Assembly: GCA_013178305.1 (NCBI GenBank) | Contig: JABLXB010000001.1 | Location: 750,253 to 814,252 of the forward strand | Length of the DNA stretch: 64,000 nucleotides | DNA from: Bacillota bacterium | GTDB taxonomy: Bacteria; Bacillota; Sulfobacillia; JABLXB01 | Direction of reading: 5' to 3' | In this document: positions 1 to 64,000 of the stretch, one piece after another | Position numbering within the stretch: the stretch's first letter is position 1 | How the letters are laid out: every line of letters starts with the position of its first letter | Translations under genes and position numbers: made by a program | The notes under the pieces: model-generated | Database searches by the model: none | What the model was told of the DNA's origin: nothing | Seen by the model: the letters and a program-made list of their open reading frames with translations, nothing else

Positions 1-142
1 AACAAAACAGAAGGGCTATGAAGACCACGATGCCGAGACCCTCCGCTACGCCAGGGCGACGAAAAGTCGACAGTGCAGCCGCGGTCCCGATCAAGCCGAT
101 CGCTACGTGATACCCGAATAGCCGCCTGTAGTGCTCGGGCAA
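1..142 (-). CDS. Membrane protein N-terminus, cut by the left edge
   Basis: On the minus strand an open frame begins at a TTG (140-142), placed nine bases after a GGGAGG ribosome-binding site, and runs off the left end of the window. The visible 47 residues start MPEHYRRLFGYHVAIGLIG and contain a hydrophobic stretch followed by a short basic segment (FRRPG) and another hydrophobic stretch. This pattern fits an integral membrane protein. An in-frame stop lies just upstream, so TTG is the only reasonable start. It lies in the same direction as the glycosyltransferase-like gene ending at 300. No family can be named from so short a piece. Confidence 0.42.
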   Translation of the reverse strand, partial: MPEHYRRLFGYHVAIGLIGTAAALSTFRRPGVAEGLGIVVFIALLFC

Positions 143-299
143 GAACCAATACCTCCCGGTCCCAGTAATCTATGAATTTCGACAATAGCTTCCAGATTCC
201 TTTTGACGTTGCGGGCGCTTGCCTGGCGAACCGGTGCGGCGGCGTATGAGCCGCCGGGTGGCCGGGGCGCTGGGTGGCCGCGCTGGGAAGTCGGGCGGG

Positions 300-794
300 T
301 TACCTTACCCGGAGGGATGTGGACCGGTCGTGGCCGGGCTTCCTGAGCATGTGCCGCACGACGGACAGGAGCGCCACCTCGTCGACCCCGTCCTGGAAGC
401 GACACACGAGCGCAATATCGCCGGCACACATGAACAGTCCTATGGTCTCGGCGCGCTCGCCGGGAACCGGCACGTCGGCCATGCGGACCGCCTTTATCGC
501 GGGGCACGATGCCGCGAGCCTCTGGACTACGCGCCACGTGTTATCGGAGGAATAGTCGTCCACGGCGACGATTTCGTAGGGCACGGACGAACCCGAAACG
601 CCGATACCGGCCGCCGACCTGAGGAACATCTCGATGGAGTCTTCCCTGTCTTTCACGATCACGAGTACGCTCACGAGCGGCGGACCACCCGTCTGCGGGC
701 CCCTCGAGAACAGGCGCTCCACTACGTCGAGGGCGGCCGCAACGAGCCCGTACAAGGCCAGCATCACGACGGCGACCCACCAGTACGGGCTCAT
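300..794 (-). CDS. Short membrane-anchored family 2 glycosyltransferase-like protein
   Basis: The 164-residue protein begins with one hydrophobic segment (about residues 5-24). A GT-A-like nucleotide-sugar fold start follows: a VSVLVIVKDRE strand near residue 40 and EIVAVDDYSSDNT near residue 75, which resembles the first Asp motif of glycosyltransferase family 2. The downstream half of a normal GT2 domain, including the DxD and the acceptor-side residues, is missing or unrecognisable. It may be a reduced or regulatory relative, or the 3' end may be frameshifted. The start is an ATG with GGAGGGG eight bases upstream. It lies 66 bases after metK and may be read from the metK transcript. Confidence 0.6.
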   Translation of the reverse strand: MSPYWWVAVVMLALYGLVAAALDVVERLFSRGPQTGGPPLVSVLVIVKDREDSIEMFLRSAAGIGVSGSSVPYEIVAVDDYSSDNTWRVVQRLAASCPAIKAVRMADVPVPGERAETIGLFMCAGDIALVCRFQDGVDEVALLSVVRHMLRKPGHDRSTSLRVR

Positions 795-860
795 CAGTAC
801 CCCTCCACAAGCGGTGTCACAAACCAGCCTATTCCGCCCGTGGAGGAGAGGTGAAACCGC

Positions 861-2045
861 TTAGCCCAGCGTGTTGTGGAGTTCCGCAGCCATGTCTGTT
901 TTCTCCCACGGCAGGTCGAGGTCATCGCGCCCGAAGTGGCCGTAAGCCGCGATTTGCCTGAAGATGGGTTTGCGGAGCCCAAATCTCTCGATAATGGCGC
1001 CGGGCCTGAAGTCGAACAACCTCGTCACGGTCTCCGATATGCTGTCCTCCGGCACCGTGCTTGTGCCGAACGTCTCGAGCATCAGCGACACCGGGCGGGC
1101 GACACCGATCACGTAAGCGACCTGGACCTCGCATTTCCTCGCCAGCCCCGCCTCTACGATGTTCTTCGCCACGTACCTTGCCGCGTAAGAGCCGGTCCTG
1201 TCCACCTTGGTTGGATCCTTGCCGGAGAACGAGCCGCCGCCGTGCCTCGCATATCCCCCGTAAGTATCGACGATAATCTTACGGCCGCTGAGGCCGGAAT
1301 CACCCTGTGGGCCGCCGATGACGAATCGCCCCGTCGGGTTCACGAAGAACCTCGTCCGGTCGTCGAGGTATTCGGCTGGGATGACGTGCCTGATTACCTC
1401 CCGGATAATATCCTCCCTGATCTGGTCGAGCGGGACGTCCGGCCCGTGCTGAGCCGACACGACCACGGCGTCGACGCGAACTGGCTTGTCATCCACATAT
1501 TCGATCGTGACCTGCGTCTTGCCGTCCGGCCTGAGGTACGGGAGCATTCCCGTCTTGCGAGCCTCGGCCAGGCGCCTGGCCAGCCTGTGCGCGAAGTAAA
1601 TGGGCATCGGCATCAACACGGGGGTTTCGTCGCAAGCGAACCCGAACATCATTCCCTGGTCGCCCGCGCCGATTGCGGCGTTCTTGTCCTTCTCGCCCCC
1701 GTTCTTCGCCTCGACGGAAACGTCCACTCCAAGCGCGATGTCCGGCGACTGCTCCTCGATGGCGGTGAGCACCGAGCACGTGTCGCCGTCAAATCCGAAC
1801 TTGGCGCGCGTGTACCCTATACCCTTGATCGTGTCGCGGACTATCCGGGGCATGTCGACGTAGCAGTTGGTGCTGATCTCACCGGTCACAAGACAGAGTC
1901 CCGTCTTGACCGTGCACTCACATGCGACGCGGGCGGGGGGGTCCTTCTCGATGATCGCGTCGAGTATGGCGTCGCAAATCTGGTCGGCCATCTTATCGGG
2001 GTGTCCCTCGGCTACCGATTCGGAAGTGAAAAGCCTTCTCTTCAT
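861..2045 (-). CDS. metK: S-adenosylmethionine synthetase
   Basis: The 394-residue MetK makes S-adenosylmethionine from methionine and ATP in the cytoplasm. The N-terminus reads [19 protein letters not shown], with the conserved HPDK motif. [12 protein letters not shown] and the glycine-rich [15 protein letters not shown] loop, both diagnostic for the family, follow. Length is typical. The frame is open 28 codons further upstream, but I place the start at ATG 2045, preceded by GGGGAGGG, because the upstream part covers the riboswitch terminator. The gene sits behind a SAM-I riboswitch (2121-2245), so its product should shut off its own transcription. It follows the flagellar rod genes but has its own leader. 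Confidence 0.97.
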
Positions 2046-2090
2046 CAGGATGAACCCTCCCCGGTCGTATTTTGCCCCTTCAAACAACAA

Positions 2091-2110
2091 CCCCCTCCAA
2101 CCGGAAGGGG
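2091..2110 (-). terminator. Riboswitch-controlled terminator in the metK leader
   Basis: On the minus strand a C-rich arm (CCCCTTCC), the loop GGTT and a GGAGGGG arm form a hairpin followed by TTGTTGTTTG. It lies between the SAM-I aptamer and the metK start, as expected for the expression platform. A competing pairing with the GAAGGGG further downstream could form an antiterminator. Confidence 0.7.
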
Positions 2111-2120
2111 ACTCAACGCG

Positions 2121-2245
2121 TTCTCTCATCCTTCAGATTGGATGGCTCTGGTTCACCATCACCACTCTGCCGGGTTTGGCACCAAGCGTACGCCGGTTGC
2201 CGAGGAGTCATCAGGCCAGGTCCCTCGTCCTGCTCTCGATAAGAG
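2121..2245 (-). ncRNA. SAM-I (S-box) riboswitch upstream of metK
   Basis: Read on the minus strand, the region opens with CTCTTATCGAGAG and GAGGGACCTGGCC, continues with GATGACTCCTCGGCAACC and GGTGCCAAACCCGGCAG, and closes with GGATGAGAG. These are the conserved P1, P2/kink-turn and J3/4 blocks of the S-box aptamer in the correct order. The 5' CTCTTA pairs with the 3' GATGAGAG to close P1. A terminator hairpin follows at 2091-2110. SAM binding is expected to favour termination and so reduce metK transcription. Confidence 0.96.
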
Positions 2246-2258
2246 CGGTATGTTCAAT

Positions 2259-2294
2259 TTTGGGAGCGTGAACTGATTTGGGAGCGTGAACTGA
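2259..2294. repeat. Exact 18-bp tandem repeat upstream of the SAM riboswitch
   Basis: TTTGGGAGCGTGAACTGA occurs twice head to tail with no mismatch (2259-2276 and 2277-2294). It lies immediately upstream, in transcript sense, of the riboswitch aptamer, where the metK promoter must be. I found no clear -35/-10 pair here, so the repeat may include promoter elements or be a slippage product. Confidence 0.85.
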
Positions 2295-2381
2295 TCGTTT
2301 GTCGCTTAACTTAAATGGTAGCATCCGGCACAACAGGTGTCAACCGGCGGAACGTGCCGGCCAGGGAGACTCCACTACCGG

Positions 2382-2786
2382 CTACCGGCTTTCACTTCTT
2401 GTTGGGTTCCCCTCGCGCGCGTCGTCCAGATGCATTTGCTTCACGAGGCTCTCATACAGCATCTTGCCGAGGCCTAGCCCGCCCGACTGCGATATCCAGC
2501 CGGAAAACTGGTCGTCGGCGATGCCCATTTGTATGTCCGCGCCAGCGGGGCCGTTGCCGGACACCCCGGTCTTCAAACCGGCAGTGGACTTCAGCCCCTT
2601 GAGCACTTCCCTGACGAGGAACGCCTCGAACTCCTGGCAGACCTCCTTGAGCCTGCGGCGTTCGATCTCCTTGGGTGAAGGCTTCGAGGCACCGCCGGTG
2701 CCCGTAGTACCCGGGCGGCCTGCCGCCGCGTTCCACGCGGACGCGACAAGATCCGCCGCGCGTAGCGGCGTGGAATCGAGACTCAA
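2382..2786 (-). CDS. Rod-binding protein, FlgJ N-terminal domain type
   Basis: The 134-residue protein matches the rod-binding domain found at the N-terminus of FlgJ. It has the family core KEVCQEFEAFLVREVLKGL (about residues 50-70), then a Gly-rich stretch and a C-terminal MLYESLVKQM helix. There is no muramidase domain, as is usual in Bacillota, where the peptidoglycan-cutting function is separate. It would cap or chaperone the growing flagellar rod. I choose TTG 2786 because GGAGGTGAT lies just upstream; another in-frame TTG at 2804 precedes the Shine-Dalgarno. It is the last gene of the flgF-flgG-flgJ operon controlled by the c-di-GMP riboswitch, 41 bases after flgG. Confidence 0.85.
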   Translation of the reverse strand: MSLDSTPLRAADLVASAWNAAAGRPGTTGTGGASKPSPKEIERRRLKEVCQEFEAFLVREVLKGLKSTAGLKTGVSGNGPAGADIQMGIADDQFSGWISQSGGLGLGKMLYESLVKQMHLDDAREGNPTRSESR

Positions 2787-2827
2787 GGTATCACCTCCAC
2801 GCAAGAAACGCCCGGAGGGCGTCCAGA

Positions 2828-3604
2828 TTACCGCCTGATGTTGTTCGCGATACCGAGCATTTCGTCGGAGCTCTGGACCACCTTGCTGTTGAGCTCGTAG
2901 GCCCTCTGCGCCACGATCAGACTCACCATCTCCTCAACGACGGACACGTTAGCGCGCTCCAGGTAACCCTGGCAGATGCGTCCCATACCCTCATTCGCCG
3001 GAGTCCCTTCCCTGATCTCGCCGCATGCCTCAGTCTGGCGGAACAGGTTGTGACCGACTGACTCGAGCCCGGCCGGATTGACGAACCACGACATCTTCAG
3101 CTGGCCTACTTGCTGGATGCTACCGTCGGCGCCCCGCACGGTGATGATGCCGTCGGCCGAGATGGAGACGTCCTGCGCGTCCTCGGGCAGCTGGATCTCG
3201 CTGCCGCCGTCGTCCTGTACCTTGAAGCCGTCTGTCGTCACCAGGTACCCCTCGCCGTCTATCCTGAAGTTGCCGTCGCGGGTATACATGGTCTCGTCAC
3301 CGAGGGTAACGCAGAAGAACCCCTCACCCTCGATCGCGAGGTCGAGCGGGTTTCCGGTCGGCTCGGTCGCACCCTGGGTGAACGACCTCTGCCCAGCGCC
3401 CGGTCTCACGCCGTGGCCCACCTGCAACGGACCGACGGGAGACGCCCCCGCGCCGCGAAGGGTTTCGTAGAACAGGTCCTGGAAGGACACCCTGGCCTTC
3501 CTGTAGCCGGTGGTGTTGACGTTAGCGAGGTTATTGGCGATGGTATCGACGTTGAGTTGCTGGGCATGCATGCCCGATGCCGCAGTCCACAGCGACCTTA
3601 TCAA
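2828..3604 (-). CDS. flgG: Flagellar basal-body rod protein FlgG
   Basis: The 258-residue protein forms the distal flagellar rod. The N-terminus MIRSLWTAASGM, the ANNLANVNTTGY motif (about residues 25-36) and the C-terminal AQRAYELNSKVVQSSDEML heptad segment are the paired rod/hook signatures that form a coiled coil in the axial structure. Length equals that of B. subtilis FlhP/FlgG. The start is TTG, with GAGGAGG upstream. It follows flgF by 95 bases in the same operon. In B. subtilis the same pair (flhO-flhP) follows mbl, as here. Confidence 0.95.
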   Translation of the reverse strand: MIRSLWTAASGMHAQQLNVDTIANNLANVNTTGYRKARVSFQDLFYETLRGAGASPVGPLQVGHGVRPGAGQRSFTQGATEPTGNPLDLAIEGEGFFCVTLGDETMYTRDGNFRIDGEGYLVTTDGFKVQDDGGSEIQLPEDAQDVSISADGIITVRGADGSIQQVGQLKMSWFVNPAGLESVGHNLFRQTEACGEIREGTPANEGMGRICQGYLERANVSVVEEMVSLIVAQRAYELNSKVVQSSDEMLGIANNIRR

Positions 3605-3699
3605 AGAAATCAGCCTCCTCAGATCTGGCCTGCCTCGGTCATTCGGCAGGTACGGAGGCCCCCGCGATCAGCGGTCCGGCCTCTCACAATACTGGCTTC

Positions 3700-4467
3700 C
3701 TACACCCTACCTATCTCGTTAACCGCCTTGTCGAGCGTCTGGTCCTGGGATTGGAGCAGGCGCTGGTTGGCCTCGTACGCCCTCATCACGGAGATCATCT
3801 CAACCATCTCGATGACTGGGTTCACGTTGGACATCTCTATGCACCCGGGCTTCAGCGACGGGGCCTCAACCTGTTCGGGATTCCCGGAATCCTCAGTCTG
3901 CCTGAACGTGGTCGTGGAGAACTTCGCGAGTCGCACTGGGTCGCGGAAGCGCACAACCCTCAACCTGTCGACCTCGTTGCCATCCTCGAGCACCGCACCC
4001 TCGGGCGAGATCTCGGCCCTCTTGCCCTCACCGAGCTGTATCTCGCCAGCCTCGCCCAGCACGGGGTCTCCGTCCTGGGTCATGAGCCTTCCGTCGGACC
4101 CTATCGTGAGGTTACCGTTCTTGGTGTATCTTTCGCCGGTGGCGGTCATTACGACGAGGAACGCGTCGTCCGGTACCAGAACGTCGAGCGGGTTTCCGGT
4201 CTCCTTACCGGGGCCCTTCGTCATGTCTGGAACGGATTCGGAAACGACGGCGCCGGTCCCCACCGGCCCGAGCTGGGCCTCGAGCGAGCCCCACAGGAAC
4301 CCGGGGTTACGAGTACGGTAGATCAGCATCTCGGGGAAGGAGTTGGTCACCGGCACGTCCTTCTTGAAACCCGTCGCTCCGGCGCTGGCGACGTTGTTGG
4401 AGATGACGTCGAGGCGAGCCTGTTCGAGCAGCATTCCCGACGCCGAGGTGTACATGCCTCTTATCAA
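3700..4467 (-). CDS. flgF: Flagellar basal-body rod protein FlgF/FlhO type
   Basis: The 255-residue rod protein starts MIRGMYTSASGML and has the N-terminal ISNNVASAGATGFKKD motif, a central beta-rich region with GNPLDVLV, and the C-terminal MRAYEANQRLLQSQDQTLDKA helix typical of axial flagellar proteins. It is more divergent from the FlgG consensus than its neighbour, which fits the FlgF/FlhO paralogue. The start is TTG after AAAGGAGGG. It is the first gene behind the c-di-GMP riboswitch and its terminator, so the whole rod operon should respond to that second messenger. Confidence 0.93.
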   Translation of the reverse strand: MIRGMYTSASGMLLEQARLDVISNNVASAGATGFKKDVPVTNSFPEMLIYRTRNPGFLWGSLEAQLGPVGTGAVVSESVPDMTKGPGKETGNPLDVLVPDDAFLVVMTATGERYTKNGNLTIGSDGRLMTQDGDPVLGEAGEIQLGEGKRAEISPEGAVLEDGNEVDRLRVVRFRDPVRLAKFSTTTFRQTEDSGNPEQVEAPSLKPGCIEMSNVNPVIEMVEMISVMRAYEANQRLLQSQDQTLDKAVNEIGRV

Positions 4468-4490
4468 ATTTCGCCCTCCTTTCGCCCGGA

Positions 4491-4539
4491 AAATAAAACC
4501 TCCCGGACACGGACTCAGGTAGCGCCGGAAGCCGGGAGG
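4491..4539 (-). terminator. Terminator downstream of the c-di-GMP aptamer
   Basis: On the minus strand CCTCCCGG and CCGGGAGG form an eight-base-pair stem around a large loop, followed directly by TTTTATTTT. It lies between the aptamer (4574-4660) and the flgF start, the normal place for an expression platform. Confidence 0.85.
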
Positions 4540-4573
4540 ACCAAAACCACTCCCCCAAATGAAAACGGACTTT

Positions 4574-4660
4574 CGGCGGCCCAGCCGTCATAGCCCGGTA
4601 CTGCGCGGGCTTTAGACCTGTCGGCTTTGCGTCCCCACCTTTCGGTGGGTTTGCCTTTTC
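4574..4660 (-). ncRNA. Cyclic di-GMP-I (GEMM-I) riboswitch upstream of flgF
   Basis: The minus strand shows the GEMM-I landmarks in order: AAAGGCAAACC, a short stem with a GAAA tetraloop, GGGGACGCAAAGCC, a GG-CTAAA junction, a second stem, and GGGCTATGACGGCTGGGCCGCC-like 3' sequence. The GAAA loop and its receptor position are both kept. The aptamer is followed about 35 bases later by a strong intrinsic terminator (4491-4539) and then flgF-flgG-flgJ. C-di-GMP binding is expected to change read-through into the rod genes. I cannot tell whether it is an on or an off switch. I saw no clear promoter upstream. Confidence 0.95.
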
Positions 4661-4756
4661 GTTGCCCTCTTGAAGGTCGCTATTCAGTTTCGGCTGACAC
4701 GTAGGTCACACATTCGACGCTTTTTCCAGAATTCCTTCTCTGGCACGTGGAGGAAA

Positions 4757-5782
4757 TCACATCACTCTCTTCAGCACGAGGACGTGGTCCTCGCTGGCGC
4801 CCTCGAATTCGACGAGCGCCTTGCCTGCCCCGAGGACCACGCTGGATATCGGGTCGTCGGCGACCTGGACGGGAACTCCGGTGTGGTGCGAAAGCAGTCT
4901 GTCCATGCCGTAAAGAAGCGCGCCACCGCCGGTCAGCACGATGCCCCTATCCATAATGTCCCCAGCGAGCTCGGGCGGGGTCTTCTCCAGCACTGACTTG
5001 ACGCAGTCGACGATCTCGTGTACCGGTTCGGAGAGCGCCTGGCACGTTTCCTCGGAAGTCACGACGACGGTCTTGGGCAAGCCGTCCACAAGGTCGCGGC
5101 CCCTGACCTCCATCGATTCGTTCCGTACCCCGGGGAACGCGCAGCCGACGTGTATCTTGACCTCCTCCGCGGTTCGCTCGCCGACGGCCAGGTTATGCTC
5201 GCGCCTGATGTGCCTCACAAGCGCCTCGTCGAACGTGTCGCCGGCCACCCGGATGGACTGGCTCAACACAATGCCGCCGAGTGACAACACCGCGATGTCG
5301 GTCGTCCCGCCGCCGATGTCGACCACCATGTGGCCGCCGGGGCCGGTTATGTCTAGGCCCGCGCCGATGGCCGCCGCGAGCGGCTCTTCGATCAGGGAAA
5401 CGGCCTTCGCGCCGGCCTGGAGCGCAGCCTCTTTCGCCGCCCGCTTCTCGATGGAGGTAGCGCCGGACGGAATACACACCATGACTCGAGGTCTGAACAG
5501 ATTCCACTTACCGCAGACCTTGGCGAGGAAGTACTTGAGCATAGCCTCAGTGACGTCGTAATCGGCTATGACGCCGTTACGCAACGGCCGGATCGCCACT
5601 ATCGATCCGGGGGTGCGGCCTATCATTTGCCGCGCGGCCTCGCCAATGGCGAGGATCCTGCGGGACTCCTGCTCTATCGCCACGACGGAGGGTTCCTTGA
5701 GGGCCACGCCCTTACCCTTGACATAAACGAGCACGGTGGCGGTCCCCAGGTCGACGGCCACGTCCTGACCCCACGAGAACAT
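4757..5782 (-). CDS. mreB: Rod-shape determining protein, MreB/Mbl family
   Basis: This 341-residue actin-like ATPase polymerises under the membrane and guides the elongation machinery. The phosphate-1 loop DLGTATVLVYVKGKG, the connecting EPLAAAIGAG, the phosphate-2 loop VVDIGGGTTDIAVLSLGG and the adenosine motif VLTGGGALLYGMD are all present. The short N-terminus before the first motif lacks an obvious amphipathic membrane helix. Position next to spoIIID and the flgF/flgG pair matches the mbl locus of B. subtilis, so this is probably the Mbl-like paralogue. The start is ATG after GGAGG. An inverted repeat (5814-5838, CCCCTTT/AAAGGGG) lies in its leader. Confidence 0.94.
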   Translation of the reverse strand: MFSWGQDVAVDLGTATVLVYVKGKGVALKEPSVVAIEQESRRILAIGEAARQMIGRTPGSIVAIRPLRNGVIADYDVTEAMLKYFLAKVCGKWNLFRPRVMVCIPSGATSIEKRAAKEAALQAGAKAVSLIEEPLAAAIGAGLDITGPGGHMVVDIGGGTTDIAVLSLGGIVLSQSIRVAGDTFDEALVRHIRREHNLAVGERTAEEVKIHVGCAFPGVRNESMEVRGRDLVDGLPKTVVVTSEETCQALSEPVHEIVDCVKSVLEKTPPELAGDIMDRGIVLTGGGALLYGMDRLLSHHTGVPVQVADDPISSVVLGAGKALVEFEGASEDHVLVLKRVM

Positions 5783-5940
5783 ACGATTCCTCCTTCGTGG
5801 TAGGGCCTGTCCCCTTTAAGGCCAAACAAAAGGGGGCAAGGCTGTGTGATTGTTCTACGCGGTGGATCGTTTCTCCTTTGAAGGTCCTGGCGTCCAGGCG
5901 CCGGAACCCCCCGCGTCGCAGGGCGCCTGCGGGGCCGCAT

Positions 5941-6189
5941 TCATGCCTGGCGGTATTTCTTCCTGGTAGCCTCTCCGCCCCTGATGTGCCTCTCGGCCTT
6001 ATTGAACTCGAGAACCTGCTTGACGTGCGCGGCAAGCTGCGGGTTTATGCGGGGGAGCCTTTCCGTCACGTCCTTATGTATAGTGCTCTTGGAGACGCCG
6101 AACGCTCTCGCGGCCTCGCGGACCGTGGCCTGCGTGCGGTATATGTGATCGCTGACGTCGAGCACCCTTTTCCAAATGAGGTCGTTCAC
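5941..6189 (-). CDS. spoIIID: Sporulation transcription factor SpoIIID
   Basis: The 82-residue DNA-binding protein carries the SpoIIID helix-turn-helix (VREAARAFGVSKSTIHKD, residues 23-40) and the family C-terminus AERHIRGGEATRKKY. In the mother cell it works with sigma-E to switch gene sets. I choose GTG 6189, which follows GAGGAGG and gives the length of the B. subtilis protein. The frame is open far upstream but that part is not conserved. A sigma-E-type promoter candidate lies at 6237-6264. The downstream gene is mreB/mbl, as in B. subtilis. Confidence 0.96.
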   Translation of the reverse strand: MNDLIWKRVLDVSDHIYRTQATVREAARAFGVSKSTIHKDVTERLPRINPQLAAHVKQVLEFNKAERHIRGGEATRKKYRQA

Positions 6190-6236
6190 TTTGGGGGCCT
6201 CCTCCCGGTAGAGGTTCAGCGGTGACGTCCAGTTCA

Positions 6237-6264
6237 TGTATATGACCCCCCATGCAAAAGATGC
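6237..6264 (-). promoter_or_regulatory. Candidate sigma-E promoter of spoIIID
   Basis: GCATCTT, a 13-base spacer and CATATACA on the minus strand fit the sigma-E pattern (KMATATT, 13-15 bases, CATACAWT) with a few mismatches. The start point would fall about 40 bases before the spoIIID GTG, consistent with the known mother-cell expression of this gene. Confidence 0.45.
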
Positions 6265-6297
6265 CCTCGCGGGCGCAATCCGGGGGGCGTCTTCTGC
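6253..6297. repeat. Imperfect 13-bp inverted repeat between spoIIID and the sigma-54 regulator
   Basis: GCAAAAGATGCCC (6253-6265) is nearly the reverse complement of GGGCGTCTTCTGC (6285-6297), with 11 of 13 positions complementary. It lies in the roughly 300-base divergent gap between spoIIID and the regulator and overlaps the candidate spoIIID promoter. It could be an operator or an RNA hairpin. I saw nothing else clear in this gap. Confidence 0.6.
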
Positions 6298-6491
6298 AAT
6301 CCCACGCGTGGCTGTAGCGAGAGCCCGCAGGCGCCTCACCGGGTTAGTAGTATGCCCTGCCGTTCCCGGTTGATAGACGCCTGCCGGCAATAGCAGGCCC
6401 CTGTCTCCCGCCACAGTCGTGGAGGAATGCGGTGGCCGGGAATAGAATGCCTCGTCAGGCTTCATGACAAGCGGTGTGGGGATGTTGCAGT

Positions 6492-8444
6492 ATGGGTCAT
6501 ATCGCAGTCGTAGCCCCGGACAATGACCTTGCCTCGCTCTGCGAAGACGTGGCCCGCAGCCTGGATGCGGGTCAAACCCCCGTCAGGGTGGTCGTTGGGA
6601 GCCTCCGTTCGGGCCTCGATGTTGCGCGAGGGGAAGGCGCCTCAGGAGCCGAGGTAATCGTCAGCCGTGGAGGCACCGCGCTCGTAATCCGCGAGAATCT
6701 CCCCGTCCCCGTTGTCGAGGTTACCGTAACCGCGATCGACCTCCTGTACACGTTGAATGACGCCTGGGACTTCGCCAGGAACGTCGTCGTTATGGGCTTC
6801 AGAAATGTGATCGACTCTCTCGAAGGAATTGACTCGGTTCTATCGGAGAGGGTCAGGGTACCCCTGCACAGGATCGCCATATCGGACCAGGACGATATCC
6901 CGAGGAAAATAACCGAGGCGATCCGGAGGTACACACGCGAGGGCCTGGTGTTTGTCGGCGGCAGCCTCATAGTCGACGCAGCCAGGCAGTCCGGGTGCAG
7001 GGCTGTTCAATTGCGATCCGGGCGCGAGAGTGTCGCCAGGGCCCTTCGCGACGCTACTACCCTGGTCCAGGCGGTACGATCGGAAAACGAACGCGCAAAC
7101 CTCCTGAAGACCATCCTCGATTCGATCTCCGACGGTGTGCTGGCGGCGGACTCGTCCGGCAACATAACCCTCTTCAACAGGGCGGCGGAATCCATACTCG
7201 GCGTCAAGGCCGTAAACGTGGTCGGCCGGAAGGTGAGCCAGAGCATTCCGGAATCGTGGTTCCATCTTTCGGTGGAGTCGCACAGACCCGACATCGGGTC
7301 TGTCAAGAAGGTCGGAGACAAAACCATAGTCCTCAACAGGCTTCCGCTGGTGGTTGACCGGCGAACCATCGGCGCGGTGGCGACATTTCAAAATGCAACC
7401 CAGCTTCAACGGCTTGAGGAGATCGTCCGGAAGAAACTCGCAGGCGGGGGACTTGTTCCCAAGTACAGCTTTGACGACATCGTCGCGATGAGCGGCAAGA
7501 TGCGCGAGACCGTCTCCCTGGCCGCCAGGTTCGGCGCCACAGAACGCACCGTCCTGGTCGTGGGCGAAACCGGCACCGGAAAGGAACTCTTCGCCCATGC
7601 TATGCACCGCGTGAGCCCCTGCCGCTTCGGCCCGTTCGTGTCGATCAACTGCGCCGCCCTTCCCGAAAACCTGCTGGAAAGCGAGTTGTTCGGCTACGAA
7701 GAAGGCGCGTTTACGGGAGCGCGCAAGGGCGGCAAGATGGGTGTTTTCGAACTCGCCCACGGCGGGACGATATTCCTCGACGAGATAGGCTCGATACCGG
7801 AGCGTCTCCAGATGTCCCTCCTGAGAGTGCTTCAGGAGAGAGAGGTCATGCGGGTGGGCGGCGAGCGGGTAGTGCCGGTCAACGTCCGGGTTATAGCCGC
7901 CACCAACGCGAAGCTCGAGGAGCTCGTATGGGCGGACAAGTTCCGGGCGGACCTCTATTATCGCCTGAATGTCCTGAACCTCCGGATTCCGCCACTGCGT
8001 GATCGAGAAGAGGACGTGTTCCCCCTCATACAGCATTTCCTCCGGAAGTACCTCGCCTCGGAAGCGAACGTCCACACTGTGCTCTCCAACCGGGCACTCC
8101 ATCTGCTCACCCAGTACGAATGGCCGGGAAACGTCCGGCAGCTCGAGAATCTGGTGGAACGCCTGTGCACGGTCTACGAGGGAAAGCCCCTCCATGAGTC
8201 GCAGGTGGCAAAGGCGCTCGATCCGGAACCCACGCTGGAGACGGGCATTCTTGAGATCCGCCGGGCCATTGATTCGGAGGATGGGGTCCTCGGAAAGGCG
8301 GAAAAGGCGCTCATACACAGGGTTCTCCGGGAAGTGGGAGGCAACAGGACGGAAGCGGCGCGGAGGCTTGGCATAAGCACCACCACCCTCTGGCGGAGGC
8401 TGAAGGCCGCCGGCGCCCGGCAGGAACCGGGGCCCGGCGCATAG
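6492..8444 (+). CDS. Sigma-54-dependent enhancer-binding regulator (PrpR_N-like sensor, PAS, AAA+, Fis HTH)
   Basis: The 650-residue protein has a PrpR_N-like ligand-sensing region (about residues 1-190), a PAS domain (about 205-310), an AAA+ domain (about 325-560) and a C-terminal Fis-type helix-turn-helix (TEAARRLGISTTTLWRRLK). Walker A (GETGTGKE), the sigma-54 contact loop GAFTGA and Walker B (IFLDEIG) are intact, so it should open sigma-54 promoters by ATP hydrolysis. The gene lies directly upstream of a consensus -24/-12 promoter (8579-8594) and the operon it drives, so it is the likely activator of that operon. The PrpR_N domain suggests a small organic acid or acyl-CoA as signal (inference). 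I prefer ATG 6492 over the GTG at 6474; neither has a strong ribosome-binding site. Confidence 0.94.
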   Translation: MGHIAVVAPDNDLASLCEDVARSLDAGQTPVRVVVGSLRSGLDVARGEGASGAEVIVSRGGTALVIRENLPVPVVEVTVTAIDLLYTLNDAWDFARNVVVMGFRNVIDSLEGIDSVLSERVRVPLHRIAISDQDDIPRKITEAIRRYTREGLVFVGGSLIVDAARQSGCRAVQLRSGRESVARALRDATTLVQAVRSENERANLLKTILDSISDGVLAADSSGNITLFNRAAESILGVKAVNVVGRKVSQSIPESWFHLSVESHRPDIGSVKKVGDKTIVLNRLPLVVDRRTIGAVATFQNATQLQRLEEIVRKKLAGGGLVPKYSFDDIVAMSGKMRETVSLAARFGATERTVLVVGETGTGKELFAHAMHRVSPCRFGPFVSINCAALPENLLESELFGYEEGAFTGARKGGKMGVFELAHGGTIFLDEIGSIPERLQMSLLRVLQEREVMRVGGERVVPVNVRVIAATNAKLEELVWADKFRADLYYRLNVLNLRIPPLRDREEDVFPLIQHFLRKYLASEANVHTVLSNRALHLLTQYEWPGNVRQLENLVERLCTVYEGKPLHESQVAKALDPEPTLETGILEIRRAIDSEDGVLGKAEKALIHRVLREVGGNRTEAARRLGISTTTLWRRLKAAGARQEPGPGA

Positions 8445-8462
8445 CGATACAGCAGCCCCTCG

Positions 8463-8492
8463 CGACCCTTGCGACATGCATGGGTCGTTTTT
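8463..8492 (+). terminator. Inverted repeat with T-run after the sigma-54 regulator
   Basis: CGACCC (8463-8468) and GGGTCG (8482-8487) form an inverted repeat around 13 bases, followed by TTTTTC. This reads as a modest intrinsic terminator for the regulator gene. The same symmetry, about 90 bases upstream of the -24 element, could also serve as the upstream activator site bound by the regulator. The sequence alone does not separate the two. Confidence 0.5.
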
Positions 8493-8578
8493 CATTATGA
8501 AAGGCCACCTGCCGGCCGGCGACGGCGACCGACACCTCTGGACTCCATCTTCCCTGCATTGTGCCCCTATTCGGAACC

Positions 8579-8594
8579 TGGCACGTGGTTTGCA
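8579..8594 (+). promoter_or_regulatory. Consensus sigma-54 (-24/-12) promoter
   Basis: TGGCACG, four bases (TGGT) and TTGCA match the sigma-54 consensus TGGCACG-N4-TTGCW at every position. Transcription should start near 8605, about 25 bases before the nitroreductase ATG, which itself has a good ribosome-binding site. The enhancer-binding protein needed to fire it is the gene just upstream. Confidence 0.93.
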
Positions 8595-8629
8595 TGTTGT
8601 TACGGCAAAGGGTTTACGGAGGGAAGAAG

Positions 8630-9322
8630 ATGGAGATACCGGCGCTGGCGAAGACAGCCATGCAAATCATCCTGGACCGCAGGAGCGTCCGCCAGTTCAA
8701 CCCCGATCCAGTGCCTGACGAGTTCCTGAAGCTGATCCTCGAAGCAGGGAGGCAGGCCCCGTCGGGTGAAGACGCCCAGCCCTGGAGGTTTATCGTCGTC
8801 AAGGATAAGGCGCTGATCGAGCGCCTGGGGCACATTTCGGGACGTGGTAGTGGGAGACGCTTCACCGGAGAGTTCCTGACCAAGAAACTCGACGACCGGT
8901 TCAAGTCGCTGGAGGACGCTGCAAAGCGGGAGGCAATATACAAGAAGCTGACCTCAGGGCAGGTTTCATCGTTCGTGGGTAGGGCCCCTGTTGTGATAGC
9001 CGTCTGCGGCAAGAAAGACGTATGGGACATGCCCTACGACACCTCCGCCGCGATGGAGAACATGTTGCTCGCGATAACCGCGCTCGGCCTGGGCGCTTGC
9101 TGGGTGATCGCCCCCTGCATAGACGTCAGGGACGAAACCGAAATGAAATCCCTTCTCAAAGTGCCCGACGAGGTAAAGGTCGTGAGCCTCATACCGCTCG
9201 GGTGGCCCCCCAAGATACCGGGGCCAAGGCCTAGGCTGCCGCTCACCGAGATATGCTTCCTCGACACATACGGCACGCCGCTGCCCGGCGTGGAAGCCCC
9301 CGGAGGTGGTAATGATGCCTGA
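8630..9322 (+). CDS. Nitroreductase-family flavoprotein
   Basis: The 230-residue protein belongs to the FMN-dependent nitroreductase superfamily. The N-terminal RRSVRQFNPDPVPDE FMN-phosphate motif (from about residue 15), GRQAPSGEDAQPWRFIVV, and the C-terminal GLGACWV and PLGWPP segments are characteristic. Members act as FMN-dependent NAD(P)H oxidoreductases on nitro groups, quinones, enoates or halogenated aromatics; the substrate cannot be read from the sequence. The start is ATG 8630 after GGAGGG. It is the first gene behind the sigma-54 promoter, followed by a gene that overlaps its end by eight bases. Context suggests a reductive step on an aromatic or unsaturated acid. Confidence 0.9.
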   Translation: MEIPALAKTAMQIILDRRSVRQFNPDPVPDEFLKLILEAGRQAPSGEDAQPWRFIVVKDKALIERLGHISGRGSGRRFTGEFLTKKLDDRFKSLEDAAKREAIYKKLTSGQVSSFVGRAPVVIAVCGKKDVWDMPYDTSAAMENMLLAITALGLGACWVIAPCIDVRDETEMKSLLKVPDEVKVVSLIPLGWPPKIPGPRPRLPLTEICFLDTYGTPLPGVEAPGGGNDA

Positions 9323-9758
9323 GCAGGCGAACGCAGAGTACCTCACCGAAGTCTTCGCATCCCTCGAGCAGGCTTTCTGGGATGAAAGAGGGCGCGGGGG
9401 GCGCTACAGGACGACCCTCGTTGGGGTCAACCGGTTCAAGGACAGGCTCGCCGTGCCCAAGGGGGATTGGCGCAAGGGATTGGACGAGGCAGGCGCCCTG
9501 CTAAAGGCGGATGGGGTGATATCGGATGCGACCCCGTCCTACGATGGCCAGAACGTAATCAAGTGCAAGGTTACAGGATGCGCGCATGCCGGGGACCATA
9601 CCGCCCTGAAGAGGGAGCCTTTCGTGTGCCCACCCGCGAACATCCTGATGCACGCGGTCTCGCTTGCCTGCGGCGTCTATCCCGAACTCATGCAGGTCAA
9701 GTGTCAGAACAAGGAATGTAACCTGTCCATGGTAGTAACCGGAGTGGAGCTGAGTTAG
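9315..9758 (+). CDS. Small Cys-rich protein, possibly V4R-like
   Basis: This 147-residue protein is of unknown function. The C-terminal 50 residues hold an ordered set of cysteines: CKVTGC, then VCPP, a hydrophobic helix, and VKCQNKEC near the end. That layout resembles the V4R small-molecule-binding domain, whose C-terminal part also ends in a Cys pair with a preceding helix. The resemblance is my reading of the pattern and not a proven match. The gene overlaps the nitroreductase end by eight bases and has GGAGG upstream of ATG 9315, so the two are translationally coupled. It could bind a metal or the pathway substrate, or act as a partner of the nitroreductase. Confidence 0.6.
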   Translation: MPEQANAEYLTEVFASLEQAFWDERGRGGRYRTTLVGVNRFKDRLAVPKGDWRKGLDEAGALLKADGVISDATPSYDGQNVIKCKVTGCAHAGDHTALKREPFVCPPANILMHAVSLACGVYPELMQVKCQNKECNLSMVVTGVELS

Positions 9759-9788
9759 GCGCTTGAAGCGCTGAAAGGGTGCTGCCAG

Positions 9789-10709
9789 GTGAATGCGGGC
9801 AAGATTGCTCAACTCAGGGATGTCGTGTCGAGGGTCGCCGATGGTAGCCACGTGGCGCTCGGGGGTTTTGCGATAGCGAGGAACCCCATCGCAGTAGCTC
9901 ACGAGCTCATACGCCAGGGTAAGAAGCATCTCACCGTCTCCCAGTGCATAGCTGGGATGGACACGGACCTGCTCGTCGGGGCTGGCGCTGTCCGCGAACT
10001 CGTCTACGGCGGGGGCTCGCTCGACCGGTTCGGCCCGGTGCACAACGTAAACAGGGCGATTGCCTCGGAGTCGATCATCGCGAAGGAATACTCGGGACTG
10101 GCCATGGCCATGAGGTTCACGGCCGGGTCCCTCGGCCTGCCTTTCATCCCGATCAGGTCGCTGATGGGGTCCGATCTCCTCGACGGGTTACTGAGGCAAC
10201 GGGACGTGATGGTTCAGGACGATCCTTTTTCCGGCGAGCGCGTCGTCCTGCTGAAACCGCTGGAGCCCGATTTCTGCTTCATCCACGTTCCGCTCGCCGA
10301 CGTCGACGGTAATACCTGGATTAGCGGCCCGCGGTGGGACCAGGAGGCCGCGATGTCGGCCGACCATCTCATCGTCGCCGCGGACAGGATTGCCGCGCAG
10401 GGTTACGCTGAACGCCACTCGGACACCGTGGTGATCCCCGGCTGCCGCGTGGAGGCGGTCGTTCACGTTCCGTTCGGAGCCCACCCGACTGGTGTTCACG
10501 GGTGCTACGACTACGACGCGGAGCACCTCAGATTCTACGAGAGCCAGGCTAAAGACCTCCGCCTGTTCGAGAAGTACGTCTCCGAATTCATTCTCGGCAC
10601 CAGAGAACACTGCGAGTATCTCGAACTCGTCGGTGGGGTGCGGTTGGCGGCGAACCTGGCGGCGGAGCCTCTTTGCGGCTACAGTGCCGCATTCGGCAAA
10701 GGCGGGTGA
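9789..10709 (+). CDS. Family I CoA-transferase, alpha subunit
   Basis: The 306-residue protein is the alpha half of a glutaconate-type CoA-transferase. The N-terminal VADGSHVALGGFAI glycine loop, GPVHNVNRAI region and PDFCFIHVPLADVDGNTWI are typical of the family. It pairs with the beta subunit starting seven bases after its stop. Such enzymes move CoA between acyl-CoA and a free acid; close relatives (IpdAB) instead open a ring in steroid breakdown, so a non-transferase activity is possible. The start is GTG 9789 with a weak ribosome-binding site (AGG). The location between the nitroreductase and an acid transporter suggests activation of an imported acid. Confidence 0.9.
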   Translation: MNAGKIAQLRDVVSRVADGSHVALGGFAIARNPIAVAHELIRQGKKHLTVSQCIAGMDTDLLVGAGAVRELVYGGGSLDRFGPVHNVNRAIASESIIAKEYSGLAMAMRFTAGSLGLPFIPIRSLMGSDLLDGLLRQRDVMVQDDPFSGERVVLLKPLEPDFCFIHVPLADVDGNTWISGPRWDQEAAMSADHLIVAADRIAAQGYAERHSDTVVIPGCRVEAVVHVPFGAHPTGVHGCYDYDAEHLRFYESQAKDLRLFEKYVSEFILGTREHCEYLELVGGVRLAANLAAEPLCGYSAAFGKGG

Positions 10710-10716
10710 GACATCT

Positions 10717-11484
10717 GTGACTGAGTCCTTTAACTCAAAAGAGATGATGGCCGTCGCGGGGGCGAGGGAACTCCGCAATCACGATGTGGTCGTGGTCGGA
10801 CTGGGGCTGCCCCAGGTTTCGTCGGTACTGGCGAAATACACGCATGCCCCCGACCTTCACATGGTGCTCGAAATCGGGGTGATCGATCCCAAGCCTGTTC
10901 ACACCGCCGTTGGGATTGCCGACCCGCGGATCTGGCTGAACGCAACCTATTTCACGAGCTTCATGGGCACCCTCGGCGCGCTGTTGCACAGGGGCCTGGT
11001 TGACGTTGGGTTTCTCGGTGCGTTGGAGGTTGACCAGTACGGCAACATCAACACGAGCTGGGCACCGGAGGCGGGAGGTCGCAGGCATTTCACCGGTAGT
11101 GGCGGAGCCAACGACATCGCATCGCTCGCCAGGCGGACCGTCATAGTGATGCGGCACGAGAAGCGCAAACTCGTCCAAAGGGTGAGGTTCATTACGAGCC
11201 CCGGGTACATATCCGGAGGCGCTTCGAGGCGGGACGCGGGACTGGTTAGCGGCGGTCCGTCCAAGGTCATCACCGACAAGTGCGTTTTCGAGTTCGATAG
11301 ACAATCAGGTGAGGCAGTGCTGGCGTCAGTACACCCGGGGGTTACACTTGAGGAGGTGGCTGCTCAGACATCTTTCCCGTTCCGTGTCCCAGAGTCAATC
11401 AAGGAAACCGAGAAACCAAGTGTCGAGGAACTCCGGCTAATACGCGAATCGATCGACCCGCTCCGAGTCTATACGGGTGATTGA
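10717..11484 (+). CDS. Family I CoA-transferase, beta subunit
   Basis: The 255-residue beta half has VVVVGLGLPQ near the N-terminus and HMVLEIGVIDPKP around residues 48-60. Glu52 lies where glutaconate CoA-transferase has its CoA-ester-forming glutamate (Glu54 in the Acidaminococcus beta subunit), so transferase chemistry is plausible. The segments DQYGNINTSW and HPGVTLEEV are also family features. I place the start at GTG 10717, right after the alpha-subunit stop; the open frame extends upstream but overlaps the alpha gene in another frame. Confidence 0.9.
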   Translation: MTESFNSKEMMAVAGARELRNHDVVVVGLGLPQVSSVLAKYTHAPDLHMVLEIGVIDPKPVHTAVGIADPRIWLNATYFTSFMGTLGALLHRGLVDVGFLGALEVDQYGNINTSWAPEAGGRRHFTGSGGANDIASLARRTVIVMRHEKRKLVQRVRFITSPGYISGGASRRDAGLVSGGPSKVITDKCVFEFDRQSGEAVLASVHPGVTLEEVAAQTSFPFRVPESIKETEKPSVEELRLIRESIDPLRVYTGD

Positions 11485-11508
11485 AGACTGAGCCTGGAGG
11501 TGGATCAA

Positions 11509-12549
11509 GTGAAGCGAACGCAGCGCGGCGCTACATCGGTACGCGCCCTGGTGGTCCTGGTGACAATGGCCCTCGTTTTCTCGGTGTCAGGTTGCGGAAA
11601 GAAGACCGAGGTCAAGTATCCCGAAAGAACGGTCAACGTGATAGTCGGGTGGGCGGCAGGTGGCCCGACTGACCTCGTCGCCAGAGGTCTTGCTCCCTTG
11701 CTGCAGGCCAAGCTGGGCCAGCCATTCGTGGTCACCAACATGGCTGGCGCGGCGGGTTCCGTGGGAGCGGACAACGTCAGCAAACAGTCCCCAGATGGCT
11801 ATACACTGCTGTTCGGCTCGGAGACAATGTCGGTGTGGCAGGTAATGGGAACCGTGCCTCTAAGCTACAAGAACTTCGAGGTCGCGGCCGTAGTCGCGGA
11901 GGCAATACCGGCCCTGATCGTCCCCGCCGACTCTCCGTACAAGGACCTGAAGGAACTGGTTGAAGACGCGAAGAAGCGCCCGGAGGCCATCAAGATGTCG
12001 ACCGCCGGCCCCGGGACGGTGCCGCACGTGTGTGGCCTCATGCTGTCCAAGTACCTGGGGGCAAAGATGTCCTTCATCCCGTTCCAGGGCGGGGCGCCGG
12101 CAGTGACCGCCGTGATCGGCAAACAGGTTGACTTAACGACGGAGATGCTGCAGACGGTCCTCCCCCACCACAAGGCGGGCAAGGCGCGAATACTCGCCAC
12201 GTTCACGAACGAGAGCGTCGCGCAGCTTCAGGATGTACCGGCCCTTGGGGAGATATATCCGGAGATGAAGCCGTACCTGCCGTACGGCCCGTGGTTCGGG
12301 GTGCTGGCGCCGAAGGGCACACCGAAGGAAGTCATCCAGAGGCTTGCGACGGCGATCGATGAGTGCCTTAAGGACCCGAAGTGGAAGACTCATGCCGACA
12401 ACATTTTCGTCCGGACCCTGAATATCACCGATCCGGCCAAGATATCGGCTCACCTGGATAAGTGGACGAGCGACACGGCGTGGCTCCTGTACGACCTCGG
12501 CATCGCGAAGGAGTCGCCTGAGAAGTTCGGTATCCCGAAACCCAAGTAG
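11509..12549 (+). CDS. Tripartite tricarboxylate transporter substrate-binding lipoprotein (TctC/Bug family)
   Basis: The 346-residue protein has an N-terminal signal with a lipobox (FSVSGC), so it should be a membrane-anchored extracellular binding protein. The mature part starts with YPERTVNVIVGWAAGGPTD, the Bug-family hallmark, and keeps the VTNMAGAAGSVG ligand-loop segment. It delivers a carboxylate to TctA/TctB. The start is GTG 11509 after GGAGG. The ligand is not predictable, but an acid with a carboxylate is expected from the fold. It stands first in the transporter group and is separated from TctB/TctA by a ferredoxin gene. Confidence 0.93.
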   Translation: MKRTQRGATSVRALVVLVTMALVFSVSGCGKKTEVKYPERTVNVIVGWAAGGPTDLVARGLAPLLQAKLGQPFVVTNMAGAAGSVGADNVSKQSPDGYTLLFGSETMSVWQVMGTVPLSYKNFEVAAVVAEAIPALIVPADSPYKDLKELVEDAKKRPEAIKMSTAGPGTVPHVCGLMLSKYLGAKMSFIPFQGGAPAVTAVIGKQVDLTTEMLQTVLPHHKAGKARILATFTNESVAQLQDVPALGEIYPEMKPYLPYGPWFGVLAPKGTPKEVIQRLATAIDECLKDPKWKTHADNIFVRTLNITDPAKISAHLDKWTSDTAWLLYDLGIAKESPEKFGIPKPK

Positions 12550-12603
12550 AGTGGTTCTGTCAGCAGAACGTCACGCAGGGTGTAGGTAGACAGGGGTGTA
12601 GGC

Positions 12604-12774
12604 ATGATCAGGGTAGACAAAGCGAAATGCCTGGCGTGCGGGATGTGCGTGCTTTCATGTCCGCAGGAGGCGCCCCAACTCGAGGGCGAGACGGTCGCAA
12701 TAGACGCCGCAAAATGCATTGAGTGCGGGCAGTGTATAGAGAGTTGTCCCCAGGAGGCTCTCAGCGACGAGTGA
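12604..12774 (+). CDS. Small 2[4Fe-4S] ferredoxin
   Basis: The 56-residue protein has two complete cluster motifs: CLACGMCVLSCP near the N-terminus and CIECGQCIESCP near the C-terminus. It is a bacterial-type ferredoxin with two [4Fe-4S] clusters and almost no extra sequence. It lies between the TctC and TctB genes in the same direction, 54 bases from each, so it is co-transcribed. A likely role is to feed electrons to a reductive step of the pathway, possibly the nitroreductase or another oxidoreductase (inference). Confidence 0.93.
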   Translation: MIRVDKAKCLACGMCVLSCPQEAPQLEGETVAIDAAKCIECGQCIESCPQEALSDE

Positions 12775-12830
12775 TCCGGGCATGAGCATGCGCCGACCTT
12801 GGACTCCGTGCCGGGTAGGAGGGGTGGGCA

Positions 12831-13253
12831 ATGCAAGATCGTATTCTGGGCATTACCGTTGCCCTGACCGGGGCCTATGCAGTCTATCACGGGATGGGTT
12901 TCTCCGCGGAGAAGGGTGTGCTTGCCTCAGCAGGAGCCCTGCCAGTCCTGGTAGGCCTGCTCCTGCTGGGGCTCGGCGTCTCAGTGGCGATCAAGACTCG
13001 GGGCAAATCGAGCGGGTTTGAGGGCCACTGGCAGCGGCTGCTGTACTTCGGCCTGTTAACAGCGGCATACATCCTTGGCCTGTCGCACCTGGGATTCATT
13101 ATGGCGACGCCGCCATATCTGCTGGTATTGCTGGCTCTCACCGGCGACAGGCCGAAAAAAGCGCGTATATACGCCGGGTTGGCTCTGGCGGTCATAATGA
13201 CCGCCGGCACCTATGCCCTGTTTGACAAGGTATTCAGGCTACTGCTGCCGTAA
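12831..13253 (+). CDS. Tripartite tricarboxylate transporter small membrane subunit (TctB-like)
   Basis: The 140-residue protein has four hydrophobic segments (about residues 5-22, 33-52, 68-102 as two close helices, 115-135), the usual TctB layout. Sequence is weakly conserved in this family, so the call rests on size, topology and its place right before TctA. The start is ATG after TAGGAGGGG. It forms the small membrane part of the carboxylate symporter with TctA. Confidence 0.85.
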   Translation: MQDRILGITVALTGAYAVYHGMGFSAEKGVLASAGALPVLVGLLLLGLGVSVAIKTRGKSSGFEGHWQRLLYFGLLTAAYILGLSHLGFIMATPPYLLVLLALTGDRPKKARIYAGLALAVIMTAGTYALFDKVFRLLLP

Positions 13254-13295
13254 GGGCGACCGGAGAGGCTGGCTGCCGCCGGGAGGGTGGTATCG

Positions 13296-14807
13296 GTGTT
13301 CTCGTACATCTTAGGACTGCTTCATCCCGCAAATCTTGGCCTTGTGGCCATCGGGACTATGCTGGGTTTGATCATGGGCGCCCTTCCCGGTCTCACGGTC
13401 ACCATGGCCACCGTGCTGATCGTCTCGCTGACATTCGGGTGGGATATGATCCGGGCCCTCGCCATTATCCTTGGCGCATACAGCGGGGCCGTAATGGGAG
13501 GGCTCGTCTCCGCGATAACCCTGAACATCCCGGGAACGGCAGCCGCGGTGGCCACCGTATTCGACGGGTATCCAATGGCAAGACGCGGCGAAGCGGGCCG
13601 TGCTATTGGACTGGGGATGACCCAGAGCTTAATTGGTGGCATTTTCGGGGGCGTCGCCCTGGCGGTCGGCGCCCCGCTGATCAGCAACGTCGCCCTGAAA
13701 CTCGGGGCCCCGGAATACTTCCTTCTCGGGCTCTGGGGACTCACGGTCGTGTCAAGCCTGGGGAGCGGCTCGGTCATAAAGGGGTTAATCAGCGCAGGCC
13801 TCGGCCTATTGGTGGCTTGCGTCGGGATGGACCCCATGTGGGGGACGCCCCGGTTTTGCTTTGATAACGCCTATCTCAAGGGTGGAATCGGTTACATCCC
13901 CGCGCTCATCGGCCTCTTCGGGATGAAGGAAGTCCTCAACAACATGTTCAACGTCGCAGGCCGCGGCACTCAAGTGCGGCAGAACGTGGGATCCGCCCTC
14001 CCGAGGTTCCGGGAGATCCTCTGTCTCCTCCCGATCACAGTGCGGGCCGCCGTGATCGGACTCTTCATCGGTGCCCTTCCCGGCACGGGCGGCGATATCG
14101 CCGCGCTTCTCGCCTATGGAGACGCCAAGCGCTCGGTCAAGAACCCGTCCAGGCCATTTGGGACCGGGGCAATCGAAGGGCTTGCCGCCCCGGAGGCCGC
14201 CAATAACGCCGCCGTCGGCGGGGCTCTCATTCCACTCTTGACGCTTGCCATTCCAGGTGATTCAGTGACTGCAGTGATTCTTGGTTCGTTCCTGCTACAC
14301 GGGCTCCAGCCGGGGCCCCTGATGATGTCGACACAACCTCAGTACTTCTGGACTGTTGTCACGTTCTACCTCATGTCGCAGGTATTCATGTTCTCGCTAG
14401 GCCTTGCGAGTTGCCGCTGGCTCATACGCCTGTTGTCTATCCCGAAGGACATCTTGATGCCCGCTGTTACGGTCTTGTGCGTGGTTGGCTCGTACGCTAT
14501 CCAGTCGAATATCACGGACGTCTGGGTGACGTTCGCGTTTGGGGTCCTTGGTTTCACGTTTGAACGCCTGGGGGTCCCTGTGGGCCCCATGGTCCTCGGG
14601 ATCATCCTCGGGCCCCTGGTGGACACGGAGTTCAGGAAAGCGTACCTGCTCTCGGACGGCAAGATCCTCGGCTTCATCGCGGCTCGGCCCGCCAGCATGG
14701 TGCTGGCCGCGCTCATAGTGCTGACGCTGGCCACCCAGTCAACACTGCCCAGGAAGCTCTGGGACTCGTTCGTGGCTTTGTTCCGACGGAACGCCAGCGC
14801 TGCTTAG
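13296..14807 (+). CDS. Tripartite tricarboxylate transporter large permease (TctA)
   Basis: This 503-residue integral membrane protein has about 11-12 helices. The family signatures GALPGLTVTMATVLIVSLTF near the N-terminus, GAYSGAVMGG, LNIPGTAAAVATVFDGYPMA and the repeated-half motif GALPGTGGDIAALLAYGDAKR are present, as is PEAANNAAVGGALIPLLTLAIPG. It is the channel-forming subunit that drives uptake with the ion gradient. I use GTG 13296, nine bases after GGGAGG; the GTG at 13287 would overlap the ribosome-binding site. It is the last gene of the sigma-54 operon and ends one base from the converging alcohol dehydrogenase gene. Confidence 0.95.
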   Translation: MFSYILGLLHPANLGLVAIGTMLGLIMGALPGLTVTMATVLIVSLTFGWDMIRALAIILGAYSGAVMGGLVSAITLNIPGTAAAVATVFDGYPMARRGEAGRAIGLGMTQSLIGGIFGGVALAVGAPLISNVALKLGAPEYFLLGLWGLTVVSSLGSGSVIKGLISAGLGLLVACVGMDPMWGTPRFCFDNAYLKGGIGYIPALIGLFGMKEVLNNMFNVAGRGTQVRQNVGSALPRFREILCLLPITVRAAVIGLFIGALPGTGGDIAALLAYGDAKRSVKNPSRPFGTGAIEGLAAPEAANNAAVGGALIPLLTLAIPGDSVTAVILGSFLLHGLQPGPLMMSTQPQYFWTVVTFYLMSQVFMFSLGLASCRWLIRLLSIPKDILMPAVTVLCVVGSYAIQSNITDVWVTFAFGVLGFTFERLGVPVGPMVLGIILGPLVDTEFRKAYLLSDGKILGFIAARPASMVLAALIVLTLATQSTLPRKLWDSFVALFRRNASAA

Positions 14808-14808
14808 G

Positions 14809-15783
14809 CTATAGGAGAACGACCGGCTTGATGGCTGTCTTATCGTCCATCAAGCGTAGGCCTCTCTCAATCTCGTCGAATTTCAGTTCGCAGCTGGCAA
14901 CCGGTTTCGCCTGAAGCTTCCGCTTGCCGATGAGCTCAATCGTTCGGGGGAACTCGTCCGCACAGGCCATGACCCCCTTGATGTTGATCTCTTGCCGTAC
15001 CACTGTAGTTGGGTCTACCGTGACGGGCCTTCCCCCGAACCCGATGAGGACGGCCGTGCCCCCTGGTTTCACCAGGCTTAACGCGGCCAGAAATGTCGCC
15101 GGCATTCCCGCCGCGTCTATTATCCTGTCGAACGTTCGTTCTCTAAGGTCGTGCCCGTCGGATATGTGATCGGCCCCGAGTTCCACGGCCAGATCGAGCC
15201 TCTTCGTCGCGATGTCTGAAACGGTGACTTCCCCTCCCGCGAGTCTCGCGCATTGCATGGCGAGAAGACCGATCGGGCCCGCGCCCAGGACGAGTACGGA
15301 ATCGCCGAGCCTGATGCCGAGATTGTTGACGGCGTGCACCGCGACGCTTGCCGGCTCCACCAGCGCGCCCTCCAGGTAGCTCATGGAGTCTGGTATCTTC
15401 CACGCGTACGGTTCGGCCACTTTGACGTATTCGGCGAAGCACCCGGGCAGGGTGAGCCCGAGTGTTTCTTTGGACGGGCAGAGGTTGGAGGTGCCTCTCC
15501 GGCAGATCTCGCATACCCCACACCTGAAGTTGGGTTCGATGGCAACGCGGTCGCCCACTTTCAGCTTCTTCACCGCAGGCCCAACCTTGACCACCTTACC
15601 GGAGGCTTCGTGCCCAAGGACATGTGGAAACCCTACTGCCCTTTGTCCCTTGAAAACGGTCAGGTCGGAGCCGCAAAGCCCCACCGCGTGAATCTCGATG
15701 AGGACTCCATCTGCCGAGACTTTGGGGATGGGCAAGTCCTGTATCTGGATGACTTCTGGCTCAATCATGACGGCTGCTTTCAT
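14809..15783 (-). CDS. Zinc-containing alcohol dehydrogenase family protein (MDR)
   Basis: The 324-residue medium-chain dehydrogenase oxidises an alcohol, polyol or threonine-like substrate with NAD(P). Catalytic zinc ligands are seen in VGLCGSD and in HVLGHEASG. The structural-zinc cysteines lie in FRCGVCEICRRGTSNLC. VLGAGPIGLLAMQCARLAG is the nucleotide-binding loop. I start at ATG 15783 after CAGGGGG; the frame is open upstream but not conserved. The gene is on the opposite strand from the sigma-54 operon and ends one base away from tctA, so it is not part of that transcript, though it may serve the same pathway. Confidence 0.92.
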   Translation of the reverse strand: MKAAVMIEPEVIQIQDLPIPKVSADGVLIEIHAVGLCGSDLTVFKGQRAVGFPHVLGHEASGKVVKVGPAVKKLKVGDRVAIEPNFRCGVCEICRRGTSNLCPSKETLGLTLPGCFAEYVKVAEPYAWKIPDSMSYLEGALVEPASVAVHAVNNLGIRLGDSVLVLGAGPIGLLAMQCARLAGGEVTVSDIATKRLDLAVELGADHISDGHDLRERTFDRIIDAAGMPATFLAALSLVKPGGTAVLIGFGGRPVTVDPTTVVRQEINIKGVMACADEFPRTIELIGKRKLQAKPVASCELKFDEIERGLRLMDDKTAIKPVVLL

Positions 15784-15894
15784 CGCGGGCCCCCTGAGCG
15801 GGAACAGTATAGCGCAAGCGACGCGCCAAGGAGTTGTTCGCGATCTCCTGGTATTCTCCCTGCTTCCGTGAACGCCCTGGGCCGCCTGCAAACA

Positions 15895-15932
15895 CCGGCA
15901 ACCCCCGCACTGTCAGATGCGGGGGTTGCCGG
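15895..15932 (-). terminator. Strong hairpin after spoIIQ
   Basis: CCGGCAACCCCCGCA and its exact reverse complement enclose eight bases, giving a perfect 15-bp stem. It lies 38 bases past the stop of spoIIQ. The following T content on the minus strand is low (TGTTTGC), but the stem is strong and marks the border between the sporulation backbone and the accessory insert. Confidence 0.75.
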
Positions 15933-15969
15933 TCACTGCTAAGCCGTCAAGCGCTGGATCGCCCGGAGT

Positions 15970-16749
15970 CTACTTCAGGTATTTCGCAGGATCCACGGGC
16001 CCGGACTCTCCAATTGTCTCGAAGTGCAGGTGAGCGGGGTCAACCCATTCGAACGCGGCTCGACCGATGGTAGCAATCGGATCGCCGGGCTTGACCGTGT
16101 CCCCCTTGTGAACCAGCGCGCCGCTGAGGCCGGTGTATACCGTCCTCAGCCTGGGCGAGTGCTCCACCACGACCCGCACCCCGTAAAGGTCCGTCTCCTC
16201 AACCGACGCGACCTTGCCGCCCATGGCGGCGACAACCTCGTCGCCCTCATTACCCGCGATGTCTATGCCCTGATGAAACCTCCAGTCCTCGTGGGTTCCC
16301 GAGTAGGCCCAGCCGAAAGCCTTGACGATCCCACCCTGATAGGGCCACACCATCTGCTGCGGCGAAGCCTCCGAAGCGGGTTTGGGCCGCGCGGTGGACC
16401 CCGGTCTTGGCGCCGGCGAGGCAACTGGCGTCTCTTTCGGCGCCTGCGTGCCGGCCGCCGCGCCCTGCCCGGGCGTGACCGGCGCCGGACTGGCGGCGCC
16501 GGTTGGCGGCGCCTTGGTCGCCACGGATGGGCCGCCTGCGACGCCCGTTCCGCCGGCCGACGGGCCTGTCGCCCGCGGCGGCTGCGACGGGCCGAGCGCC
16601 TTCGAGCCCGCGTCGAGCCCCGTCCTGATACCCCACACGAACGCACCCAGGGCGGCGATCATCACCACGACTGCGAGGCCGGCCCGCAGGGCCGGGTAGG
16701 ATCGCAAAAAGCCCGTGAGATCCACGGAATTCTTGCGGTTTCCCTGCAT
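15970..16749 (-). CDS. spoIIQ: SpoIIQ-like M23 peptidase
   Basis: The 259-residue protein has a short cytoplasmic N-terminus, one membrane segment (about residues 21-45), a long Ala/Pro/Gly-rich linker (about 50-130) and a LytM/M23 domain. In the forespore membrane SpoIIQ pairs with SpoIIIAH to join forespore and mother cell. Both zinc motifs of active M23 enzymes are kept: HQGID (HxxxD) and HLH (HxH). B. subtilis SpoIIQ lacks a zinc ligand, whereas clostridial SpoIIQ keeps it, so this protein is probably able to bind zinc. It lies downstream of spoIID and has a sigma-F/G-type promoter at 16770-16798. The start is ATG. Confidence 0.9.
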   Translation of the reverse strand: MQGNRKNSVDLTGFLRSYPALRAGLAVVVMIAALGAFVWGIRTGLDAGSKALGPSQPPRATGPSAGGTGVAGGPSVATKAPPTGAASPAPVTPGQGAAAGTQAPKETPVASPAPRPGSTARPKPASEASPQQMVWPYQGGIVKAFGWAYSGTHEDWRFHQGIDIAGNEGDEVVAAMGGKVASVEETDLYGVRVVVEHSPRLRTVYTGLSGALVHKGDTVKPGDPIATIGRAAFEWVDPAHLHFETIGESGPVDPAKYLK

Positions 16750-16769
16750 GTTTCAATCACCCCGTGGTG

Positions 16770-16798
16770 TATTGTCACCATTTTTTCCTGAACTATAC
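16770..16798 (-). promoter_or_regulatory. Sigma-F/sigma-G-type promoter of spoIIQ
   Basis: On the minus strand GTATA, 14 bases and GGTGACAATA match the forespore consensus (GYWTA, about 15 bases, GGNRANANTW) at all defined positions. It lies about 20 bases before the spoIIQ ATG, in keeping with sigma-F control of spoIIQ in other spore-formers. Confidence 0.75.
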
Positions 16799-16825
16799 AA
16801 CGAGGGTGAGGCTACTCGACGTGGG

Positions 16826-17815
16826 CTACTCGACGAACATCCGCCGGACTTCGACTCCGGAGTAATAATGGGCCAGTATCTGCGAGAACGTCTTCCCTTC
16901 CCTGGCGAGACCGTCGGCGCCGTACTGGCACATCCCGACCCCGTGGCCCTTGCCCTGAAGGGCGAACCGGAGCGACCCCTTTCCCGGCTGCACGGTGAAC
17001 CTGGTGGATGGCAGGCCAAGTGTGGACCTGATGTCCTGGCCCTTCAGCACGGTCTCCCCTATACGGAGAGCCTTCACCCTTCCCGTTACAGTCGTAGCGA
17101 CCACTTCGGCGCGGGCCTTTCCGCTTTTCAGGAACACGGGGACCGCACGGTCTCCGAGGCGCGTGCCTATCTCTTCAAACTGCATTTCCACAGCGTGCGC
17201 GAAATATGGCGACCGCCTGCAGTAGTCACACCGCACGCTTTTGAGGTAGGGCGCCCCGTCCTTCCACACCTCCGATGCCTCCTCGGTGACCCCTCCGCAA
17301 GTGGAGTGGTAGACGGGATCGATGGGGGCCCCCCTGTACGTCAGGACCAGCCCCGACGTCGAGGCGACTGCGTCCTGGACCTTACGATGGTAACGGCCGA
17401 AGTTGAATGGGCCCCAGACCTGCCTCATCTGTTCCTCGGATATCCAGGCCTGGCCGTGGCCCGGATCTGTGCAGATGTCGGCGCCTGGGTGTTCACCCGA
17501 CCCCGGCCCGCCGAAGGCGCGCATCCTCTTGACAACGTAGGTGCGGGCTGCCACGGCCTGGGCTTTCAAGGCCTCGACGCCGAAACTGGCGGGCATCTCA
17601 GCCGCCACGACGCCTGCCACGTAGTCCTCCAGAGGCATCTCTTGCACCCGGCCTGAGGTGTGGACGAATACGCGCACGCTAACGGGGCTCACCAGCGGCA
17701 CCCCCTCCGCCGGAGGCCGGCTCGGAGCGAGGCTGCAGCCCCTTACCAGAGCGGCGGGGAGCACGAGCATGATGACGATCTCCAGTGTGAGGATGTAAAC
17801 GACGGCGCGCCTCAC
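16826..17815 (-). CDS. spoIID: Stage II sporulation protein D (lytic transglycosylase)
   Basis: The 329-residue SpoIID is a membrane-anchored enzyme that cuts glycan strands during engulfment. One N-terminal membrane segment is followed by the SpoIID domain: PLEDYVAGVVAAEMPASFG contains the catalytic Glu (AAEMP), then ALKAQAVAARTY, YHSTCGGVTEEA with the zinc-site Cys, and CDYC. The end GHGVGMCQYGADGLA is also a family motif. I choose GTG 17815, because the upstream in-frame start at 17863 would lie before the predicted transcription start of the sigma-E-type promoter at 17868-17896. It follows murA, as in B. subtilis. Confidence 0.95.
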   Translation of the reverse strand: MRRAVVYILTLEIVIMLVLPAALVRGCSLAPSRPPAEGVPLVSPVSVRVFVHTSGRVQEMPLEDYVAGVVAAEMPASFGVEALKAQAVAARTYVVKRMRAFGGPGSGEHPGADICTDPGHGQAWISEEQMRQVWGPFNFGRYHRKVQDAVASTSGLVLTYRGAPIDPVYHSTCGGVTEEASEVWKDGAPYLKSVRCDYCRRSPYFAHAVEMQFEEIGTRLGDRAVPVFLKSGKARAEVVATTVTGRVKALRIGETVLKGQDIRSTLGLPSTRFTVQPGKGSLRFALQGKGHGVGMCQYGADGLAREGKTFSQILAHYYSGVEVRRMFVE

Positions 17816-17867
17816 TGACACCAGCCCCGCAGTTTGTTGAAGGGAAAAGTAGGACGAGACCACAGAT

Positions 17868-17896
17868 AGTGTATTAAAGGGGATGGTGGGGTATGA
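17868..17896 (-). promoter_or_regulatory. Candidate sigma-E promoter of spoIID
   Basis: TCATACC, 14 bases and AATACACT on the minus strand resemble the sigma-E consensus (KMATATT, N14, CATACAWT), with mismatches at the -35 end and two in the -10. Spacing is exact. SpoIID is a known sigma-E gene, which supports the reading. Confidence 0.55.
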
Positions 17897-17929
17897 CGGA
17901 TTGGCTACGACGGGTTACCATCACGCCTG

Positions 17930-19249
17930 CTAGAGGCTATTGCGCGTGACGGCCGTCTCGAGGAAGGCGTCGGTGGCGGATTCCCGGGCCCTGACGATCT
18001 CGGCGCCCAGTGAGCGGAGCTTGCCCACGATGTCGTGGTACCCCCGGTCGACGTGTTCGACGCCGACCACCTCGGTCATCCCACGCGCCCGCAGGCCCGC
18101 AAGGATGAGCGCCGCACCAGCCCTTAAGTCCGTAGCTTTCACGGTCGACCCCATGAGGGCGGGGACCCCGCGGACGACCGCGGTGCGCCCGTCGACGTGG
18201 ATGCTGGAGCCCATCCGCCGGAGTTCGTCGACGTGCATGAACCTGTTCTCAAACACCGTTTCGGTGACCATGCTGACGCCGTCGGCGACCGCCAGAAGCG
18301 CCATCATCTGCGGTTGGACATCGGTCGGGAACCCGGGGTAGGGAAGCGTCCTGACGTCGGTCGCCACGGGGCGGTCGGGCCCGACCACCCTCACGAGCCC
18401 ATCCGGGTCCTCGTATACCTGGCACCCCGCGTCGCGGAGTTTGGCCACGACGGGCTTGACGTGCTCGATGACGACGTTCTGGACAGTCACGTCGCCGCCC
18501 GTCACGGCGGCGGCGACCATCAACGTCGACGCCTCAATGCGGTCGGGGATTACCGTGTGAGAAGCGGGGTCCAGCGAGCCGGCTCCCTCTATCCTCACCA
18601 TCTTGGTGCCGGCCCCCGTGACACGCGCCCCCATGGCGCTGAGGAAGTTGGCGAGATCGACGATCTCGGGTTCCTCGGCTGCGTTCTCTACGCACGTGAC
18701 TCCATCAGCCAGCGCCGCGGCCATCATCAGGTTCTCGGTTGCCCCGACGCTGGGGAAATCGAGATAAATCTTCGCCCCTCTCAGGTGACCGGCGGAAACC
18801 TCCACGAACCCGCGATCGCACTTCACGGAGGCGCCCATCATCGCGAAGCCTTTCAGGTGTAAGTCTATCGGCCTGGCGCCTATCGCGCAGCCCCCGGGCA
18901 GGCATGCCCGCGCGAAACCGGTCCTTGCGAGGAGCGGCCCCATGACGAGTATGGACGCGCGCATCTTCCTCATCAGGTCCTGGGGGGCCTCGCTGGTGCG
19001 GATGCCATCGAACCTGACCGAAATCTCCGCGGGACCGGCCGGCTCCACGGTCCCCCCGAGCCTCCGGAGTACGCTGCACATCGTGGAAACGTCGTCGAGG
19101 CCGGGCACACCGGATACTACAGATTCGCCGTCGGCCAGGAGGCAGGCGGCCAGAACAGGAAGCGCGGCGTTCTTCGCGCCCTCCGCGCGGACGACCCCGC
19201 TGAGCCTGTTGCCTCCCCTTACCAGCACCCTGTCAAATGCCCTGTCCAT
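17930..19249 (-). CDS. murA: UDP-N-acetylglucosamine 1-carboxyvinyltransferase
   Basis: The 439-residue MurA catalyses the first committed step of peptidoglycan synthesis, adding enolpyruvate from PEP to UDP-GlcNAc. The N-terminal [12 protein letters not shown], the flexible loop [18 protein letters not shown] with the PEP-reactive Cys121 (Cys115 in E. coli), and the [17 protein letters not shown] segment are present. Because the Cys is kept, the enzyme should be sensitive to fosfomycin (inference). Its position between the ATPase operon and spoIID equals that of murAA in B. subtilis. A short gap upstream holds the terminator of the ATPase operon. Confidence 0.97.
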
Positions 19250-19344
19250 CAGCGCCTCCCGGACGCCTCAGCCCAAACCCTGCCACAACCAGTAATTCGT
19301 AGGATTTGCAGCGCTTATGGCTATTTACATGTATTATGCCCTAC

Positions 19345-19376
19345 AAAAAGAGCGGCCTGCCGGCGGACGCGCCGGC
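19345..19376 (-). terminator. Terminator of the V-type ATPase operon
   Basis: GCCGGCG and CGCCGGC on the minus strand form a tight GC stem, followed after AGGCCGC by TCTTTTTG. It lies 35-60 bases past the ntpD stop and before murA. The T-run is slightly displaced from the stem, which could be extended by pairing of the flanking GGCCGC. Confidence 0.6.
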
Positions 19377-19408
19377 AAACCAGTCCACAGCATTCATCAG
19401 CGCCGGTT

Positions 19409-20032
19409 TCAATGCGCCCTCACGATGTCCTTTATCTTCATCAATCTCGAGGCGTTGGAGCGCTCGATCTCGCTGAGCCTCATCGCGATGCCCTTGACTG
19501 CCTGCTCCAGCTCGGGGATGAGCACGTACTCGAGCGCGTTCACACGCCGCCTCGTTTTCTCAATCTCGTCAGAGAGGAGTTCCACCGCCCTCTCCACCCC
19601 GGCGAGCTCCACCATGACGGGGACCATCTCGGAGTACGACCCGACGGCGTCGTCCAGGTCCTGGGAGGTGTTCGCAAGCCCGTAGCTCAGGAGCTCACCC
19701 TCGCTGGACACGTCGAACTCCGGGACGGGCACGCTCATGATCGAGCGCGAGCCGGTCTCCACACTTACCTTTCTCGTGGGAGCCATGAACGACTCCTCGA
19801 GGACCGCCTCCGACAGCATTGCCCTCGCCACGAGGAAAGACCTGTACGCCGCATGCAGACCGTTCTCGACCCTTTCCCTGAGCTCCTTGTCGCGCTTGAT
19901 CAGGATCATGAACTCCTTCATCAGCGAGTCTCGCTTGTCCTTGAGGAGTTTGTGACCCCTCTTCGCCATTTTCAAGCGGCCCTTGAGCTTCAGGAGCTCC
20001 TGCCTCGTCGCGTTAGCGGCAACTGTGATCAT
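19409..20032 (-). CDS. ntpD: V-type ATPase subunit D (central rotor shaft)
   Basis: The 207-residue protein is largely helical. The N-terminus TRQELLKLKGRLKMAKRGHKLLKDKRD is the conserved start of subunit D, and the C-terminal EIEKTRRRVNALEYVLIPEL is the second half of the coiled coil. It forms the shaft that turns inside the A3B3 ring and connects it with the membrane rotor through subunits F and C. It is the last gene of the operon, 33 bases after ntpB. Confidence 0.95.
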   Translation of the reverse strand: MITVAANATRQELLKLKGRLKMAKRGHKLLKDKRDSLMKEFMILIKRDKELRERVENGLHAAYRSFLVARAMLSEAVLEESFMAPTRKVSVETGSRSIMSVPVPEFDVSSEGELLSYGLANTSQDLDDAVGSYSEMVPVMVELAGVERAVELLSDEIEKTRRRVNALEYVLIPELEQAVKGIAMRLSEIERSNASRLMKIKDIVRAH

Positions 20033-20065
20033 CCGGCATCACTCCACGCATTACTGGCCCGCGCG

Positions 20066-21463
20066 TTACTCGGCCGCCTGGCCGTCGCCCTTCGCCGTCG
20101 GCAAGTACCTGGCGACGTGCTCGTCGCTGACCCTCTTGAGCTCGGTGCGCGGTACGATGGTCATGAGCTCCCAGCCGATGTCGAGTGTCTTCTCGATCGG
20201 CCTGTCCTCGTCCTCACCCTGCTTGACGAACCTCGCCTCGAACTCGTCCGCGAACTTCAGGAACTTTTTGTCGACGGGCGTCAGCGCAGCCTCACCAAGC
20301 ACGACCGCGAGCTCACGTGCTTCCTTGCCGCGGTCGTACGCGCCCGACAGCTCGTTCAGCACGCCCGAGTGATCCTCGCGGGTCTTGCCCGGGCCGATAC
20401 CCTTGTCCTTCAGGCGGGACAGCGAGAGCGAGATGTTGATGGGCGGGTAGATGCCCTTCTTGTGGAGCTCGCGGCTCAACACGACCTGCCCCTCCGTGAT
20501 GTACCCGGTCAGGTCGGGGATCGGGTGAGTCTTGTCGTCCTCGGGCATGGTGAGGATGGGCATCTGCGTGATCGAGCCCTTCTTGTCCTTGATCCTGCCC
20601 GCGCGCTCGTAAATCGTGGCGAGGTCGGTGTACATGTACCCGGGGTACCCGCGGCGGCCCGGGACCTCCTTGCGCGCGGCCGAGACCTCGCGCAACGCCT
20701 CGCAGTAGTTGGTTATGTCGGTCATGATGACCAGGACGTGCATGTCCTTCTCGAACGCCAGGAACTCCGCGCAGGTCAAGGCCATACGCGGCGTGGCTAT
20801 CCTTTCGATGACGGGGTCGTTCGCCAGGTTGATGAACATGACCGACCTGTCGATGGCCCCCGTCTTGCGGAAGTCGGAGATGAAGAAGTCGGCTTCCTCG
20901 AAGGTGATACCCATGGCGGCGAACACGACGGCGAACTTCTCGCCGGACCCGCGCACCTTCGCCTGCCTCGCGACCTGCGCCGCGATCCTCGGGTGCGGCA
21001 GGCCGGCCCCTGAGAATATTGGGAGCTTCTGGCCGCGCACGATCGGGTTCATGCAGTCGATCGCGGAGATGCCCGTCTGGATGAACTCGGACGGATACGC
21101 GCGGGCATACGGGTTGATCGGGTTACCGTTGATGTCCAGCCGCTTCTCGGGTATTATCTTTGGGCCGTTGTCCCTCGGCCTGCCGAATCCGTCGAACACC
21201 CTGCCCAACATGTCGATCGACACGGGCAGCTCGATGACGCGGCCGAGGAACCTGACCTTCGCATTCGTGACGTCGAGACCCGATGTGCCCTCGAACAGCT
21301 GGACGAGCGCGCGGCCGGCGTGCGCTTCGAGCACCTTACCACGCCGTACGCTGCCGTCGGCGAGCTCCACCTCGACGAGCTCATCGTAACGCACGGCGTC
21401 GACGTCCTCGACGAACATCAGGGGGCCCGAGATGTTCGATATCGTCCTGTATTCCTTCAGCAT
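20066..21463 (-). CDS. ntpB: V-type ATPase subunit B
   Basis: The 465-residue non-catalytic ring subunit starts [18 protein letters not shown] and contains the B-family segments [34 protein letters not shown] (a degenerate P-loop without the GKT/S), and [23 protein letters not shown]. The absence of an intact Walker A motif is normal for subunit B, which shapes the nucleotide site at the interface with subunit A. The start is ATG after GGAGG. It sits 12 bases behind ntpA. Confidence 0.97.
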
Positions 21464-21475
21464 GCAATCAGCCTC

Positions 21476-23221
21476 CTACTTTGGCATCTCGGCCTTGATG
21501 GCCGCCTCGACGCCGCCGAAGTCATCCAGTTTGTCCTCGGGTATGAACCTCGCTCTCGCGATCTGTTGCCTGACGGGCAGGTTCAGAATCGTGTTGAGCG
21601 GGGCGCCTCCCTCGAGCGCCTTGAGCGCCAGACCGTGGAACATGAGGATGACTTTGAGGAGCCGGTACTGTTTCTTCATCGAGCAATACGTGTCTATCTC
21701 GTGAAACGCGCTCTGGTACAGGAAGTCCTCGCGGACTGACTTCGCGGTCTCCAGGACCATCCTCTGCCTCGGGGACAGCGCGTCGATACCGACCAGCCTC
21801 ACGATCTCCTGGAGCTCGGCCTCCTGCTGGAGGATTGCCATGGCGGCCTCCCTGAGTTCGGGGAAGTCGCGGCCGATGTTCTCCTTCAGGTAGTCGCCCA
21901 GCTTTTCGTAATACAGCGAGTAGCTGTTCAGCCAGTTGATCGCGGGGAAGTGCTTCCTCGCGGCCAGGCGATCGTCGAGTCCCCAGAACACCTTCACGAT
22001 GCGCAGCGTGGCCTGCGTGACCGGCTCCGAGAGGTCGCCGCCGGGCGGTGACACGGCGCCGACCGCGGACAGCGAGCCTTCCCTGCCGTCGCTGCCGAGG
22101 CAGACCACTCGTCCCGCCCTCTCGTAGAACTCCGCCGCGCGCGAACCGAGATATGCCGGGTATCCTTCCTCGCCAGGCATTTCCTCGAGTCGACCCGAGA
22201 TCTCGCGCAACGCCTCAGCCCACCTGGACGTGGAGTCGGCCATGAGGGCCACGGTGTATCCCATGTCCCTGTAAAACTCGGCGATGGTCATGCCGGTGTA
22301 GATCGACGCCTCACGGGCAGCCACGGGCATGTTCGACGTGTTCGCGACCAGGACCGTGCGCTCCATGAGCGGCTTCCCCGTGGCGGGGTCGGTGAGTTCG
22401 GGGAACTCGAGCAGAACGTCCGTCATCTCGTTCCCGCGCTCGCCGCAACCGATGAACACGATTATCTCCACGTCTGACCATTTCGAGAGCTGGTGCTGAA
22501 CCACTGTCTTGCCGCTCCCGAACGGTCCTGGAATGCAGGCAGTGCCGCCCTTGGCTATCGGGAAGAAGGTGTCGATAACCCTCTGGCCCGTGACCATGGG
22601 GGAGACCGGGGCGAGCTTCTCCCTGAACGGACGCCCGCGCCGGACCGGCCAGCGCTGGAGCATCGTCACATCCTTGACGACCCCATCCCCTGCGTCGATC
22701 CGCGCGACCACGTCGTCAATCGTCGCGGGACCGGAGCTAATTTCTTTGACGACGCCCTCGATCCCCGGCGGTACCATCACCCTGTGTTCGACGATGTCGC
22801 TTTCCCTGACGGTCCCGAGTATATCACCGGCGACGACCCGGTCGCCGGACTTGACGCGGGCCACGAAATCCCACTTCTTGTCGTGGTTGAGGCCGGGCAC
22901 GTCGATACCCCTGGCGACGAAGTCGCCGCTCATATCCCTGATGACGTTCAAGGGGCGCTGAATCCCGTCGTATATGGACGTAACCAGGCCCGGTCCGAGC
23001 TCCACGCTCAGAGGCCGGCCCGTGCCAACGACGGGTTCGCCCGGTCCGAGGCCGGAGGTTTCCTCATAAACCTGGATGGAAGCCCTGTCGCCACGGAGCT
23101 CGATGATCTCGCCGATGAGTTTCTTCTCGCCGACCCTCACCACTTCATACATCTGCGCGCCGGCCATGCCTTCCGCGACAACCAGGGGACCGGATATCTT
23201 TACGATCCTTCCTTGAGTCAT
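21476..23221 (-). CDS. ntpA: V-type ATPase catalytic subunit A
   Basis: The 581-residue subunit has the N-terminal beta-barrel, the A-type non-homologous region ([16 protein letters not shown]) and the P-loop GPFGSGKTV at about residue 230. The [15 protein letters not shown] and [27 protein letters not shown] motifs carry the catalytic Glu and Arg-finger contacts. It hydrolyses or makes ATP while driving ion transport. The start overlaps the preceding ntpG stop as ATGA, indicating coupled translation. Confidence 0.98.
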
Positions 23222-23550
23222 CGACCGCTTCCCTCTTCCTTGAATAGAATGTCCACGCCGATGGCCTTCTCGACCCGGGACTTGATGCGTTTCATCCCCA
23301 GGCCGACGTTCCCCCTGTTGTCGGGGATCACCGTTATGACCGGCGACGGCCTAGCCTTCAGCTCCGTGAGCAATGCATCCAGTTTCGCCGCGTAGGGCTC
23401 GGTCACGAAGACGACCGAGAAATCCTCCTCCGACGCCTGCTTGAGTGCCTCCGCAGCCTGTTCGGCAGACGCCACCGGAAACACGCTCACGCCGAGAGCC
23501 TTGAAGCCGAGCACGGCGTCGTTGTTCCCAATCACCGCCACCTTAGACAT
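23218..23550 (-). CDS. ntpG: V-type ATPase subunit F (NtpG)
   Basis: The 110-residue small rotor subunit has the Rossmann-like start [20 protein letters not shown] and the [11 protein letters not shown] helix, both family features. It binds subunit D and takes part in regulation of rotation. I use ATG 23550, which overlaps the ntpC stop by eight bases; a start three codons upstream would lie deeper within ntpC. Its stop overlaps ntpA by four bases. Confidence 0.93.
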
Positions 23551-24559
23551 AGGTCTCACGCAGCCTTTCCCGGATTGCTCCGGCAGGCAGGCCGTTAACC
23601 TTGCCCGTGAATATGACTCTCAGGTTCCTTATCTCGGTCTCCTTGGCCAGGACATACGCTATGATGGGTTCGGGCCCGAACGCTTTGTGTCTCGCGCCTT
23701 TCAGGAACGACATCATGAAATCGTCCGCCAGCAGTTCGAACCGTGAGCCCTCCCACAATCCTTCCTCAGCGAGTCTCGAATAGCGCGTATAGCGGAGCGC
23801 TTCCACAACCGCGCCTGGCGGCTGACCGTGGAGCCCGAGAAGGACGTTCACGCCGACGGACCCGCCCTCGATCAGGCACCTCGAAAGAAACTCCCTGCTG
23901 CCGTCAAGCCGGTTGACTCTGGCGACGGCCTTGATGTTTGTCATGTCGATGAGCGTCGTCCAGATTTCCTTCAGGAGCTCGAAACGACTGGCTATAGCGA
24001 TCCTGAGCCCCAGGCGGAACATCTCACCGTCGATTACCAGGTCGATCACCTGGGGGTCCCCTGTCTCCTCGAGTGACCGCGCCGCCCGTTCCACGACCGT
24101 CGCGTAGTCCTCGGGCAACTTACTATACGTCCCTGAAAACACCGCTTCGCGCGCCGCGTCGACGTCGAGGCTCCCACCGCCCATCATGGCCGCCGGAAAC
24201 CTCGCTCCTCCGAGGTACTTCTCCTTCAGGAGGACCTTGAGGTTGTGAAGGTCGAACCTCAGGGCAAGCACGTCGAGCAACGCAGGATCGGGCGAGAACC
24301 GGCGAACGTACTCGTAGACCCTCTTCAGTTCGAGGGCAAGCACGCTCTCGAAATCCGTAGAGTTGCCGGCCGCTGAGAGAACTTCCGAGTACTCGGTCTC
24401 TGCAAGGATCCTGAAGGCTTCCTCAACGGAGTCGGCCTCGACGAGGCGCTCCGTAGTTGACCTGCTCAGTAGCTTCGTCTCCAGGACCCGGACCCGCGCC
24501 ACCGAGTACGCGTATTCAGCTTCGTCCCGTACGCTGAGAGCGATTGCCGGCAACGCCAT
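23543..24559 (-). CDS. ntpC: V-type ATPase subunit C (NtpC, d-type)
   Basis: The 338-residue helical protein belongs to the AtpC/d-subunit family that couples the central shaft to the membrane ring. The conserved AYSVARVRVLETKLL start, RFDLHNLKVLLKEKY in the first third and the C-terminal YVLAKETEIRNLRVIFTGK segment identify it. The ATG shares one base with the stop of ntpE (TGATG). Confidence 0.94.
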   Translation of the reverse strand: MALPAIALSVRDEAEYAYSVARVRVLETKLLSRSTTERLVEADSVEEAFRILAETEYSEVLSAAGNSTDFESVLALELKRVYEYVRRFSPDPALLDVLALRFDLHNLKVLLKEKYLGGARFPAAMMGGGSLDVDAAREAVFSGTYSKLPEDYATVVERAARSLEETGDPQVIDLVIDGEMFRLGLRIAIASRFELLKEIWTTLIDMTNIKAVARVNRLDGSREFLSRCLIEGGSVGVNVLLGLHGQPPGAVVEALRYTRYSRLAEEGLWEGSRFELLADDFMMSFLKGARHKAFGPEPIIAYVLAKETEIRNLRVIFTGKVNGLPAGAIRERLRETYV

Positions 24560-25176
24560 CACCCCCGTGGCCCGGCGGATTCCCCAAACAGGATGGCGGC
24601 AACCTCCGGCTCAAGGTCATCCCGCTTGAGCCTCAAGGCCACGTCGAACGAGCTGTTCGTTTCGATGTTGCCGTCCACCAGAATGAAGCCCCCGAGCATT
24701 TCTCTAGTTACGGGCGAAATCCGCAAATTGCCTTCCCTGCCAGAGGACGCCAGATCCCTGTTCACCTCGGATATCAACGAGGGCGTAATCCTGGACCTGT
24801 CCTTTTCAGAGATGATTACCTCCTCATCCCCGGTCTTCACGGCCTCCAGCAGCATTTTCTTTATCATTGGGCGGTACTCCTCGTCGGGAATCCCCGCCAA
24901 CAAGGCTTCGGCCTGTTCAAACGCCTTCCGGATGAATCCCTGTTTTACATCCAGGTCGTGCCTGCGAGCGTCCAGGCCCGCAAGCGTAAGCAATCGTTTC
25001 CTTTGCTCTTCGGCAGCGGTTCTGGCGACGTTCAGAATCCCGGCGGCAAGCGCCTTGCCACGCGCTTCGGCCGCCTCGAGGATCTCACGCGCCTGTTTTG
25101 CCGCCTCGGATTCGATCCGGCCTGCCTCCGCCCTTGCGTCAGACTCGATCTTGCTAAGGATGTTATCAAGTCCCAT
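24559..25176 (-). CDS. ntpE: V-type ATPase subunit E (peripheral stalk)
   Basis: The 205-residue protein has a long N-terminal charged helix (SKIESDARAEAGRIESEAAK onward), a coiled coil with the NtpF-type subunit, and a globular C-terminal domain ending in GGFILVDGNIETNSSFD, the typical subunit E C-terminal motif. It anchors the static side of the ring. I place the start at ATG 25176, after GGGAGTG. Confidence 0.93.
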   Translation of the reverse strand: MGLDNILSKIESDARAEAGRIESEAAKQAREILEAAEARGKALAAGILNVARTAAEEQRKRLLTLAGLDARRHDLDVKQGFIRKAFEQAEALLAGIPDEEYRPMIKKMLLEAVKTGDEEVIISEKDRSRITPSLISEVNRDLASSGREGNLRISPVTREMLGGFILVDGNIETNSSFDVALRLKRDDLEPEVAAILFGESAGPRG

Positions 25177-25191
25177 TAAGGACACTCCCAG

Positions 25192-25794
<603 letters not shown>

Positions 25795-27786
25795 TTACTC
25801 TATCATCACGTACTTCGTGTCCTTCCTGAACGGAGCGAACGCCCTCCCTCCCCCTTCAAAGAACTTGGTGAAGAACTCGACAAACTGAAGGCGCCCCGAA
25901 TGAATGAAAGCGCCCAGAACGTTGATTAAGAGGTTGAAAGCATGTCCACCCGCCAGCACCAATGGGACCAGCACCCAGCTCGCAAATGGGATCATCTTCA
26001 CGAGCTGCGCGATCTGGTTGACCACGTTTCCGATGACACCAGTCGCAAGTCCCAGGGCCAGCAGTCTCGTGTATGATAGCACATCGCTGAAGTACCCCAC
26101 AGTCCCATACAGAGCGTACAGTCCCGAAAACGGCTTGAGCAGGATGTTCTTCGTGTGCCTGCCCTGGGTTATCACGATTGCCAGCGCAGTGAGCAGGGCC
26201 AGGCGCGATGCGGCACCCGAGAGTCCAGCTGCAATACCCGCGCCGGTGACAGCCATCATGACAAGCGACGGGAGGAATACCAGCCATGTAAGCTGGTCGT
26301 ATATGGCGTCGAGCCACGCCCCCGACTTAATGGTCGCTACCATCTTGACGAGGATCCCGAACCACACCTGGATCACGCCGAGCGCAAGCGCCAGGATCAT
26401 GAACTTGAGCGGCTCGGTCATGGGATCGAACACGAAGAAGGCGTCTCTGAATCTCCGCAAGAACGCCATGCTTTGTGGCGCGAAGTCAACGAGGTTACCG
26501 AACCAGCCTCCTGCCATCGCGCCGAAGATGGTCGTCGAGATTCCACCGTAAATCATCAGGTGGAAGAACCGCCGCCCATCCCTCGGTATACGGTATTTCT
26601 TCATCAGGTACCATGAGCCGAAAGCCAGCAGTATCCCGTAGGCCGCGTCCGTGAGCGCCAGCCCGAAGAACACGAAGAAGAACGGCGCCAGCAGGGGTGT
26701 TGGATCCTGTTCCCCGTACTTGGGCGAGCCGTATATGTTCGTGATGATCTCGAACGGCTGAATCCACGGGTGGTTCTCCAGGCTGACAGGGACGTCGTCG
26801 CCGGGGCCGGGATCCTCCACCAGCATTTCGACGGCATCGGAAATGCCGCGAAGCCGTTCCCGAATGGCCGGGACGCTGTGCTCCTTTGTCCAACCTTCCA
26901 GCGCAAAGGCCGCGCCTGTCTCGGCGAACCCCCGTTTAACCTGTTCCTTGGCCCTGAGTCCGCTGAGATGGTCGGAGAGGATCCACAGGTCGACCCTGTT
27001 CGCGAGCAGCCTCATCGCGCGCTCCACGATTTGCTGCTCTTGTTCGGCTATCTCGGCCAGCCTTGATACAATACCCTCAGCGATCGCCTTCGGAGTCCCC
27101 TTGACATCCCCGAACGATACCCGGGACACCCCCCTGGCGGCGAATTCGGCAGACACCGATTCATCTCCGGGCAAGTAAAAGGCGATGAACCTGATGGAAT
27201 TCCCTGATTCGCCCACCTTCTGCAGGTGGACCGGCCTGTCGCGCATCGCTTCAGTCAAGCCCGCGAAGTCCGGCGCGGAACACGAGGCTGCGACGGCGCA
27301 CACATCCCGCCCTTCCCCGAGCTGTTCCACGGGTATGTCCAGCCCCAGCCATCCCGACAGCATCGTCCTCAGGTTCTCGAGCCTCGCCCTTTCAGTCCTT
27401 GCCTCTGTGGCAGCCTGTTCGTCCTCAACACACACCCCGTAAAGTGTTGTGTCATCGAATTCCCTGATTACGCGCGCAAACCTGGATGCAGGAATGGATT
27501 CCTTCTGTTCCATGAAACTGTCAATCAGGCCCTTCTGATTCGTCTCAAAGCGGCTCAGGTAATTAAGGCAATAGGTAACCCGGGAAAGCCTCGACTCCAC
27601 GTCCCCACGGCCCTCCCGCGCCTGATCCAGGGAACCAGCCGCAAACGCCCCCACATCGTCAGAGGAGACCTGGTCGCGCAAGTCAACGATCTGGACACAG
27701 CCCATGTCCTGCAACCCGGACACAACCTGGTCCATGACCGAGCGATGGCCGACAATAGTGACTTTCTTCATCCTAGCTACGGCCAT
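25795..27786 (-). CDS. ntpI: V-type ATPase subunit I (a-subunit)
   Basis: The 663-residue stator protein has a soluble N-terminal half (about residues 1-330) with a helical hairpin arm and a membrane C-terminal half with about seven or eight helices. FFFVFFGLALTDAAYGILL and the late LSYTRLLALGLATGVIGNVVNQIA segment, which carries the essential Arg of the ion half-channel, are family hallmarks. It forms the ion path against the K ring. The start is ATG 27786 and overlaps the end of the upstream stalk gene. Confidence 0.95.
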   Translation of the reverse strand: MAVARMKKVTIVGHRSVMDQVVSGLQDMGCVQIVDLRDQVSSDDVGAFAAGSLDQAREGRGDVESRLSRVTYCLNYLSRFETNQKGLIDSFMEQKESIPASRFARVIREFDDTTLYGVCVEDEQAATEARTERARLENLRTMLSGWLGLDIPVEQLGEGRDVCAVAASCSAPDFAGLTEAMRDRPVHLQKVGESGNSIRFIAFYLPGDESVSAEFAARGVSRVSFGDVKGTPKAIAEGIVSRLAEIAEQEQQIVERAMRLLANRVDLWILSDHLSGLRAKEQVKRGFAETGAAFALEGWTKEHSVPAIRERLRGISDAVEMLVEDPGPGDDVPVSLENHPWIQPFEIITNIYGSPKYGEQDPTPLLAPFFFVFFGLALTDAAYGILLAFGSWYLMKKYRIPRDGRRFFHLMIYGGISTTIFGAMAGGWFGNLVDFAPQSMAFLRRFRDAFFVFDPMTEPLKFMILALALGVIQVWFGILVKMVATIKSGAWLDAIYDQLTWLVFLPSLVMMAVTGAGIAAGLSGAASRLALLTALAIVITQGRHTKNILLKPFSGLYALYGTVGYFSDVLSYTRLLALGLATGVIGNVVNQIAQLVKMIPFASWVLVPLVLAGGHAFNLLINVLGAFIHSGRLQFVEFFTKFFEGGGRAFAPFRKDTKYVMIE

Positions 27787-28105
27787 TACCCTTCACTACC
27801 CTTTCCACGATCAGGTCCGCAGCACGGTGAAGCCTTTCCTGCGCCATGGCCTCATAGCGCTGCGCGCCGGCGACCGCCCGCTTTCTGATCTCCTCCGCCT
27901 CGTGCCTGGCGCTGCCGAGCACCGCCTCGGAAATCTGCCTGGCCTCGGCCTCCGCTGACACCCTCGCCTGCTCGACGATGCGCTCGGCTTCCTCCTCCGC
28001 GCGCTTGATCGTTTCGGCGGCTTTGACTTTCGCCTGCGCGACGAGCTCACCCGCGGAGTTCTCGGCCTCCCTGATCCTGTTCAGAATCTCGACGCCCAAC
28101 TGCAT
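27773..28105 (-). CDS. ntpF: V-type ATPase subunit H/G-like peripheral stalk (NtpF)
   Basis: The 110-residue protein is almost wholly a charged coiled coil (KVKAAETIKRAEEEAERIVEQARVSAEAEARQ region), as expected for the NtpF/subunit G-like partner of subunit E. It opens the nine-gene series ntpF-I-K-E-C-G-A-B-D, which is the E. hirae order. I use ATG 28105, which overlaps the stop of mnaA (TGATG), so translation is coupled to the cell-wall gene upstream. Confidence 0.88.
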   Translation of the reverse strand: MQLGVEILNRIREAENSAGELVAQAKVKAAETIKRAEEEAERIVEQARVSAEAEARQISEAVLGSARHEAEEIRKRAVAGAQRYEAMAQERLHRAADLIVERVVKGNGRS

Positions 28106-29277
28106 CACCACCCGCGAGTACTTGTTCCAAATTCCAACGGCCGGTCCTGCCTGAGTCCGAAGAACTGAAGCAGGCTGCCGGCTATCCGTTCACTCGCTTT
28201 ACCGTCGCCGTATGGATTCGACGCCCGCGACATCGCCTCGTACTTCCGCGGGTCGTCAAGCAGCTCGCCCACAGCGCGTTCTATCAGGCCCTGGTCGCTT
28301 CCAACGAGTCTGACGGTCCCGGCCTGGATCGCCTCCGGCCGCTCGGTTTTTTCCCTGGCCAGGAGCACCGGCTTTCCGAGAGACGGCGCTTCCTCCTGGA
28401 GCCCGCCGGAGTCCGTGATTATCATGTAGCACCGCTTCATCAGGTGGGCCCAATCGCGGTACTCGAACGGCGGGAGGAGCCTTACCCTGTCGAGCCCGCC
28501 GAGTATCCGCCGGATCACCGTCTTCACATGCGGATTGGGGTGAACCGAAACGAGGAGGTCAACGTCGTCCCTGGATTCGGATACCCTGCGGAGCGCCGTG
28601 CAGATCCGCGCCAACGGCTCACCGAAATTCTCCCTCCGGTGCACTTCGACAAGTATAACTCTCCTCGAGGTGTTCCGGGGGCCCCCCGTCTCGAGCGCAT
28701 CTGGAATCTCGTACTCATCGCTGACCGTCATCAGGAGCGCGTCGATCGCCGTGTTACCCGTCACAACCATGCGCTCGGCGGGAAGGCCCTCGCGGACCAG
28801 GTTTCCCTTCGCCCAGGTCGTCGGCGGGAAGTAAAGGTCGCTCAACCGGTCGGTCAGCGCGCGCATCATTTCCTCGGGGAACGGCGCCTTCTTGTCGCCC
28901 GTCCGCAGCCCGGCCTCAACGTGGCCGACCGCGGCGCCCCCGAAATACGCGGACAGGGCCCCCGCCAGGGTGGTCAGCGTGTCCCCATGGACGAGAACCA
29001 TATCCGGCCTTTCCAATGAAATAACCCGCCCGAGGCCTTTCAGGGCTCGACTCATAGTACCCGAGAGGTCCTGGCCAGGTCTCATGATCCTCAGATCGTA
29101 GGTGGGCTCGATCCCGAAATGCTGCAAGACCGGTTCGAGTATCTCGCGGTGCTGGCCGGTCACTGCGACAACGGTATCGATTGCCCCCTGGTGGATGTCC
29201 AGCTGTCTGATTACGGGCGCCATCTTGATGGCTTCAGGCCTGGTCCCGAACACCACCATGACCTTGGGTTTCGCCAT
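28105..29277 (-). CDS. mnaA: UDP-N-acetylglucosamine 2-epimerase
   Basis: The 390-residue enzyme interconverts UDP-GlcNAc and UDP-ManNAc for secondary wall polymer synthesis. KVMVVFGTRPEAIKMAPVI at the N-terminus, VHGDTLTTLAGALSAYF, HVEAGLRTGDKKAPFPEE and TDSGGLQEEAPSLGKPVLL are the family motifs. In B. subtilis mnaA sits just before the atp operon; here it precedes the V-type ATPase and overlaps its first gene. SLH-domain proteins bind pyruvylated wall polymers containing ManNAc, so this gene may also serve S-layer anchoring (inference). Confidence 0.96.
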   Translation of the reverse strand: MAKPKVMVVFGTRPEAIKMAPVIRQLDIHQGAIDTVVAVTGQHREILEPVLQHFGIEPTYDLRIMRPGQDLSGTMSRALKGLGRVISLERPDMVLVHGDTLTTLAGALSAYFGGAAVGHVEAGLRTGDKKAPFPEEMMRALTDRLSDLYFPPTTWAKGNLVREGLPAERMVVTGNTAIDALLMTVSDEYEIPDALETGGPRNTSRRVILVEVHRRENFGEPLARICTALRRVSESRDDVDLLVSVHPNPHVKTVIRRILGGLDRVRLLPPFEYRDWAHLMKRCYMIITDSGGLQEEAPSLGKPVLLAREKTERPEAIQAGTVRLVGSDQGLIERAVGELLDDPRKYEAMSRASNPYGDGKASERIAGSLLQFFGLRQDRPLEFGTSTRGW

Positions 29278-29298
29278 TAGCGCACCTGCCTGGCGGGC

Positions 29299-30327
29299 CT
29301 ACTTCACGCGCCGCTGTTCCCTAAGGTCCAGGATACCGAAGGCCTTCAGGCCTGCGAACATCCCCAGGAGCACAAGGGCCGTTATCGGCATGGAGGTCCG
29401 GAGGTCGAGCTCCGACGACAGTATGGCGGTCAGTCCCAGCAGCCCGCTAGCCATGTAAAGGAGGACTACCGCCTGCTTCTGGCTCAACCCCATCTCAAGT
29501 AGCCTGTGGTGGATGTGGCTCCTATCCGCCGAGGCTACAGACCTTCCGTTACATACCCTGCGTACTATCGCAAAAGCGGTATCGAATATGGGGAGTCCGA
29601 GGGCGATGACAGGCACCAGCGCGATCGCCGTAGCGCTCTTCAGAGCGCCCTCGGCGGAAACCGAGGCGAGCGCGCATCCCAGGAACATGGCCCCCGCATC
29701 ACCCATGAATATCTTCGCAGGATTGAAGTTGTAAGGTAGAAACCCGAGCGCCGAGCCGGCTATAGCGGCCGACAGGATTGCAGTGACGGCCTGGAACCGC
29801 TGTGCGGCGACGAACATCAACGTCAGAGAGGCAATGGCTACTGTCCCGCCCGCGAGCCCGTCCAGGCCGTCGATGAGGTTCACGACGTTCATCAAGGCCA
29901 CGACCCAGAACACCGTGAGCGGCACCGCGAGTTTACCCAGGAGGATCATTCCACCGTAGGGGTTGGTCAGGAAATCGATTCTCACCCCGAAAAACGTGAG
30001 GACGAGGGCGACGCCGATCTGGCCCACCAGCTTCAGTTTCGGGGAAAGCGCGCGGAAGTCGTCTATGATACCGAGAATGAGCGCGAACCCGCCCGCCACG
30101 AGAACGCCCATCATCTCGGGGCTCGGGCGGCGGAGCACCGTCAGGACGGCGACCGCGAAGCCAACGTAGATCGACACCCCGCCCATGTGGGGGACGGGGG
30201 TGGTGTGGACGCTACGGGCGCAGGGCTGCGAGTACGCCTTGAAGCGCAGCGCCAGCCCCCTGACCGCAGGAGTCATCGCCAGGGAAACCAACCCGGATAT
30301 GAGAAGGGATGCGACATAGCCGGCCAA
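29299..30327 (-). CDS. tagO: UDP-GlcNAc:undecaprenyl-phosphate GlcNAc-1-phosphate transferase
   Basis: The 342-residue polytopic membrane enzyme starts wall polymer assembly on the lipid carrier (TagO/WecA family, related to MraY). HMGGVSIYVGFA, GIIDDFRALSPKLKL with the catalytic Asp pair, VNLIDGLDGLAGG, and NFNPAKIFMGDAG are clear. I choose TTG 30327 after GGAGGAGAT. The upstream ATG 30354 lies before the predicted transcription start of the promoter at 30357-30386. It heads a transcript that includes mnaA and the whole ATPase operon. Confidence 0.95.
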   Translation of the reverse strand: MAGYVASLLISGLVSLAMTPAVRGLALRFKAYSQPCARSVHTTPVPHMGGVSIYVGFAVAVLTVLRRPSPEMMGVLVAGGFALILGIIDDFRALSPKLKLVGQIGVALVLTFFGVRIDFLTNPYGGMILLGKLAVPLTVFWVVALMNVVNLIDGLDGLAGGTVAIASLTLMFVAAQRFQAVTAILSAAIAGSALGFLPYNFNPAKIFMGDAGAMFLGCALASVSAEGALKSATAIALVPVIALGLPIFDTAFAIVRRVCNGRSVASADRSHIHHRLLEMGLSQKQAVVLLYMASGLLGLTAILSSELDLRTSMPITALVLLGMFAGLKAFGILDLREQRRVK

Positions 30328-30356
30328 AAGGGGATCTCCTCCAGTCAACCTCATCT

Positions 30357-30386
30357 ATTATAGGCTTGACCGAAGACCAGCGTCAA
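30357..30386 (-). promoter_or_regulatory. Sigma-A promoter of the tagO-mnaA-ATPase operon
   Basis: TTGACG, an 18-base spacer and TATAAT on the minus strand. The start point would be near 30350, giving a leader of about 22 bases to the TTG start of tagO. This would drive an eleven-gene transcript joining wall polymer priming and the ATPase. Confidence 0.8.
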
Positions 30387-30443
30387 CCGCTCAATCGGGC
30401 TATGTTTACGCCTTACAGCGCGCACTATAAAAGGAAACGGGCG

Positions 30444-30767
30444 TTAGATCACAAGGTAGCCTTTTCTGATGAGTTTGTCAACGTGCTCCCTGACGGCTTC
30501 TTCGACGTTGACGTCGTAGTGCTCCTCCAACACGAACATCATCGTTACCGCGGTCTGGGCCACATCGAGAAGCTCCCTGCATATCGCGTGCGCGGACTGC
30601 CTGTCCAGGTCGCGTTTGGGCTGGTCGAGCCCGCTGAACCTGATGATGGCGTGGGCGAGTTCCCCCGCCTCCTCCATGAGCTTCAGCGCTGTTGACTCCA
30701 GCGTGGGCCGCAGGTTGTTCGGACGGGGGAGGGATATAGTTTTCGTCTTCACCGGGAACTCGGCCAT
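30444..30767 (-). CDS. MazG-like nucleotide pyrophosphohydrolase-family protein
   Basis: The 107-residue all-helical protein has the MazG-type core: KLMEEAGELAHAI (EExxE-like metal site) and ELLDVAQTAVTMMFVLEEHY (the later ExxxD-like helix). Related small proteins hydrolyse non-canonical nucleoside triphosphates. The start ATG 30767 overlaps the comEB stop (TGATG), so it is coupled to a deoxynucleotide enzyme, which fits a role in nucleotide pool hygiene. Confidence 0.8.
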   Translation of the reverse strand: MAEFPVKTKTISLPRPNNLRPTLESTALKLMEEAGELAHAIIRFSGLDQPKRDLDRQSAHAICRELLDVAQTAVTMMFVLEEHYDVNVEEAVREHVDKLIRKGYLVI

Positions 30768-31231
30768 CAATTGCCACCTTCGCCTTTTTGGGGATTAAAC
30801 TTCTCGACCTCGATCCCGGCCTGCCCGAGCATCTCCCTGGACAGGTCGTCGGGGTAGGTCTCGCTGTAGACTATCTTCGTTATGCCCGCGTTGATGAGCA
30901 TCTTTGCGCACATCACGCACGGTTCCGCGGTCGTATATATCGTGGCGTCTTTCACACTTATGCCGTGCCGCGCCGCCTGCACGATAGCGTTCTGCTCAGC
31001 GTGCAGCGCGCGGCATATCTCGTGGCGCTCGCCGGAAGGGACACCGAGCTCCTCCCGCAGGCAACCGTAGTCCTCACAGTGCGGGAGGCCGCTTGGCGCG
31101 CCGTTGTAGCCCGTGGCGAGTATCCTCTTATCCTTGACGATGATCGCGCCTATCTGGCGCCTGCGGCAGGTGGAGCGCTTTGCCACAACCTGCGCGACCT
31201 CCATAAAGTATTCGTCCCACGAAGGCCTCAT
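30767..31231 (-). CDS. comEB: Deoxycytidylate deaminase, ComEB family
   Basis: The 154-residue zinc enzyme deaminates dCMP to dUMP for dTTP supply. [14 protein letters not shown] carries the zinc His and catalytic Glu, and [17 protein letters not shown] the two zinc cysteines. An additional Cys/His set (HCEDYGC) typical of dCMP deaminases is present. The start is ATG 31231 after AGGTGA. It lies between upp and the MazG-like gene in a pyrimidine-linked cluster. Confidence 0.95.
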
Positions 31232-31264
31232 CCGGTTCACCTGCTTCGACGAGTATCGCTGTCG

Positions 31265-31909
31265 TCAGTTGGTCCCGAACATCCTGTCTCCGGCGTCGCC
31301 GAGACCGGGGAGTATGTAGCCGCGCTCGTTGAGCCGCTCGTCCACCGCGGCGACGTAAATCTCAGCGCCGGGGTGCCTTTCGTATACCTTCGCTATCCCC
31401 TCGGGGGCGGCGATGAGGCACATGGTCTTGATACTGCAGGCGCCTTTCGCCTTGAGAAGGTCCAGCGCCAGCGCGATAGATCCGCCGGTGGCCAGCATCG
31501 GGTCCACCAGGATGACGTCGCGTTCCGGGAGGTCATCCGGCAGATTGCAGTAGTACTGGATGGGCCTGAGGGTGTCGTGATCCCTGAACATGCCGATGTG
31601 GCCGACCTTTGCCGACGGAACCAGTCTCCTGATGCCCGGGATCATGCCGAGCCCCGCGCGGAGGATGGCCACCACGGCAATCTTCTTGCCGGCGATGACC
31701 CTGCAACTGGCGGGGGCCAGCGGCGTCATGACCTGGATCTCCTGTGTGGGGAGGTCGCGGGTAGCCTCGTAGGCCATCAGAATTGAAATCTCCTCGACGG
31801 CCTCGCTGAACTCCTTGACCCCCGTGTCGCGGCTTCGAATGAGTGCCAGCTTGTGCTGGATGAGCGGGTGATCGAGGACGTGAACCCCAGTAATCTCCGC
31901 GCCCCGCAT
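31265..31909 (-). CDS. upp: Uracil phosphoribosyltransferase
   Basis: The 214-residue enzyme salvages uracil to UMP with [21 protein letters not shown] at the N-terminus, [18 protein letters not shown], the PRPP loop [19 protein letters not shown], and the C-terminal [16 protein letters not shown] are the family signatures. Its start follows the ywlG stop directly. The order ywlG-upp matches the B. subtilis region apart from a missing glyA. Confidence 0.97.
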
Positions 31910-32509
31910 CTACCGGTCCACTCCCTTCCCGAATTCGGAGTCGATCAGGTCCTTCCTGTAGCAGGCCCTCTCACCGCCTATAAGCTTCGGCCGGGTGCGC
32001 GCCATCACGACGTGCGCCTCCCCGATCCTCTTGACCGGTAGCCTTACCGGAACAGCGACCGGTCTGAGATGCATACCTATGAGCGTATTGCCTATGTCGA
32101 TCCCCGCGTGAGCCCTGATGGACTCCACCACCACGGGGTTCTCGAATACCTGCATCGCGGTGCCGGCGAATGCCCCGCCCGCTTTCGGGACGGGCAAGAC
32201 GGTGACCGGCTCGAGGCCGTACTTCTCCGCGCACGCCTCTTCGACGACCAGCGCCCTGTTGAGGTGTTCGCAAGACTGCACCGCCAGGTATAACCCCCGC
32301 GGCCTCGTGATCGCCAGCAACGCATCGAGTATGGCGGCGGCCACTTCGGGGCTCCCCGCGGATCCGATCCGCTTCCCCAGCACCTCGCTTGTACTGCAGC
32401 CCACGACGAGGATCTGGCCGGGCTTGAGCCTGGCCACCTCGAGCAGGCCTTCCGTTACTTCTCTCACCTGCGACCTTATTTTATCGAGTTCCAACCCGTC
32501 AGTCCCCAA
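31910..32509 (-). CDS. ywlG: Conserved protein of the YwlG/DUF436 (TIGR01440) family
   Basis: The 199-residue protein of unknown function has the family motifs VVGCSTSEVLGKRIG near residue 35, QSCEHLNRALVVEE, VPKAGGAFAGTAM and GIDIGNTLIGMHLRPVAVPVR. The start is TTG after GGAGGGG. It is nearly always found between rpiB and glyA/upp in Bacillota, as here, so a link to pentose/nucleotide or one-carbon metabolism has been assumed, but I know of no proven activity. Confidence 0.93.
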   Translation of the reverse strand: MGTDGLELDKIRSQVREVTEGLLEVARLKPGQILVVGCSTSEVLGKRIGSAGSPEVAAAILDALLAITRPRGLYLAVQSCEHLNRALVVEEACAEKYGLEPVTVLPVPKAGGAFAGTAMQVFENPVVVESIRAHAGIDIGNTLIGMHLRPVAVPVRLPVKRIGEAHVVMARTRPKLIGGERACYRKDLIDSEFGKGVDR

Positions 32510-32543
32510 TCGAAGTCCCCTCCGGTAGCGGCCAGGCGCGGCG

Positions 32544-32999
32544 TCAAATGCGCGCGCGGCATTCCCTCTCCAGCGCGGCTATCTTTTCAACCCTTCTCGC
32601 GTGCCTGCCGCCCTCGAACTCGGTCCTTAGCCAGGCTTCGACGATCTCTTTCGCGCGTTCCGCTGTAACGAACCTGGCCCCGAGAGTCAGGACATTGGCG
32701 TCGTTGTGCAGGCGGGTCAGCCGCGCGACCTCCGGGTCCCAACAGACGGCCGCCCTTACCCCGGGCACCTTGTTGGCCACCATGCACATGCCGATGCCGG
32801 TGCCGCACACGAGAACGCCCCTGTTGAATTCGCCCCCGGCGACGCGTATCGCGACTTCCTTCCCGGTGTCCGGGTAGTCCACGGGGTCCTCGGAGACGGC
32901 CCCGAAGTCCTCTACTTCGTGGCCGAGGCTGCGGATGAACGGCTTCAAGGACTCCTTCAGGTTGAACCCCGCGTGATCGCTCGCGATAGCGATCCTCAT
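32544..32999 (-). CDS. rpiB: Ribose-5-phosphate isomerase B
   Basis: The 151-residue RpiB/LacAB family isomerase starts MRIAIASDHAGF, with the catalytic Cys in VCGTGIGM and the later NVLTLGARF. It interconverts ribose-5-phosphate and ribulose-5-phosphate. I use ATG 32999; upstream in-frame codons do not resemble the family. It is the first gene behind the promoter at 33093-33121 and a strong leader hairpin. Confidence 0.95.
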   Translation of the reverse strand: MRIAIASDHAGFNLKESLKPFIRSLGHEVEDFGAVSEDPVDYPDTGKEVAIRVAGGEFNRGVLVCGTGIGMCMVANKVPGVRAAVCWDPEVARLTRLHNDANVLTLGARFVTAERAKEIVEAWLRTEFEGGRHARRVEKIAALERECRARI

Positions 33000-33043
33000 T
33001 CGCCGCACCCCCATACCCAACACATCACACCGGCCCATAACTG

Positions 33044-33073
33044 GGGGCCTTCCCTCGCCTTAAGGGAGGCCCC
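33044..33073 (-). promoter_or_regulatory. Strong leader hairpin before rpiB
   Basis: GGGGCCTCCCT and AGGGAAGGCCCC on the minus strand form a long stem that begins about 13 bases after the predicted start of transcription. No T-run follows, so it is not a terminator. A 5' stabilising stem or a protein-binding site is possible. Confidence 0.65.
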
Positions 33074-33092
33074 TGCACCTGCATACATTTCC

Positions 33093-33121
33093 ATTATAAG
33101 CCCGTCCGCAAGCTGTGTAAA
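33093..33121 (-). promoter_or_regulatory. Sigma-A promoter upstream of rpiB
   Basis: TTTACA, a 17-base spacer and TATAAT on the minus strand. The likely start point is near 33086, about 85 bases before the rpiB ATG. It should drive rpiB-ywlG-upp-comEB-mazG-like. Confidence 0.85.
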
Positions 33122-33194
33122 CCGAACCGCGCCCGTTGCCGGGGTGCGCCACCGGCCGTCACGGACCGCCACCCTGTCCGGCGCGCCCCGAGGC

Positions 33195-33854
33195 CTATGC
33201 GTCGCGCCGGGCGCCAGGCATACCGCCCGCAGCCTCTCGTGCCATCCTCTCATACGCGGACGCCAGCGCCTTCTCGATCTCCTCCGCCACGCGCCGATAC
33301 GTATCGACAGGTCTCCCGTATGGGTCCTCGACCTCCAACGGGGCCGCGGGACGGGGTGTTCCTACACGGGACCCGGCGGCGTCGCCGGGAGCGCCCTCCT
33401 GGCCGGCCGCCGAGCCACCGGCGGCGCCGGCCGGCGGGGCAGCGCTGTTGCCCGGAGAGACGGCGTACTCCCCGAGTGTGAACGTCTTGGCGTCAGCCCT
33501 GCGGAACGTCCTGGTCACGTACATCTTGTGACTCGCGGTCATGGTGAGTATGAGGTCCGCCCAGTCCACCAGGTCCTGCGTAAGCCGGCGCGACCTGTGT
33601 CCGCGCAGGTCGATGCCGAGTTCGCGCATCACGGCTATCGCATTGTCGCTGGCGGGCCCGCCGTCGTGCGCTCCGGTGCCCGCCGACTTGACTTCGATGT
33701 CGATCGCCGCCCCCGTGGCGTCCCCAGCCGCCCTGACGGCGCCGCCGGCACCCTCGCCCGCAGCGCGTGATTCCACCAGGCGTCTCATGAGCGCCTCAGC
33801 CATACTGCTCCTGCAGGTATTGCCGGTACACACGAAGAGCACCCTAATCGCCAT
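33195..33854 (-). CDS. ywlE: Low-molecular-weight phosphatase, protein-arginine phosphatase (YwlE) type, with low-complexity insert
   Basis: The 219-residue protein has the phosphate loop CTGNTCRS (from residue 9). The Thr in this loop is the residue that gives B. subtilis YwlE its preference for phospho-arginine, so protein-arginine phosphatase activity is likely. The acidic DP motif is in VEDPYGRP near the C-terminus. Family members have about 150 residues. The extra length comes from two Ala/Gly/Pro-rich insertions: one after residue 30 and a larger one (about residues 133-172) just before the DP loop. Its start overlaps the end of ywlC by 11 bases. Position matches B. subtilis. Confidence 0.93.
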   Translation of the reverse strand: MAIRVLFVCTGNTCRSSMAEALMRRLVESRAAGEGAGGAVRAAGDATGAAIDIEVKSAGTGAHDGGPASDNAIAVMRELGIDLRGHRSRRLTQDLVDWADLILTMTASHKMYVTRTFRRADAKTFTLGEYAVSPGNSAAPPAGAAGGSAAGQEGAPGDAAGSRVGTPRPAAPLEVEDPYGRPVDTYRRVAEEIEKALASAYERMAREAAGGMPGARRDA

Positions 33855-34935
33855 CGCTGATTACCCTCCCGCCGGAGGCTCTCAGGAGCCTGTTCATGAT
33901 GGCCAAACCCATACCGGTTTCGGGGAAGGCCTGGGCAAGTATTACGTCCACACCGAGGTCGTCGAACCTGCGCAGGTTGTCGAACAGGTGCGCGGCAATC
34001 GCCGGCAGATCGGACTCGCTACCCGCATCCAGCCAGATAACGCGGTCACCGGAGGGCTCATCGTCACCGGCGCTGCCCGCCGCAGATTGAAGCGTCTCGG
34101 CGCTGGCAAGGATCCCGACTCTGGAACCGTCCCGCGCGAACTGCGCGGCCCGCTCTGACAGCCGCATGCCGGCGGTCACGGCGTCCCCCTGTGGTCCGGA
34201 GTACACAACGTATACGCGAGCCCTTGGAGCGTAGTGACGGTATTTCATCCCGGGGGATCTCGGGCGCCCGTCGACGGCGCCGCCGCGATCCACCACGACG
34301 GCGCCGAGCACGTCCTCGATTTCTTCTTTCGTGACGCCGCCCGGCCTCAGTATTATGGGCGGGGTCACCGTTACGTCGAGTACGGTCGACTCGACCCCCA
34401 CCCCGCACGGGCCGCCGTCGACGACCGCTTCGATACGCCCGCCGAGGTCCTGCATCACGTGAGCGGCCGTCGTGGGGCTCGGCCTTCCCGAAGCGTTCGC
34501 ACTGGGGGCCGCCACGGGCACGCCCGCGAGCCCGATCAAGCGCAGTGCGACCCTGTGGGCGGGCATGCGAATCCCGACGGTGTCGAGCCCCGGGCTTACC
34601 CTTCCGGCAACTACGGTTGATTTGCGCACGACCAGCGTGAGCGGCCCGGGCCAGAACCGGTCCATCAGCGACTCCGCTATGGGCGATATCTCACGCGCCA
34701 GCCGCGGCACGGCGTCGCGCGTGCTGACGTGCACGATTAGCGGGTTATCCTGCGGTCTACCCTTGGCCTCGAATATCCTGGCCACCGCCCTGTCGCTGGT
34801 GGCGTCGGCGCCGAGCCCATACACGGTCTCCGTTGGAAACGCGACGAGGCCGCCCTCCGCCAGGATGGCGGCCGCCCTGGCCAGCACCCGTTCGTCGGGC
34901 GACTCCGGATCGACCTTGAAGAGTGCAGTATTCAT
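33844..34935 (-). CDS. ywlC: Threonylcarbamoyl-AMP synthase (Sua5/YwlC)
   Basis: The 363-residue enzyme makes threonylcarbamoyl-AMP for the t6A tRNA modification. The YrdC domain (about residues 15-200) has FPTETVYGLGADA and KGRPQDNPLIVH, and the C-terminal Sua5 domain (about 235-355) begins after SPGMKYRHYAPRA. I use ATG 34935, after GGGAGATG; the frame is open further upstream into prmC but that part is not conserved. It lies between prmC and ywlE, as in B. subtilis. Confidence 0.95.
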   Translation of the reverse strand: MNTALFKVDPESPDERVLARAAAILAEGGLVAFPTETVYGLGADATSDRAVARIFEAKGRPQDNPLIVHVSTRDAVPRLAREISPIAESLMDRFWPGPLTLVVRKSTVVAGRVSPGLDTVGIRMPAHRVALRLIGLAGVPVAAPSANASGRPSPTTAAHVMQDLGGRIEAVVDGGPCGVGVESTVLDVTVTPPIILRPGGVTKEEIEDVLGAVVVDRGGAVDGRPRSPGMKYRHYAPRARVYVVYSGPQGDAVTAGMRLSERAAQFARDGSRVGILASAETLQSAAGSAGDDEPSGDRVIWLDAGSESDLPAIAAHLFDNLRRFDDLGVDVILAQAFPETGMGLAIMNRLLRASGGRVISDGD

Positions 34936-34987
34936 GGTGCATCTCCCGCCTGCGCATCGGCGCACCGGCATGCCGGGTCGCCGTGGT

Positions 34988-35935
34988 TCAACTGGTCCTG
35001 TGGCAGTAGACGACTCGCTCGATCCCGGCAAGGTCGCGGGCAATGCGCGTCGCGCCGTACAGTCCGGTCCCCGCAAACGCAACCGCCACGTCGCCGGCCT
35101 GTCCCGCGCCGACCTCGACGGCCAGCATCCCGCCATCCCGCAACAGCTGCGCCGCCTGGATCGCGATCCTACGGTACAGCGCCACGGGGTCGCCGCACCT
35201 GAGCGCCACCGCTGGCTCGAACAGCCTGACTTCCGGCTGAAGCGAGTCGAAATCCGCCGGCTCGATGTATGGAGGATTTGATGCCACGCAATCCAACACC
35301 TTCGACACGCCCATCCGAGCGACCGGTTCCAGAAGGTTCCCCTCGAGAAAGGTTATCAGTCCATCCACGCCGTGCTTCCCGGCATTCTCGCGCGCGACCT
35401 CCAGAGCGCCGGCGCTCACGTCGGTGGCGTATCCTTCAACGCGGGCCCACTCAGATGCGTATTTCGCAACGCTGACGGCGATCCCCCCGCTACCTGTCCC
35501 CACGTCGGCGAACCTGAAGACTCTTGGAACATCGGGGTCTCCAGAGTCCTCACCCGAGCCATTCGCGTCGCCCGCACGCGCGGCTCCGGCCGTCCCTCCG
35601 CGCCTCGAGAAATCCAGCACGGTCTCGACCAGTATCTCAGTCTCGGGCCTGGGAATGAGTACCCGCCGGTCCACGCGAAACTCCAGCGACATGAACTCCT
35701 GGACGCCGGTTATGTACTGCAGCGGCTCGCGCGCGCGCCTGCGGTCGAGCGCTGCGTTGAACCGCCGGACGACCTCCTCGCCCGGGTCGGCCGCGAGCGT
35801 GTAAAGCCGCGCGGTGTCCACGCCCAGGCAGTATGAAAGCAGTATGGCCGCCTCGCGGGCGGCCTCATCCCGATCCCTTATACCTGCCTGGAGCAGCGCA
35901 GCCGCCCCCAGGCCAATCGCTTCCCCGACGTTCAC
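34988..35935 (-). CDS. prmC: Release factor glutamine N5-methyltransferase
   Basis: The 315-residue enzyme methylates the GGQ glutamine of release factors using SAM. The N-terminal helical domain is followed by the methyltransferase fold with VLIPRPETEILVE, ADVGTGSGGIAVSVA and the substrate motif NPPY (SNPPYIEP). A Gly/Ala/Asp-rich insertion sits between RPETE and the SAM-binding loop (about residues 113-135). It starts at GTG four bases after prfA, whose product it modifies. Confidence 0.96.
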   Translation of the reverse strand: MNVGEAIGLGAAALLQAGIRDRDEAAREAAILLSYCLGVDTARLYTLAADPGEEVVRRFNAALDRRRAREPLQYITGVQEFMSLEFRVDRRVLIPRPETEILVETVLDFSRRGGTAGAARAGDANGSGEDSGDPDVPRVFRFADVGTGSGGIAVSVAKYASEWARVEGYATDVSAGALEVARENAGKHGVDGLITFLEGNLLEPVARMGVSKVLDCVASNPPYIEPADFDSLQPEVRLFEPAVALRCGDPVALYRRIAIQAAQLLRDGGMLAVEVGAGQAGDVAVAFAGTGLYGATRIARDLAGIERVVYCHRTS

Positions 35936-35938
35936 AGG

Positions 35939-37006
35939 CTACTCGGCGGCGGCGAGTTGTCTCGCCTGCTCGTCCGACGCCAGCGCCTCGATAACCTCGT
36001 CGATGTCCCCGTCAAGGATCGAGTCCAGCCTATACAGCGTCAGGCCGATCCTGTGATCGGTCATCCTCGACTGCGGGAAGTTGTACGTCCTGATCCTTTC
36101 GCTCCTGTCGCCGGTGCCCACCTGCGACCTCCGGGTCTGGGCGAGTTCCTCCTGTTGCGCCTGCTTGGCGATGTCGAGCAGCCTCGCACGCAGAACCCTC
36201 AACGCCCGCTCCCTGTTCTTGTGCTGGGATTTCTCGTCCTGACAGCTCACGACCAGCCCCGTCGGGATGTGGGTTACGCGCACTGCGGAATAGGTGGTAT
36301 TGACGCTCTGCCCGCCGGGGCCGCTCGAACAGAACGTGTCGATCCGCAGGTCGTTCGGGTCGATGTGCACGTCGACCTCCTCGGCCTCCGGCAGCACGGC
36401 GACGGTCGCCGTCGAGGTGTGGATCCGGCCGCCCGATTCCGTGACGGGAATTCTCTGCACGCGATGCACGCCGCTCTCGTACTTGAGCCGGCTGTACGCG
36501 CCCTCTCCCTCGACAGCGAATATCACTTCCTTGAACCCGCCCAGGTCGGTCGGGCTCGTGCTCACGAGTTCCGTGCGCCAGCCCTGCCGTTCCGCGTATC
36601 GACCGTACATCCTGTACAGGTCCCCTGCGAAAAGGGCCGCCTCCTCGCCCCCCGTGCCCGCGCGGATCTCCACGATGACGTCCTTTTCGTCATTGGGGTC
36701 CTTCGGCAGCATCAGGACGCGGAGCTCCTGCGCGAGGCTGTCGCGGCGCGCCTCCAGTTCCGCCATCTCTGACTCGACCATCTGCCTGAATTCGGGGTCC
36801 CCGTCATCCGCAAGAAGGCTCCTCGCGTCCTCCAGGCCCTTGAGCGTCGCCTTGTACTCGCGGAACTTCTCGACCAGCGGCCTCAGGCGCTTGTGCTCCT
36901 TCGCCACCTTCTGGAACTCCTGCGGGACGGAGAACACCCTGGGGTCCTCCATCGCCGCCGAGAGCCTGGTATAGGTTTGTTCGATATTCTCGAGTTTCTC
37001 TAACAT
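35939..37006 (-). CDS. prfA: Peptide chain release factor 1
   Basis: The 355-residue RF1 recognises UAA and UAG. The stop-codon reading tripeptide is PVT (RF1-type PxT) in [20 protein letters not shown]. The GGQ motif is in [16 protein letters not shown]. The [12 protein letters not shown] segment and overall length are typical. It is directly upstream of prmC and downstream of the DUF1385 gene. Confidence 0.98.
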
Positions 37007-37095
37007 GGCTTACCTCTCAGTCCGGCGGATACACGGCGGATACACGGTGGCTGCCTGGCGATCACCCGGCGAATACCGGCGGCTGTCTCTTGCGG

Positions 37096-38007
37096 CTACC
37101 TCGCGGCTTCGAACGCCTTCAGGGCCACCTCTATCATCGAATCATCCGGTTGCCGCGTTGTGAACCGCTGCAGGCTCATCCCGGGCCACGCCAGCGCCCT
37201 CGCCAGAGGGGATGACAGCCTGGATGTCGCCCTCATCACCTCATAGGATATCCCCGCCACCACGGGCAGGAGCAATAGCCTTAACACGATTCGCCGAATC
37301 ACGCCCGGCCAGCCGAAGAACGAAAACAGCACCACGCTGGTCATGGCGACGATCAGCAGGAAGCTCGTCCCGCACCTCGGGTGGATGGGGCCCATCTTCC
37401 GCGCCGACTCGACCGTCAGTTCGAGCCCCCTGTCGTACGCGTTTATCACCTGGTGCTCGGCCCCGTGGTAAGCGAGGACGCGCTGGATGTCCTTGAACCT
37501 GCTGATGCTCCACAGGTAGCCGAGCAGTATCACCAGCCGCAGCACTCCCTCGACCAGGTTGAGCAGGAATCCGCTCAGGCCGAGCCTGGACCTCAGGAAC
37601 GAAACGAGGAGCGTCGGCGCCACGATGAACAGCCCCACTGCAAACGCGACCGAGAATGCTACCGTAGCAGCCATCTCGCCCTTCCCAATCTGCTCGTCCT
37701 CGCCCAGTCCGACATTCGCGGAGAAGACGAGCGCGCTGACACCCACCGTAAGCGATTCTACCAGCGAGGCCACGCCCCTGAACACCGGCAGGGCGAGCAC
37801 GCGATACCTCCTCGACAACGGGACGCGGTTTTCGGAGGTGACGAGTATCGTGCCGTCAGGCTTACGTACGGCGATGCCGACCTTCTCCGGGCCGCGCATC
37901 ATAACGCCCTCAATCACGGCCTGCCCGCCGTACAGCCTGCCGCGGCCACCGCCCGCCGGCGCGCCGTTGCGCTGTGCTATTTCGCCCTCATTCCGGAATG
38001 CAGTCAC
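37096..38007 (-). CDS. DUF1385 membrane protein
   Basis: The 303-residue integral membrane protein begins with the DUF1385 signature GGQAVIEGVMMRGPEKVGIAVR and contains YHGAEHQVINAYDRG and HPRCGTSFLLIVAMTSVVLFS, in which conserved His, Glu and Cys residues could bind a metal. It has about five or six hydrophobic segments. The function is not established. The position between rpmE and prfA is common in clostridia. Confidence 0.9.
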   Translation of the reverse strand: MTAFRNEGEIAQRNGAPAGGGRGRLYGGQAVIEGVMMRGPEKVGIAVRKPDGTILVTSENRVPLSRRYRVLALPVFRGVASLVESLTVGVSALVFSANVGLGEDEQIGKGEMAATVAFSVAFAVGLFIVAPTLLVSFLRSRLGLSGFLLNLVEGVLRLVILLGYLWSISRFKDIQRVLAYHGAEHQVINAYDRGLELTVESARKMGPIHPRCGTSFLLIVAMTSVVLFSFFGWPGVIRRIVLRLLLLPVVAGISYEVMRATSRLSSPLARALAWPGMSLQRFTTRQPDDSMIEVALKAFEAAR

Positions 38008-38093
38008 CAGTCAGCCCCCGTCCGGTGAGTTGTCACATAGCCCACCAGCTTATTCATCCCGCTATTCATCCGGGCGCTATTCACCCGTCAAAT

Positions 38094-38120
38094 GAAAAAC
38101 AGAGCCCTCTCGAGCCCTGT
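38094..38120 (-). terminator. Terminator of rpmE
   Basis: ACAGGGCTC, GAGA and GGGCTCTGT on the minus strand form a nine-pair stem (two wobble pairs), followed by TTTTTC. It lies just after the rpmE stop. Confidence 0.85.
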
Positions 38121-38133
38121 TCCACGTCGCCCG

Positions 38134-38334
38134 CTATTCCAGACCGTACTTCCTCTTGAACCTCTCGACGCGCCCGCCTGTGTCGATGATCTTCTGGACG
38201 CCCGTGAAGAACGGGTGGCACTTCGAGCATATCTCGACCTTGATGTTCTTCTTCGTCGAGCCTACCTCGTATACCGCCCCACAGGCGCAGGTGACCCTGG
38301 TTTTCTCGTACTTCGGATGGATTTTGTCTTTCAC
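38134..38334 (-). CDS. rpmE: Ribosomal protein bL31 (zinc form)
   Basis: The 66-residue large-subunit protein keeps the zinc ligands of the C+ form: [13 protein letters not shown] and [12 protein letters not shown], giving four cysteines. The C-terminus [10 protein letters not shown] is typical. The start is GTG after AGAGGTGAT. It has its own sigma-A promoter at 38384-38412 and a terminator behind, so it can be made apart from rho. Confidence 0.96.
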
Positions 38335-38383
38335 TATGAATCACCTCTAGCAGAGCCTTGGCCAATCGTGCGATAACATTGTG

Positions 38384-38412
38384 ATTATAGCACAGGCCCT
38401 CCGAGGGTTCAA
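38384..38412 (-). promoter_or_regulatory. Sigma-A promoter of rpmE
   Basis: TTGAAC, a 17-base spacer and TATAAT on the minus strand, starting 36 bases after the rho stop. The start point near 38377 gives a leader of about 43 bases. Confidence 0.88.
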
Positions 38413-38447
38413 TCGCGTGATGCGGCCGCGCCCCGTCAGCGAGTTTC

Positions 38448-39698
38448 TTACCGAAGCTCCTTCGTCAGCGAGCCCAGGAAGTCCTTATTCGAGCGGGTTT
38501 TGCCGAGCTTGTCGATGAGCATCTCGAGCACCGTGGACGGCTCGCGGTCGTTGGTTACCTTGCGGAGCATCCACATGATCTCCAGTTCGTCCGGCCTGAA
38601 CAGGAGCTCTTCCTTGCGAGTGCCGGACCTCTTGATATCGATCGCGGGGAATATGCGGCGCTCGGCGAGCTTCCTGTCCAGGTGGAGTTCCATGTTGCCC
38701 GTGCCCTTGAACTCCTCGTAAATAACGTCATCCATCCGGCTGCCGGTGTCGATGAGCGCGGTGGCCAGAACCGTGAGGCTGCCACCTTCCTCGATGTTTC
38801 GCGCCGCGCCGAAGAACCGCTTGGGCTTGTGGAACGCCGTGGGGTCCATGCCGCCGCTGAGCGTGCGCCCCGACGGCGGGAGCACGAGGTTGTACGCCCT
38901 GGCGAGCCTCGTTATGCTATCGAGGAGTATCACGACGTCCTTCTTGTGCTCTACCAGCCTCTTCGCGCGCTCGAGCACCATTTCCGAGACCCTCACGTGG
39001 TTCTCGGGGATCTCGTCGAACGTCGAGCTGATGACCTCCCCGCGCACCGACCGTTCCATGTCGGTGACTTCCTCCGGCCGCTCATCCACGAGCAGCACCA
39101 TCAGGTAGACCTCGGGAAAATTCGTAGTGATGGCGTTTGCGATCTTCTTGAGGAGGACCGTCTTGCCGGCCTTGGGGGGCGACACGATCAGGCCTCGCTG
39201 CCCGGCGCCTATTGGCGCTATGAGGTCTACGAGGCGTGTGGCTGTCTCGTCCCTCGCGGTCTCGAGCACCAGGCGGCGATTCGGGAACGTGGGGGTGAGG
39301 CCGTCAAAGTAGGGCCTCTCTCTGGCGATGTCGGGGTTGACCCCGTTCACTGCCTCGACGCGCAGGAGGCCGTAATACCTCTCGCTGTCCTTCGGGGGTC
39401 TGACCTGGCCTGAGATGAGGTCCCCTGTCCTGAGGTCGAACCGGCGTATCTGGGACGGCGATACGTAGATGTCCTCGCGGCTGGGTAGGTAGAAGTTCGG
39501 GCGAAGGAACCCGAAGCCGTCGGGCATGATCTCGAGTATGCCCTCCGCGAATATCAGCCCACCCTGTTCTGTCCTTGTCTTCAGGATTTCCAGTATCAGT
39601 TCTTTCTTTCTGAGGGCGGAGTAGCCGGTGATGTTCAGGTCCCTGGCGACCTTCTGCAGTTCAACCAGGGTTTTGGCTTCGAGCTCGCCGATGCTCAA
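38448..39698 (-). CDS. rho: Transcription termination factor Rho
   Basis: The 416-residue hexameric RNA helicase ends untranslated transcripts. The N-terminal [13 protein letters not shown] helix, the RNA-binding cold-shock-like domain with [33 protein letters not shown], and the motor domain with [12 protein letters not shown] (Walker A) and [18 protein letters not shown] are intact. The start is TTG after GAGGTGA. A leader of about 340 bases precedes it, with an early terminator (see 39955-40040). Confidence 0.97.
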
Positions 39699-39954
39699 AC
39701 ACAGTCACCTCGTTAGGATTGGTTTCCAATTGATGGGGGCGTTATACAGAGGCAATTCCGTACGGACACCCGGCAGATGCGTGACAACCCCTGACAAACG
39801 TACGCATGTCAGGCGTATTCCCGCGCATTTATCGGGCATACCGCGGCGAATTGCGGGCGAACGGGCGTATTTCGACAGGCTGATATCCTCCACCGGGACC
39901 TGGTGCGAAACTTGTCCCCTCCTACGGGGTTACAGAACAGGGGCTTTCCCGCTT
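39699..39954 (-). other. Rho leader region without a convincing gene
   Basis: About 255 bases between the terminator at 39955-39994 and the rho TTG. It contains several short inverted repeats (for example ACATGCGTACGTTTGT and CCCCGTAGGAGGGG on the minus strand). A 62-codon open frame at 39705-39893 lacks family resemblance and I do not call it. The region may be the target of autogenous Rho control, which is known for rho in other bacteria. Confidence 0.5.
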
Positions 39955-40040
39955 CGAAAAAACTGGGCCTCCGCTCTTGGTAACCGAAGGCCCCCCTAGC
40001 AAAAACCGAGGAGGATGAAATTATGTAGGCCACTACCCAA
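39955..40040 (-). ncRNA. Short promoter-to-terminator transcript upstream of rho (sRNA or attenuated leader)
   Basis: The sigma-A promoter at 40046-40074 would start RNA near 40039. After about 45 bases comes a stem GGGCCT...AGGCCC (39963-39994) followed by AGTTTTTTC, an intrinsic terminator. The product would be about 85 bases long. Its first, probably unpaired part carries CATCCTCCTCGG, in which CCTCCTC is complementary to Shine-Dalgarno sequences. I cannot decide between an independent small RNA and a premature-termination leader of rho. Confidence 0.55.
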
Positions 40041-40045
40041 ATATT

Positions 40046-40074
40046 AGTCTACCATCCTGTTTTTTCACAGTCAA
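40046..40074 (-). promoter_or_regulatory. Sigma-A promoter of the rho leader / small RNA
   Basis: TTGACT, a 17-base spacer and TAGACT on the minus strand. It lies about 90 bases after the tal stop, so rho need not depend on the tal transcript. Confidence 0.75.
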
Positions 40075-40161
40075 GGTAGTAACCCACGATTTTCCCTCGA
40101 TTTTTGTGAACGACGGGGTCTCGTGGAGTCGCAGCCTTCCCGGGGCCGGCCGTCCGGGCCC

Positions 40162-40815
40162 CTACTTTCCCCCGGTAACCTTCGCCCAGTCGTCAAGGAA
40201 CCTCTTGATGCCCTGATCGGTCAGCGGATGCTTCATCATCTGTTGCAACACGGCGAACGGTATCGTGGCCACATCGGCGCCCGCCAGCGCCGCCTGCGTG
40301 ACGTGTGCGGGATGCCTCATACTCGCCGCGATCACCTGCGTCTTTATCCCGTAGTTGCGGAATACCGTGACGAGATCGCTCACGACCTGCATCCCGTCCA
40401 TGTTTATGTCATCGATCCTGCCAACGAACGGGCTCACGTAGGTCGCGCCCGCCACGGCCGCCAGTAGTCCCTGGTTCGCCGAGAATATCAGGGTCACGTT
40501 GGTCTTTATTCCCTCCGCCGTAAGCCGGTATACGGCCTTCAGCCCTTCCGCGGTCATGGGGATCTTGACTACCACGTTGGGAGCAACGGCGGCCAGTTCC
40601 CGGCCTTCCCTTACCATACCGTCGGCGTCCAGGCTCAGGACCTCCGCACTCAGGGGGCCCTTCACGATCTCGGCTATCTTCTTTACGACCTGCTTCATGT
40701 CGGCCGTTTTCTCCTTGGCTACGAGCGAGGGGTTGGTCGTGACCCCCGCCAGGACACCCCAGGAGGCGGCCTCACGGATCTCCTCAATGTTGGCAGTGTC
40801 GATGAATATCTTCAC
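40162..40815 (-). CDS. tal: Transaldolase / fructose-6-phosphate aldolase family protein
   Basis: The 217-residue protein starts [13 protein letters not shown] and belongs to the small transaldolase subfamily (TalC, YwjH). The Schiff-base Lys is in NVVVKIPMT, and [20 protein letters not shown] and SPFVGRIDD are conserved. It moves a three-carbon unit in the pentose phosphate pathway, or cleaves fructose-6-phosphate. The start is GTG 40815 after GGAGTGA. In B. subtilis ywjH lies near rho too. Confidence 0.95.
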
Positions 40816-40864
40816 GCTGATCACTCCGATTCTATCGGGGGTACGCCCGGCAGTGCGTTCCTGG

Positions 40865-41566
40865 CTATTCAGGCTCGCCCGAATCCCTTCCACCTTCCCC
40901 CACACGGCGGCCAATCCTGGCCGGCTTGGCCCCGACTCCGCCAGCCGCCGGCGATGCGAGCTCCACGGACACGACTCCTTCATCGTAGAGTATTTCCGGC
41001 GCCGGTTGTGCGTACGCCCGTTCGCCAACCTCCGGATCGCCCACGGGTGCGAACAGGCTCGTGCCGCACTTAGCGCACCATAGCTCCACGCCCCTGGGAT
41101 ACGCTTCGATCTCAAGCGAGGTATCGCAGCGCGAGCACCTGAGCTTTCCCTTGTCGTCCAGGGCAGCCAGCTTCGTGAGGATGCCCAGGCCCGCATCGGG
41201 GTCGTCGAAAAGGGCGGCTACTTTGCTTAGCCCCTCCTCGCGGATATCCGCAACCTTGAGGAGCCCCCACATCGGCCCTATGTAGCCGATCTCGGCGCTC
41301 GTGTCCGGGCAGAGGATGGACTTGATGTCTCTCGACCAGAACGCCTTGTCTCCGAACTTGAAGAGGTGGACGCCGTCACAAAGAAAGCAGGAAAGCTGGA
41401 GCCACACGTCCGTGCCTTTCCTGCTCGCCGTCAGGATGTGTTGTCCACAGGAGCACTGGAACTCGCGCCTGCTGGACTTGAGCGAGAACAGCGACACCGG
41501 GAAGATGTTCGTGTTTCCACAGGCCGAGCACCGCAAGGCGATCCCTGTCTGCCTGCGAGTTAGCAT
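40865..41566 (-). CDS. Zinc-ribbon protein of unknown function
   Basis: The 233-residue protein carries several Cys pairs: RCSACG and QCSCG near the N-terminus, SCFLCDG next, and CSRC...CAKCG in the second half. They suggest two zinc-ribbon modules flanking a helical segment (about residues 100-150). The C-terminal part is Gly/Ala-rich and poorly ordered. No enzyme motif is visible. The start ATG 41566 follows AAAGGGGGC. It stands between the kal-like gene and tal in the same direction. Zinc-ribbon proteins of this kind are common in sporulating Firmicutes but I cannot name the family. Confidence 0.75.
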
Positions 41567-41716
41567 CGGGCGCCCCCTTTCCGCGCATACCTTCGCTGGA
41601 GAGGGGGAAATTCCTTTCGCCTGTCGATGGGTTGAGGGGCCGCGGCGCGGGGCCACATTGCTGGTCGTCTCGACGAAGCCACAACAGAGCCCACGGCGCC
41701 GCTGCCGAGGCCCCGT

Positions 41717-42112
41717 CTAACCCTCGTGCTTGAACCTCTGCAGTTGCTTTGGGACAACGCATGTACCGGTCGCCCTACCCACCAGCACGGGTTCTTTGAG
41801 GACCTCCGCTGCCGACGGATTGTTCGGGTCGTGGAGGGACGAGATCACCTTCCACGCCTCGAACTCCATCTTGCGGGAGGTGTTTCCGGCCTTCGTAATC
41901 CGGCCTTTTATCTCGAGATAGTCGCCCGCGTAGATGGGCGCCTTGAATTCAACCATGTCGTACGCCGCGAACAGCCCCTCGTCGCCGTCGTAGCGGATGA
42001 GTATCTCCGTCGCGACGTCGCCGAAGAGCTCCATCATCCTGGCGCCGGCGACCAGGCCGCCGCCGTAATGTGCGTCGTGTTCACCGATCCTGACGCGAAG
42101 CATGGCTTCCAT
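41717..42112 (-). CDS. kal: Hot-dog fold enzyme, 3-aminobutyryl-CoA ammonia-lyase (Kal) like
   Basis: The 131-residue protein resembles the Kal family of the lysine fermentation pathway: [21 protein letters not shown] near the N-terminus, [10 protein letters not shown], and [11 protein letters not shown] followed by [11 protein letters not shown]. It would remove ammonia from 3-aminobutyryl-CoA to give crotonyl-CoA. The usual partners (kamA, kamDE, kdd, kce) are not in this window, so here it is a lone copy, and another hot-dog acyl-CoA activity is possible. The start is ATG after GGAGGT. Confidence 0.72.
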
Positions 42113-42167
42113 CGCTTTGTACCTCCGTCGTAGAACACTGGGCTTATCGAAGCTATGAGCCGGGCTC

Positions 42168-44789
42168 TTACGGGGTTTTCGGCTCCAATTTGTAGTCCAG
42201 ACCGAGCCTGATGGCTATCTCCTTCGTCCGCGGACCCTCGTTCGCGAGTTCGGGACTGGTTTTCAGGGCTTCCTTGAGCTTCTGGCCGGCCGTGCTGTGA
42301 TCCCCGGTAGCAGCTATCATCATAGCCTCCCAGAATACCGCCTTGGCCTTCACCACCGGGTCGGCATCGGCCAGCGCAGGTTTAAGTTCATCATACATGG
42401 CCTCGCGCTGTCCAAGGAAGAACTTCGCTTGTGCACGGTATACCCCCATCATCGGGGTGGCCTTCAGCTGCGCTTCGGGCAGTACGAACCTCCTGTATCG
42501 CTCAGGTATACTGGCGTTGGTTTTCTCCAGCGCTACAAGCACGTCGAGTCCCATGGTGAGCGCCTTCCTGGCCTCGTCCGGCTTGCCGCTCAGCGCCAGG
42601 CGCTTTCCGCTCTCCACGTATAACCCCGTCAGCACCTCGTAGCCAAGGGACAGGAATCTGTTGTTGGATATCGCTATCTTGGCGTGTTCAAGCGCCGCGT
42701 CGGGCTGGCCAGAATTGAAGAGGATTGCCGAGTAGTGAAGCCTCATAGCCGCATCGTAGGGGCTAAGGCTGACCGCCGCGGCTAAGGAGTCAAGGGCCTT
42801 CTTAGCCAGGTCCCTGTCGCGCTTGGCGTTGGCCAGGGTCTCATACCACTGCCCGAGATCGGCTCTAGTTGACGCACTCAATGGGTCAAACGTCGCGGCT
42901 CTTTGAAGCAGGGAAATGGCTTCATCCGGTTTGCGCTGGGCCCATGCGTTTATCGCCCTGGTACTATACAGCCCACCAAGGGACAGGCTCGCGGTCAAGA
43001 GGATGGCCAGGGCGAACGACCCGAGGGCCACACGGTGACCCAGCCTTCCTGTCAGAGCAGCATCAAGGCGCGATACCAGGCGCGCGCCACGGGTCCCCGC
43101 ATGGTGCGTACGCGGACGGCCGTCCTCAGCGAGCGATGACAGCGGCGTGGCAATCTGTGAACCGCGATATACAACTCCGGCCATCGCCCACAGGAACACG
43201 GCGACAGCAGGGAGGCTCAGACTGAAATCCAGGGCACCGTGCAGACCCAGCCCGGCGGCCGCGACTCCCGCTCCACAAACGGTGGTCCGGAGGCCGGCGC
43301 TTTGGCTGGTGTTCCGCATGGTTGTCCACACTGCCCTCAGCAGACAAAGCCAGAAGGCCATGAACAGGAAGAATCCGATGAGTCCCGTGTCAACGAGAAC
43401 CTGGGCGAAGTGGTTGTGTACGAGCTTAGTATAATACGGATAAGCCTTGTATTTGTGATAGACCAGCGCCCAGCCTCCACCACCCGTCCCCGTTATCGGG
43501 TGGCGGAGCACGATGCGAGCGGCGTCCAGGGGCCATATTATCCGTTCCTGCAGGCTCTGATCGGACAGGGCAAAAGACTGGAGGCGCGCCAGCGGCCCTG
43601 CAGTCTGAGTCTTCCCCAGCAACAGCGCACCAGCCGCCAACGCCAGGATCAGTCCAACCGCAATAATAACAGTAACGAGGACACGGGAGCCCGCGTTGTG
43701 TTTCAACGACCGGTTGAGAGGGCACGAAGCCAGTCTTCCGCCAACAGCTGCCGACAGGAGGCAACACAGGATTGCGATAACGACCAGCGCACATGCCCCC
43801 GCAGCCGAATAGCCCAATACACACGTCCACGCTCTGGCAGCATTGAGCGGTTCCAGGTGGGAGCTGAAGCGCGTAGCTGCGACAGTCCCTGCGACCACGC
43901 TAACGACAACATACAGCAACGCGTGCGCCTTATGAGTCCAGGGCACTCCCACGATGAAGAGGGCCGCGACTACAGGAAAGACGAGCCATGCCGCCCGGGA
44001 CTGGGTCAGTACAAATCCAGCGAAGGCGAAGGGTCCCGCCGAACCCCAAATGATTGGCTCGACGAAGTATAGTCCACTTACGCCGGTTCCACTCGCAGTC
44101 ACACCGGCCGTAAGGGAGGCTATTCGCCGACTTTGCAGGCCAACCGTCGCCTTGAGCCAGGCGGTGGCAACAGCAAAGAACGAGGCTATGAGGGCCGACG
44201 CAGCGGTGTTAGCATACTGTAGTGTCGAAAAAAGACGGCCGCCTTCCCAGGCGGAGGGGTAGACGAACACCTTCGTCGCCGTTGTCATTCCCACGACGGT
44301 GATCATTACGCCAGAGACGCCCACAACCTTGATGATCAGATCCAGGTCTTGTTCCCGAGTGGCAGATTCAGCGACCAACCACATTACCGCCACGAGCATT
44401 CCGGCCGTGAGCGCCTCGCCCAGGGCGCTTCGAATCGATGCTGCACCGGGTATCGCGATTACGTATGCAGCTGCCACGCCAATAGCGGAAAGCCCCAGCC
44501 CCCCGCGGGGAAGCACCGCTCTGGCGCCACCCGCCCTGTAGCGCGTTGCCACAAGCCACACAATCCCCAGCGCGAATGTGACTATCTCCGCGACGAACCT
44601 CTGCTTCTCGAAATAGAGCCCCTGGAAGTAGGGTGCGGCAAAGACGAACACACACAGGGCGTACAACGTGAGGCGAGACAGGGGATCCCTGCTGGCAGGC
44701 TCAAGGGATGCCACTGCGACTTCGCGGGTCGCGCTAACGGTTGTGAGTGCCGAACCGGCGGCTTGACTGGTACGCTTCCGCTTCGACAA
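42168..44789 (-). CDS. O-antigen ligase/polymerase-like membrane protein with TPR tail
   Basis: The 873-residue protein has about 11-13 hydrophobic segments in its first 580 residues. A Wzy_C/WaaL-like region with the periplasmic loop ([30 protein letters not shown], about residues 440-480, with the conserved His-Asn-His) follows. The C-terminal third (about 620-870) is made of TPR-like helical pairs. Such proteins join or polymerise surface glycans, and the TPR part may bind partner proteins or glycan. The start is TTG after GAGGTGGAGG. It follows the subtilisin-like and SLH genes by 45 bases, pointing to a cell-surface operon. Confidence 0.88.
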
Positions 44790-44834
44790 GCCTCCACCTC
44801 TTCTGCCGATCGAGGCCGGTTCGGGCGCTTTTCC

Positions 44835-47800
44835 TCACAACCCGAGACGCCTGATCAGTCCTTCGCGCAGCTTCTCCTTCTCCGGGTCGCTGCTTGGCTC
44901 TGGAGTTTTCGCTGAAGCAGGAGGCAAATCCTTCACAACCAGCGTTTTGGACATGATGGGCTTGCCGCGCATGAGCAGAGTAATCTCGACTTCACTCGGG
45001 ACAGTGACAGATAGCGTGACAGCCCCATCTTCCAGGGCGTGAGTCCTGCCGTTTATCATCACGGCTATTTCACTCCACGGGTCGTATGAGGCACGCGCAG
45101 ATTTCACCGTTACAAAGCGGCTGTTGACTCCGGCCAGGCCGCCAAGCTCCACCGACCACGCAGTATCGGTATCACCGGCAATGACAAGCGGTACGCTGGC
45201 CAGAAGCGAGCCGTTGCTGTCGTCCACGACCTGGACTTCCATCTCTCTGGGCCGCCCGGCCGGCGTGGGAATGTCGAAAGATGCCGGTAGGGCTTCATCT
45301 TTTTCGAGATACGCGGGGTTCTGCCGATCCCAGGTAACGGCGGGGTCATTCTTAAATGCGCGCAAGGTCAACTCGCATCGAACGTCAGATCCCGTGTCCC
45401 TTGATTCAACGAACAGCATATAAGAGCCGGGGGCAGGGTCCTTCAAGTCAATTCTCTCGTTAGACGACCCCAGGGCTGCGGATGACGCGACCTCTTTCCA
45501 CCCCGTCTGCGGGTCAAACACATGCAGGTAGAGGTCGACATCCGCACGCGCACTGGACGGGTGGCAAGTCGACGCCAGTATGCGGGAAGTGCCTTCCGTT
45601 ACCGTGAACGCCCTGCTGAACGAATGTTGCCGGGGGACGACGATGACCTCGTGGTCCGCAGTGCCGGACCGCTCGGCGCGCGACGCCGCGGCCAGCCGTA
45701 TTGTGGCGTTTGCCCGGTAGTTGGCGAGGCCGAACGTCACTCTGGCTGAGCCGTCGGACGGTCGATACTCGACGGACGGCGGCCACGGGGCAACCAGGAA
45801 TCCGAAAGACGAGACCGCAAGAGTCACGGGGACGTCACGGTCACCCCCGTCCCTGAACAGCACGATCTCCCACACGCCGGCCTCCGGGTCGCGGACCACC
45901 TTGACCGACCTTGACGCGGCGGGAAGATCCGCCATGTAAGCGCGCTTTCCCCCGGGCCCGACAACCTGGATTTCCGCCCCTTCTTCGCCCGAATTCACTC
46001 CATCAACCCTCAGCTCGGTGCAGCCATGCGGCACCGAAACGAACTGCCTCCTCACTTCGCCCGGCTTGAGTGGCGCGGACGATTCAGGCCACAGGGTACC
46101 CCCGGCAGGCAAAGGACTCGCTCGAACGACAGCATGCCTGGCCATCATTATCGTGCGACCCGTACGCTCATCGACGCCGCGCACTACGGTGGATTGTAGC
46201 CCCGGTGGGATGTCACCGTACTCAAACACGAGGCTTCGCTCACCAACCGCCGGAGCAATCAGCTTCGCCTGCCGGGGTTTGACCCACTCAGACTCACTCC
46301 GGAAGCCCATGCTGGAGGATTCCCCGGAGAAGTTGTCCACGTAGAATCTCGCCGACCCCGGGACAAACCCCCTGGCAAACAGCCCACCATCGCGGTGGCC
46401 TATGGGGTCTTCCGCCACCACCGTCATCGGCGCTCTGAATCCCGCTTTCAACAGGTCGAAGGCCCGGGACACATCGAGGACTCCGCCACCCTGCTCTATC
46501 ACCGTGGCGCTTGAGACTCTCCGGCCACCCTCCGAAAGCGCCGACAATGCGCTGCGCGCATCGGGCCGTACACCGGCCACATCGCACGCACTCACGAGTA
46601 ATGCGGAACAGCCGGCTGCATAAGCCGCCGAGACCGCAGTCCCAGTGGCCAGCGCATACCCACTTCGCGAAAACCATGTCGGCACGGTAGAAGCGGCGGA
46701 CACGGGCGCGAGCACGTCCGGCGCCCAGCCGCCCACCGGTGTTGGCCCTACTGCGCTGCGCGACCAGACTCCGGGAGCATCCGCAGGCCCCGTCGCCCCA
46801 CCTACGGCAATTGCCGACACACTGTCCGTCGGGGCCTTACAGGACTCCAGAGCGGGTCCCCCGTCACCGGCCGCGAACAAGACAACTACGTTGTACCTAC
46901 TCACGACATCGGCAATGAGTTCCCGCAGGCCCTGGAGGTGCTCGTCCGTGAGGATTGTCAGACCCGTGTCGACGAGAATGACTCTGGCGCCGCTGCGCGA
47001 CGCGTGTATGATGGCCTGGCTGATGGCCTCCCAGGACCCCCTGCCGCTGGAGTCCAGGACCTTCAGCGCGATCAGCGTCGCCCCGGGAGCGACACCGTTC
47101 ATTCCCTCCTGGAGTCCCCTGGCGGCGACCAGGCCGGCCAGGAATGTGCCGGTCCCCAGCGAGTCAAATCCAAGCCTTACCGCGGACCCGTCCCGGGATA
47201 TGCCCGCCACCACGAAATGCACGGCTGATGAATTGACGTTGCCGGACTTGTCGCGGAATCTCGAGAAACCCCCGGATTCCCCAAACGCTCCCACCGGCAC
47301 CTCGTCGGTAAAATCCCGGTTCTGGTTGGTGTCAACGTAGACGCGGCTGTAGACTCCCTTCTGCGCGTGGTCTATAACCAGCACCGAAAACACGTCGGTC
47401 GTGAGCCCGTTGCCGTTGAGGTCTTGCCCAAGCGCACCTCGAGCGTCCAGCGCCGCTTCGCGGAGTACGCCGACCCTGAGAGCGCCGCCGGCACTCCGGA
47501 GGTTACCCGTCTTCAGGCGGCCGAACCTGGTGTCTACCCAGCCTCTCGATGGAATGACCGGCTCCGTGTTGACCAAGCCTTCATCCGTGAAGTCAGCCCA
47601 CTCAGTAATCTTTGCCGATCCAGCCGGCGTGCGCTGGAGGTCTTTGTGGCCGGGATCGATACCGGAGCCTATAACCGCCACGGCCACCTTACCGCCATTC
47701 ACGCGGAGACTGCTCGAGAGGCTTTGCGCGCCCAGGATCGACGCCGCCTGCACGTTCAAATCGCCGTTAAACTGGCCCAGGGGAGTCATCTTGGTTCTCG

Positions 47801-47981
47801 AAGTGGAAGGGTCGACAGTCAGGAAGTCTGAGTCAGGAGCGTCTGTCGAGGCGCGAGCCGTGTTTAGCACAGTAAAACCGGACACGAAAGCGTTCAGGGC
47901 CAGTATGGCCGGAGAGCGTCCTGCTGACATAAGAAAGGACACCAGTAAACACACTGTTATCAGCGACCCGGCCCGCTTCAC
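44835..47981 (-). CDS. Secreted subtilisin-fold pseudoprotease (S8 family without catalytic residues)
   Basis: The 1048-residue secreted protein has a signal segment (residues 1-25) and a subtilase domain (about 95-505) with a long insertion between the first and second motifs, as in pyrolysin or tripeptidyl peptidase II. The fold motifs are clear but every active-site residue is changed. VAVIGSGID has Gly105 for the Asp, SLGTGTFLAG has Thr277 for the His, GTAVSAAYAAG has Ala449 for the Ser, and AAGDGG has Asp373 for the oxyanion Asn. About 500 residues of beta-rich domains follow, including two pre-peptidase-like domains (for example DVDLYLHVFDP). It is therefore a binding or structural protein, not a protease. 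I prefer GTG 47981 over TTG 48005. It sits between an SLH protein and an O-antigen-ligase-like protein. Confidence 0.88.
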   Translation of the reverse strand: MKRAGSLITVCLLVSFLMSAGRSPAILALNAFVSGFTVLNTARASTDAPDSDFLTVDPSTSRTKMTPLGQFNGDLNVQAASILGAQSLSSSLRVNGGKVAVAVIGSGIDPGHKDLQRTPAGSAKITEWADFTDEGLVNTEPVIPSRGWVDTRFGRLKTGNLRSAGGALRVGVLREAALDARGALGQDLNGNGLTTDVFSVLVIDHAQKGVYSRVYVDTNQNRDFTDEVPVGAFGESGGFSRFRDKSGNVNSSAVHFVVAGISRDGSAVRLGFDSLGTGTFLAGLVAARGLQEGMNGVAPGATLIALKVLDSSGRGSWEAISQAIIHASRSGARVILVDTGLTILTDEHLQGLRELIADVVSRYNVVVLFAAGDGGPALESCKAPTDSVSAIAVGGATGPADAPGVWSRSAVGPTPVGGWAPDVLAPVSAASTVPTWFSRSGYALATGTAVSAAYAAGCSALLVSACDVAGVRPDARSALSALSEGGRRVSSATVIEQGGGVLDVSRAFDLLKAGFRAPMTVVAEDPIGHRDGGLFARGFVPGSARFYVDNFSGESSSMGFRSESEWVKPRQAKLIAPAVGERSLVFEYGDIPPGLQSTVVRGVDERTGRTIMMARHAVVRASPLPAGGTLWPESSAPLKPGEVRRQFVSVPHGCTELRVDGVNSGEEGAEIQVVGPGGKRAYMADLPAASRSVKVVRDPEAGVWEIVLFRDGGDRDVPVTLAVSSFGFLVAPWPPSVEYRPSDGSARVTFGLANYRANATIRLAAASRAERSGTADHEVIVVPRQHSFSRAFTVTEGTSRILASTCHPSSARADVDLYLHVFDPQTGWKEVASSAALGSSNERIDLKDPAPGSYMLFVESRDTGSDVRCELTLRAFKNDPAVTWDRQNPAYLEKDEALPASFDIPTPAGRPREMEVQVVDDSNGSLLASVPLVIAGDTDTAWSVELGGLAGVNSRFVTVKSARASYDPWSEIAVMINGRTHALEDGAVTLSVTVPSEVEITLLMRGKPIMSKTLVVKDLPPASAKTPEPSSDPEKEKLREGLIRRLGL

Positions 47982-48030
47982 GTGTCGACTTCCCTTCCTG
48001 GACAACCGGTTCGAGCCTCTTCGTGAAGGC

Positions 48031-49344
48031 CTATTGGACTATCGTGCTGAACGCCTGGAGGAACAGCACCGTCCCGTCGTTCGCGACGCTGCCCTGAAAA
48101 ACGTCCCCCTGGCGAACATCAGCAAGAGCGGCAAGTGAGCCGTCACGGTAGATGATCGTATCGCGGTCAATCCTCATGGTCTCGACCCCGGAGCCTGCCA
48201 CCCTGGCGGTGAGGCTGAAGGCAGGAACGGACACCGTGAGCACCCTACCCCCGGTGTTCATCTTCGCTACATCCATGAGCCTGACCACCCCACGCTCGGA
48301 ATCGAAAACGAAGTACGCTCTATCCCCTCTAGAGACTGCGGAGAAGGCCGATTTGTTCCGTAGAACGTGCACCTCGGTGTCGTTACTTACCACGGCGCGC
48401 TTCGTCACGCCGACCCGATCCACGTACGACACCGTACCGGTGACTCCATCTATGTCATCGACATATCCTACGTCATCGATGTAGCGGGCCTCGACGAAGG
48501 CGGGGGAACTTCCCGAGTCGTTGATAACGTATATCTCATCAAGCGCTCTAATGTCTCCAGGCGCACACCGGACGCCGTTCCTGAATAGCGCGGTGTCAGG
48601 TCCTACGTTGACCCTGGCTCCACCCATTGTGGTGTCGATGGTTATGACTCCCGCTCCAGCATCAACACTTCGAACTACTCCCCCCAGGTCGTACCTGTTC
48701 CCCCTGAAGGCCATCGCCCGCCAGATGAGGGCACAGGCCTCCGAGAACCTCACGGGCTCATGCAGACGGAGGTCACCGCCGGGGTCTCCCACCAACCATC
48801 CAAGATGAAGAGCAGTCGAGACCTCGCCTCGAGCCCATTCGGGAGTGTCGTCCATGTTTGCTGGGAGGATGCCTGTGCGTTCTGTCGGGACAAACGGCTG
48901 CAACACCCTGACAAGCAGGACGGTTGCCTCTACACGACTCACAATCGAATCCGGCTTGAACCTGCCGTCGCCGTACCCCTTCACCCATCCTCGCTCGTAG
49001 GCCGCACCGATGCTGGGTGCAGCCCAGTGCCCAGCGCTCACATCCCGAAACGGAGAAAGCGGCCCAGGCGCACCGCTGTCAGTCTGATCCATCGTCACAC
49101 AGCTGAGCAGCAGGTGAGTAAACGCGGCGCGGCTCATACCCTCCTCCAAAGCCGGCACCGCGGGCATAGAAGAGAAGCATCTTCTGGCTTTCAGGGCCTC
49201 CACGTACACGTCCGCCCATCGCCCCGGCGTATACGCGCCCACAACCAAAGGCCCGGTGCCTTTCCCCACAAGGGCAACTGCAATACTAAGGACTAACGAA
49301 GTCAACAGCAGTCTGCAATTGCTTATCAGTCGACGCTTAGGCAT
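48031..49344 (-). CDS. SLH-domain surface protein
   Basis: The 437-residue protein has a signal peptide (about residues 1-36), then three SLH-type repeats: a degenerate one (40-85), a good one with PFRDVSAGHWAAPSIGAAYERGWVKGYGDGRFKPDS (about 98-135), and a third around 155-215. The C-terminal half is beta-rich with several short repeated hairpins (ITIDTTMGG, VSYVDRVGV, LTVSVPAF). SLH modules bind pyruvylated wall polymer, anchoring the protein at the surface. It is first in the apparent operon SLH protein, pseudoprotease, O-antigen-ligase-like protein. A weak promoter (TTGAGA, 16 bases, TATGCG) lies upstream. Confidence 0.9.
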   Translation of the reverse strand: MPKRRLISNCRLLLTSLVLSIAVALVGKGTGPLVVGAYTPGRWADVYVEALKARRCFSSMPAVPALEEGMSRAAFTHLLLSCVTMDQTDSGAPGPLSPFRDVSAGHWAAPSIGAAYERGWVKGYGDGRFKPDSIVSRVEATVLLVRVLQPFVPTERTGILPANMDDTPEWARGEVSTALHLGWLVGDPGGDLRLHEPVRFSEACALIWRAMAFRGNRYDLGGVVRSVDAGAGVITIDTTMGGARVNVGPDTALFRNGVRCAPGDIRALDEIYVINDSGSSPAFVEARYIDDVGYVDDIDGVTGTVSYVDRVGVTKRAVVSNDTEVHVLRNKSAFSAVSRGDRAYFVFDSERGVVRLMDVAKMNTGGRVLTVSVPAFSLTARVAGSGVETMRIDRDTIIYRDGSLAALADVRQGDVFQGSVANDGTVLFLQAFSTIVQ

Positions 49345-49473
49345 AAGGCCTACTTCTACATCCCACTTCGCATAACCTACTGCCCTGAACTCTCAACATG
49401 CTCCGATGGGCTACTGTTGGTAATGGGACTCACACCCACTAGCAAAAGCGCCCCGCCGGGCGCACAGATCACT

Positions 49474-49512
49474 AAAGGCCCCCCGCGTGTTGTTTCGCGA
49501 GGGGCCCCTTTC
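49474..49512 (-). terminator. Strong terminator after the 54-residue ORF
   Basis: GGGGCCCCTCGCG and CGCGGGGGGCC on the minus strand form a GC-rich stem around AAACAACA, followed by TTTAG. It directly follows the stop of the small ORF at 49519 and separates the mobile-element remnant from the SLH operon. Confidence 0.8.
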
Positions 49513-49518
49513 GGCGAG

Positions 49519-49683
49519 TCATCTGACCTTGGCAACATCTCGTTCACGCTTCCTCTTGGACTTCTGCGCCCTCCTTACCGTGGTGACCGCCTGCTCCATA
49601 CGGAAAGTGCCATACGGAGGTCGGGTTATACTTCGATCATCAATCACGAACGCCTCTTTCGGCAGATCTTTCGGCGTCGCCAT
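49519..49683 (-). CDS. 54-residue basic protein next to the JAB-like gene
   Basis: The short reading frame starts with ATG 49683 after GGAGTGA, which overlaps the stop region of the upstream gene, and ends just before a strong terminator. The product begins MATPKDLPKEAFVIDDRSIT and ends in a Lys/Arg-rich stretch (QKSKRKRERD). The ribosome-binding site, codon pattern and terminator together support a real gene. No family is recognisable. It may act with the JAB-like protein. Confidence 0.65.
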   Translation of the reverse strand: MATPKDLPKEAFVIDDRSITRPPYGTFRMEQAVTTVRRAQKSKRKRERDVAKVR

Positions 49684-49688
49684 GCCAT

Positions 49689-50312
49689 TCACTCCAGTCT
49701 GTCGTACATTAATCCGAGCCGGTTCGCAATGTTCACCCAGATTTCATGACTGTGCTCTTTCCACGCTTGTTCTTCGGTTGTCTCACCAGAACGGACCTTC
49801 GCGATCCATTTAGGCGTGAGCCTGTCACGCTCCGCGATCCATACCACCTTGATTCTCCAGGCTTCCGCTATCTTCTTTCCCGTCTGCCTTGACAGCAGAT
49901 ACCGGGTTTCGTCGCATCCCACCACGTATACCGATTGGATATTCCTTTCAGGGCCACCGTGGTAGTACAGAAGGGTAGCATCCTGGTATGACAAAGATGA
50001 TCTACTGGTGTGAGTATGAATCTGAATATAGCGTTTACCGGCAACCATCTGGTTTATGTGCTGTGCCATATAGACTGAGCTGTCGTCACCCTCGAGGAAA
50101 GCCCCGAGCAAACCGCCGTCTTGAGTATCAACCATGGACGCCCATTCTCTGCCCGTCTTCAGGGTCATCCCCAGGAGTCTAGCGGCTATCTCCTGTGCAG
50201 CCCTTGCGGCTTCCGGAGACCATCCATGACGCCCCCAAACGGTCTTGGAGAATTCTCCGGCTGCGGACCATGTGCCATCATCACGTCTTTGCCATCGCCT
50301 AACATATGCCAA
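49689..50312 (-). CDS. JAB/MPN-like domain protein, mobile-element context
   Basis: The 207-residue protein contains IHTHTSRSSLSYQDATLL (about residues 98-115), a H-x-H-x6-S-x2-D pattern close to the JAMM/JAB zinc site of MPN-fold isopeptidases (usually x7), with a possible upstream Glu in GAFLEGDD. The rest is helical with a Trp-rich C-terminus. Such domains occur in RadC-like and phage or toxin-related proteins. The start is uncertain: TTG 50312 has no ribosome-binding site and would lie only a few bases after the start point of the extended -10 promoter at 50322-50330, so the mRNA may be nearly leaderless. Confidence 0.55.
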   Translation of the reverse strand: MAYVRRWQRRDDGTWSAAGEFSKTVWGRHGWSPEAARAAQEIAARLLGMTLKTGREWASMVDTQDGGLLGAFLEGDDSSVYMAQHINQMVAGKRYIQIHTHTSRSSLSYQDATLLYYHGGPERNIQSVYVVGCDETRYLLSRQTGKKIAEAWRIKVVWIAERDRLTPKWIAKVRSGETTEEQAWKEHSHEIWVNIANRLGLMYDRLE

Positions 50313-50321
50313 AGCAACACT

Positions 50322-50330
50322 ATTATATCA
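50322..50330 (-). promoter_or_regulatory. Extended -10 promoter of the JAB-like gene
   Basis: TGATATAAT on the minus strand is an exact extended -10 element (TG, one base, TATAAT). No proper -35 is found at 17 bases; TTGACA occurs but only 11 bases upstream of TATAAT. Confidence 0.6.
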
Positions 50331-50430
50331 TGCCTCGATGTCAAACCGTGGCACTACGACTCTGGAGAGTAACATCACATCAAGGCTATCTACGTAAAGC
50401 TGGCAATCAAGGCGTTGGGAGAGATGGCGG

Positions 50431-50790
50431 ATGAATAGAACCCTCGAATACTATCTGAGACTGCCATATCGGGTAGTCCTGCATCCCGCAGAAGAAGGAG
50501 GCTACGCCGCTGAAATCCCGGAGCTACCCGGGTGCATAAGCCAGGGCGAGACCATGGAGGAAGCGCTCAAGAATATTGAAGCCGCGAAGGCGTCTTGGCT
50601 GGAGTCGGCCATTGAAGATGGCATCGAAATACCCGAACCGACCGCGCAGGATGAATACTCAGGCAAACTCAACATCCGGATGCCCAAATCCCTTCACCGT
50701 GCCCTGGCCGAGCGGGCTCGCGAAGAAAGGATCAGCCTGAATCAGCTCATCGTCTATCATCTTGCACGTGGCGTTGGATACCGCCGGTAG
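50431..50790 (+). CDS. HicB-family antitoxin-like protein without HicA
   Basis: The 119-residue protein has the HicB partial RNase H fold (YRVVLHPAEEGGYAAEIPELPGCISQGETMEEALKNI, residues 13-50) and a C-terminal ribbon-helix-helix-type part (LNIRMPKSLHRALAERAREE) that would bind DNA. HicB normally neutralises the HicA mRNA nuclease. No hicA gene is seen on either side; the upstream 120 bases show no matching reading frame. The start is ATG after GGGAGAG. It is probably an orphan left in a mobile-element scar, or a stand-alone regulator. Confidence 0.85.
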   Translation: MNRTLEYYLRLPYRVVLHPAEEGGYAAEIPELPGCISQGETMEEALKNIEAAKASWLESAIEDGIEIPEPTAQDEYSGKLNIRMPKSLHRALAERAREERISLNQLIVYHLARGVGYRR

Positions 50791-50837
50791 ACGCGAAGGC
50801 CATCGAGTAAGGCGAGCGTAAGGTACCGCGGTGAATG

Positions 50838-51653
50838 ATGGCGACCTTCGCAGAGCGGCTTCGGTCTTTACGCAACTCAAAAGGACTGACCCAGGAGAAG
50901 TTGGCCGAACAGATTGGCGTTAAGCGGTCAACAATCGCTGGTTACGAGGCTCCCAGCAAAGAACGCGAGCCGGACTTCGATGCTGTCTCAAGACTCGCCA
51001 ATTACTTTGGCATCTCCACGACCTACCTCCTCGGCTACAGCAACGTCACGAACCCCGAAGCGTCAGTCGGTCTTTACGCAACTCAAAAGGACTGACCCAG
51101 GAGAAGTTGGCCGAACAGATTGGCGTTAAGCGGTCAACAATCGCTGGTTACGAGGCTCCCAGCAAAGAACGCGAGCCGGACTTCGATGCTGTCTCAAGAC
51201 TCGCCAATTACTTTGGCATCTCCACGACCTACCTCCTCGGCTACAGCAACGTCACGAACCCCGAAGCGTCAGGGTGTTTTCGTTTATGTAGGCAAGACCC
51301 GTCTCGTCCCCATCCTTAAGGCCTTGAGTCCCGGACTTCCCGACCGACCGGAAGACAACACCGAGGGTTCCGAGGAGGTACTCGAGGAGGACATGGAGGA
51401 GTAAAGGATTACTTCTTCTGGCGCGTCAAAGATGACGCCATGGAACCGCTACTTAGGGCTGGGTATGGAGGTCGGGGATGGCGAGGTCGCGGCGGTAATC
51501 GTCAACGGTCATGCGAGTGTAAGACGGATCTACACAAGTGGCAGCGTCACTGTCCTGAATTCGGACAATCCCGCAAACCCACCGATTATATCTTCAACGC
51601 GGGAGGTGCATATCGTAGGCAAGGTCGTGGAGGCAAGATTCAAGCTGGCGTAG
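50838..51653 (+). pseudogene. Decayed XRE-S24 (LexA/CI-like) repressor
   Basis: Pieces of one phage-type repressor lie in order but in different frames. An XRE helix-turn-helix (LTQEKLAEQIGVKRSTIAGYE) comes first, then its exact tandem copy. A linker piece ending VPILKALSPGLPDRPEDN and EEVLEEDMEE is followed by DYFFWRVKDDAMEP in another frame. Last comes GDGEVAAVIVNGHASVRRIY to the final stop at 51653 in yet another. At least three frameshifts and a short deletion separate them. The nucleophile motif GDSM of S24 peptidases reads DDAM and the catalytic Lys position reads Arg, so self-cleavage was lost too. It shows that a prophage or integrated element once stood here. The first 85 codons could still make a lone HTH protein. 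Confidence 0.78.
50861..51272. repeat. Exact 206-bp tandem duplication in the repressor remnant
   Basis: The 206-base unit 50861-51066 is repeated without mismatch at 51067-51272. As 206 is not a multiple of three, the duplication shifts the frame and ends the first HTH copy at 51095. Perfect identity points to a recent event, or to an assembly artefact. Confidence 0.95.
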
Positions 51654-51686
51654 TCCTACAACGGAACAAGGGCCCTAGCATACAAA

Positions 51687-51730
51687 AAAGCCAAGACAGC
51701 CCGTCGCGAAAACAGGGAGTGTTGGCTTTT
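51687..51730 (+). terminator. Terminator after the repressor remnant
   Basis: AAAAGCCAA (51687-51695) and TTGGCTTTT (51722-51730) form a stem with a T-rich end on both strands. It can act in either direction; it lies 34 bases after the pseudogene stop. Confidence 0.65.
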
Positions 51731-51893
51731 GTGCTCTTACTGTCATGTCGAGAGTTCCGCCTGTCTTGCATAGCATTCAGCCTTGAAGGTTGAACCAACA
51801 TTCACTCAACGACGCTACCGACCATGGGAGGCACTCTGCACCACGGTATACTCCGAACTGCCGTTGTACTCTCCGGCTCCCTAACCCGAAACA

Positions 51894-51920
51894 AGAGGGC
51901 CCGCCTTCCGCGGGCCCTCT
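51894..51920 (-). terminator. Terminator of the S-layer gene
   Basis: GAGGGCCCGC, a short loop and GGCGGGCCCTC on the minus strand form a stable stem followed by TTGTTTCGG. It lies about 95 bases past the S-layer stop codon. Confidence 0.85.
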
Positions 51921-52013
51921 CCTCGGCTGCCCCCTGGGGCAGCCTGCCTTTCCCTCGCACCCATATCAGCCGTAACAGCATCCGGCCCCGATGTTAGGCG
52001 CGGCTCCAGCCGA

Positions 52014-54665
52014 TTATGGAGCAGGTGAAACCACCAGGAACTTCAGCGTCTGCCCAGCCGCTGGAGTCGCGCCAGTGTAGAACTTGACCCAGTCAAGCGC
52101 CTGGACTTCTCCGAACGTGATGGCTATCGGATCCTTGCTGGTATCCGTCCAGCTCCAGTACTGGGTGTCGTCGTCGACATAGTACCAAGCATCGCTCGCG
52201 CCGATCGCTATCCTCTTGGTGCCCGAGGACTTGACGCTGTATACCTTCGCCGCGGTGCCCTGGTCTATCTCGTCATACCACGTTACTGTGCCGCCGGACA
52301 TCTTGTAGCTGATCACATCACCCTTAGCGAGACCTGCCCAGTCGTAGCTAGCGCCGTCCAGGCCACTCTTCATGGGCTTCTTGACGGTGGTGCCAGACGA
52401 GCTCAGGATCTTGACATACGGCCCGTCGGCATCATAGCCCTTGCTCATGACCATGGAATACGTAGCATCCGACGCTACTGCCTCGTTCACCGCGATGTAG
52501 GTTATCTCCCCATCAGATTGCTTGTAGCCGACTACGTCGATGGTCGCGGGGGCCGTAAGAGCGTCAGCGGCATCGATCAGGTCCTTCGCGGTCACTACCT
52601 CCCAGTCATCCGGGTCGGACGCGCTGACGTCGAACACCACCGCGTTACCAGCGGCCCACGAAGTCCCATTCATCTTGATGTAATTGAGATCCGTATCGCC
52701 GTCTGAGATCGTCCACGTCGCCGGGCTCGTGAGATGGCCGAGAATCTCGAAGTTGTCGATAGCGCCATTGGACTGCAAGGTGAACCTCACCAGAGGCTTG
52801 GCTGCCGCATTGATATCGCCGGACTCAAATTCCCAGGCGAGAGTGCCGCTGTTCCAGGCGTCGTCGCCGACATCGAAGAACACCCGGTTGGGCGAAGCAG
52901 TTTCCCTGCGAGCCTTGGCAAGCTTCGCAGAGTCGGAGTTCACCGGGTACTTGTGGAGCGCGCCGTCCTTGGTGAAGATCTCGATGTCAGTCGTGCTGTA
53001 GCCGGCGCTGCTGGTCGAGCCGAACACCTCGGAGACGACGCCGTACATGGCGTTCTCATACGACTCAACATCCGAGATGATGGCGCGGATGTAGCCATCG
53101 CCGTCGGTCATCGCAGTCACGGTGTTGCCGAGCACGTCACCAAGATCGCTCGAGTTGACTTCTACGAAGGAATCCCCACCATCCGTGGACAGGAGCAGGA
53201 GGCGAGCAGTCGTGCCGCCACGCCAACCATTGTAGCTGGTCCCGTTGATGGTGAAGCTGGTCAGGCCCACGTTGTGCTCTTCAAGCTTGCCGCTGACCTT
53301 CGAGTCGCGCGCCGACAACTTGAAGTCGTAGCCGTTTGCACTTGACCCCTCGTACACCCACAGGAAGTCGCCCGGCTTAATATCCTTCACGTCAGCCAGC
53401 GCGCCATTGCGGAACACGATGTACGTCGTGCTGCTGAGCCCGACCTTGTTGTTGAAGTTGGTCAAGCTCTGGTTGCCGTACGCGCCATCCTTGAAGCTGA
53501 TCTTCTTGGTGGTGGCGTTGACCGTGTCGACGATGCCAGGAGTCGATCCCTCGCTCGTGCGGACGTACGCAATCTCGCCGTCCTCGTTCAACAAAGTGTA
53601 GACCTTCTGATACTTGGTGTCGTCGAGCACAGTACCGTCAGTCACGCTGGCATACGTAGCCCAGGTGCCAGCGATCTTGGACAGCGCAGCCGAGTTCACT
53701 GTGTAGCTCTTGTCGTTGATCTCGAACTTGCTGTCGCTGACTACCTTGGCCTCGGTATCACTCAGGGAGCCGTAGTTCTTGACTTCAGCGTAGATGATCT
53801 CGCCGTCGGTGTTGGTGATGTAGTCGATGATCTTGTTCTCAAGGCTCGAGTAGTGGGCTACGCCATTGAGCACGACGCTCTTGTTCACAGGAACGTCGGC
53901 CGTTGTGGCGCTGAACCCACCATCGTCGTTACCAGGATAGACAGTGATATACCACTTGTCACCCCTGATCTCCCAGCCCTTGCAGAGGGCATCTTCCTTC
54001 AGAGCACCCTCGAAAGCCTCAGAGAGGATGGTCTCGACAGGGGTGATTTTAACGAACTTCTCCCTGTCCTTATCCCATTCATGCTTCTCGACCTCAAGGG
54101 ACTGCTCCGCAAACCAGGCAACGATGCCCCTGGTGGCGGGAGCGCTGCTGTCAAAGGTCACGCCGTCGCTGATGTCGAGGTCGGCGGCCTTCACGAGATA
54201 CTCGATCGGCCAGTCGCCAGGCAGGTTGTCGTTGTAACCGAGCAGCCTGCAGAGGACGGTCAGAACCTCGGCGTTGCTGATGTTAGCCTGAGGCTTGAAG
54301 GTCCCATCAGGATAGCCCTTCATGTAGCCCTGCGATACCGCCAGGTTCACCCAGCCGGTGTACCACTCGCCAGCCTTGACATCCGAGAACTTCGAAGGGC
54401 TGTTCTTCAGGATGTCCCCGCTGGACTTGAGGCCCGCCAGGACGCAGGCGATCTTCGCAAACTCAGCGCGGGTAATGTTGTTGTCAGGCTTGAACGTCCC
54501 GTCCGGATAGCCGGCCAGGACACCCAGGGCCGCAAGCTTCTCGATCTTATTGGCGGCCTTATTGCCGGCAGTGTCACTGAACGCGGCACCGGCGACGCCC
54601 GTAAACCCTGCGAGCACCATGGACAGTACGAGCAGAGCTACGAGAGTCTTCTTGAGATTCCTCAT
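52014..54665 (-). CDS. Major S-layer protein with N-terminal SLH domains
   Basis: The 883-residue secreted protein has a signal peptide (residues 1-28, ending GVAGAAF) and SLH repeats: IEKLAALGVLAGYPDGTFKPDNNITRAEF (about 42-70), VNLAVSQGYMKGYPDGTFKPQANISNAE (about 106-133) and a degenerate third. About 680 residues of beta-rich, Thr/Ser/Gly/Asp-rich sequence with few basic residues follow. This composition, the size and the strong promoter with long leader mark it as the main surface-array protein. The start is ATG after GGGGAGG. It is monocistronic with its own promoter and terminator. Confidence 0.93.
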   Translation of the reverse strand: MRNLKKTLVALLVLSMVLAGFTGVAGAAFSDTAGNKAANKIEKLAALGVLAGYPDGTFKPDNNITRAEFAKIACVLAGLKSSGDILKNSPSKFSDVKAGEWYTGWVNLAVSQGYMKGYPDGTFKPQANISNAEVLTVLCRLLGYNDNLPGDWPIEYLVKAADLDISDGVTFDSSAPATRGIVAWFAEQSLEVEKHEWDKDREKFVKITPVETILSEAFEGALKEDALCKGWEIRGDKWYITVYPGNDDGGFSATTADVPVNKSVVLNGVAHYSSLENKIIDYITNTDGEIIYAEVKNYGSLSDTEAKVVSDSKFEINDKSYTVNSAALSKIAGTWATYASVTDGTVLDDTKYQKVYTLLNEDGEIAYVRTSEGSTPGIVDTVNATTKKISFKDGAYGNQSLTNFNNKVGLSSTTYIVFRNGALADVKDIKPGDFLWVYEGSSANGYDFKLSARDSKVSGKLEEHNVGLTSFTINGTSYNGWRGGTTARLLLLSTDGGDSFVEVNSSDLGDVLGNTVTAMTDGDGYIRAIISDVESYENAMYGVVSEVFGSTSSAGYSTTDIEIFTKDGALHKYPVNSDSAKLAKARRETASPNRVFFDVGDDAWNSGTLAWEFESGDINAAAKPLVRFTLQSNGAIDNFEILGHLTSPATWTISDGDTDLNYIKMNGTSWAAGNAVVFDVSASDPDDWEVVTAKDLIDAADALTAPATIDVVGYKQSDGEITYIAVNEAVASDATYSMVMSKGYDADGPYVKILSSSGTTVKKPMKSGLDGASYDWAGLAKGDVISYKMSGGTVTWYDEIDQGTAAKVYSVKSSGTKRIAIGASDAWYYVDDDTQYWSWTDTSKDPIAITFGEVQALDWVKFYTGATPAAGQTLKFLVVSPAP

Positions 54666-54941
54666 TGTCCGATCTTCCTCCCCTTTGAGAAAGTGTGGTC
54701 TACACGAACTTACTTCTCTGTGTTGTTCCTCCTCGGTTCCCTAATCCCCCCCTTCAACAATCGCACACCTTGCGGGCTTGCCATTCTTGCCTGCTCCCGC
54801 CATTTGCGGAAGCCTGAAACTAATGAACCACAAATTCGGTCCGCATACGCATTTTTCCTGCTCAGGCGAGCTTCCCTCGGTCAGGGAGTTGTTGGAACCA
54901 ATAAACTCGGCAGATTCTCCAGGAACCTGCCAGCATGCTAC

Positions 54942-54970
54942 ATTGTACCAGACGTACCTTATATAGTCAA
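54942..54970 (-). promoter_or_regulatory. Sigma-A promoter of the S-layer gene
   Basis: TTGACT, a 17-base spacer and TACAAT on the minus strand. Transcription should begin near 54934, giving a leader of about 270 bases before the ATG at 54665. Long, stable leaders are common for S-layer mRNAs. Confidence 0.88.
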
Positions 54971-55259
54971 CGACAACCAGGCCTCGCTCGTCTCAGCCGG
55001 TTCGCCAGCCTGAGCCCGGTTCCTCGACATAATACATATATTCGCTGAGCGATCAGGTTTTCGACCGAAAGTCATGAAGTGTATTCGCGGGGTTTTTAAA
55101 AAATCCTCCACCCGGAAGCCATTTTGACCAGAGTCATCCTTATCTGGCTGGCTGGTTTGACGTGCACAGGATGGATAAAGTTCCAGCCAGGAAAGCCAGG
55201 CCGCAGAAAAATCGGGCGGCACCGCGGTGGGCGCGGTCACCAGGCCGCGGTCCGTCCGC
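54971..55259. other. Gap between S-layer promoter and ABC permease gene
   Basis: About 290 bases with no supported gene. On the minus strand there is an A/T run (GATTTTTTAAAAACCCC) that might end the permease transcript, and a partly palindromic CTGGCTGGCTGG...CCAGCCAGG region (around 55146-55198). Neither is a clear terminator. Confidence 0.5.
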
Positions 55260-56447
55260 CTACTCGTACCGCAGGGCTTCGATGGGGTGCAGGTTGGCCG
55301 CCCGCGCCGCGGGGTACACCCCGAAGAACAGGCCGACCAGTGATGCGAAAAGGAATGCGGTGGCGATAGCGGAGGGGGAGACGACTGTAGTCCATTGCGC
55401 GAACCGGGCGATGGCGAACGAACCGCTCATACCCAGGATGATTCCGAACAGCCCGCCCAGGCAGCTGAGCACGATCGACTCGACGAGAAACTGCAGCAAG
55501 ATGTCGCGCCTGGTAGCGCCGAGGGCCTTGCGGATGCCGATCTCGCGGGTGCGCTCGGTGACGGACACAAGCATGATATTCATGATGCCGATGCCGCCGA
55601 CGATGAGCGATACTCCAGCGATGAGTCCCAGCATCAGCGTGAGCGTGCGGGTCATTTGATCTATAGTAGACAGCACTTGGTCCTGGCTTGTGACGATAAC
55701 CTGGTCGCGCCCGTCGATGGGAGGGAACTTGCGGCGGTACAGCTCGGTGATGTGGCTGGTGGCGAGGCGAGCGACGTCGGTACTCCTGGCGCGGGCGTAC
55801 ACCACGTTCACCCAGGCGTTGCCGGCGAGCCGCTGGGCGGCCGTCACGGGGACGACTATTGTGTCGTCGTAGTCGCGACCCATGGATGCGCCCTTGGGCG
55901 CGAGGATTCCGGCTACGGTAAACACCTGGCCGCTCACAGTCACGGTCTGGCCCACAGGGTCGATGGACACGAGCCCGGCGTCGCCGAACAAACGATTCAC
56001 CACGGTCCTGCCCAGCACAGCCACTCTACGCCTGCCGGATACGTCCTCGTCTGAAATGAACCTGCCCCTCTCGACGCTGAAGTCGCGCACCTCGAGGAAC
56101 GAGGGGGTCACGCCCTCGATTGTCGTGTCGGTATGGGAGCTACGCCACTTGACTGTGCCCGCGACGCTGATACTGGGCACCGCGGCGCTGATGGTGGGGA
56201 CACGCTTCGGCAGGTCCTCCGCATCCTCCACCGTGAGCCGGGCGTTCCTCATCGGGGTGATGAATATAAGGTTAGAACCCAGACTGGCTATGTCCTTCGA
56301 GACGCGCGCCGTGGCGCCCTGGCCGATCGAGACCAGCGCAATAACGGCGCCGACGCCGATAATCACGCCGAGCATCGTAAGGAACGACCGGAGCTTGTTG
56401 GCGCGTATGGCCGACCAGGCAACTGCCAGACCTTCACGGATGTCCAA
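55260..56447 (-). CDS. MacB-type ABC transporter permease
   Basis: The 395-residue protein has the MacB/FtsX layout: one N-terminal membrane helix (RSFLTMLGVIIGVGAVIALVSIG), a large extracellular domain (about residues 50-270), and three C-terminal helices with GGIGIMNIMLVSVTERTREIGIRKALGA. Such permeases couple ATP hydrolysis inside to work on the outside, together with a membrane-fusion protein, here encoded just upstream. No ATPase gene is present on either side. The start is TTG with a poor ribosome-binding site. Confidence 0.92.
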   Translation of the reverse strand: MDIREGLAVAWSAIRANKLRSFLTMLGVIIGVGAVIALVSIGQGATARVSKDIASLGSNLIFITPMRNARLTVEDAEDLPKRVPTISAAVPSISVAGTVKWRSSHTDTTIEGVTPSFLEVRDFSVERGRFISDEDVSGRRRVAVLGRTVVNRLFGDAGLVSIDPVGQTVTVSGQVFTVAGILAPKGASMGRDYDDTIVVPVTAAQRLAGNAWVNVVYARARSTDVARLATSHITELYRRKFPPIDGRDQVIVTSQDQVLSTIDQMTRTLTLMLGLIAGVSLIVGGIGIMNIMLVSVTERTREIGIRKALGATRRDILLQFLVESIVLSCLGGLFGIILGMSGSFAIARFAQWTTVVSPSAIATAFLFASLVGLFFGVYPAARAANLHPIEALRYE

Positions 56448-56575
56448 TCAGACGGTCACCACCCAAGGCTCGAAGACCGCATACGGCTGGTTGGGGCCCC
56501 TCAAGACCGCACGGTGGCTGCCGGAGAGCGGCGGCCACGCTACGCGCGGAGGCAGACCTGCGGCCCGCCGGCCTG

Positions 56576-58330
56576 TCACCGCCGGTTCGTCTGCCGCTGC
56601 GTGCTGCTCTGCGCCGGTCTCACCTGCTGAACGCGCACGCCCGGCCCCATCATCGGGATCATCATTCCACGGCCCTGCTGCGCGTTGGGGTCGAACGCGG
56701 CCACAACGATCCGTTCGCCCTCCGAAAGGCCCTCCAGGATCTCGACCGTGTAGTCGCTCTTGAGCCCGACTTTCACTTCCCGGGCCTCGGGCTGCTTGCC
56801 GTCGGCCACGACCCTCACGAATGACCTGCCCCCTGCCTGCGTTACGGCCTCCGCGGGTACGAGCAGCGCGTCATCCTTGGCGGCAGTCACTATGTCCACG
56901 CTGGCGGTCATGCCGGCCCTGATGGCCGACGCGGGGTTGGGTATCTCCACGGTGATGTCGAACGATGAAAGGCCGCTCTTTGGCGTGCCCTCGGCGGCGA
57001 TGCGCGAGACGACCCCCTCGAATACCTGCCCGGGCAGGGCGTCCAGGGTCACACTCGCCTTCTGGCCTATCGACAGGTTGGGTACGTCGACCTCGTCCAC
57101 CGATAGGACCAGGCTCGCTTTCGTCATGTCGAGAATGGTGGCGAGCACGTTGGAGCCGCTGGTGCCCGACCTCGCCCCACCGGTGTCCAGGGTGTCGCCT
57201 ACCTCGACGTTCCTGTATGACACCACGCCGTCCATCTCGGCGCGTACGGTCAGATCGTTGAGCTGCTGGAGCTTGCTCTCCAGGTCCAGGGCCGTCCTCT
57301 TGATCTTCAACTGCTGGGATTCGATCTGGATGGCGAGGTCGTCGCCCTCGATGTTGACAATGGGGTCACCGGCGCGGACGACCTGGCCGTCGGTGGCGCG
57401 GATCTTGAATACGGAGCCGCTGACGCTCACCCTGACGTCCCTCTGCGATCTCCACTCGAGCTGGCCGAGCCTGGACACAACGCCGCCGTTGCCGAGCGCG
57501 ATGTCGGCGGAGCCGGCCAGTCCGGCCTTCAGGAGTCCCGGATTGTCCACCGCTATTTCGACCCTGTGGTACATCGTGTTGTCGCCGGCGGCGCCGGTAG
57601 CGGCAACTGAGATGACTTTGCCATCGAATGTGCCGGAGAAGTTGTCCAGCCTGATCGTGGCCTTATCGCCCGGGTGAATGGAGGCAGCCTCGGGGGTAGT
57701 GGCCAGCACGACCATGAGCACCGAACGTTCGTCGACGATGGTCCCTATTGAGGTCCCCTTTGTGACGCGGGCTCCTGCGGATAGCTTCATGTTGACGAGG
57801 CGGCCGGAAGCAGGGGCCGTGACTGTGTACTGCGAGGACGGCGAAACACCGAGCGCCTTCTCCACCGGCATGTCGAGCATCTGTGCGAGCGACTGCTGTT
57901 CCAGCCTGAGGCTTATGCGCGCCTGCTCCACCTGGTTCGCAAGGGTGTCGTTGGTCATCCTGATGAGTGCCTGGCCGGCCTCTACCCTGTCGCCTTCCTG
58001 GAACAGCACCTCGGCGACGGTCCCGCCTGTCTTGGCCGTGACATTCTGCTTCTTGAACGCCTGGACGGTGGCGGTGCCCGAAACCCTGACCTCGATGTGA
58101 CCCTTCTCGACGTGGCCGAAGGAGTAGACCGGCTTGGGCTGGCCGCCGTTCGTTGAGCCGAAAGCCCTGTATGCGATGATGAGGAGGACAACGACAACGG
58201 TGGCCGCGACGATGCGCGCCGGGGTCCCCCATTTCTTCATTTTGAAAACCCGCAACAGCCTGCCCATCCCCCCGGTGCCGGCCCTCTTTGTGGGGTTGAC
58301 ACTGTTAATGTTCGCGCTGCCAGGATTCAA
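56576..58330 (-). CDS. Membrane-fusion/periplasmic adaptor protein (HlyD/YknX-like)
   Basis: The 584-residue protein has a short basic N-terminus, one membrane helix (about residues 38-58) and a lipoyl-type domain (VSGTATVQAFKKQNVTAKTGGTVAEVLFQEGDRVEAGQ). Helical hairpin and beta-barrel parts follow, with a second lipoyl-like half (VRAEMDGVVSYRNVEVGDTL). The C-terminal part (LSEGERIVVAAFDPNAQQ) is typical of RND/MacA-type adaptors. It is longer than most MacA proteins by about 150 residues. It pairs with the permease gene 128 bases downstream. The start is TTG after AGGGGG. Confidence 0.9.
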   Translation of the reverse strand: MNPGSANINSVNPTKRAGTGGMGRLLRVFKMKKWGTPARIVAATVVVVLLIIAYRAFGSTNGGQPKPVYSFGHVEKGHIEVRVSGTATVQAFKKQNVTAKTGGTVAEVLFQEGDRVEAGQALIRMTNDTLANQVEQARISLRLEQQSLAQMLDMPVEKALGVSPSSQYTVTAPASGRLVNMKLSAGARVTKGTSIGTIVDERSVLMVVLATTPEAASIHPGDKATIRLDNFSGTFDGKVISVAATGAAGDNTMYHRVEIAVDNPGLLKAGLAGSADIALGNGGVVSRLGQLEWRSQRDVRVSVSGSVFKIRATDGQVVRAGDPIVNIEGDDLAIQIESQQLKIKRTALDLESKLQQLNDLTVRAEMDGVVSYRNVEVGDTLDTGGARSGTSGSNVLATILDMTKASLVLSVDEVDVPNLSIGQKASVTLDALPGQVFEGVVSRIAAEGTPKSGLSSFDITVEIPNPASAIRAGMTASVDIVTAAKDDALLVPAEAVTQAGGRSFVRVVADGKQPEAREVKVGLKSDYTVEILEGLSEGERIVVAAFDPNAQQGRGMMIPMMGPGVRVQQVRPAQSSTQRQTNRR

Positions 58331-58448
58331 CGGGCGACCCCCTAACGCTGCTGAAGTCGCGGTTATTTTGCATTGTCCAACCTGGACCGATGTGCTTTTC
58401 CACGGTGGTCTACTTCCACATATGGCGAGGCTTCCCTGCAGGGATAAG

Positions 58449-58477
58449 GAACAAACAACCGGCTGTACTACAGCCGG
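58449..58477 (-). terminator. Terminator hairpin upstream of the adaptor gene
   Basis: CCGGCTGTA and TACAGCCGG on the minus strand form a perfect stem around a single base or a slightly opened loop, followed by TTGTTTGTTCC. It would end transcripts coming from the carboxyltransferase side. Confidence 0.75.
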
Positions 58478-58657
58478 CGTATGACTTCGCGGCCTTCGTA
58501 TCGAGATACATCCTCAGCGAATTCCCGATCCGTATTGCGCCGAGCGTCGTTCCGCACCCTTCTCTGGCCGAGTGAGTAGAATTGACGCGGGTCGGCGCAA
58601 GGCAAAAGAGTGATGAGATGGTTCTTCCCGAGCTGGAATGCATCATGGTTCCCATCG

Positions 58658-58710
58658 TATCGTGCGTGAGCGCACAAGACCGTGCAGGTATCGTGCGTAC
58701 GCACACGATA
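58658..58710. repeat. Pair of related palindromes, 31 bases apart
   Basis: TATCGTGCGTGAGCGCAC (58658-58675) and TATCGTGCGTACGCACAC (58689-58706) share the same left half. The second contains GTGCGTACGCAC, a perfect 12-base palindrome; the first is an interrupted version. The 31-base spacing equals about three helix turns. They look like a repeated protein-binding site. Confidence 0.75.
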
Positions 58711-58728
58711 GGGGCGAGGGCAGACAGA

Positions 58729-58752
58729 CGGCGCCCGTCTCGCCGGGCGCCG
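58729..58752 (-). terminator. GC-rich hairpin after the carboxyltransferase gene
   Basis: CGGCGCCCG and CGGGCGCCG make a perfect nine-pair stem with a six-base loop, 70 bases past the pycB stop. The minus-strand tail TCTGTCTG has some T, so it may be a weak terminator. Confidence 0.5.
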
Positions 58753-58821
58753 ACCCGTGTGGCGATTTTGTCTATGACGGCCTGAGTTATCTCGATCCTT
58801 TCATCTGCGACGTCCCACAAA

Positions 58822-60225
58822 TCACGCAGGATAATACCCCGCCGGGTGCTCCTTCTTCGCGCCCTCTACTATGTTATAGTCCACCTTGCTGCGGGCAGCC
58901 AGGCGCTCCTGCAGGAACTTCATCGCGACCTGCGGGAACAGGGCGTACGACAGCACGTCCTCGATACTCTCGGCATAGTTCGCCGACTCTTTCTTCGCCT
59001 GCTCCAGGCCGGGTTCGATGTGGTTGGCGGGCCTGTCGGTGATCGGCTTCTCGTCGCCGATTACTCTCTTCCGCACGTCCTCGTCAACCGGAGCCGGCGG
59101 CTGTCCATAAAGACCCTTTAGGTACGCTTTGACCTCGTTTGTCACCATCTTGTAGCGCTCGCCGGTCAGCACATTGAGCACCGCCTGCGAGCCGACGATC
59201 TGGCTCGACGGCGTGACCAGGGGCGGGTACCCGAGGTCCTTGCGAACGCGTGGGACCTCCTGGAGCACCTCGCGTAGCCTGTCCAGCGCGTTTTGCTGCT
59301 GCAACTGCGAGATGAAGTTCGAGACCATGCCACCGGGTATCTGGTAGATCAGCACGTTCGTGTCGACGGTCGGGCCGGCCACGTCGAACTGGCTGTAGTG
59401 CTTGCGGACGTCCTTGAAGTAATCGGAGATCTCGGCCAGGAGCTCCAGGTCGAGGCCGGTGTCGTACGGGGTGCCGCGGAGCGCGGCCACGAGCGACTCC
59501 ACCGGCGGCTGGGACGTGCCCAGGGCCATGGACGATATGGCGGCGTCTACCACATCGCAGCCCGCCTCGATGGCCTTCAGGTAGCTCATGGAGGCCATGC
59601 CGCTGGTGTAGTGGCAGTGGAGCTGCACGGGGATGTCGAGCTCCTCCTTCAGGCGGCGGACGATCTCGTACGCGTCGCTCGGGTACAGTATCCCGGCCAT
59701 GTCCTTGATGCAGATCGAGTCGGCCCCCAACCCCGCCAGGGTTTTCGCCTTCTCGACGTAGTGCTCGACGTTGTGCACGGGGGAGATCGTATAGCAGACC
59801 GTGGCCTGTACGTGCGCGCCCTCGCGTTTTGACACCTCGATCGCCTTCTCGAGGTTCCGGATGTCGTTGAGCGCGTCGAATATCCTCATGATGTCGATGC
59901 CGTTAGCCACGGCTCGCTTCACGAACTCCTCGACGATATCGTCGGCATAATGCCTGTAGCCCACGAGGTTCTGGCCGCGCAGGAGCATCTGGAGCTTGGT
60001 GCGCTTGAATGCCTTGCGTAGCGCGCGAAGCCTCTCCCACGGGTCTTCATTGAGAAACCTCATGCACGTGTCGAACGTCGCCCCGCCCCACACTTCGAGG
60101 GAATGGAATCCGACCGCGTCGAGTTTCTCCGCCACGGGCGTCATGTCCGCCGTCTTCATTCGCGTGGCAAGCAGTGATTGGTGGGCGTCTCTCAGGGTGG
60201 TGTCGGTAATCCTGACGGCTTTCAA
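58822..60225 (-). CDS. pycB: Carboxyltransferase subunit (pyruvate carboxylase B / oxaloacetate decarboxylase alpha)
   Basis: The 467-residue protein has the DRE-TIM metallolyase barrel with ITDTTLRDAHQSLLATR, EVWGGATFDTCMRFL, LLRGQNLVGYRHYADD and CHYTSGMASMSYLKAIEAG. MGLG-like SSMALGTSQPP and the conserved carboxyltransferase domain (about residues 290-440) follow. The biotin-carrier domain found at the end of longer OadA proteins is missing, so a separate carrier protein is needed; none is in the window. It moves CO2 between carboxybiotin and pyruvate. The start is TTG after AGAGGTGAT. Confidence 0.92.
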   Translation of the reverse strand: MKAVRITDTTLRDAHQSLLATRMKTADMTPVAEKLDAVGFHSLEVWGGATFDTCMRFLNEDPWERLRALRKAFKRTKLQMLLRGQNLVGYRHYADDIVEEFVKRAVANGIDIMRIFDALNDIRNLEKAIEVSKREGAHVQATVCYTISPVHNVEHYVEKAKTLAGLGADSICIKDMAGILYPSDAYEIVRRLKEELDIPVQLHCHYTSGMASMSYLKAIEAGCDVVDAAISSMALGTSQPPVESLVAALRGTPYDTGLDLELLAEISDYFKDVRKHYSQFDVAGPTVDTNVLIYQIPGGMVSNFISQLQQQNALDRLREVLQEVPRVRKDLGYPPLVTPSSQIVGSQAVLNVLTGERYKMVTNEVKAYLKGLYGQPPAPVDEDVRKRVIGDEKPITDRPANHIEPGLEQAKKESANYAESIEDVLSYALFPQVAMKFLQERLAARSKVDYNIVEGAKKEHPAGYYPA

Positions 60226-60251
60226 CGCAAATCACCTCTAGACTCTACTTT

Positions 60252-60851
60252 CTACTTGAACGATGTAAAACCCGGAAACTTCATGATAGCTGCGGCGCCG
60301 ATAATCGCGAGCGAACCCAGGGCCAGCAGGATAACGACCGCCAAAGGAAGCAGGACCGCCGCCGCCGACCTTCCCCCGCTGAGCGAGTGAGATTCGCGTA
60401 CCGCTATGACGGCCAGCACGGCTACCCACACCCCCAGGGCCAGAGTCACCACGGTACGCACGCCGGAACCTGCGAACGCGGGGATCAGCGCAACCGGACC
60501 GAGGAGCAACCCGGGCGCCTGGCAGAACCCCAGCAGGGACAGCAGGGTGAGCCCGCGACCATTTCCACCGAAAGATTCTGCCACAAGGTCCAAAATGCCT
60601 GCGACCGCGAACCAGGTGGCCAGCCTCCACACCACTGCCAGGGTCGCCGAGGCTGCAACGACGCCGGACGAACCCGATCGCTCACCTGTGCCGGTGACCC
60701 AGTCCGCACCCACCACGGCCCCCTCAACCACCGCCACGAGCACCACCACGGCGACTGCCTTCCCGAGCAGTGACTGAGACTGCGCGAGCCGGCGCAGGGT
60801 GACTGCAGGCTGAAACACCATCCCGTACACGATGTCGAACAGCTCACTCAT
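60252..60851 (-). CDS. Yip1-domain membrane protein
   Basis: The 199-residue protein has five hydrophobic segments and starts with the Yip1-like VYGMVFQPAVTLRRLAQ. The central SFGGNGRGLTLLSLLGFCQAPGLLLGPVALI and the loop after it fit the family. The role in bacteria is unknown. It lies 26 bases upstream of pycB in the same direction and behind sppA. Confidence 0.82.
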   Translation of the reverse strand: MSELFDIVYGMVFQPAVTLRRLAQSQSLLGKAVAVVVLVAVVEGAVVGADWVTGTGERSGSSGVVAASATLAVVWRLATWFAVAGILDLVAESFGGNGRGLTLLSLLGFCQAPGLLLGPVALIPAFAGSGVRTVVTLALGVWVAVLAVIAVRESHSLSGGRSAAAVLLPLAVVILLALGSLAIIGAAAIMKFPGFTSFK

Positions 60852-60921
60852 TGCCGACCCTCCAGGTCCGCCGCCAGCGGCCGAGGCGCCGCTGAGCTCC
60901 AGCGGCGCGAGTAAAAGGTGT

Positions 60922-61911
60922 CTACCGGAGTCCGCCGGACCGGAGCAGATCCCTGGCGAACCAGAGCTTCATGGGGAGACTCTGAAGGCCCGGCAGGCCG
61001 GTCAGTTCCCTGCCCAGAGCGGGGGCGCCCAGCAGTGAACCCAGTGCTACCCTACCCTCGAGGAGGTCGAGCAGTCGCTCGAGCGGGCTCACCTTTCCGA
61101 ATTCCTTGAGCGTCCAGTCGTCTTCAATACCTGCAGCCTCCGCGGCGGTAACAAGCGCATCCTCGACGTTCCCGAATTCGTCCACGAGCCCGAGTTCCCT
61201 GGCCTGCCTCCCCGTAAAGATCCTTCCGTCGGCCAGGCTCCGCACCTTCTCCATGTCCATCTTTCGTCCCGCGGCCACCGTGTCGAGGAACTGCGCGTAT
61301 ATGTCGTCGACCATGCCCTGCAGTATGGCCCTTTCCTCGTCCTCGAGCTTGCGGGACATGGAGCCGATATCTTTGTAGGGACCGCTCTTGACGGTGTCGA
61401 TCTCGACACCGATCTTCTTCATCAGCTGCTCGAGCCTCGTAACCTCCATAATGACACCGATACTGCCGGTTATGGTCGCGGGGTTAGCAACGATGGCGTC
61501 CGCGCCCGCAGCGATCCAGTACCCGCCCGATGCGCACACGTCGCCCATAGAGGCGACCACTTTCTTGCCCGACTCGCGGAGGTGCTCGATCTCGCGCGAT
61601 ATCTCCTGCGATCCCGCCGCGCTTCCGCCGGGGGTATTCAGCCTGATCACCACTGCCCCTACCTCGCGGTCGTCCGCGGCCTCCCTGAGTTGCTCGACGA
61701 TGTCGTCGGAACCGCACTGATCGCCCGACAGGCCCGACGCGCCCCTACCGCTCATGATTATTCCTTCAATATAGATAATCCCAACGGCCCGGCCGGAGCG
61801 CGCCACGCCGGATTCTCGCGCCGAGCCGCCCGCCAGCACAAGCACGACAACCGAAATACAGGCCAGCGAAACGATGGCGATCCCGCCGGCCCTTCTCAGC
61901 CTGTCCTTCAA
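60922..61911 (-). CDS. sppA: Signal peptide peptidase SppA
   Basis: The 329-residue membrane-anchored serine protease has an N-terminal helix (about residues 10-28). The nucleophile Ser128 lies in GDVCASGGYW, and Lys180 in SGPYKDIG, 52 residues later. That is the same distance as Ser147 and Lys199 of B. subtilis SppA, so the Ser-Lys dyad is intact. LNTPGGSAAGSQEI is also conserved. It degrades leftover signal peptides and may help with membrane stress. The C-terminal 60 residues are unlike other SppA proteins. The start is TTG, overlapping the pyrG end region. Confidence 0.94.
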   Translation of the reverse strand: MKDRLRRAGGIAIVSLACISVVVLVLAGGSARESGVARSGRAVGIIYIEGIIMSGRGASGLSGDQCGSDDIVEQLREAADDREVGAVVIRLNTPGGSAAGSQEISREIEHLRESGKKVVASMGDVCASGGYWIAAGADAIVANPATITGSIGVIMEVTRLEQLMKKIGVEIDTVKSGPYKDIGSMSRKLEDEERAILQGMVDDIYAQFLDTVAAGRKMDMEKVRSLADGRIFTGRQARELGLVDEFGNVEDALVTAAEAAGIEDDWTLKEFGKVSPLERLLDLLEGRVALGSLLGAPALGRELTGLPGLQSLPMKLWFARDLLRSGGLR

Positions 61912-61914
61912 ATC

Positions 61915-63531
61915 CTACTCTCCCTTTCGCGCCGCGCGGTACGCGAGCGCCGCCTTGACGAAGTCCCGGAATAGGGGGTGTACCCTGGTTGGCCTCGACT
62001 TGAACTCGGGGTGGAACTGGGTTCCGACGAACCACGGGTGTCCGTCGAGTTCCATCATCTCCACGAGATTCCCCTGCGGCCACACGCCGACCGGCTTGAA
62101 CCCCGCCGCAGCCAGCTTGTCGCGGTAGGCATTGTTGACCTCGAACCGGTGCCTGTGGCGCTCGTATATGAGTTCGGTCCCGTAGGCTCCGAATGCCTTC
62201 GTCCCAGGAGTCAACCTGCACGGATACGCGCCGAGCCGCATGGTCCCACCCATGTTCTCGATGTCCTTCTGCTCGGGCATGAGGTCGATCACCGGATGCC
62301 CGGTGTCCGTTTCGAATTCCGTGCTGTTGGCGCCTTTGAGCCCCAGTACGTTCCTGGAGAACTCGATCACCGCGCATTGCATCCCCATGCATATCCCGAG
62401 GAATGGGACTTCCTTCTCGCGCGCGTAGCGTACCGCGTTGCACTTCCCCTCGATACCGCGGTAGCCGAACGCGCCGGGTACGAGGACTCCATCGTCGTCG
62501 CCGAGGTGAATGTACGCGGGGTCACGCTCCAGGTCCTCGGAGAACACCCAGTGTATTTCGACTTTGCAGTCGTTGGCGATGCCTGCGTGGGCGAGCGATT
62601 CGGAGAGGCTGAGGTACGCGTCGTGCAGGGCTATGTACTTACCGACCAGGGCGATCCGGCAGTGTTTCTCCGGGTTCTTGATCTTCTTCACTATGCCTCG
62701 CCACTCGGCCATATCCTTCTCACGGCTGCTGAGCCCGAGTTTCCTCAACGCGATGTTGCCCAGGCCTTGCTCCTCCAGGAGGATCGGCACCTCGTATATG
62801 CTCGCCGCGTCTATGTTCTCGATGACTGCATCTTTCTCTATGTCGCAGAACAGGGCGATCTTGTCCTTCATCTCGCGGGTGAAGGGGTTCTCGGTCCTGG
62901 CCACGATGGCGTCGGGCTGAATACCGATACTGCGTAGCTCCCTCACGCTGTGCTGCGTGGGTTTAGTCTTCTGTTCTCCCGAGGCGTGGATATAGGGGAC
63001 CAGCGTAACGTGTATGTACATTACGTCCTCGCGACCGACGTCGCTCCTGAACTGCCTGATGGCCTCGAGGAACGGGAGGCTCTCGATGTCGCCGACGGTG
63101 CCTCCGACCTCGCATATCACGATGTCGGCCCTGCTCTCGCGTGCGACACGCATCAGCCTTTCCTTGATCTCGTTGGTAACGTGAGGAATCACCTGCACCG
63201 TGCCACCCAAGAACTCGCCCTTGCGCTCCTTCTGAATCACGGAATTGTAGATTTTCCCCGTGGTGACGTTGTTGTTCTTGGAGAGGTTCACGTCGATGAA
63301 GCGCTCGTAGTGGCCCAGGTCGAGGTCGGTCTCGGCGCCGTCCTCCGTAACGAATACCTCACCGTGCTGGAGCGGGCTCATGGTCCCTGCATCGACGTTG
63401 ACGTAAGGGTCAAACTTGAGGGCGGTGACGTCGAAACCCCTGCTCTTAAGCAGACGGCCCAGAGATGCGGCAGTGATGCCTTTCCCCAGGCCGGAAACGA
63501 CGCCTCCAGTCACGAATATGAACTTCGCCAC
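61915..63531 (-). CDS. pyrG: CTP synthase
   Basis: The 538-residue enzyme makes CTP from UTP and glutamine. The synthetase domain begins [23 protein letters not shown], with [16 protein letters not shown]. The C-terminal glutaminase has the nucleophile Cys in FLGICMGMQ and the His/Glu pair in [12 protein letters not shown]. Full family length. The start is GTG after GGGGGTC. In B. subtilis pyrG lies in the same larger neighbourhood as rho and ywjH. Confidence 0.98.
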
Positions 63532-63562
63532 GATGCATGACCCCCGGGATCAGATTGTCCAA

Positions 63563-64000
63563 TCAAGCGTATTCTAGAACATATACCTTCCTCTGTCCAA
63601 CGAGATCGTCCTTCCCGATCTCCACCGTGGTGCTGCCCACTCGCATGCCTCCACCCACTCTCTGCAGGAACGGCTCGACGCCGACGATCGGGAACGACAT
63701 GGCGTCGGTCTTGTAGTGCATGGGAATGACTACCCTGGGGTCGAGCCGTTCAACCACATTCGCGGCCCCGGCGGAGTCGATGGTGTACGTGCCGCCTACC
63801 GGTACGAGGAGTACATCCACTTTGCCGATCGCGGTCGCATGTCCAGGCGCCAGCGCGTGCCCGAGATCGCCGAGGTGGCACACGGACATGCCGTCCACAT
63901 CGAACACGAACACCGTGTTGGGCCCGCGCTTGGAGCCCTTCGCCTCATCGTGGAATGTGTCGATGCCCCTGGCAGTCACGTCGCCCAGGCTGTGCGAGCC
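63563..64000 (-). CDS. UPF0173-type metallo-beta-lactamase-fold hydrolase, cut by the right edge
   Basis: The 3' part of a gene that enters from beyond 64000. The visible residues include GIDTFHDEAKGSKRGPNTVFVFD, VCHLGDLGHALAPGHATAIGKVDVLLVPVGG and VVIPMHYKTD, the metal-binding and substrate-side motifs of the UPF0173/YtkL metal-dependent hydrolases. The N-terminal HxHxDH part lies outside the window. The gene ends 31 bases before pyrG and is in the same direction. Confidence 0.93.
   Translation of the reverse strand, partial: GSHSLGDVTARGIDTFHDEAKGSKRGPNTVFVFDVDGMSVCHLGDLGHALAPGHATAIGKVDVLLVPVGGTYTIDSAGAANVVERLDPRVVIPMHYKTDAMSFPIVGVEPFLQRVGGGMRVGSTTVEIGKDDLVGQRKVYVLEYA

Follow-up and report, generated by a model that had tools for sequence, protein, structure and literature searches.

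Both the riboswitch class and the type of flagellar target considered here are already known, the closest case being Cd1 (Cdi-1-3), which precedes the flgB operon of C. difficile. As described in the available parts of three reports, Cd1 lies after a sigma-A promoter and before an invertible switch and controls flgB, and it has in common with the present locus a class I aptamer, an intrinsic terminator and a flagellar rod operon (PMC5386303, PMC6366702, PMC9262584). Cd1 was shown to be an OFF switch (available parts of PMC9262584 and PMC6366702). According to the accessible text of PMC5386303, C. difficile flgB is transcribed from the sigma-A promoter and SigH lowers the expression of flagellar genes; hence, the wiring proposed here would differ. 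Unlike Cd1, the switch predicted in this work also precedes a separate distal rod operon, flgF-flgG-flgJ, where it lies behind a sigma-H-like promoter.

FlgF and FlgG (FlhO and FlhP) complete the rod, and the B. subtilis flhO-flhP operon has mbl in its neighbourhood. These homologous distal rod genes are listed with SigD-controlled genes and are affected by a Rho-controlled antisense RNA, and the available parts of the two reports make no mention of a riboswitch (PMC5540618, PMC12153297). The portion available of PMC5540618 links weak flhO-flhP expression to a build-up of FlgM and reduced SigD activity. In the open-access papers searched, no c-di-GMP riboswitch was described before flgF/flhO or behind a sigma-H promoter, and Sudarsan 2008 and Weinberg 2017 might list one. 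What appears to be new is the paired sigma-H-like promoter and the distal rod operon as a target.

The best reading of the locus is direct control of rod-gene transcription by c-di-GMP. With a probability of about 0.66, the flgF-flgG-flgJ leader is predicted to contain an OFF class I c-di-GMP riboswitch that acts by transcription termination, and to have a sigma-H promoter of its own, situated just past the end of mbl.

Arrangement of the flgF locus

The window, i.e. the whole stretch of 64,000 nucleotides that was analysed, carries on its minus strand, in this order, spoIIID, mbl, the aptamer with its terminator, flgF, flgG, a flgJ-like gene, a SAM riboswitch and metK. The 289-base gap between mbl and flgF houses the aptamer and the terminator. 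A promoter-like element precedes them, and these parts and their order are conserved. The features are as follows.

5941-6225 (-), spoIIID, sporulation regulator, upstream neighbour (TIGR02844, 137 bits, above cut-off)
4757-5782 (-), mbl, MreB family, immediately upstream gene (NF010539, 490 bits, and TIGR00904, 466 bits, above cut-offs)
4712-4736 (-), predicted sigma-H promoter, AGGAATT (4730-4736), 11-base spacer, GTCGAAT (4712-4718), 12 of 12 consensus positions
4572-4665 (-), c-di-GMP-I riboswitch aptamer (RF01051, 75.4 bits, full length)
4568-4578 (-), aptamer tail CGCCGAAAGTC, which would form the 5' strand of the antiterminator (complementarity, and conservation across three genomes)
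4550-4556 (-), G-rich linker, proposed partner of the terminator 5' arm in the antiterminator (predicted fold)
4523-4533 (-), GGCTTCCGGCG, which would form the 3' strand of the antiterminator and overlaps the terminator 5' half (complementarity and conservation)
4499-4539 (-), intrinsic terminator hairpin (dG -20.2)
4490-4498 (-), U tract of the terminator, TTTTATTTT (sequence reading)
4474-4482 (-), RBS of flgF, AAAGGAGGG (sequence reading and leader comparison)
3700-4467 (-), flgF (flhO-like), distal rod protein, TTG start (TIGR03506, above cut-off; TIGR02490, 161.6 bits, below the cut-off of 178.5)
2828-3604 (-), flgG (flhP-like), distal rod protein (TIGR02488, 309 bits, above cut-off)
2382-2804 (-), flgJ-like protein, weak match (NF009431, 27 bits, below the cut-off of 110), position conserved
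2123-2245 (-), SAM riboswitch before metK (RF00162, 70.1 bits)

FlgG, SpoIIID and MetK passed curated NCBIfam cut-offs, and the FlgF protein passed that of the FlgEFG subfamily and missed that of the flgF equivalog. As the match of the third gene is weak, its name, FlgJ, is taken partly from context. The sequence-only reading had placed the riboswitch in front of a rod operon, flgF-flgG-flgJ, of a spore-former. The rod operon is borne out, with flgJ as a 27-bit match, and Spo0A, SpoIIAA, SpoIIID and SigH are all present in the genome, in line with sporulation. A SAM riboswitch was also observed near the same flagellar block in 10 of 20 fetched loci of relatives.

Aptamer and terminator

In a cmscan search of the whole window, the RF01051 match scored 75.4 bits (gathering score 35, E 5.5e-13) and covered all 87 of 87 model positions. 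The covariance model thus confirmed the GEMM-I aptamer that had been claimed from the letters alone, and the interval given for the element, 4491-4660, was correct within a few bases. The claim of a strong terminator likewise held, as the hairpin at 4499-4539 (-), which starts 32 bases downstream of the aptamer, is followed by TTTTATTTT at 4498-4490, with seven T in the eight positions after the hairpin. Hairpins of this type are not unique to the site, as the window as a whole has 17 on both strands at a threshold of -12 with at least six T of eight, and four of the 17 reached -20 or better; a single Markov-random sequence of 64 kb gave six at the -12 threshold. On free folding, the whole leader was no more stable than its shuffles (z -0.48), and the case therefore depends on the covariance model and on conservation.

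Conservation in related genomes

The survey included 61 genomes, i.e. that of the window and those of 60 relatives. An RF01051 match was present in 58 of them and a FlgF-like match in 50 (E 1e-15, weaker FlgG-type matches being among the 50). Comparison of coordinates, with a check of the downstream genes, placed the riboswitch directly before flgF in 19 genomes including that of the window, and at locus L076 the first gene after the riboswitch is nearer to FlgG in sequence. Since the same RNA lies directly upstream of flgF in 18 other genomes, its position in the window is not due to chance. The order spoIIID-mbl-riboswitch-flgF-flgG is retained in most of these 18, and the FlgF proteins outside the family of the window are only ~32-45% identical. 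A terminator-like hairpin was seen in 17 of the 19 flgF leaders, by a loose criterion and as a count without a shuffle control.

An Rfam scan of 14 further flgF loci revealed three degenerate, low-scoring copies (L046, L056 and L058, all from family f23) and none in the other 11, and flgF loci beyond these 19 and 14 were compared by coordinates only. The three low-scoring RF01051 copies lie between mbl and flgF; one has a 132-base insertion and two are aligned over 57 bases only. Tandem riboswitches are further candidates in the surveyed genomes, with pairs of RF01051 matches ~70-120 bases apart on one strand (G012:C16:290-583, G003:C56:58181-58472 and G018:C69:52907-53158).

A sigma-H-like element upstream of the aptamer

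The sigma-H consensus, known from B. subtilis, is RNAGGAWWW-N11/12-RNNGAAT. Between mbl and the aptamer, the window has AGGAATT CTGGAAAAAGC GTCGAAT, and when the 19 flgF leaders were set side by side, a block AGGAWTT-11 bases-GTCGAAT just upstream of the aptamer was common to them. The available part of PMC7438776 gives SigH-dependent promoters of this form for C. difficile. A narrower pattern, AGGAWTTT-N8-12-GTCGAAT, gave 0 matches and was too strict, the window having AGGAATTC. A scan of positions 4400-6000 found no sigma-70 consensus promoter. The element is predicted to be a sigma-H promoter, which would time the rod genes to the transition to stationary phase and sporulation.

The co-occurrence of the element with the riboswitch was scored for 90 of 193 RF01051 matches, with shuffles of single bases giving the expected counts. 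In the 100 bases that precede the aptamer, at least 11 of 12 positions matched at 16 of 19 flgF, 13 of 21 flgB, 0 of 11 Tad-pilus and 8 of 39 other riboswitches, where the shuffles expect 0.25, 0.43, 0.08 and 0.31 cases, respectively. At a score of at least 10, the corresponding counts were 18/19, 19/21, 2/11 and 15/39. Some of these genomes come from the same genus or family, and as all are related within the class, neither these counts nor those of conservation are all independent. None of 12 flgF loci that have no riboswitch (eleven loci and L083) scored at least 11 within 400 bases, which indicates that promoter and riboswitch tend to appear and vanish together. The three additional flgF riboswitches of family f23 are not accompanied by the element, and neither is spo0A in those genomes.

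The genome encodes SigH (386 bits). It contains 39 matches to the consensus versus two to the reversed pattern, and when spacings of 3 to 24 were allowed, 119 matches versus 13 reversed ones, with 19.5 matches for each of the spacings 11 and 12 and 4.0 for each of the other twenty. The genes right after the matches include spo0A, spoIIAA and dnaG, all identified above curated cut-offs. Across genomes, the element (score of at least 11, upstream 200 bases) precedes spo0A in 13 of 22 and metK in 1 of 22. In B. subtilis, dnaG is a sigma-H gene. In C. difficile, spo0A and spoIIAA are sigma-H genes and dnaG is under sigma-A, as given in the accessible text of PMC7438776.

Another perfect sigma-H-like element is located in the window at 54834-54859 (-) and is followed after ~170 bases by the gene of a surface protein, which appears S-layer (SLH)-like by sequence and has only weak NCBIfam matches.

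Predicted direction of the switch

In the mechanism proposed, RNA polymerase with sigma-H would initiate ~40 bases upstream of the aptamer, as suggested by the position of the element. At low c-di-GMP, the terminator 5' half (CUCCC and GGCUUCCGGCG) would be taken up in pairing with the aptamer tail (CGCCGAAAGUC) and with the G-rich linker; the terminator would be blocked and the rod genes made. With c-di-GMP bound, the tail would be kept in the aptamer, so that the terminator could form and the rod genes would be off. Given a working switch, the OFF sign is quite probable.

The OFF arrangement is favoured because a conserved complement of the aptamer tail sits in the terminator 5' half. In the window and two members of its family (L063 and L064), both the tail (GCCGCCGAAAGTCCG) and a terminator segment, GGCTTYCGG, are kept, while the linker between them drifts. 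When the transcript was stopped just before the terminator 3' arm, the MFE fold was more stable than the aptamer and platform folded separately, by 8.4 (window), 13.3 (L063) and 9.0 (L064) kcal/mol. In this fold, tail and terminator segment pair with each other in the window and L063; the L064 pairing, between the tail region and the 5' half of the terminator, is related but not identical.

Equilibrium folding of the complete leader left the terminator probability nearly unchanged, at 0.89 with the aptamer free versus 0.94 with it locked. For the flgB leader of the same genome (L001), the probability rose from 0.01 to 0.96. In several other leaders, the test chose composite hairpins reaching into the aptamer, and the numbers for those leaders were not used. 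The duplex of tail and terminator was no better than shuffles of this GC-rich segment, with p 0.32 for the window, 0.07 for L063 and 0.27 for L064, and this crude test did not separate flagellar from Tad riboswitches.

Alternative explanations

It is unlikely, though not negligibly so, that the riboswitch is real and AGGA...GAAT is something other than a sigma-H promoter, namely a sigma-A variant or another conserved site, or that read-through from mbl produces the leader. The end of mbl is just 20 bases upstream of the element, and transcripts reading through from mbl, at 4757-5782 (-), would also traverse the riboswitch. Moreover, the element precedes many non-sporulation genes, and a sigma-A promoter serves flgB in C. 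difficile (PMC5386303, available part). A sigma-A or read-through explanation is, however, at odds with the peak at spacings 11-12, with spo0A, spoIIAA and dnaG among the genes that follow the matches, with the difference between spo0A and metK across genomes, with the co-occurrence of element and riboswitch, and with the lack of a sigma-70 consensus promoter in 4400-6000. Quite improbable is a switch of reverse sign, in which bound ligand would promote read-through (ON), the behaviour of the C. difficile pilA1 leader. Both signs are known among class I and related cyclic-dinucleotide switches from the available text of PMC6366702 and PMC9262584, and neither equilibrium folding nor the duplex shuffles discriminate the sign. 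The conserved complement within the terminator 5' half is nevertheless the layout of an OFF switch, and the L001 flgB leader behaves as one on folding. The tail also prefers the 5' half over the 3' arm in the window (-18.9 versus -11.2) and L063 (-19.0 versus -10.4), but not in L064 (-19.4 versus -25.5).

A changed ligand, either 3',3'-cGAMP or whatever RF03167-type variants bind, would be very improbable for the window aptamer. Of the 18 orthologous flgF leaders, 11 score best with RF03167 (c-di-GMP-I-GGC of Rfam), and many orthologues thus favour it, but the window copy favours RF01051, for which reason the ligand change was rejected for this copy. In the RF01051 alignment, the window also has a G at model position 11, which we take to be the position of G20 in Vc2. 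The G20 base of Vc2 sets ligand selectivity, as stated in the available part of PMC9262584. The window aptamer hence belongs to the c-di-GMP-I class, and c-di-GMP is its predicted ligand. In the set of 20 fetched leaders, RF03167 outscored RF01051 in 12 (L063, L065-L067, L070, L071, L074-L077, L079 and L082), and its match falls where the window and other relatives favour RF01051.

Other riboswitches and c-di-GMP genes

RF01051 has three matches in the genome of the window. The second copy (L001, C5:103349) lies between codY and flgB-flgC, FlgB and CodY being confirmed with NCBIfam, and it is accompanied by a near-perfect sigma-H-like element. A homologue of SigD (271 bits, C5:123933) is encoded on the same strand ~20 kb downstream of this riboswitch. 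The available text of PMC6366702 places sigD within the 23-kb flgB operon of C. difficile. Together, these features suggest that c-di-GMP would gate both the proximal and the distal rod genes, and gating of both rod operons would stop assembly early, along with the late genes should sigD belong to the flgB operon in this genome. The third copy precedes a TadE-like gene, named by sequence reading and from relatives among the other leaders, as no NCBIfam match to it was found. Seven GGDEF matches were identified in the genome, one of the genes being ~1 kb left of the window start. No EAL match was found there, and c-di-GMP may be broken down by another family, e.g. HD-GYP.

That both rod operons of a single genome carry c-di-GMP riboswitches, and that these are conserved across the class, raises a broader proposal, to which we would give an even chance: throughout this class of spore-formers, the flgB and flgF rod operons would differ from ordinary growth-phase genes in being sigma-H (transition-state) genes with a c-di-GMP OFF riboswitch, and the Tad pilus genes would have c-di-GMP riboswitches without sigma-H. 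Such an AND-NOT gate would restrict rod building to conditions of low c-di-GMP in which the sporulation-entry sigma factor is also active. It would predict that flagellar assembly is coupled directly to the sigma-H/Spo0A transition state, and flagellation would become a branch of the sporulation-entry decision, the opposite of C. difficile, where sigma-H lowers flagellar genes. This promoter arrangement, its recurrence before flgB and its class-wide conservation were absent from the sequence-only reading, which had dealt with the aptamer, the terminator and the genes downstream. Among the 90 riboswitches examined, 11 precede TadE-like pilus genes without a good sigma-H element; these Tad-type loci are L003, L012, L014, L021, L125, L135, L138, L143, L149, L155 and L156.

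Follow-up and report, generated by a model that had tools for sequence, protein, structure and literature searches.

The locus and the predicted protein

The stretch of DNA analysed here (the window; 64,000 nucleotides of contig JABLXB010000001.1 of a Bacillota bacterium) carries on its minus strand a gene for an S8-fold pseudoprotease (44835-47981), which is read from a GTG at position 47981 as a protein of 1048 AA. The frame is uninterrupted across 44835-48005 and gives 1056 AA when a TTG at 48005 is taken as the start. As a AGGAAGGG box sits just upstream of it, the GTG at 47981 is the more likely start, and the intact 1048-residue frame given in the preliminary description was borne out. 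Residues are numbered below in the 1056-AA frame unless marked as 1048-AA (GTG) numbering. Upstream, on the same strand, lies a gene for a 437-AA SLH protein (48031-49344) with three SLH units and C-terminal beta domains. The next gene on the other side encodes a Wzy_C/O-antigen-ligase-like protein with TPRs (42168-44789, minus strand), and a conserved downstream block with genes for a 4HBT thioesterase, a transaldolase-like protein and rho occupies 38448-42112, also on the minus strand. The same strand carries a 207-AA ORF (49689-50312) with no Pfam match, in which a HTHTSRSSLSYQD stretch is similar to the metal-binding motif HxH...SxxD found in JAMM/MPN proteins.

The pseudoprotease matches Pfam Peptidase_S8 (PF00082) over residues 105-474 with an E value of 1.2e-21 and 77.7 bits vs. 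a curated cut-off of 21.8. Using Pfam together with Foldseek, the S8 (subtilisin-fold) domain was placed at residues 98-520 (46446-47714, minus strand); within it, a long insert separates the positions that once held Asp and His. An AlphaFold2 model (50 sequences) had a mean pLDDT of 86.8 and a pTM of 0.87, and shows C-terminal beta domains at residues 528-1012 (44970-46424, minus strand), a region in which one active orthologue (L036) gave a PPC-like match (PF04151). The preliminary description had suggested a structural comparison with tripeptidyl peptidase II (TPP II), and the best full-length PDB match of the model by Foldseek was indeed TPP II (3lxu; E value 1.4e-40, 1063 columns, TMq 0.49); Vpr, site-1 protease and many subtilisins came next, with a TMt of about 0.87 to subtilisins. 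A sequence search of the PDB likewise returned TPP II as the top match (E value 2.7e-13). Over its entire length, the predicted model is TPP II-like in architecture. A signal-like N-terminus, as judged by eye, suggests that the protein is exported.

Loss of the catalytic residues

The catalytic positions were read from an alignment with 59 relatives; we take them to be those of Asp32, His64, Asn155 and Ser221 in subtilisin. As first described, all four are altered: the catalytic Asp is replaced by Gly113 (Gly105 in 1048-AA numbering; 47667-47669), the His by Thr285 (Thr277; 47151-47153), the oxyanion Asn by Asp381 (Asp373; 46863-46865) and the nucleophilic Ser by Ala457 (Ala449; 46635-46637), all on the minus strand. 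With G/T/A in place of the Asp-His-Ser triad and D in place of the oxyanion Asn of an active S8 peptidase, the protein is, judged by its sequence, a non-peptidase S8 homologue. The motifs that flank these positions, GSGID, GTGTFLAG, AAGDGGP and GTAVSAA, align without gaps, which argues that no triad has been displaced elsewhere. The gap-free alignment of these motifs with 107 active sequences likewise ruled out a displaced triad, and there is no better alignment that would restore a real Asp, His or Ser. The Asn to Asp change also occurs in sedolisins. Sedolisin-like Glu/Asp catalysis was ruled out by a His position that holds no Glu and by a Ser that is gone in two of the three members of the window's order.

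This order was sampled by three genomes from three genera, two of them fragmented MAG-like assemblies. One of the three, G001, is a Bacillota MAG (contig JAHDPS010000079.1, 9,328 bases) and was the single relative found in a scan of genome contigs. At the positions of Asp, His, Asn and Ser, the window protein has G/T/D/A, that of G001 G/A/D/R and that of the third genome, G002, G/T/D/S. A search for orthologues with the same substitutions, as proposed earlier, therefore succeeded in part: Asp, His and Asn are gone in all three members, but Ser is gone in two only, with Arg at this position in G001 and the Ser retained in G002. The loop around the former Ser differs among the three members (ATGTAV/GHGTRI/AESTSV).

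Active orthologues and conserved gene order

Outside the order, Asp, His, Asn and Ser were present in 107 of 107 orthologous sequences wherever these could be read, so the pattern is not due to chance. Of these sequences, 57 belong to the same class but to other families, and in four of them the Asp is unreadable because they are cut before it; the other 50 come from the rest of the phylum. Catalytic residues were missing in the order of the window alone, in each of its three sampled genomes. The proteins of these genomes share 43-47% identity over their whole length and form one clade with a support of 100/100 in a tree built without the catalytic columns. The S8 fold, the loss of catalytic residues and a lineage with active relatives are thus found together. 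Orthologues with an intact triad but decayed frames, which would have told a different story, were also considered; intact-triad orthologues exist, but their frames are intact.

A conserved block of SLH gene, S8, 4HBT, transaldolase and rho was observed across the class, with varying completeness, and the relatives carry an active enzyme at the S8 place of this block. Given the conserved gene order, the comparison is between positional orthologues. An orthologue match at E<=1e-35 was obtained in 59 of 154 genomes of the class, and the gene is kept in all three genomes of the order. With no orthologue at this threshold in many members of the class, the gene is open to loss and in this sense dispensable.

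Constraint after the loss

Within the S8 domain, 26 columns are invariant in the active orthologues of the class, and the window protein keeps 22 of them. The changed columns are exactly D113, H285, N381 and S457; the chance that four columns drawn at random from the 26 would be the catalytic set is 1 in 14,950. The ratio of S8 to C-terminal distances was 0.59 within the clade, and for close pairs of active enzymes the median was likewise 0.59. On a fixed topology, ratios of 0.53-0.65 were obtained for the terminal branches and 0.70 for the stem, vs. a median of 0.57. The dN/dS of the S8 domain, which had been put forward as a check, was 0.27-0.28 by simple counting for two pairs, the third pair being synonymously saturated, and supports purifying selection. 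Since the window protein differs in these invariant columns only at the catalytic ones and the S8 rate ratio is unchanged, we conclude that the loss goes back to an ancestor, has become fixed and stands under purifying selection. Computation shows the catalytic loss together with common ancestry, an intact frame and kept constraint. A pseudogene was ruled out by the intact frame, the retained invariant residues, the branch ratios and the low dN/dS.

Separate trees suggested a burst of S8-domain change on the stem of the clade (1.07 vs. 0.78). It vanished on the fixed topology (0.82 vs. 1.17, the ratio of 0.70 lying within the usual range) and is not claimed here.

Residues around the former active site

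For positions of the former cleft, chosen by hand from knowledge of subtilisin, identity exceeded that of the rest of the domain by 0.04-0.11 within the clade, vs. a median of 0.18 (5-95%: 0.06-0.29) for active pairs of similar divergence. The cleft of the clade is still slightly less changed than the remainder of the S8 domain. As it has lost much of its extra conservation and the loop around the former Ser varies, a scaffold is mildly favoured over a conserved peptide-binding cleft. The walls of S1 and S4 are kept in part (AAG-D, SSGRGSW), and W325 and G323 of the S4 region are altered in the two other members of the order.

Three residues around the former active site, F288, D346 and D381, do not vary within the clade but are seldom or never found in active orthologues; D346 occupies the position of S125 in subtilisin. 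In addition, the insert between the Asp and His positions contains a metal-binding-like loop, RVYVDTNQNRDFTDE (also VDTNQNRDFTDE, VYVDTNQNRDFTDE; residues 221-235, 47301-47345, minus strand), which surpasses all other 15-mers in conservation among the three pseudoproteases and is 93% conserved in the clade. Because the three residues are clade-constant and the VYVDTNQNRDFTDE loop is strongly conserved, a ligand or metal site is possible.

The SLH partner and other surface genes

SLH and S8 were found in one polypeptide in 59 relatives (18 class and 41 phylum sequences), with SLH at the N-terminal end in all except one sequence, and as neighbouring genes in 32 class and 9 phylum sequences. Among the sequences with enough upstream DNA, just one had no SLH partner: L057, a second copy. 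The fused and adjacent arrangements across Bacillota represent fusion or fission of an anchor and an enzyme. Because SLH shares a polypeptide with S8 in so many relatives, the adjacent SLH gene of the window very likely encodes a wall anchor, and fusion and adjacency together suggest, strongly but indirectly, a contact by which this protein very likely anchors the pseudoprotease. The fusions were recorded at loci L038, L042, L045, L047, L050-L052, L058, L062, L066, L068-L070, L074, L077, L079, L082 and L085, and at 41 loci of L098-L143.

The model of the SLH partner matches the Sap SLH bound to pyruvylated wall polysaccharide (6bt4), and each of the order's three genomes has a gene of the PF04230 pyruvyl-transferase family. 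Both point indirectly to a pyruvylated secondary cell-wall polysaccharide to which the SLH partner may bind. Omp85 was not found among 31 genomes of the class, so that an outer membrane is probably absent; a diderm envelope was set aside for this reason.

The Wzy_C/O-antigen-ligase-like gene lies between S8 and 4HBT in the window and in G002, is absent there in G001 and was undetected in the fetched loci of other families; it is therefore not a defining neighbour. Of the cell-surface neighbours on which the preliminary description had relied, the SLH protein is thus constant in the family, but the O-antigen-ligase-like protein accompanies only two of the three pseudoproteases. It is possibly a surface-protein glycosyltransferase. 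A conserved SLH protein, of 883 AA in the window (52014-54665, minus strand), is encoded next to the pair in each genome of the order, with 57% identity in G001 and 43% in G002, and is a candidate S-layer protein.

Interpretation

Starting from the computed residue loss, TPP II-like predicted fold and SLH linkage or fusion, we consider it probable that a wall-tethered protease became a structural or binding surface protein with no proteolytic role. The starting point would have been a TPP II-like S8 protease of wide occurrence, attached to the wall via SLH in the same polypeptide or in the product of the gene next to it. Asp, His and Asn would have been lost in the ancestor of the order to which the window belongs, with Ser following later or in some members, and the non-proteolytic protein would have been retained as a wall-tethered component. 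After export, the present pseudoprotease would be held to the secondary cell-wall polysaccharide via the SLH protein from the gene immediately upstream, and the pseudoprotease may, through the surface of its S8 domain and beta-sandwiches, play a structural or protein-binding part in the envelope. We infer that the protein would show no proteolysis in vitro and prefer a scaffold to a receptor; in our best reading the protein is a scaffold or binding component, with a CspC-like receptor as the main rival.

Such a receptor or regulator, which we regard as fairly unlikely, would bind a peptide, an ion or a small molecule at or near the former active site and pass on the signal via protein contact. 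CspC and CspA of Clostridioides difficile provide a precedent, as they sense germinants without catalysis (PMC6636752, PMC12880746), and F288, D346 and D381, near absent in active orthologues, speak for it together with the conserved metal-binding-like loop. Yet the loop around the former Ser is variable in the clade, the cleft has given up much of its excess conservation and the neighbourhood holds no gene for a cognate active S8 partner: apart from the pseudoprotease, the window genome has a single full-length S8, an AprX-like protein of 403 AA with no obvious signal peptide. We found no active secreted S8 in this genome. AprX-like S8 proteins of 403 AA, with the triad intact and no obvious signal peptide, occur at L001 (window genome) and L147 (G002). 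Matches to PF00082 at E<=1e-10 number 2 per genome in the order vs. 0-13 in relatives from the class. Unlikely, too, in our estimate is a wall-tethered S8 pseudoprotease on vegetative cells that acts as an S-layer receptor or assembly factor, its former active site rebuilt into an acidic pocket (D346, D381), and that was fixed when the whole order arose; this would be a second independent origin of S8 pseudoprotease function in Bacillota besides Csp.

As a decoy or chaperone, the inactive protein would bind surface or secreted proteins in the manner of a protease and shield or retain them. The kept fold, the partly kept S1 and S4 walls and the link to the SLH anchor would all suit this role, but W325 and G323 are changed in the other two members and the cleft is not specially conserved, which makes it distinctly improbable. 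We consider it very improbable that the protein is an unrecognised enzyme working through other residues, such as the Ser of G002 (in ESTSV) or new acidic residues: D346 and D381 are indeed fixed in the clade, but no Ser/base pair is conserved across the three members, the window and G001 proteins have no nucleophile, and Asp and His are lost in all three. A decaying gene heading for loss, to which the presence of an orthologue in just 59 of the 154 class genomes lends something, is hardly credible when the frames from all three genera are long and intact at 43-47% identity, dN/dS is low, the S8 domain is not relaxed and the non-catalytic invariant residues are kept.

Comparison with known systems

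In eukaryotes, TPP II works in the cytosol as an active exopeptidase. The window protein, in contrast, is apparently exported, SLH-linked and devoid of the triad; lacking the triad, it would not be expected to release tripeptides as TPP II does. The combination of an S8 domain with SLH anchoring is shared with SLH-bearing subtilases of Bacillota such as NP_624131.1 of Thermoanaerobacter tengcongensis, in which the order is Subt-PA-DUF1034-Big_2-SLH (PMC2605481). In the window family, however, SLH comes first or in a separate gene, the body is TPP II-like, and the window member is inactive by sequence. A paper on this SLH-S8 family was not found in our limited literature search, which does not show that none exists.

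A survey from 2008 found 42 of 966 prokaryotic serine protease homologues to be catalytically inactive (PMC2605481). Like the window protein, these have lost or substituted catalytic residues and kept the fold. Whereas the survey, as we read it, counted single proteins, here a clade with kept constraint was traced together with its active sister lineages.

Bacterial S8 pseudoproteases had been called little studied in the preliminary description, which is not so: CspA and CspC of C. difficile, in which two catalytic residues are mutated and which transduce germinant signals, are well characterised (PMC6636752, PMC12880746). With these the window protein shares the S8 fold, the catalytic loss, the intact frame and a restricted lineage with active relatives, and the His is replaced by Thr in CspC (T170) and in the window protein alike. 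The Csp pseudoproteases, however, have lost two of the three triad residues and are soluble spore proteins with a prodomain and a jelly roll, found beside the active CspB. The window clade, by contrast, has lost Asp, His and Asn in three of three members and Ser in two of three, and the window protein is about twice as long as Csp, TPP II-like and SLH-linked. It scored below the cut-off of the curated Csp families, with 20 bits vs. 675 for NF040808 (CspC_non_triad) and 28.5 vs. 1250 for NF040809.

Bacterial S8 pseudoproteases were thus already known, and what is new here is one that is TPP II-like, SLH-linked and fixed in one order. It would stand next to CspA and CspC as a second, independent S8 pseudoprotease lineage in Bacillota, and its SLH neighbour is very probably the anchor of this protease family. 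In most relatives the gene at this locus encodes a protease that is SLH-linked and apparently active, and in a single order the same gene encodes a dead one. In this natural experiment, comparison of the active and dead versions allows the role of the protein besides cutting to be asked.
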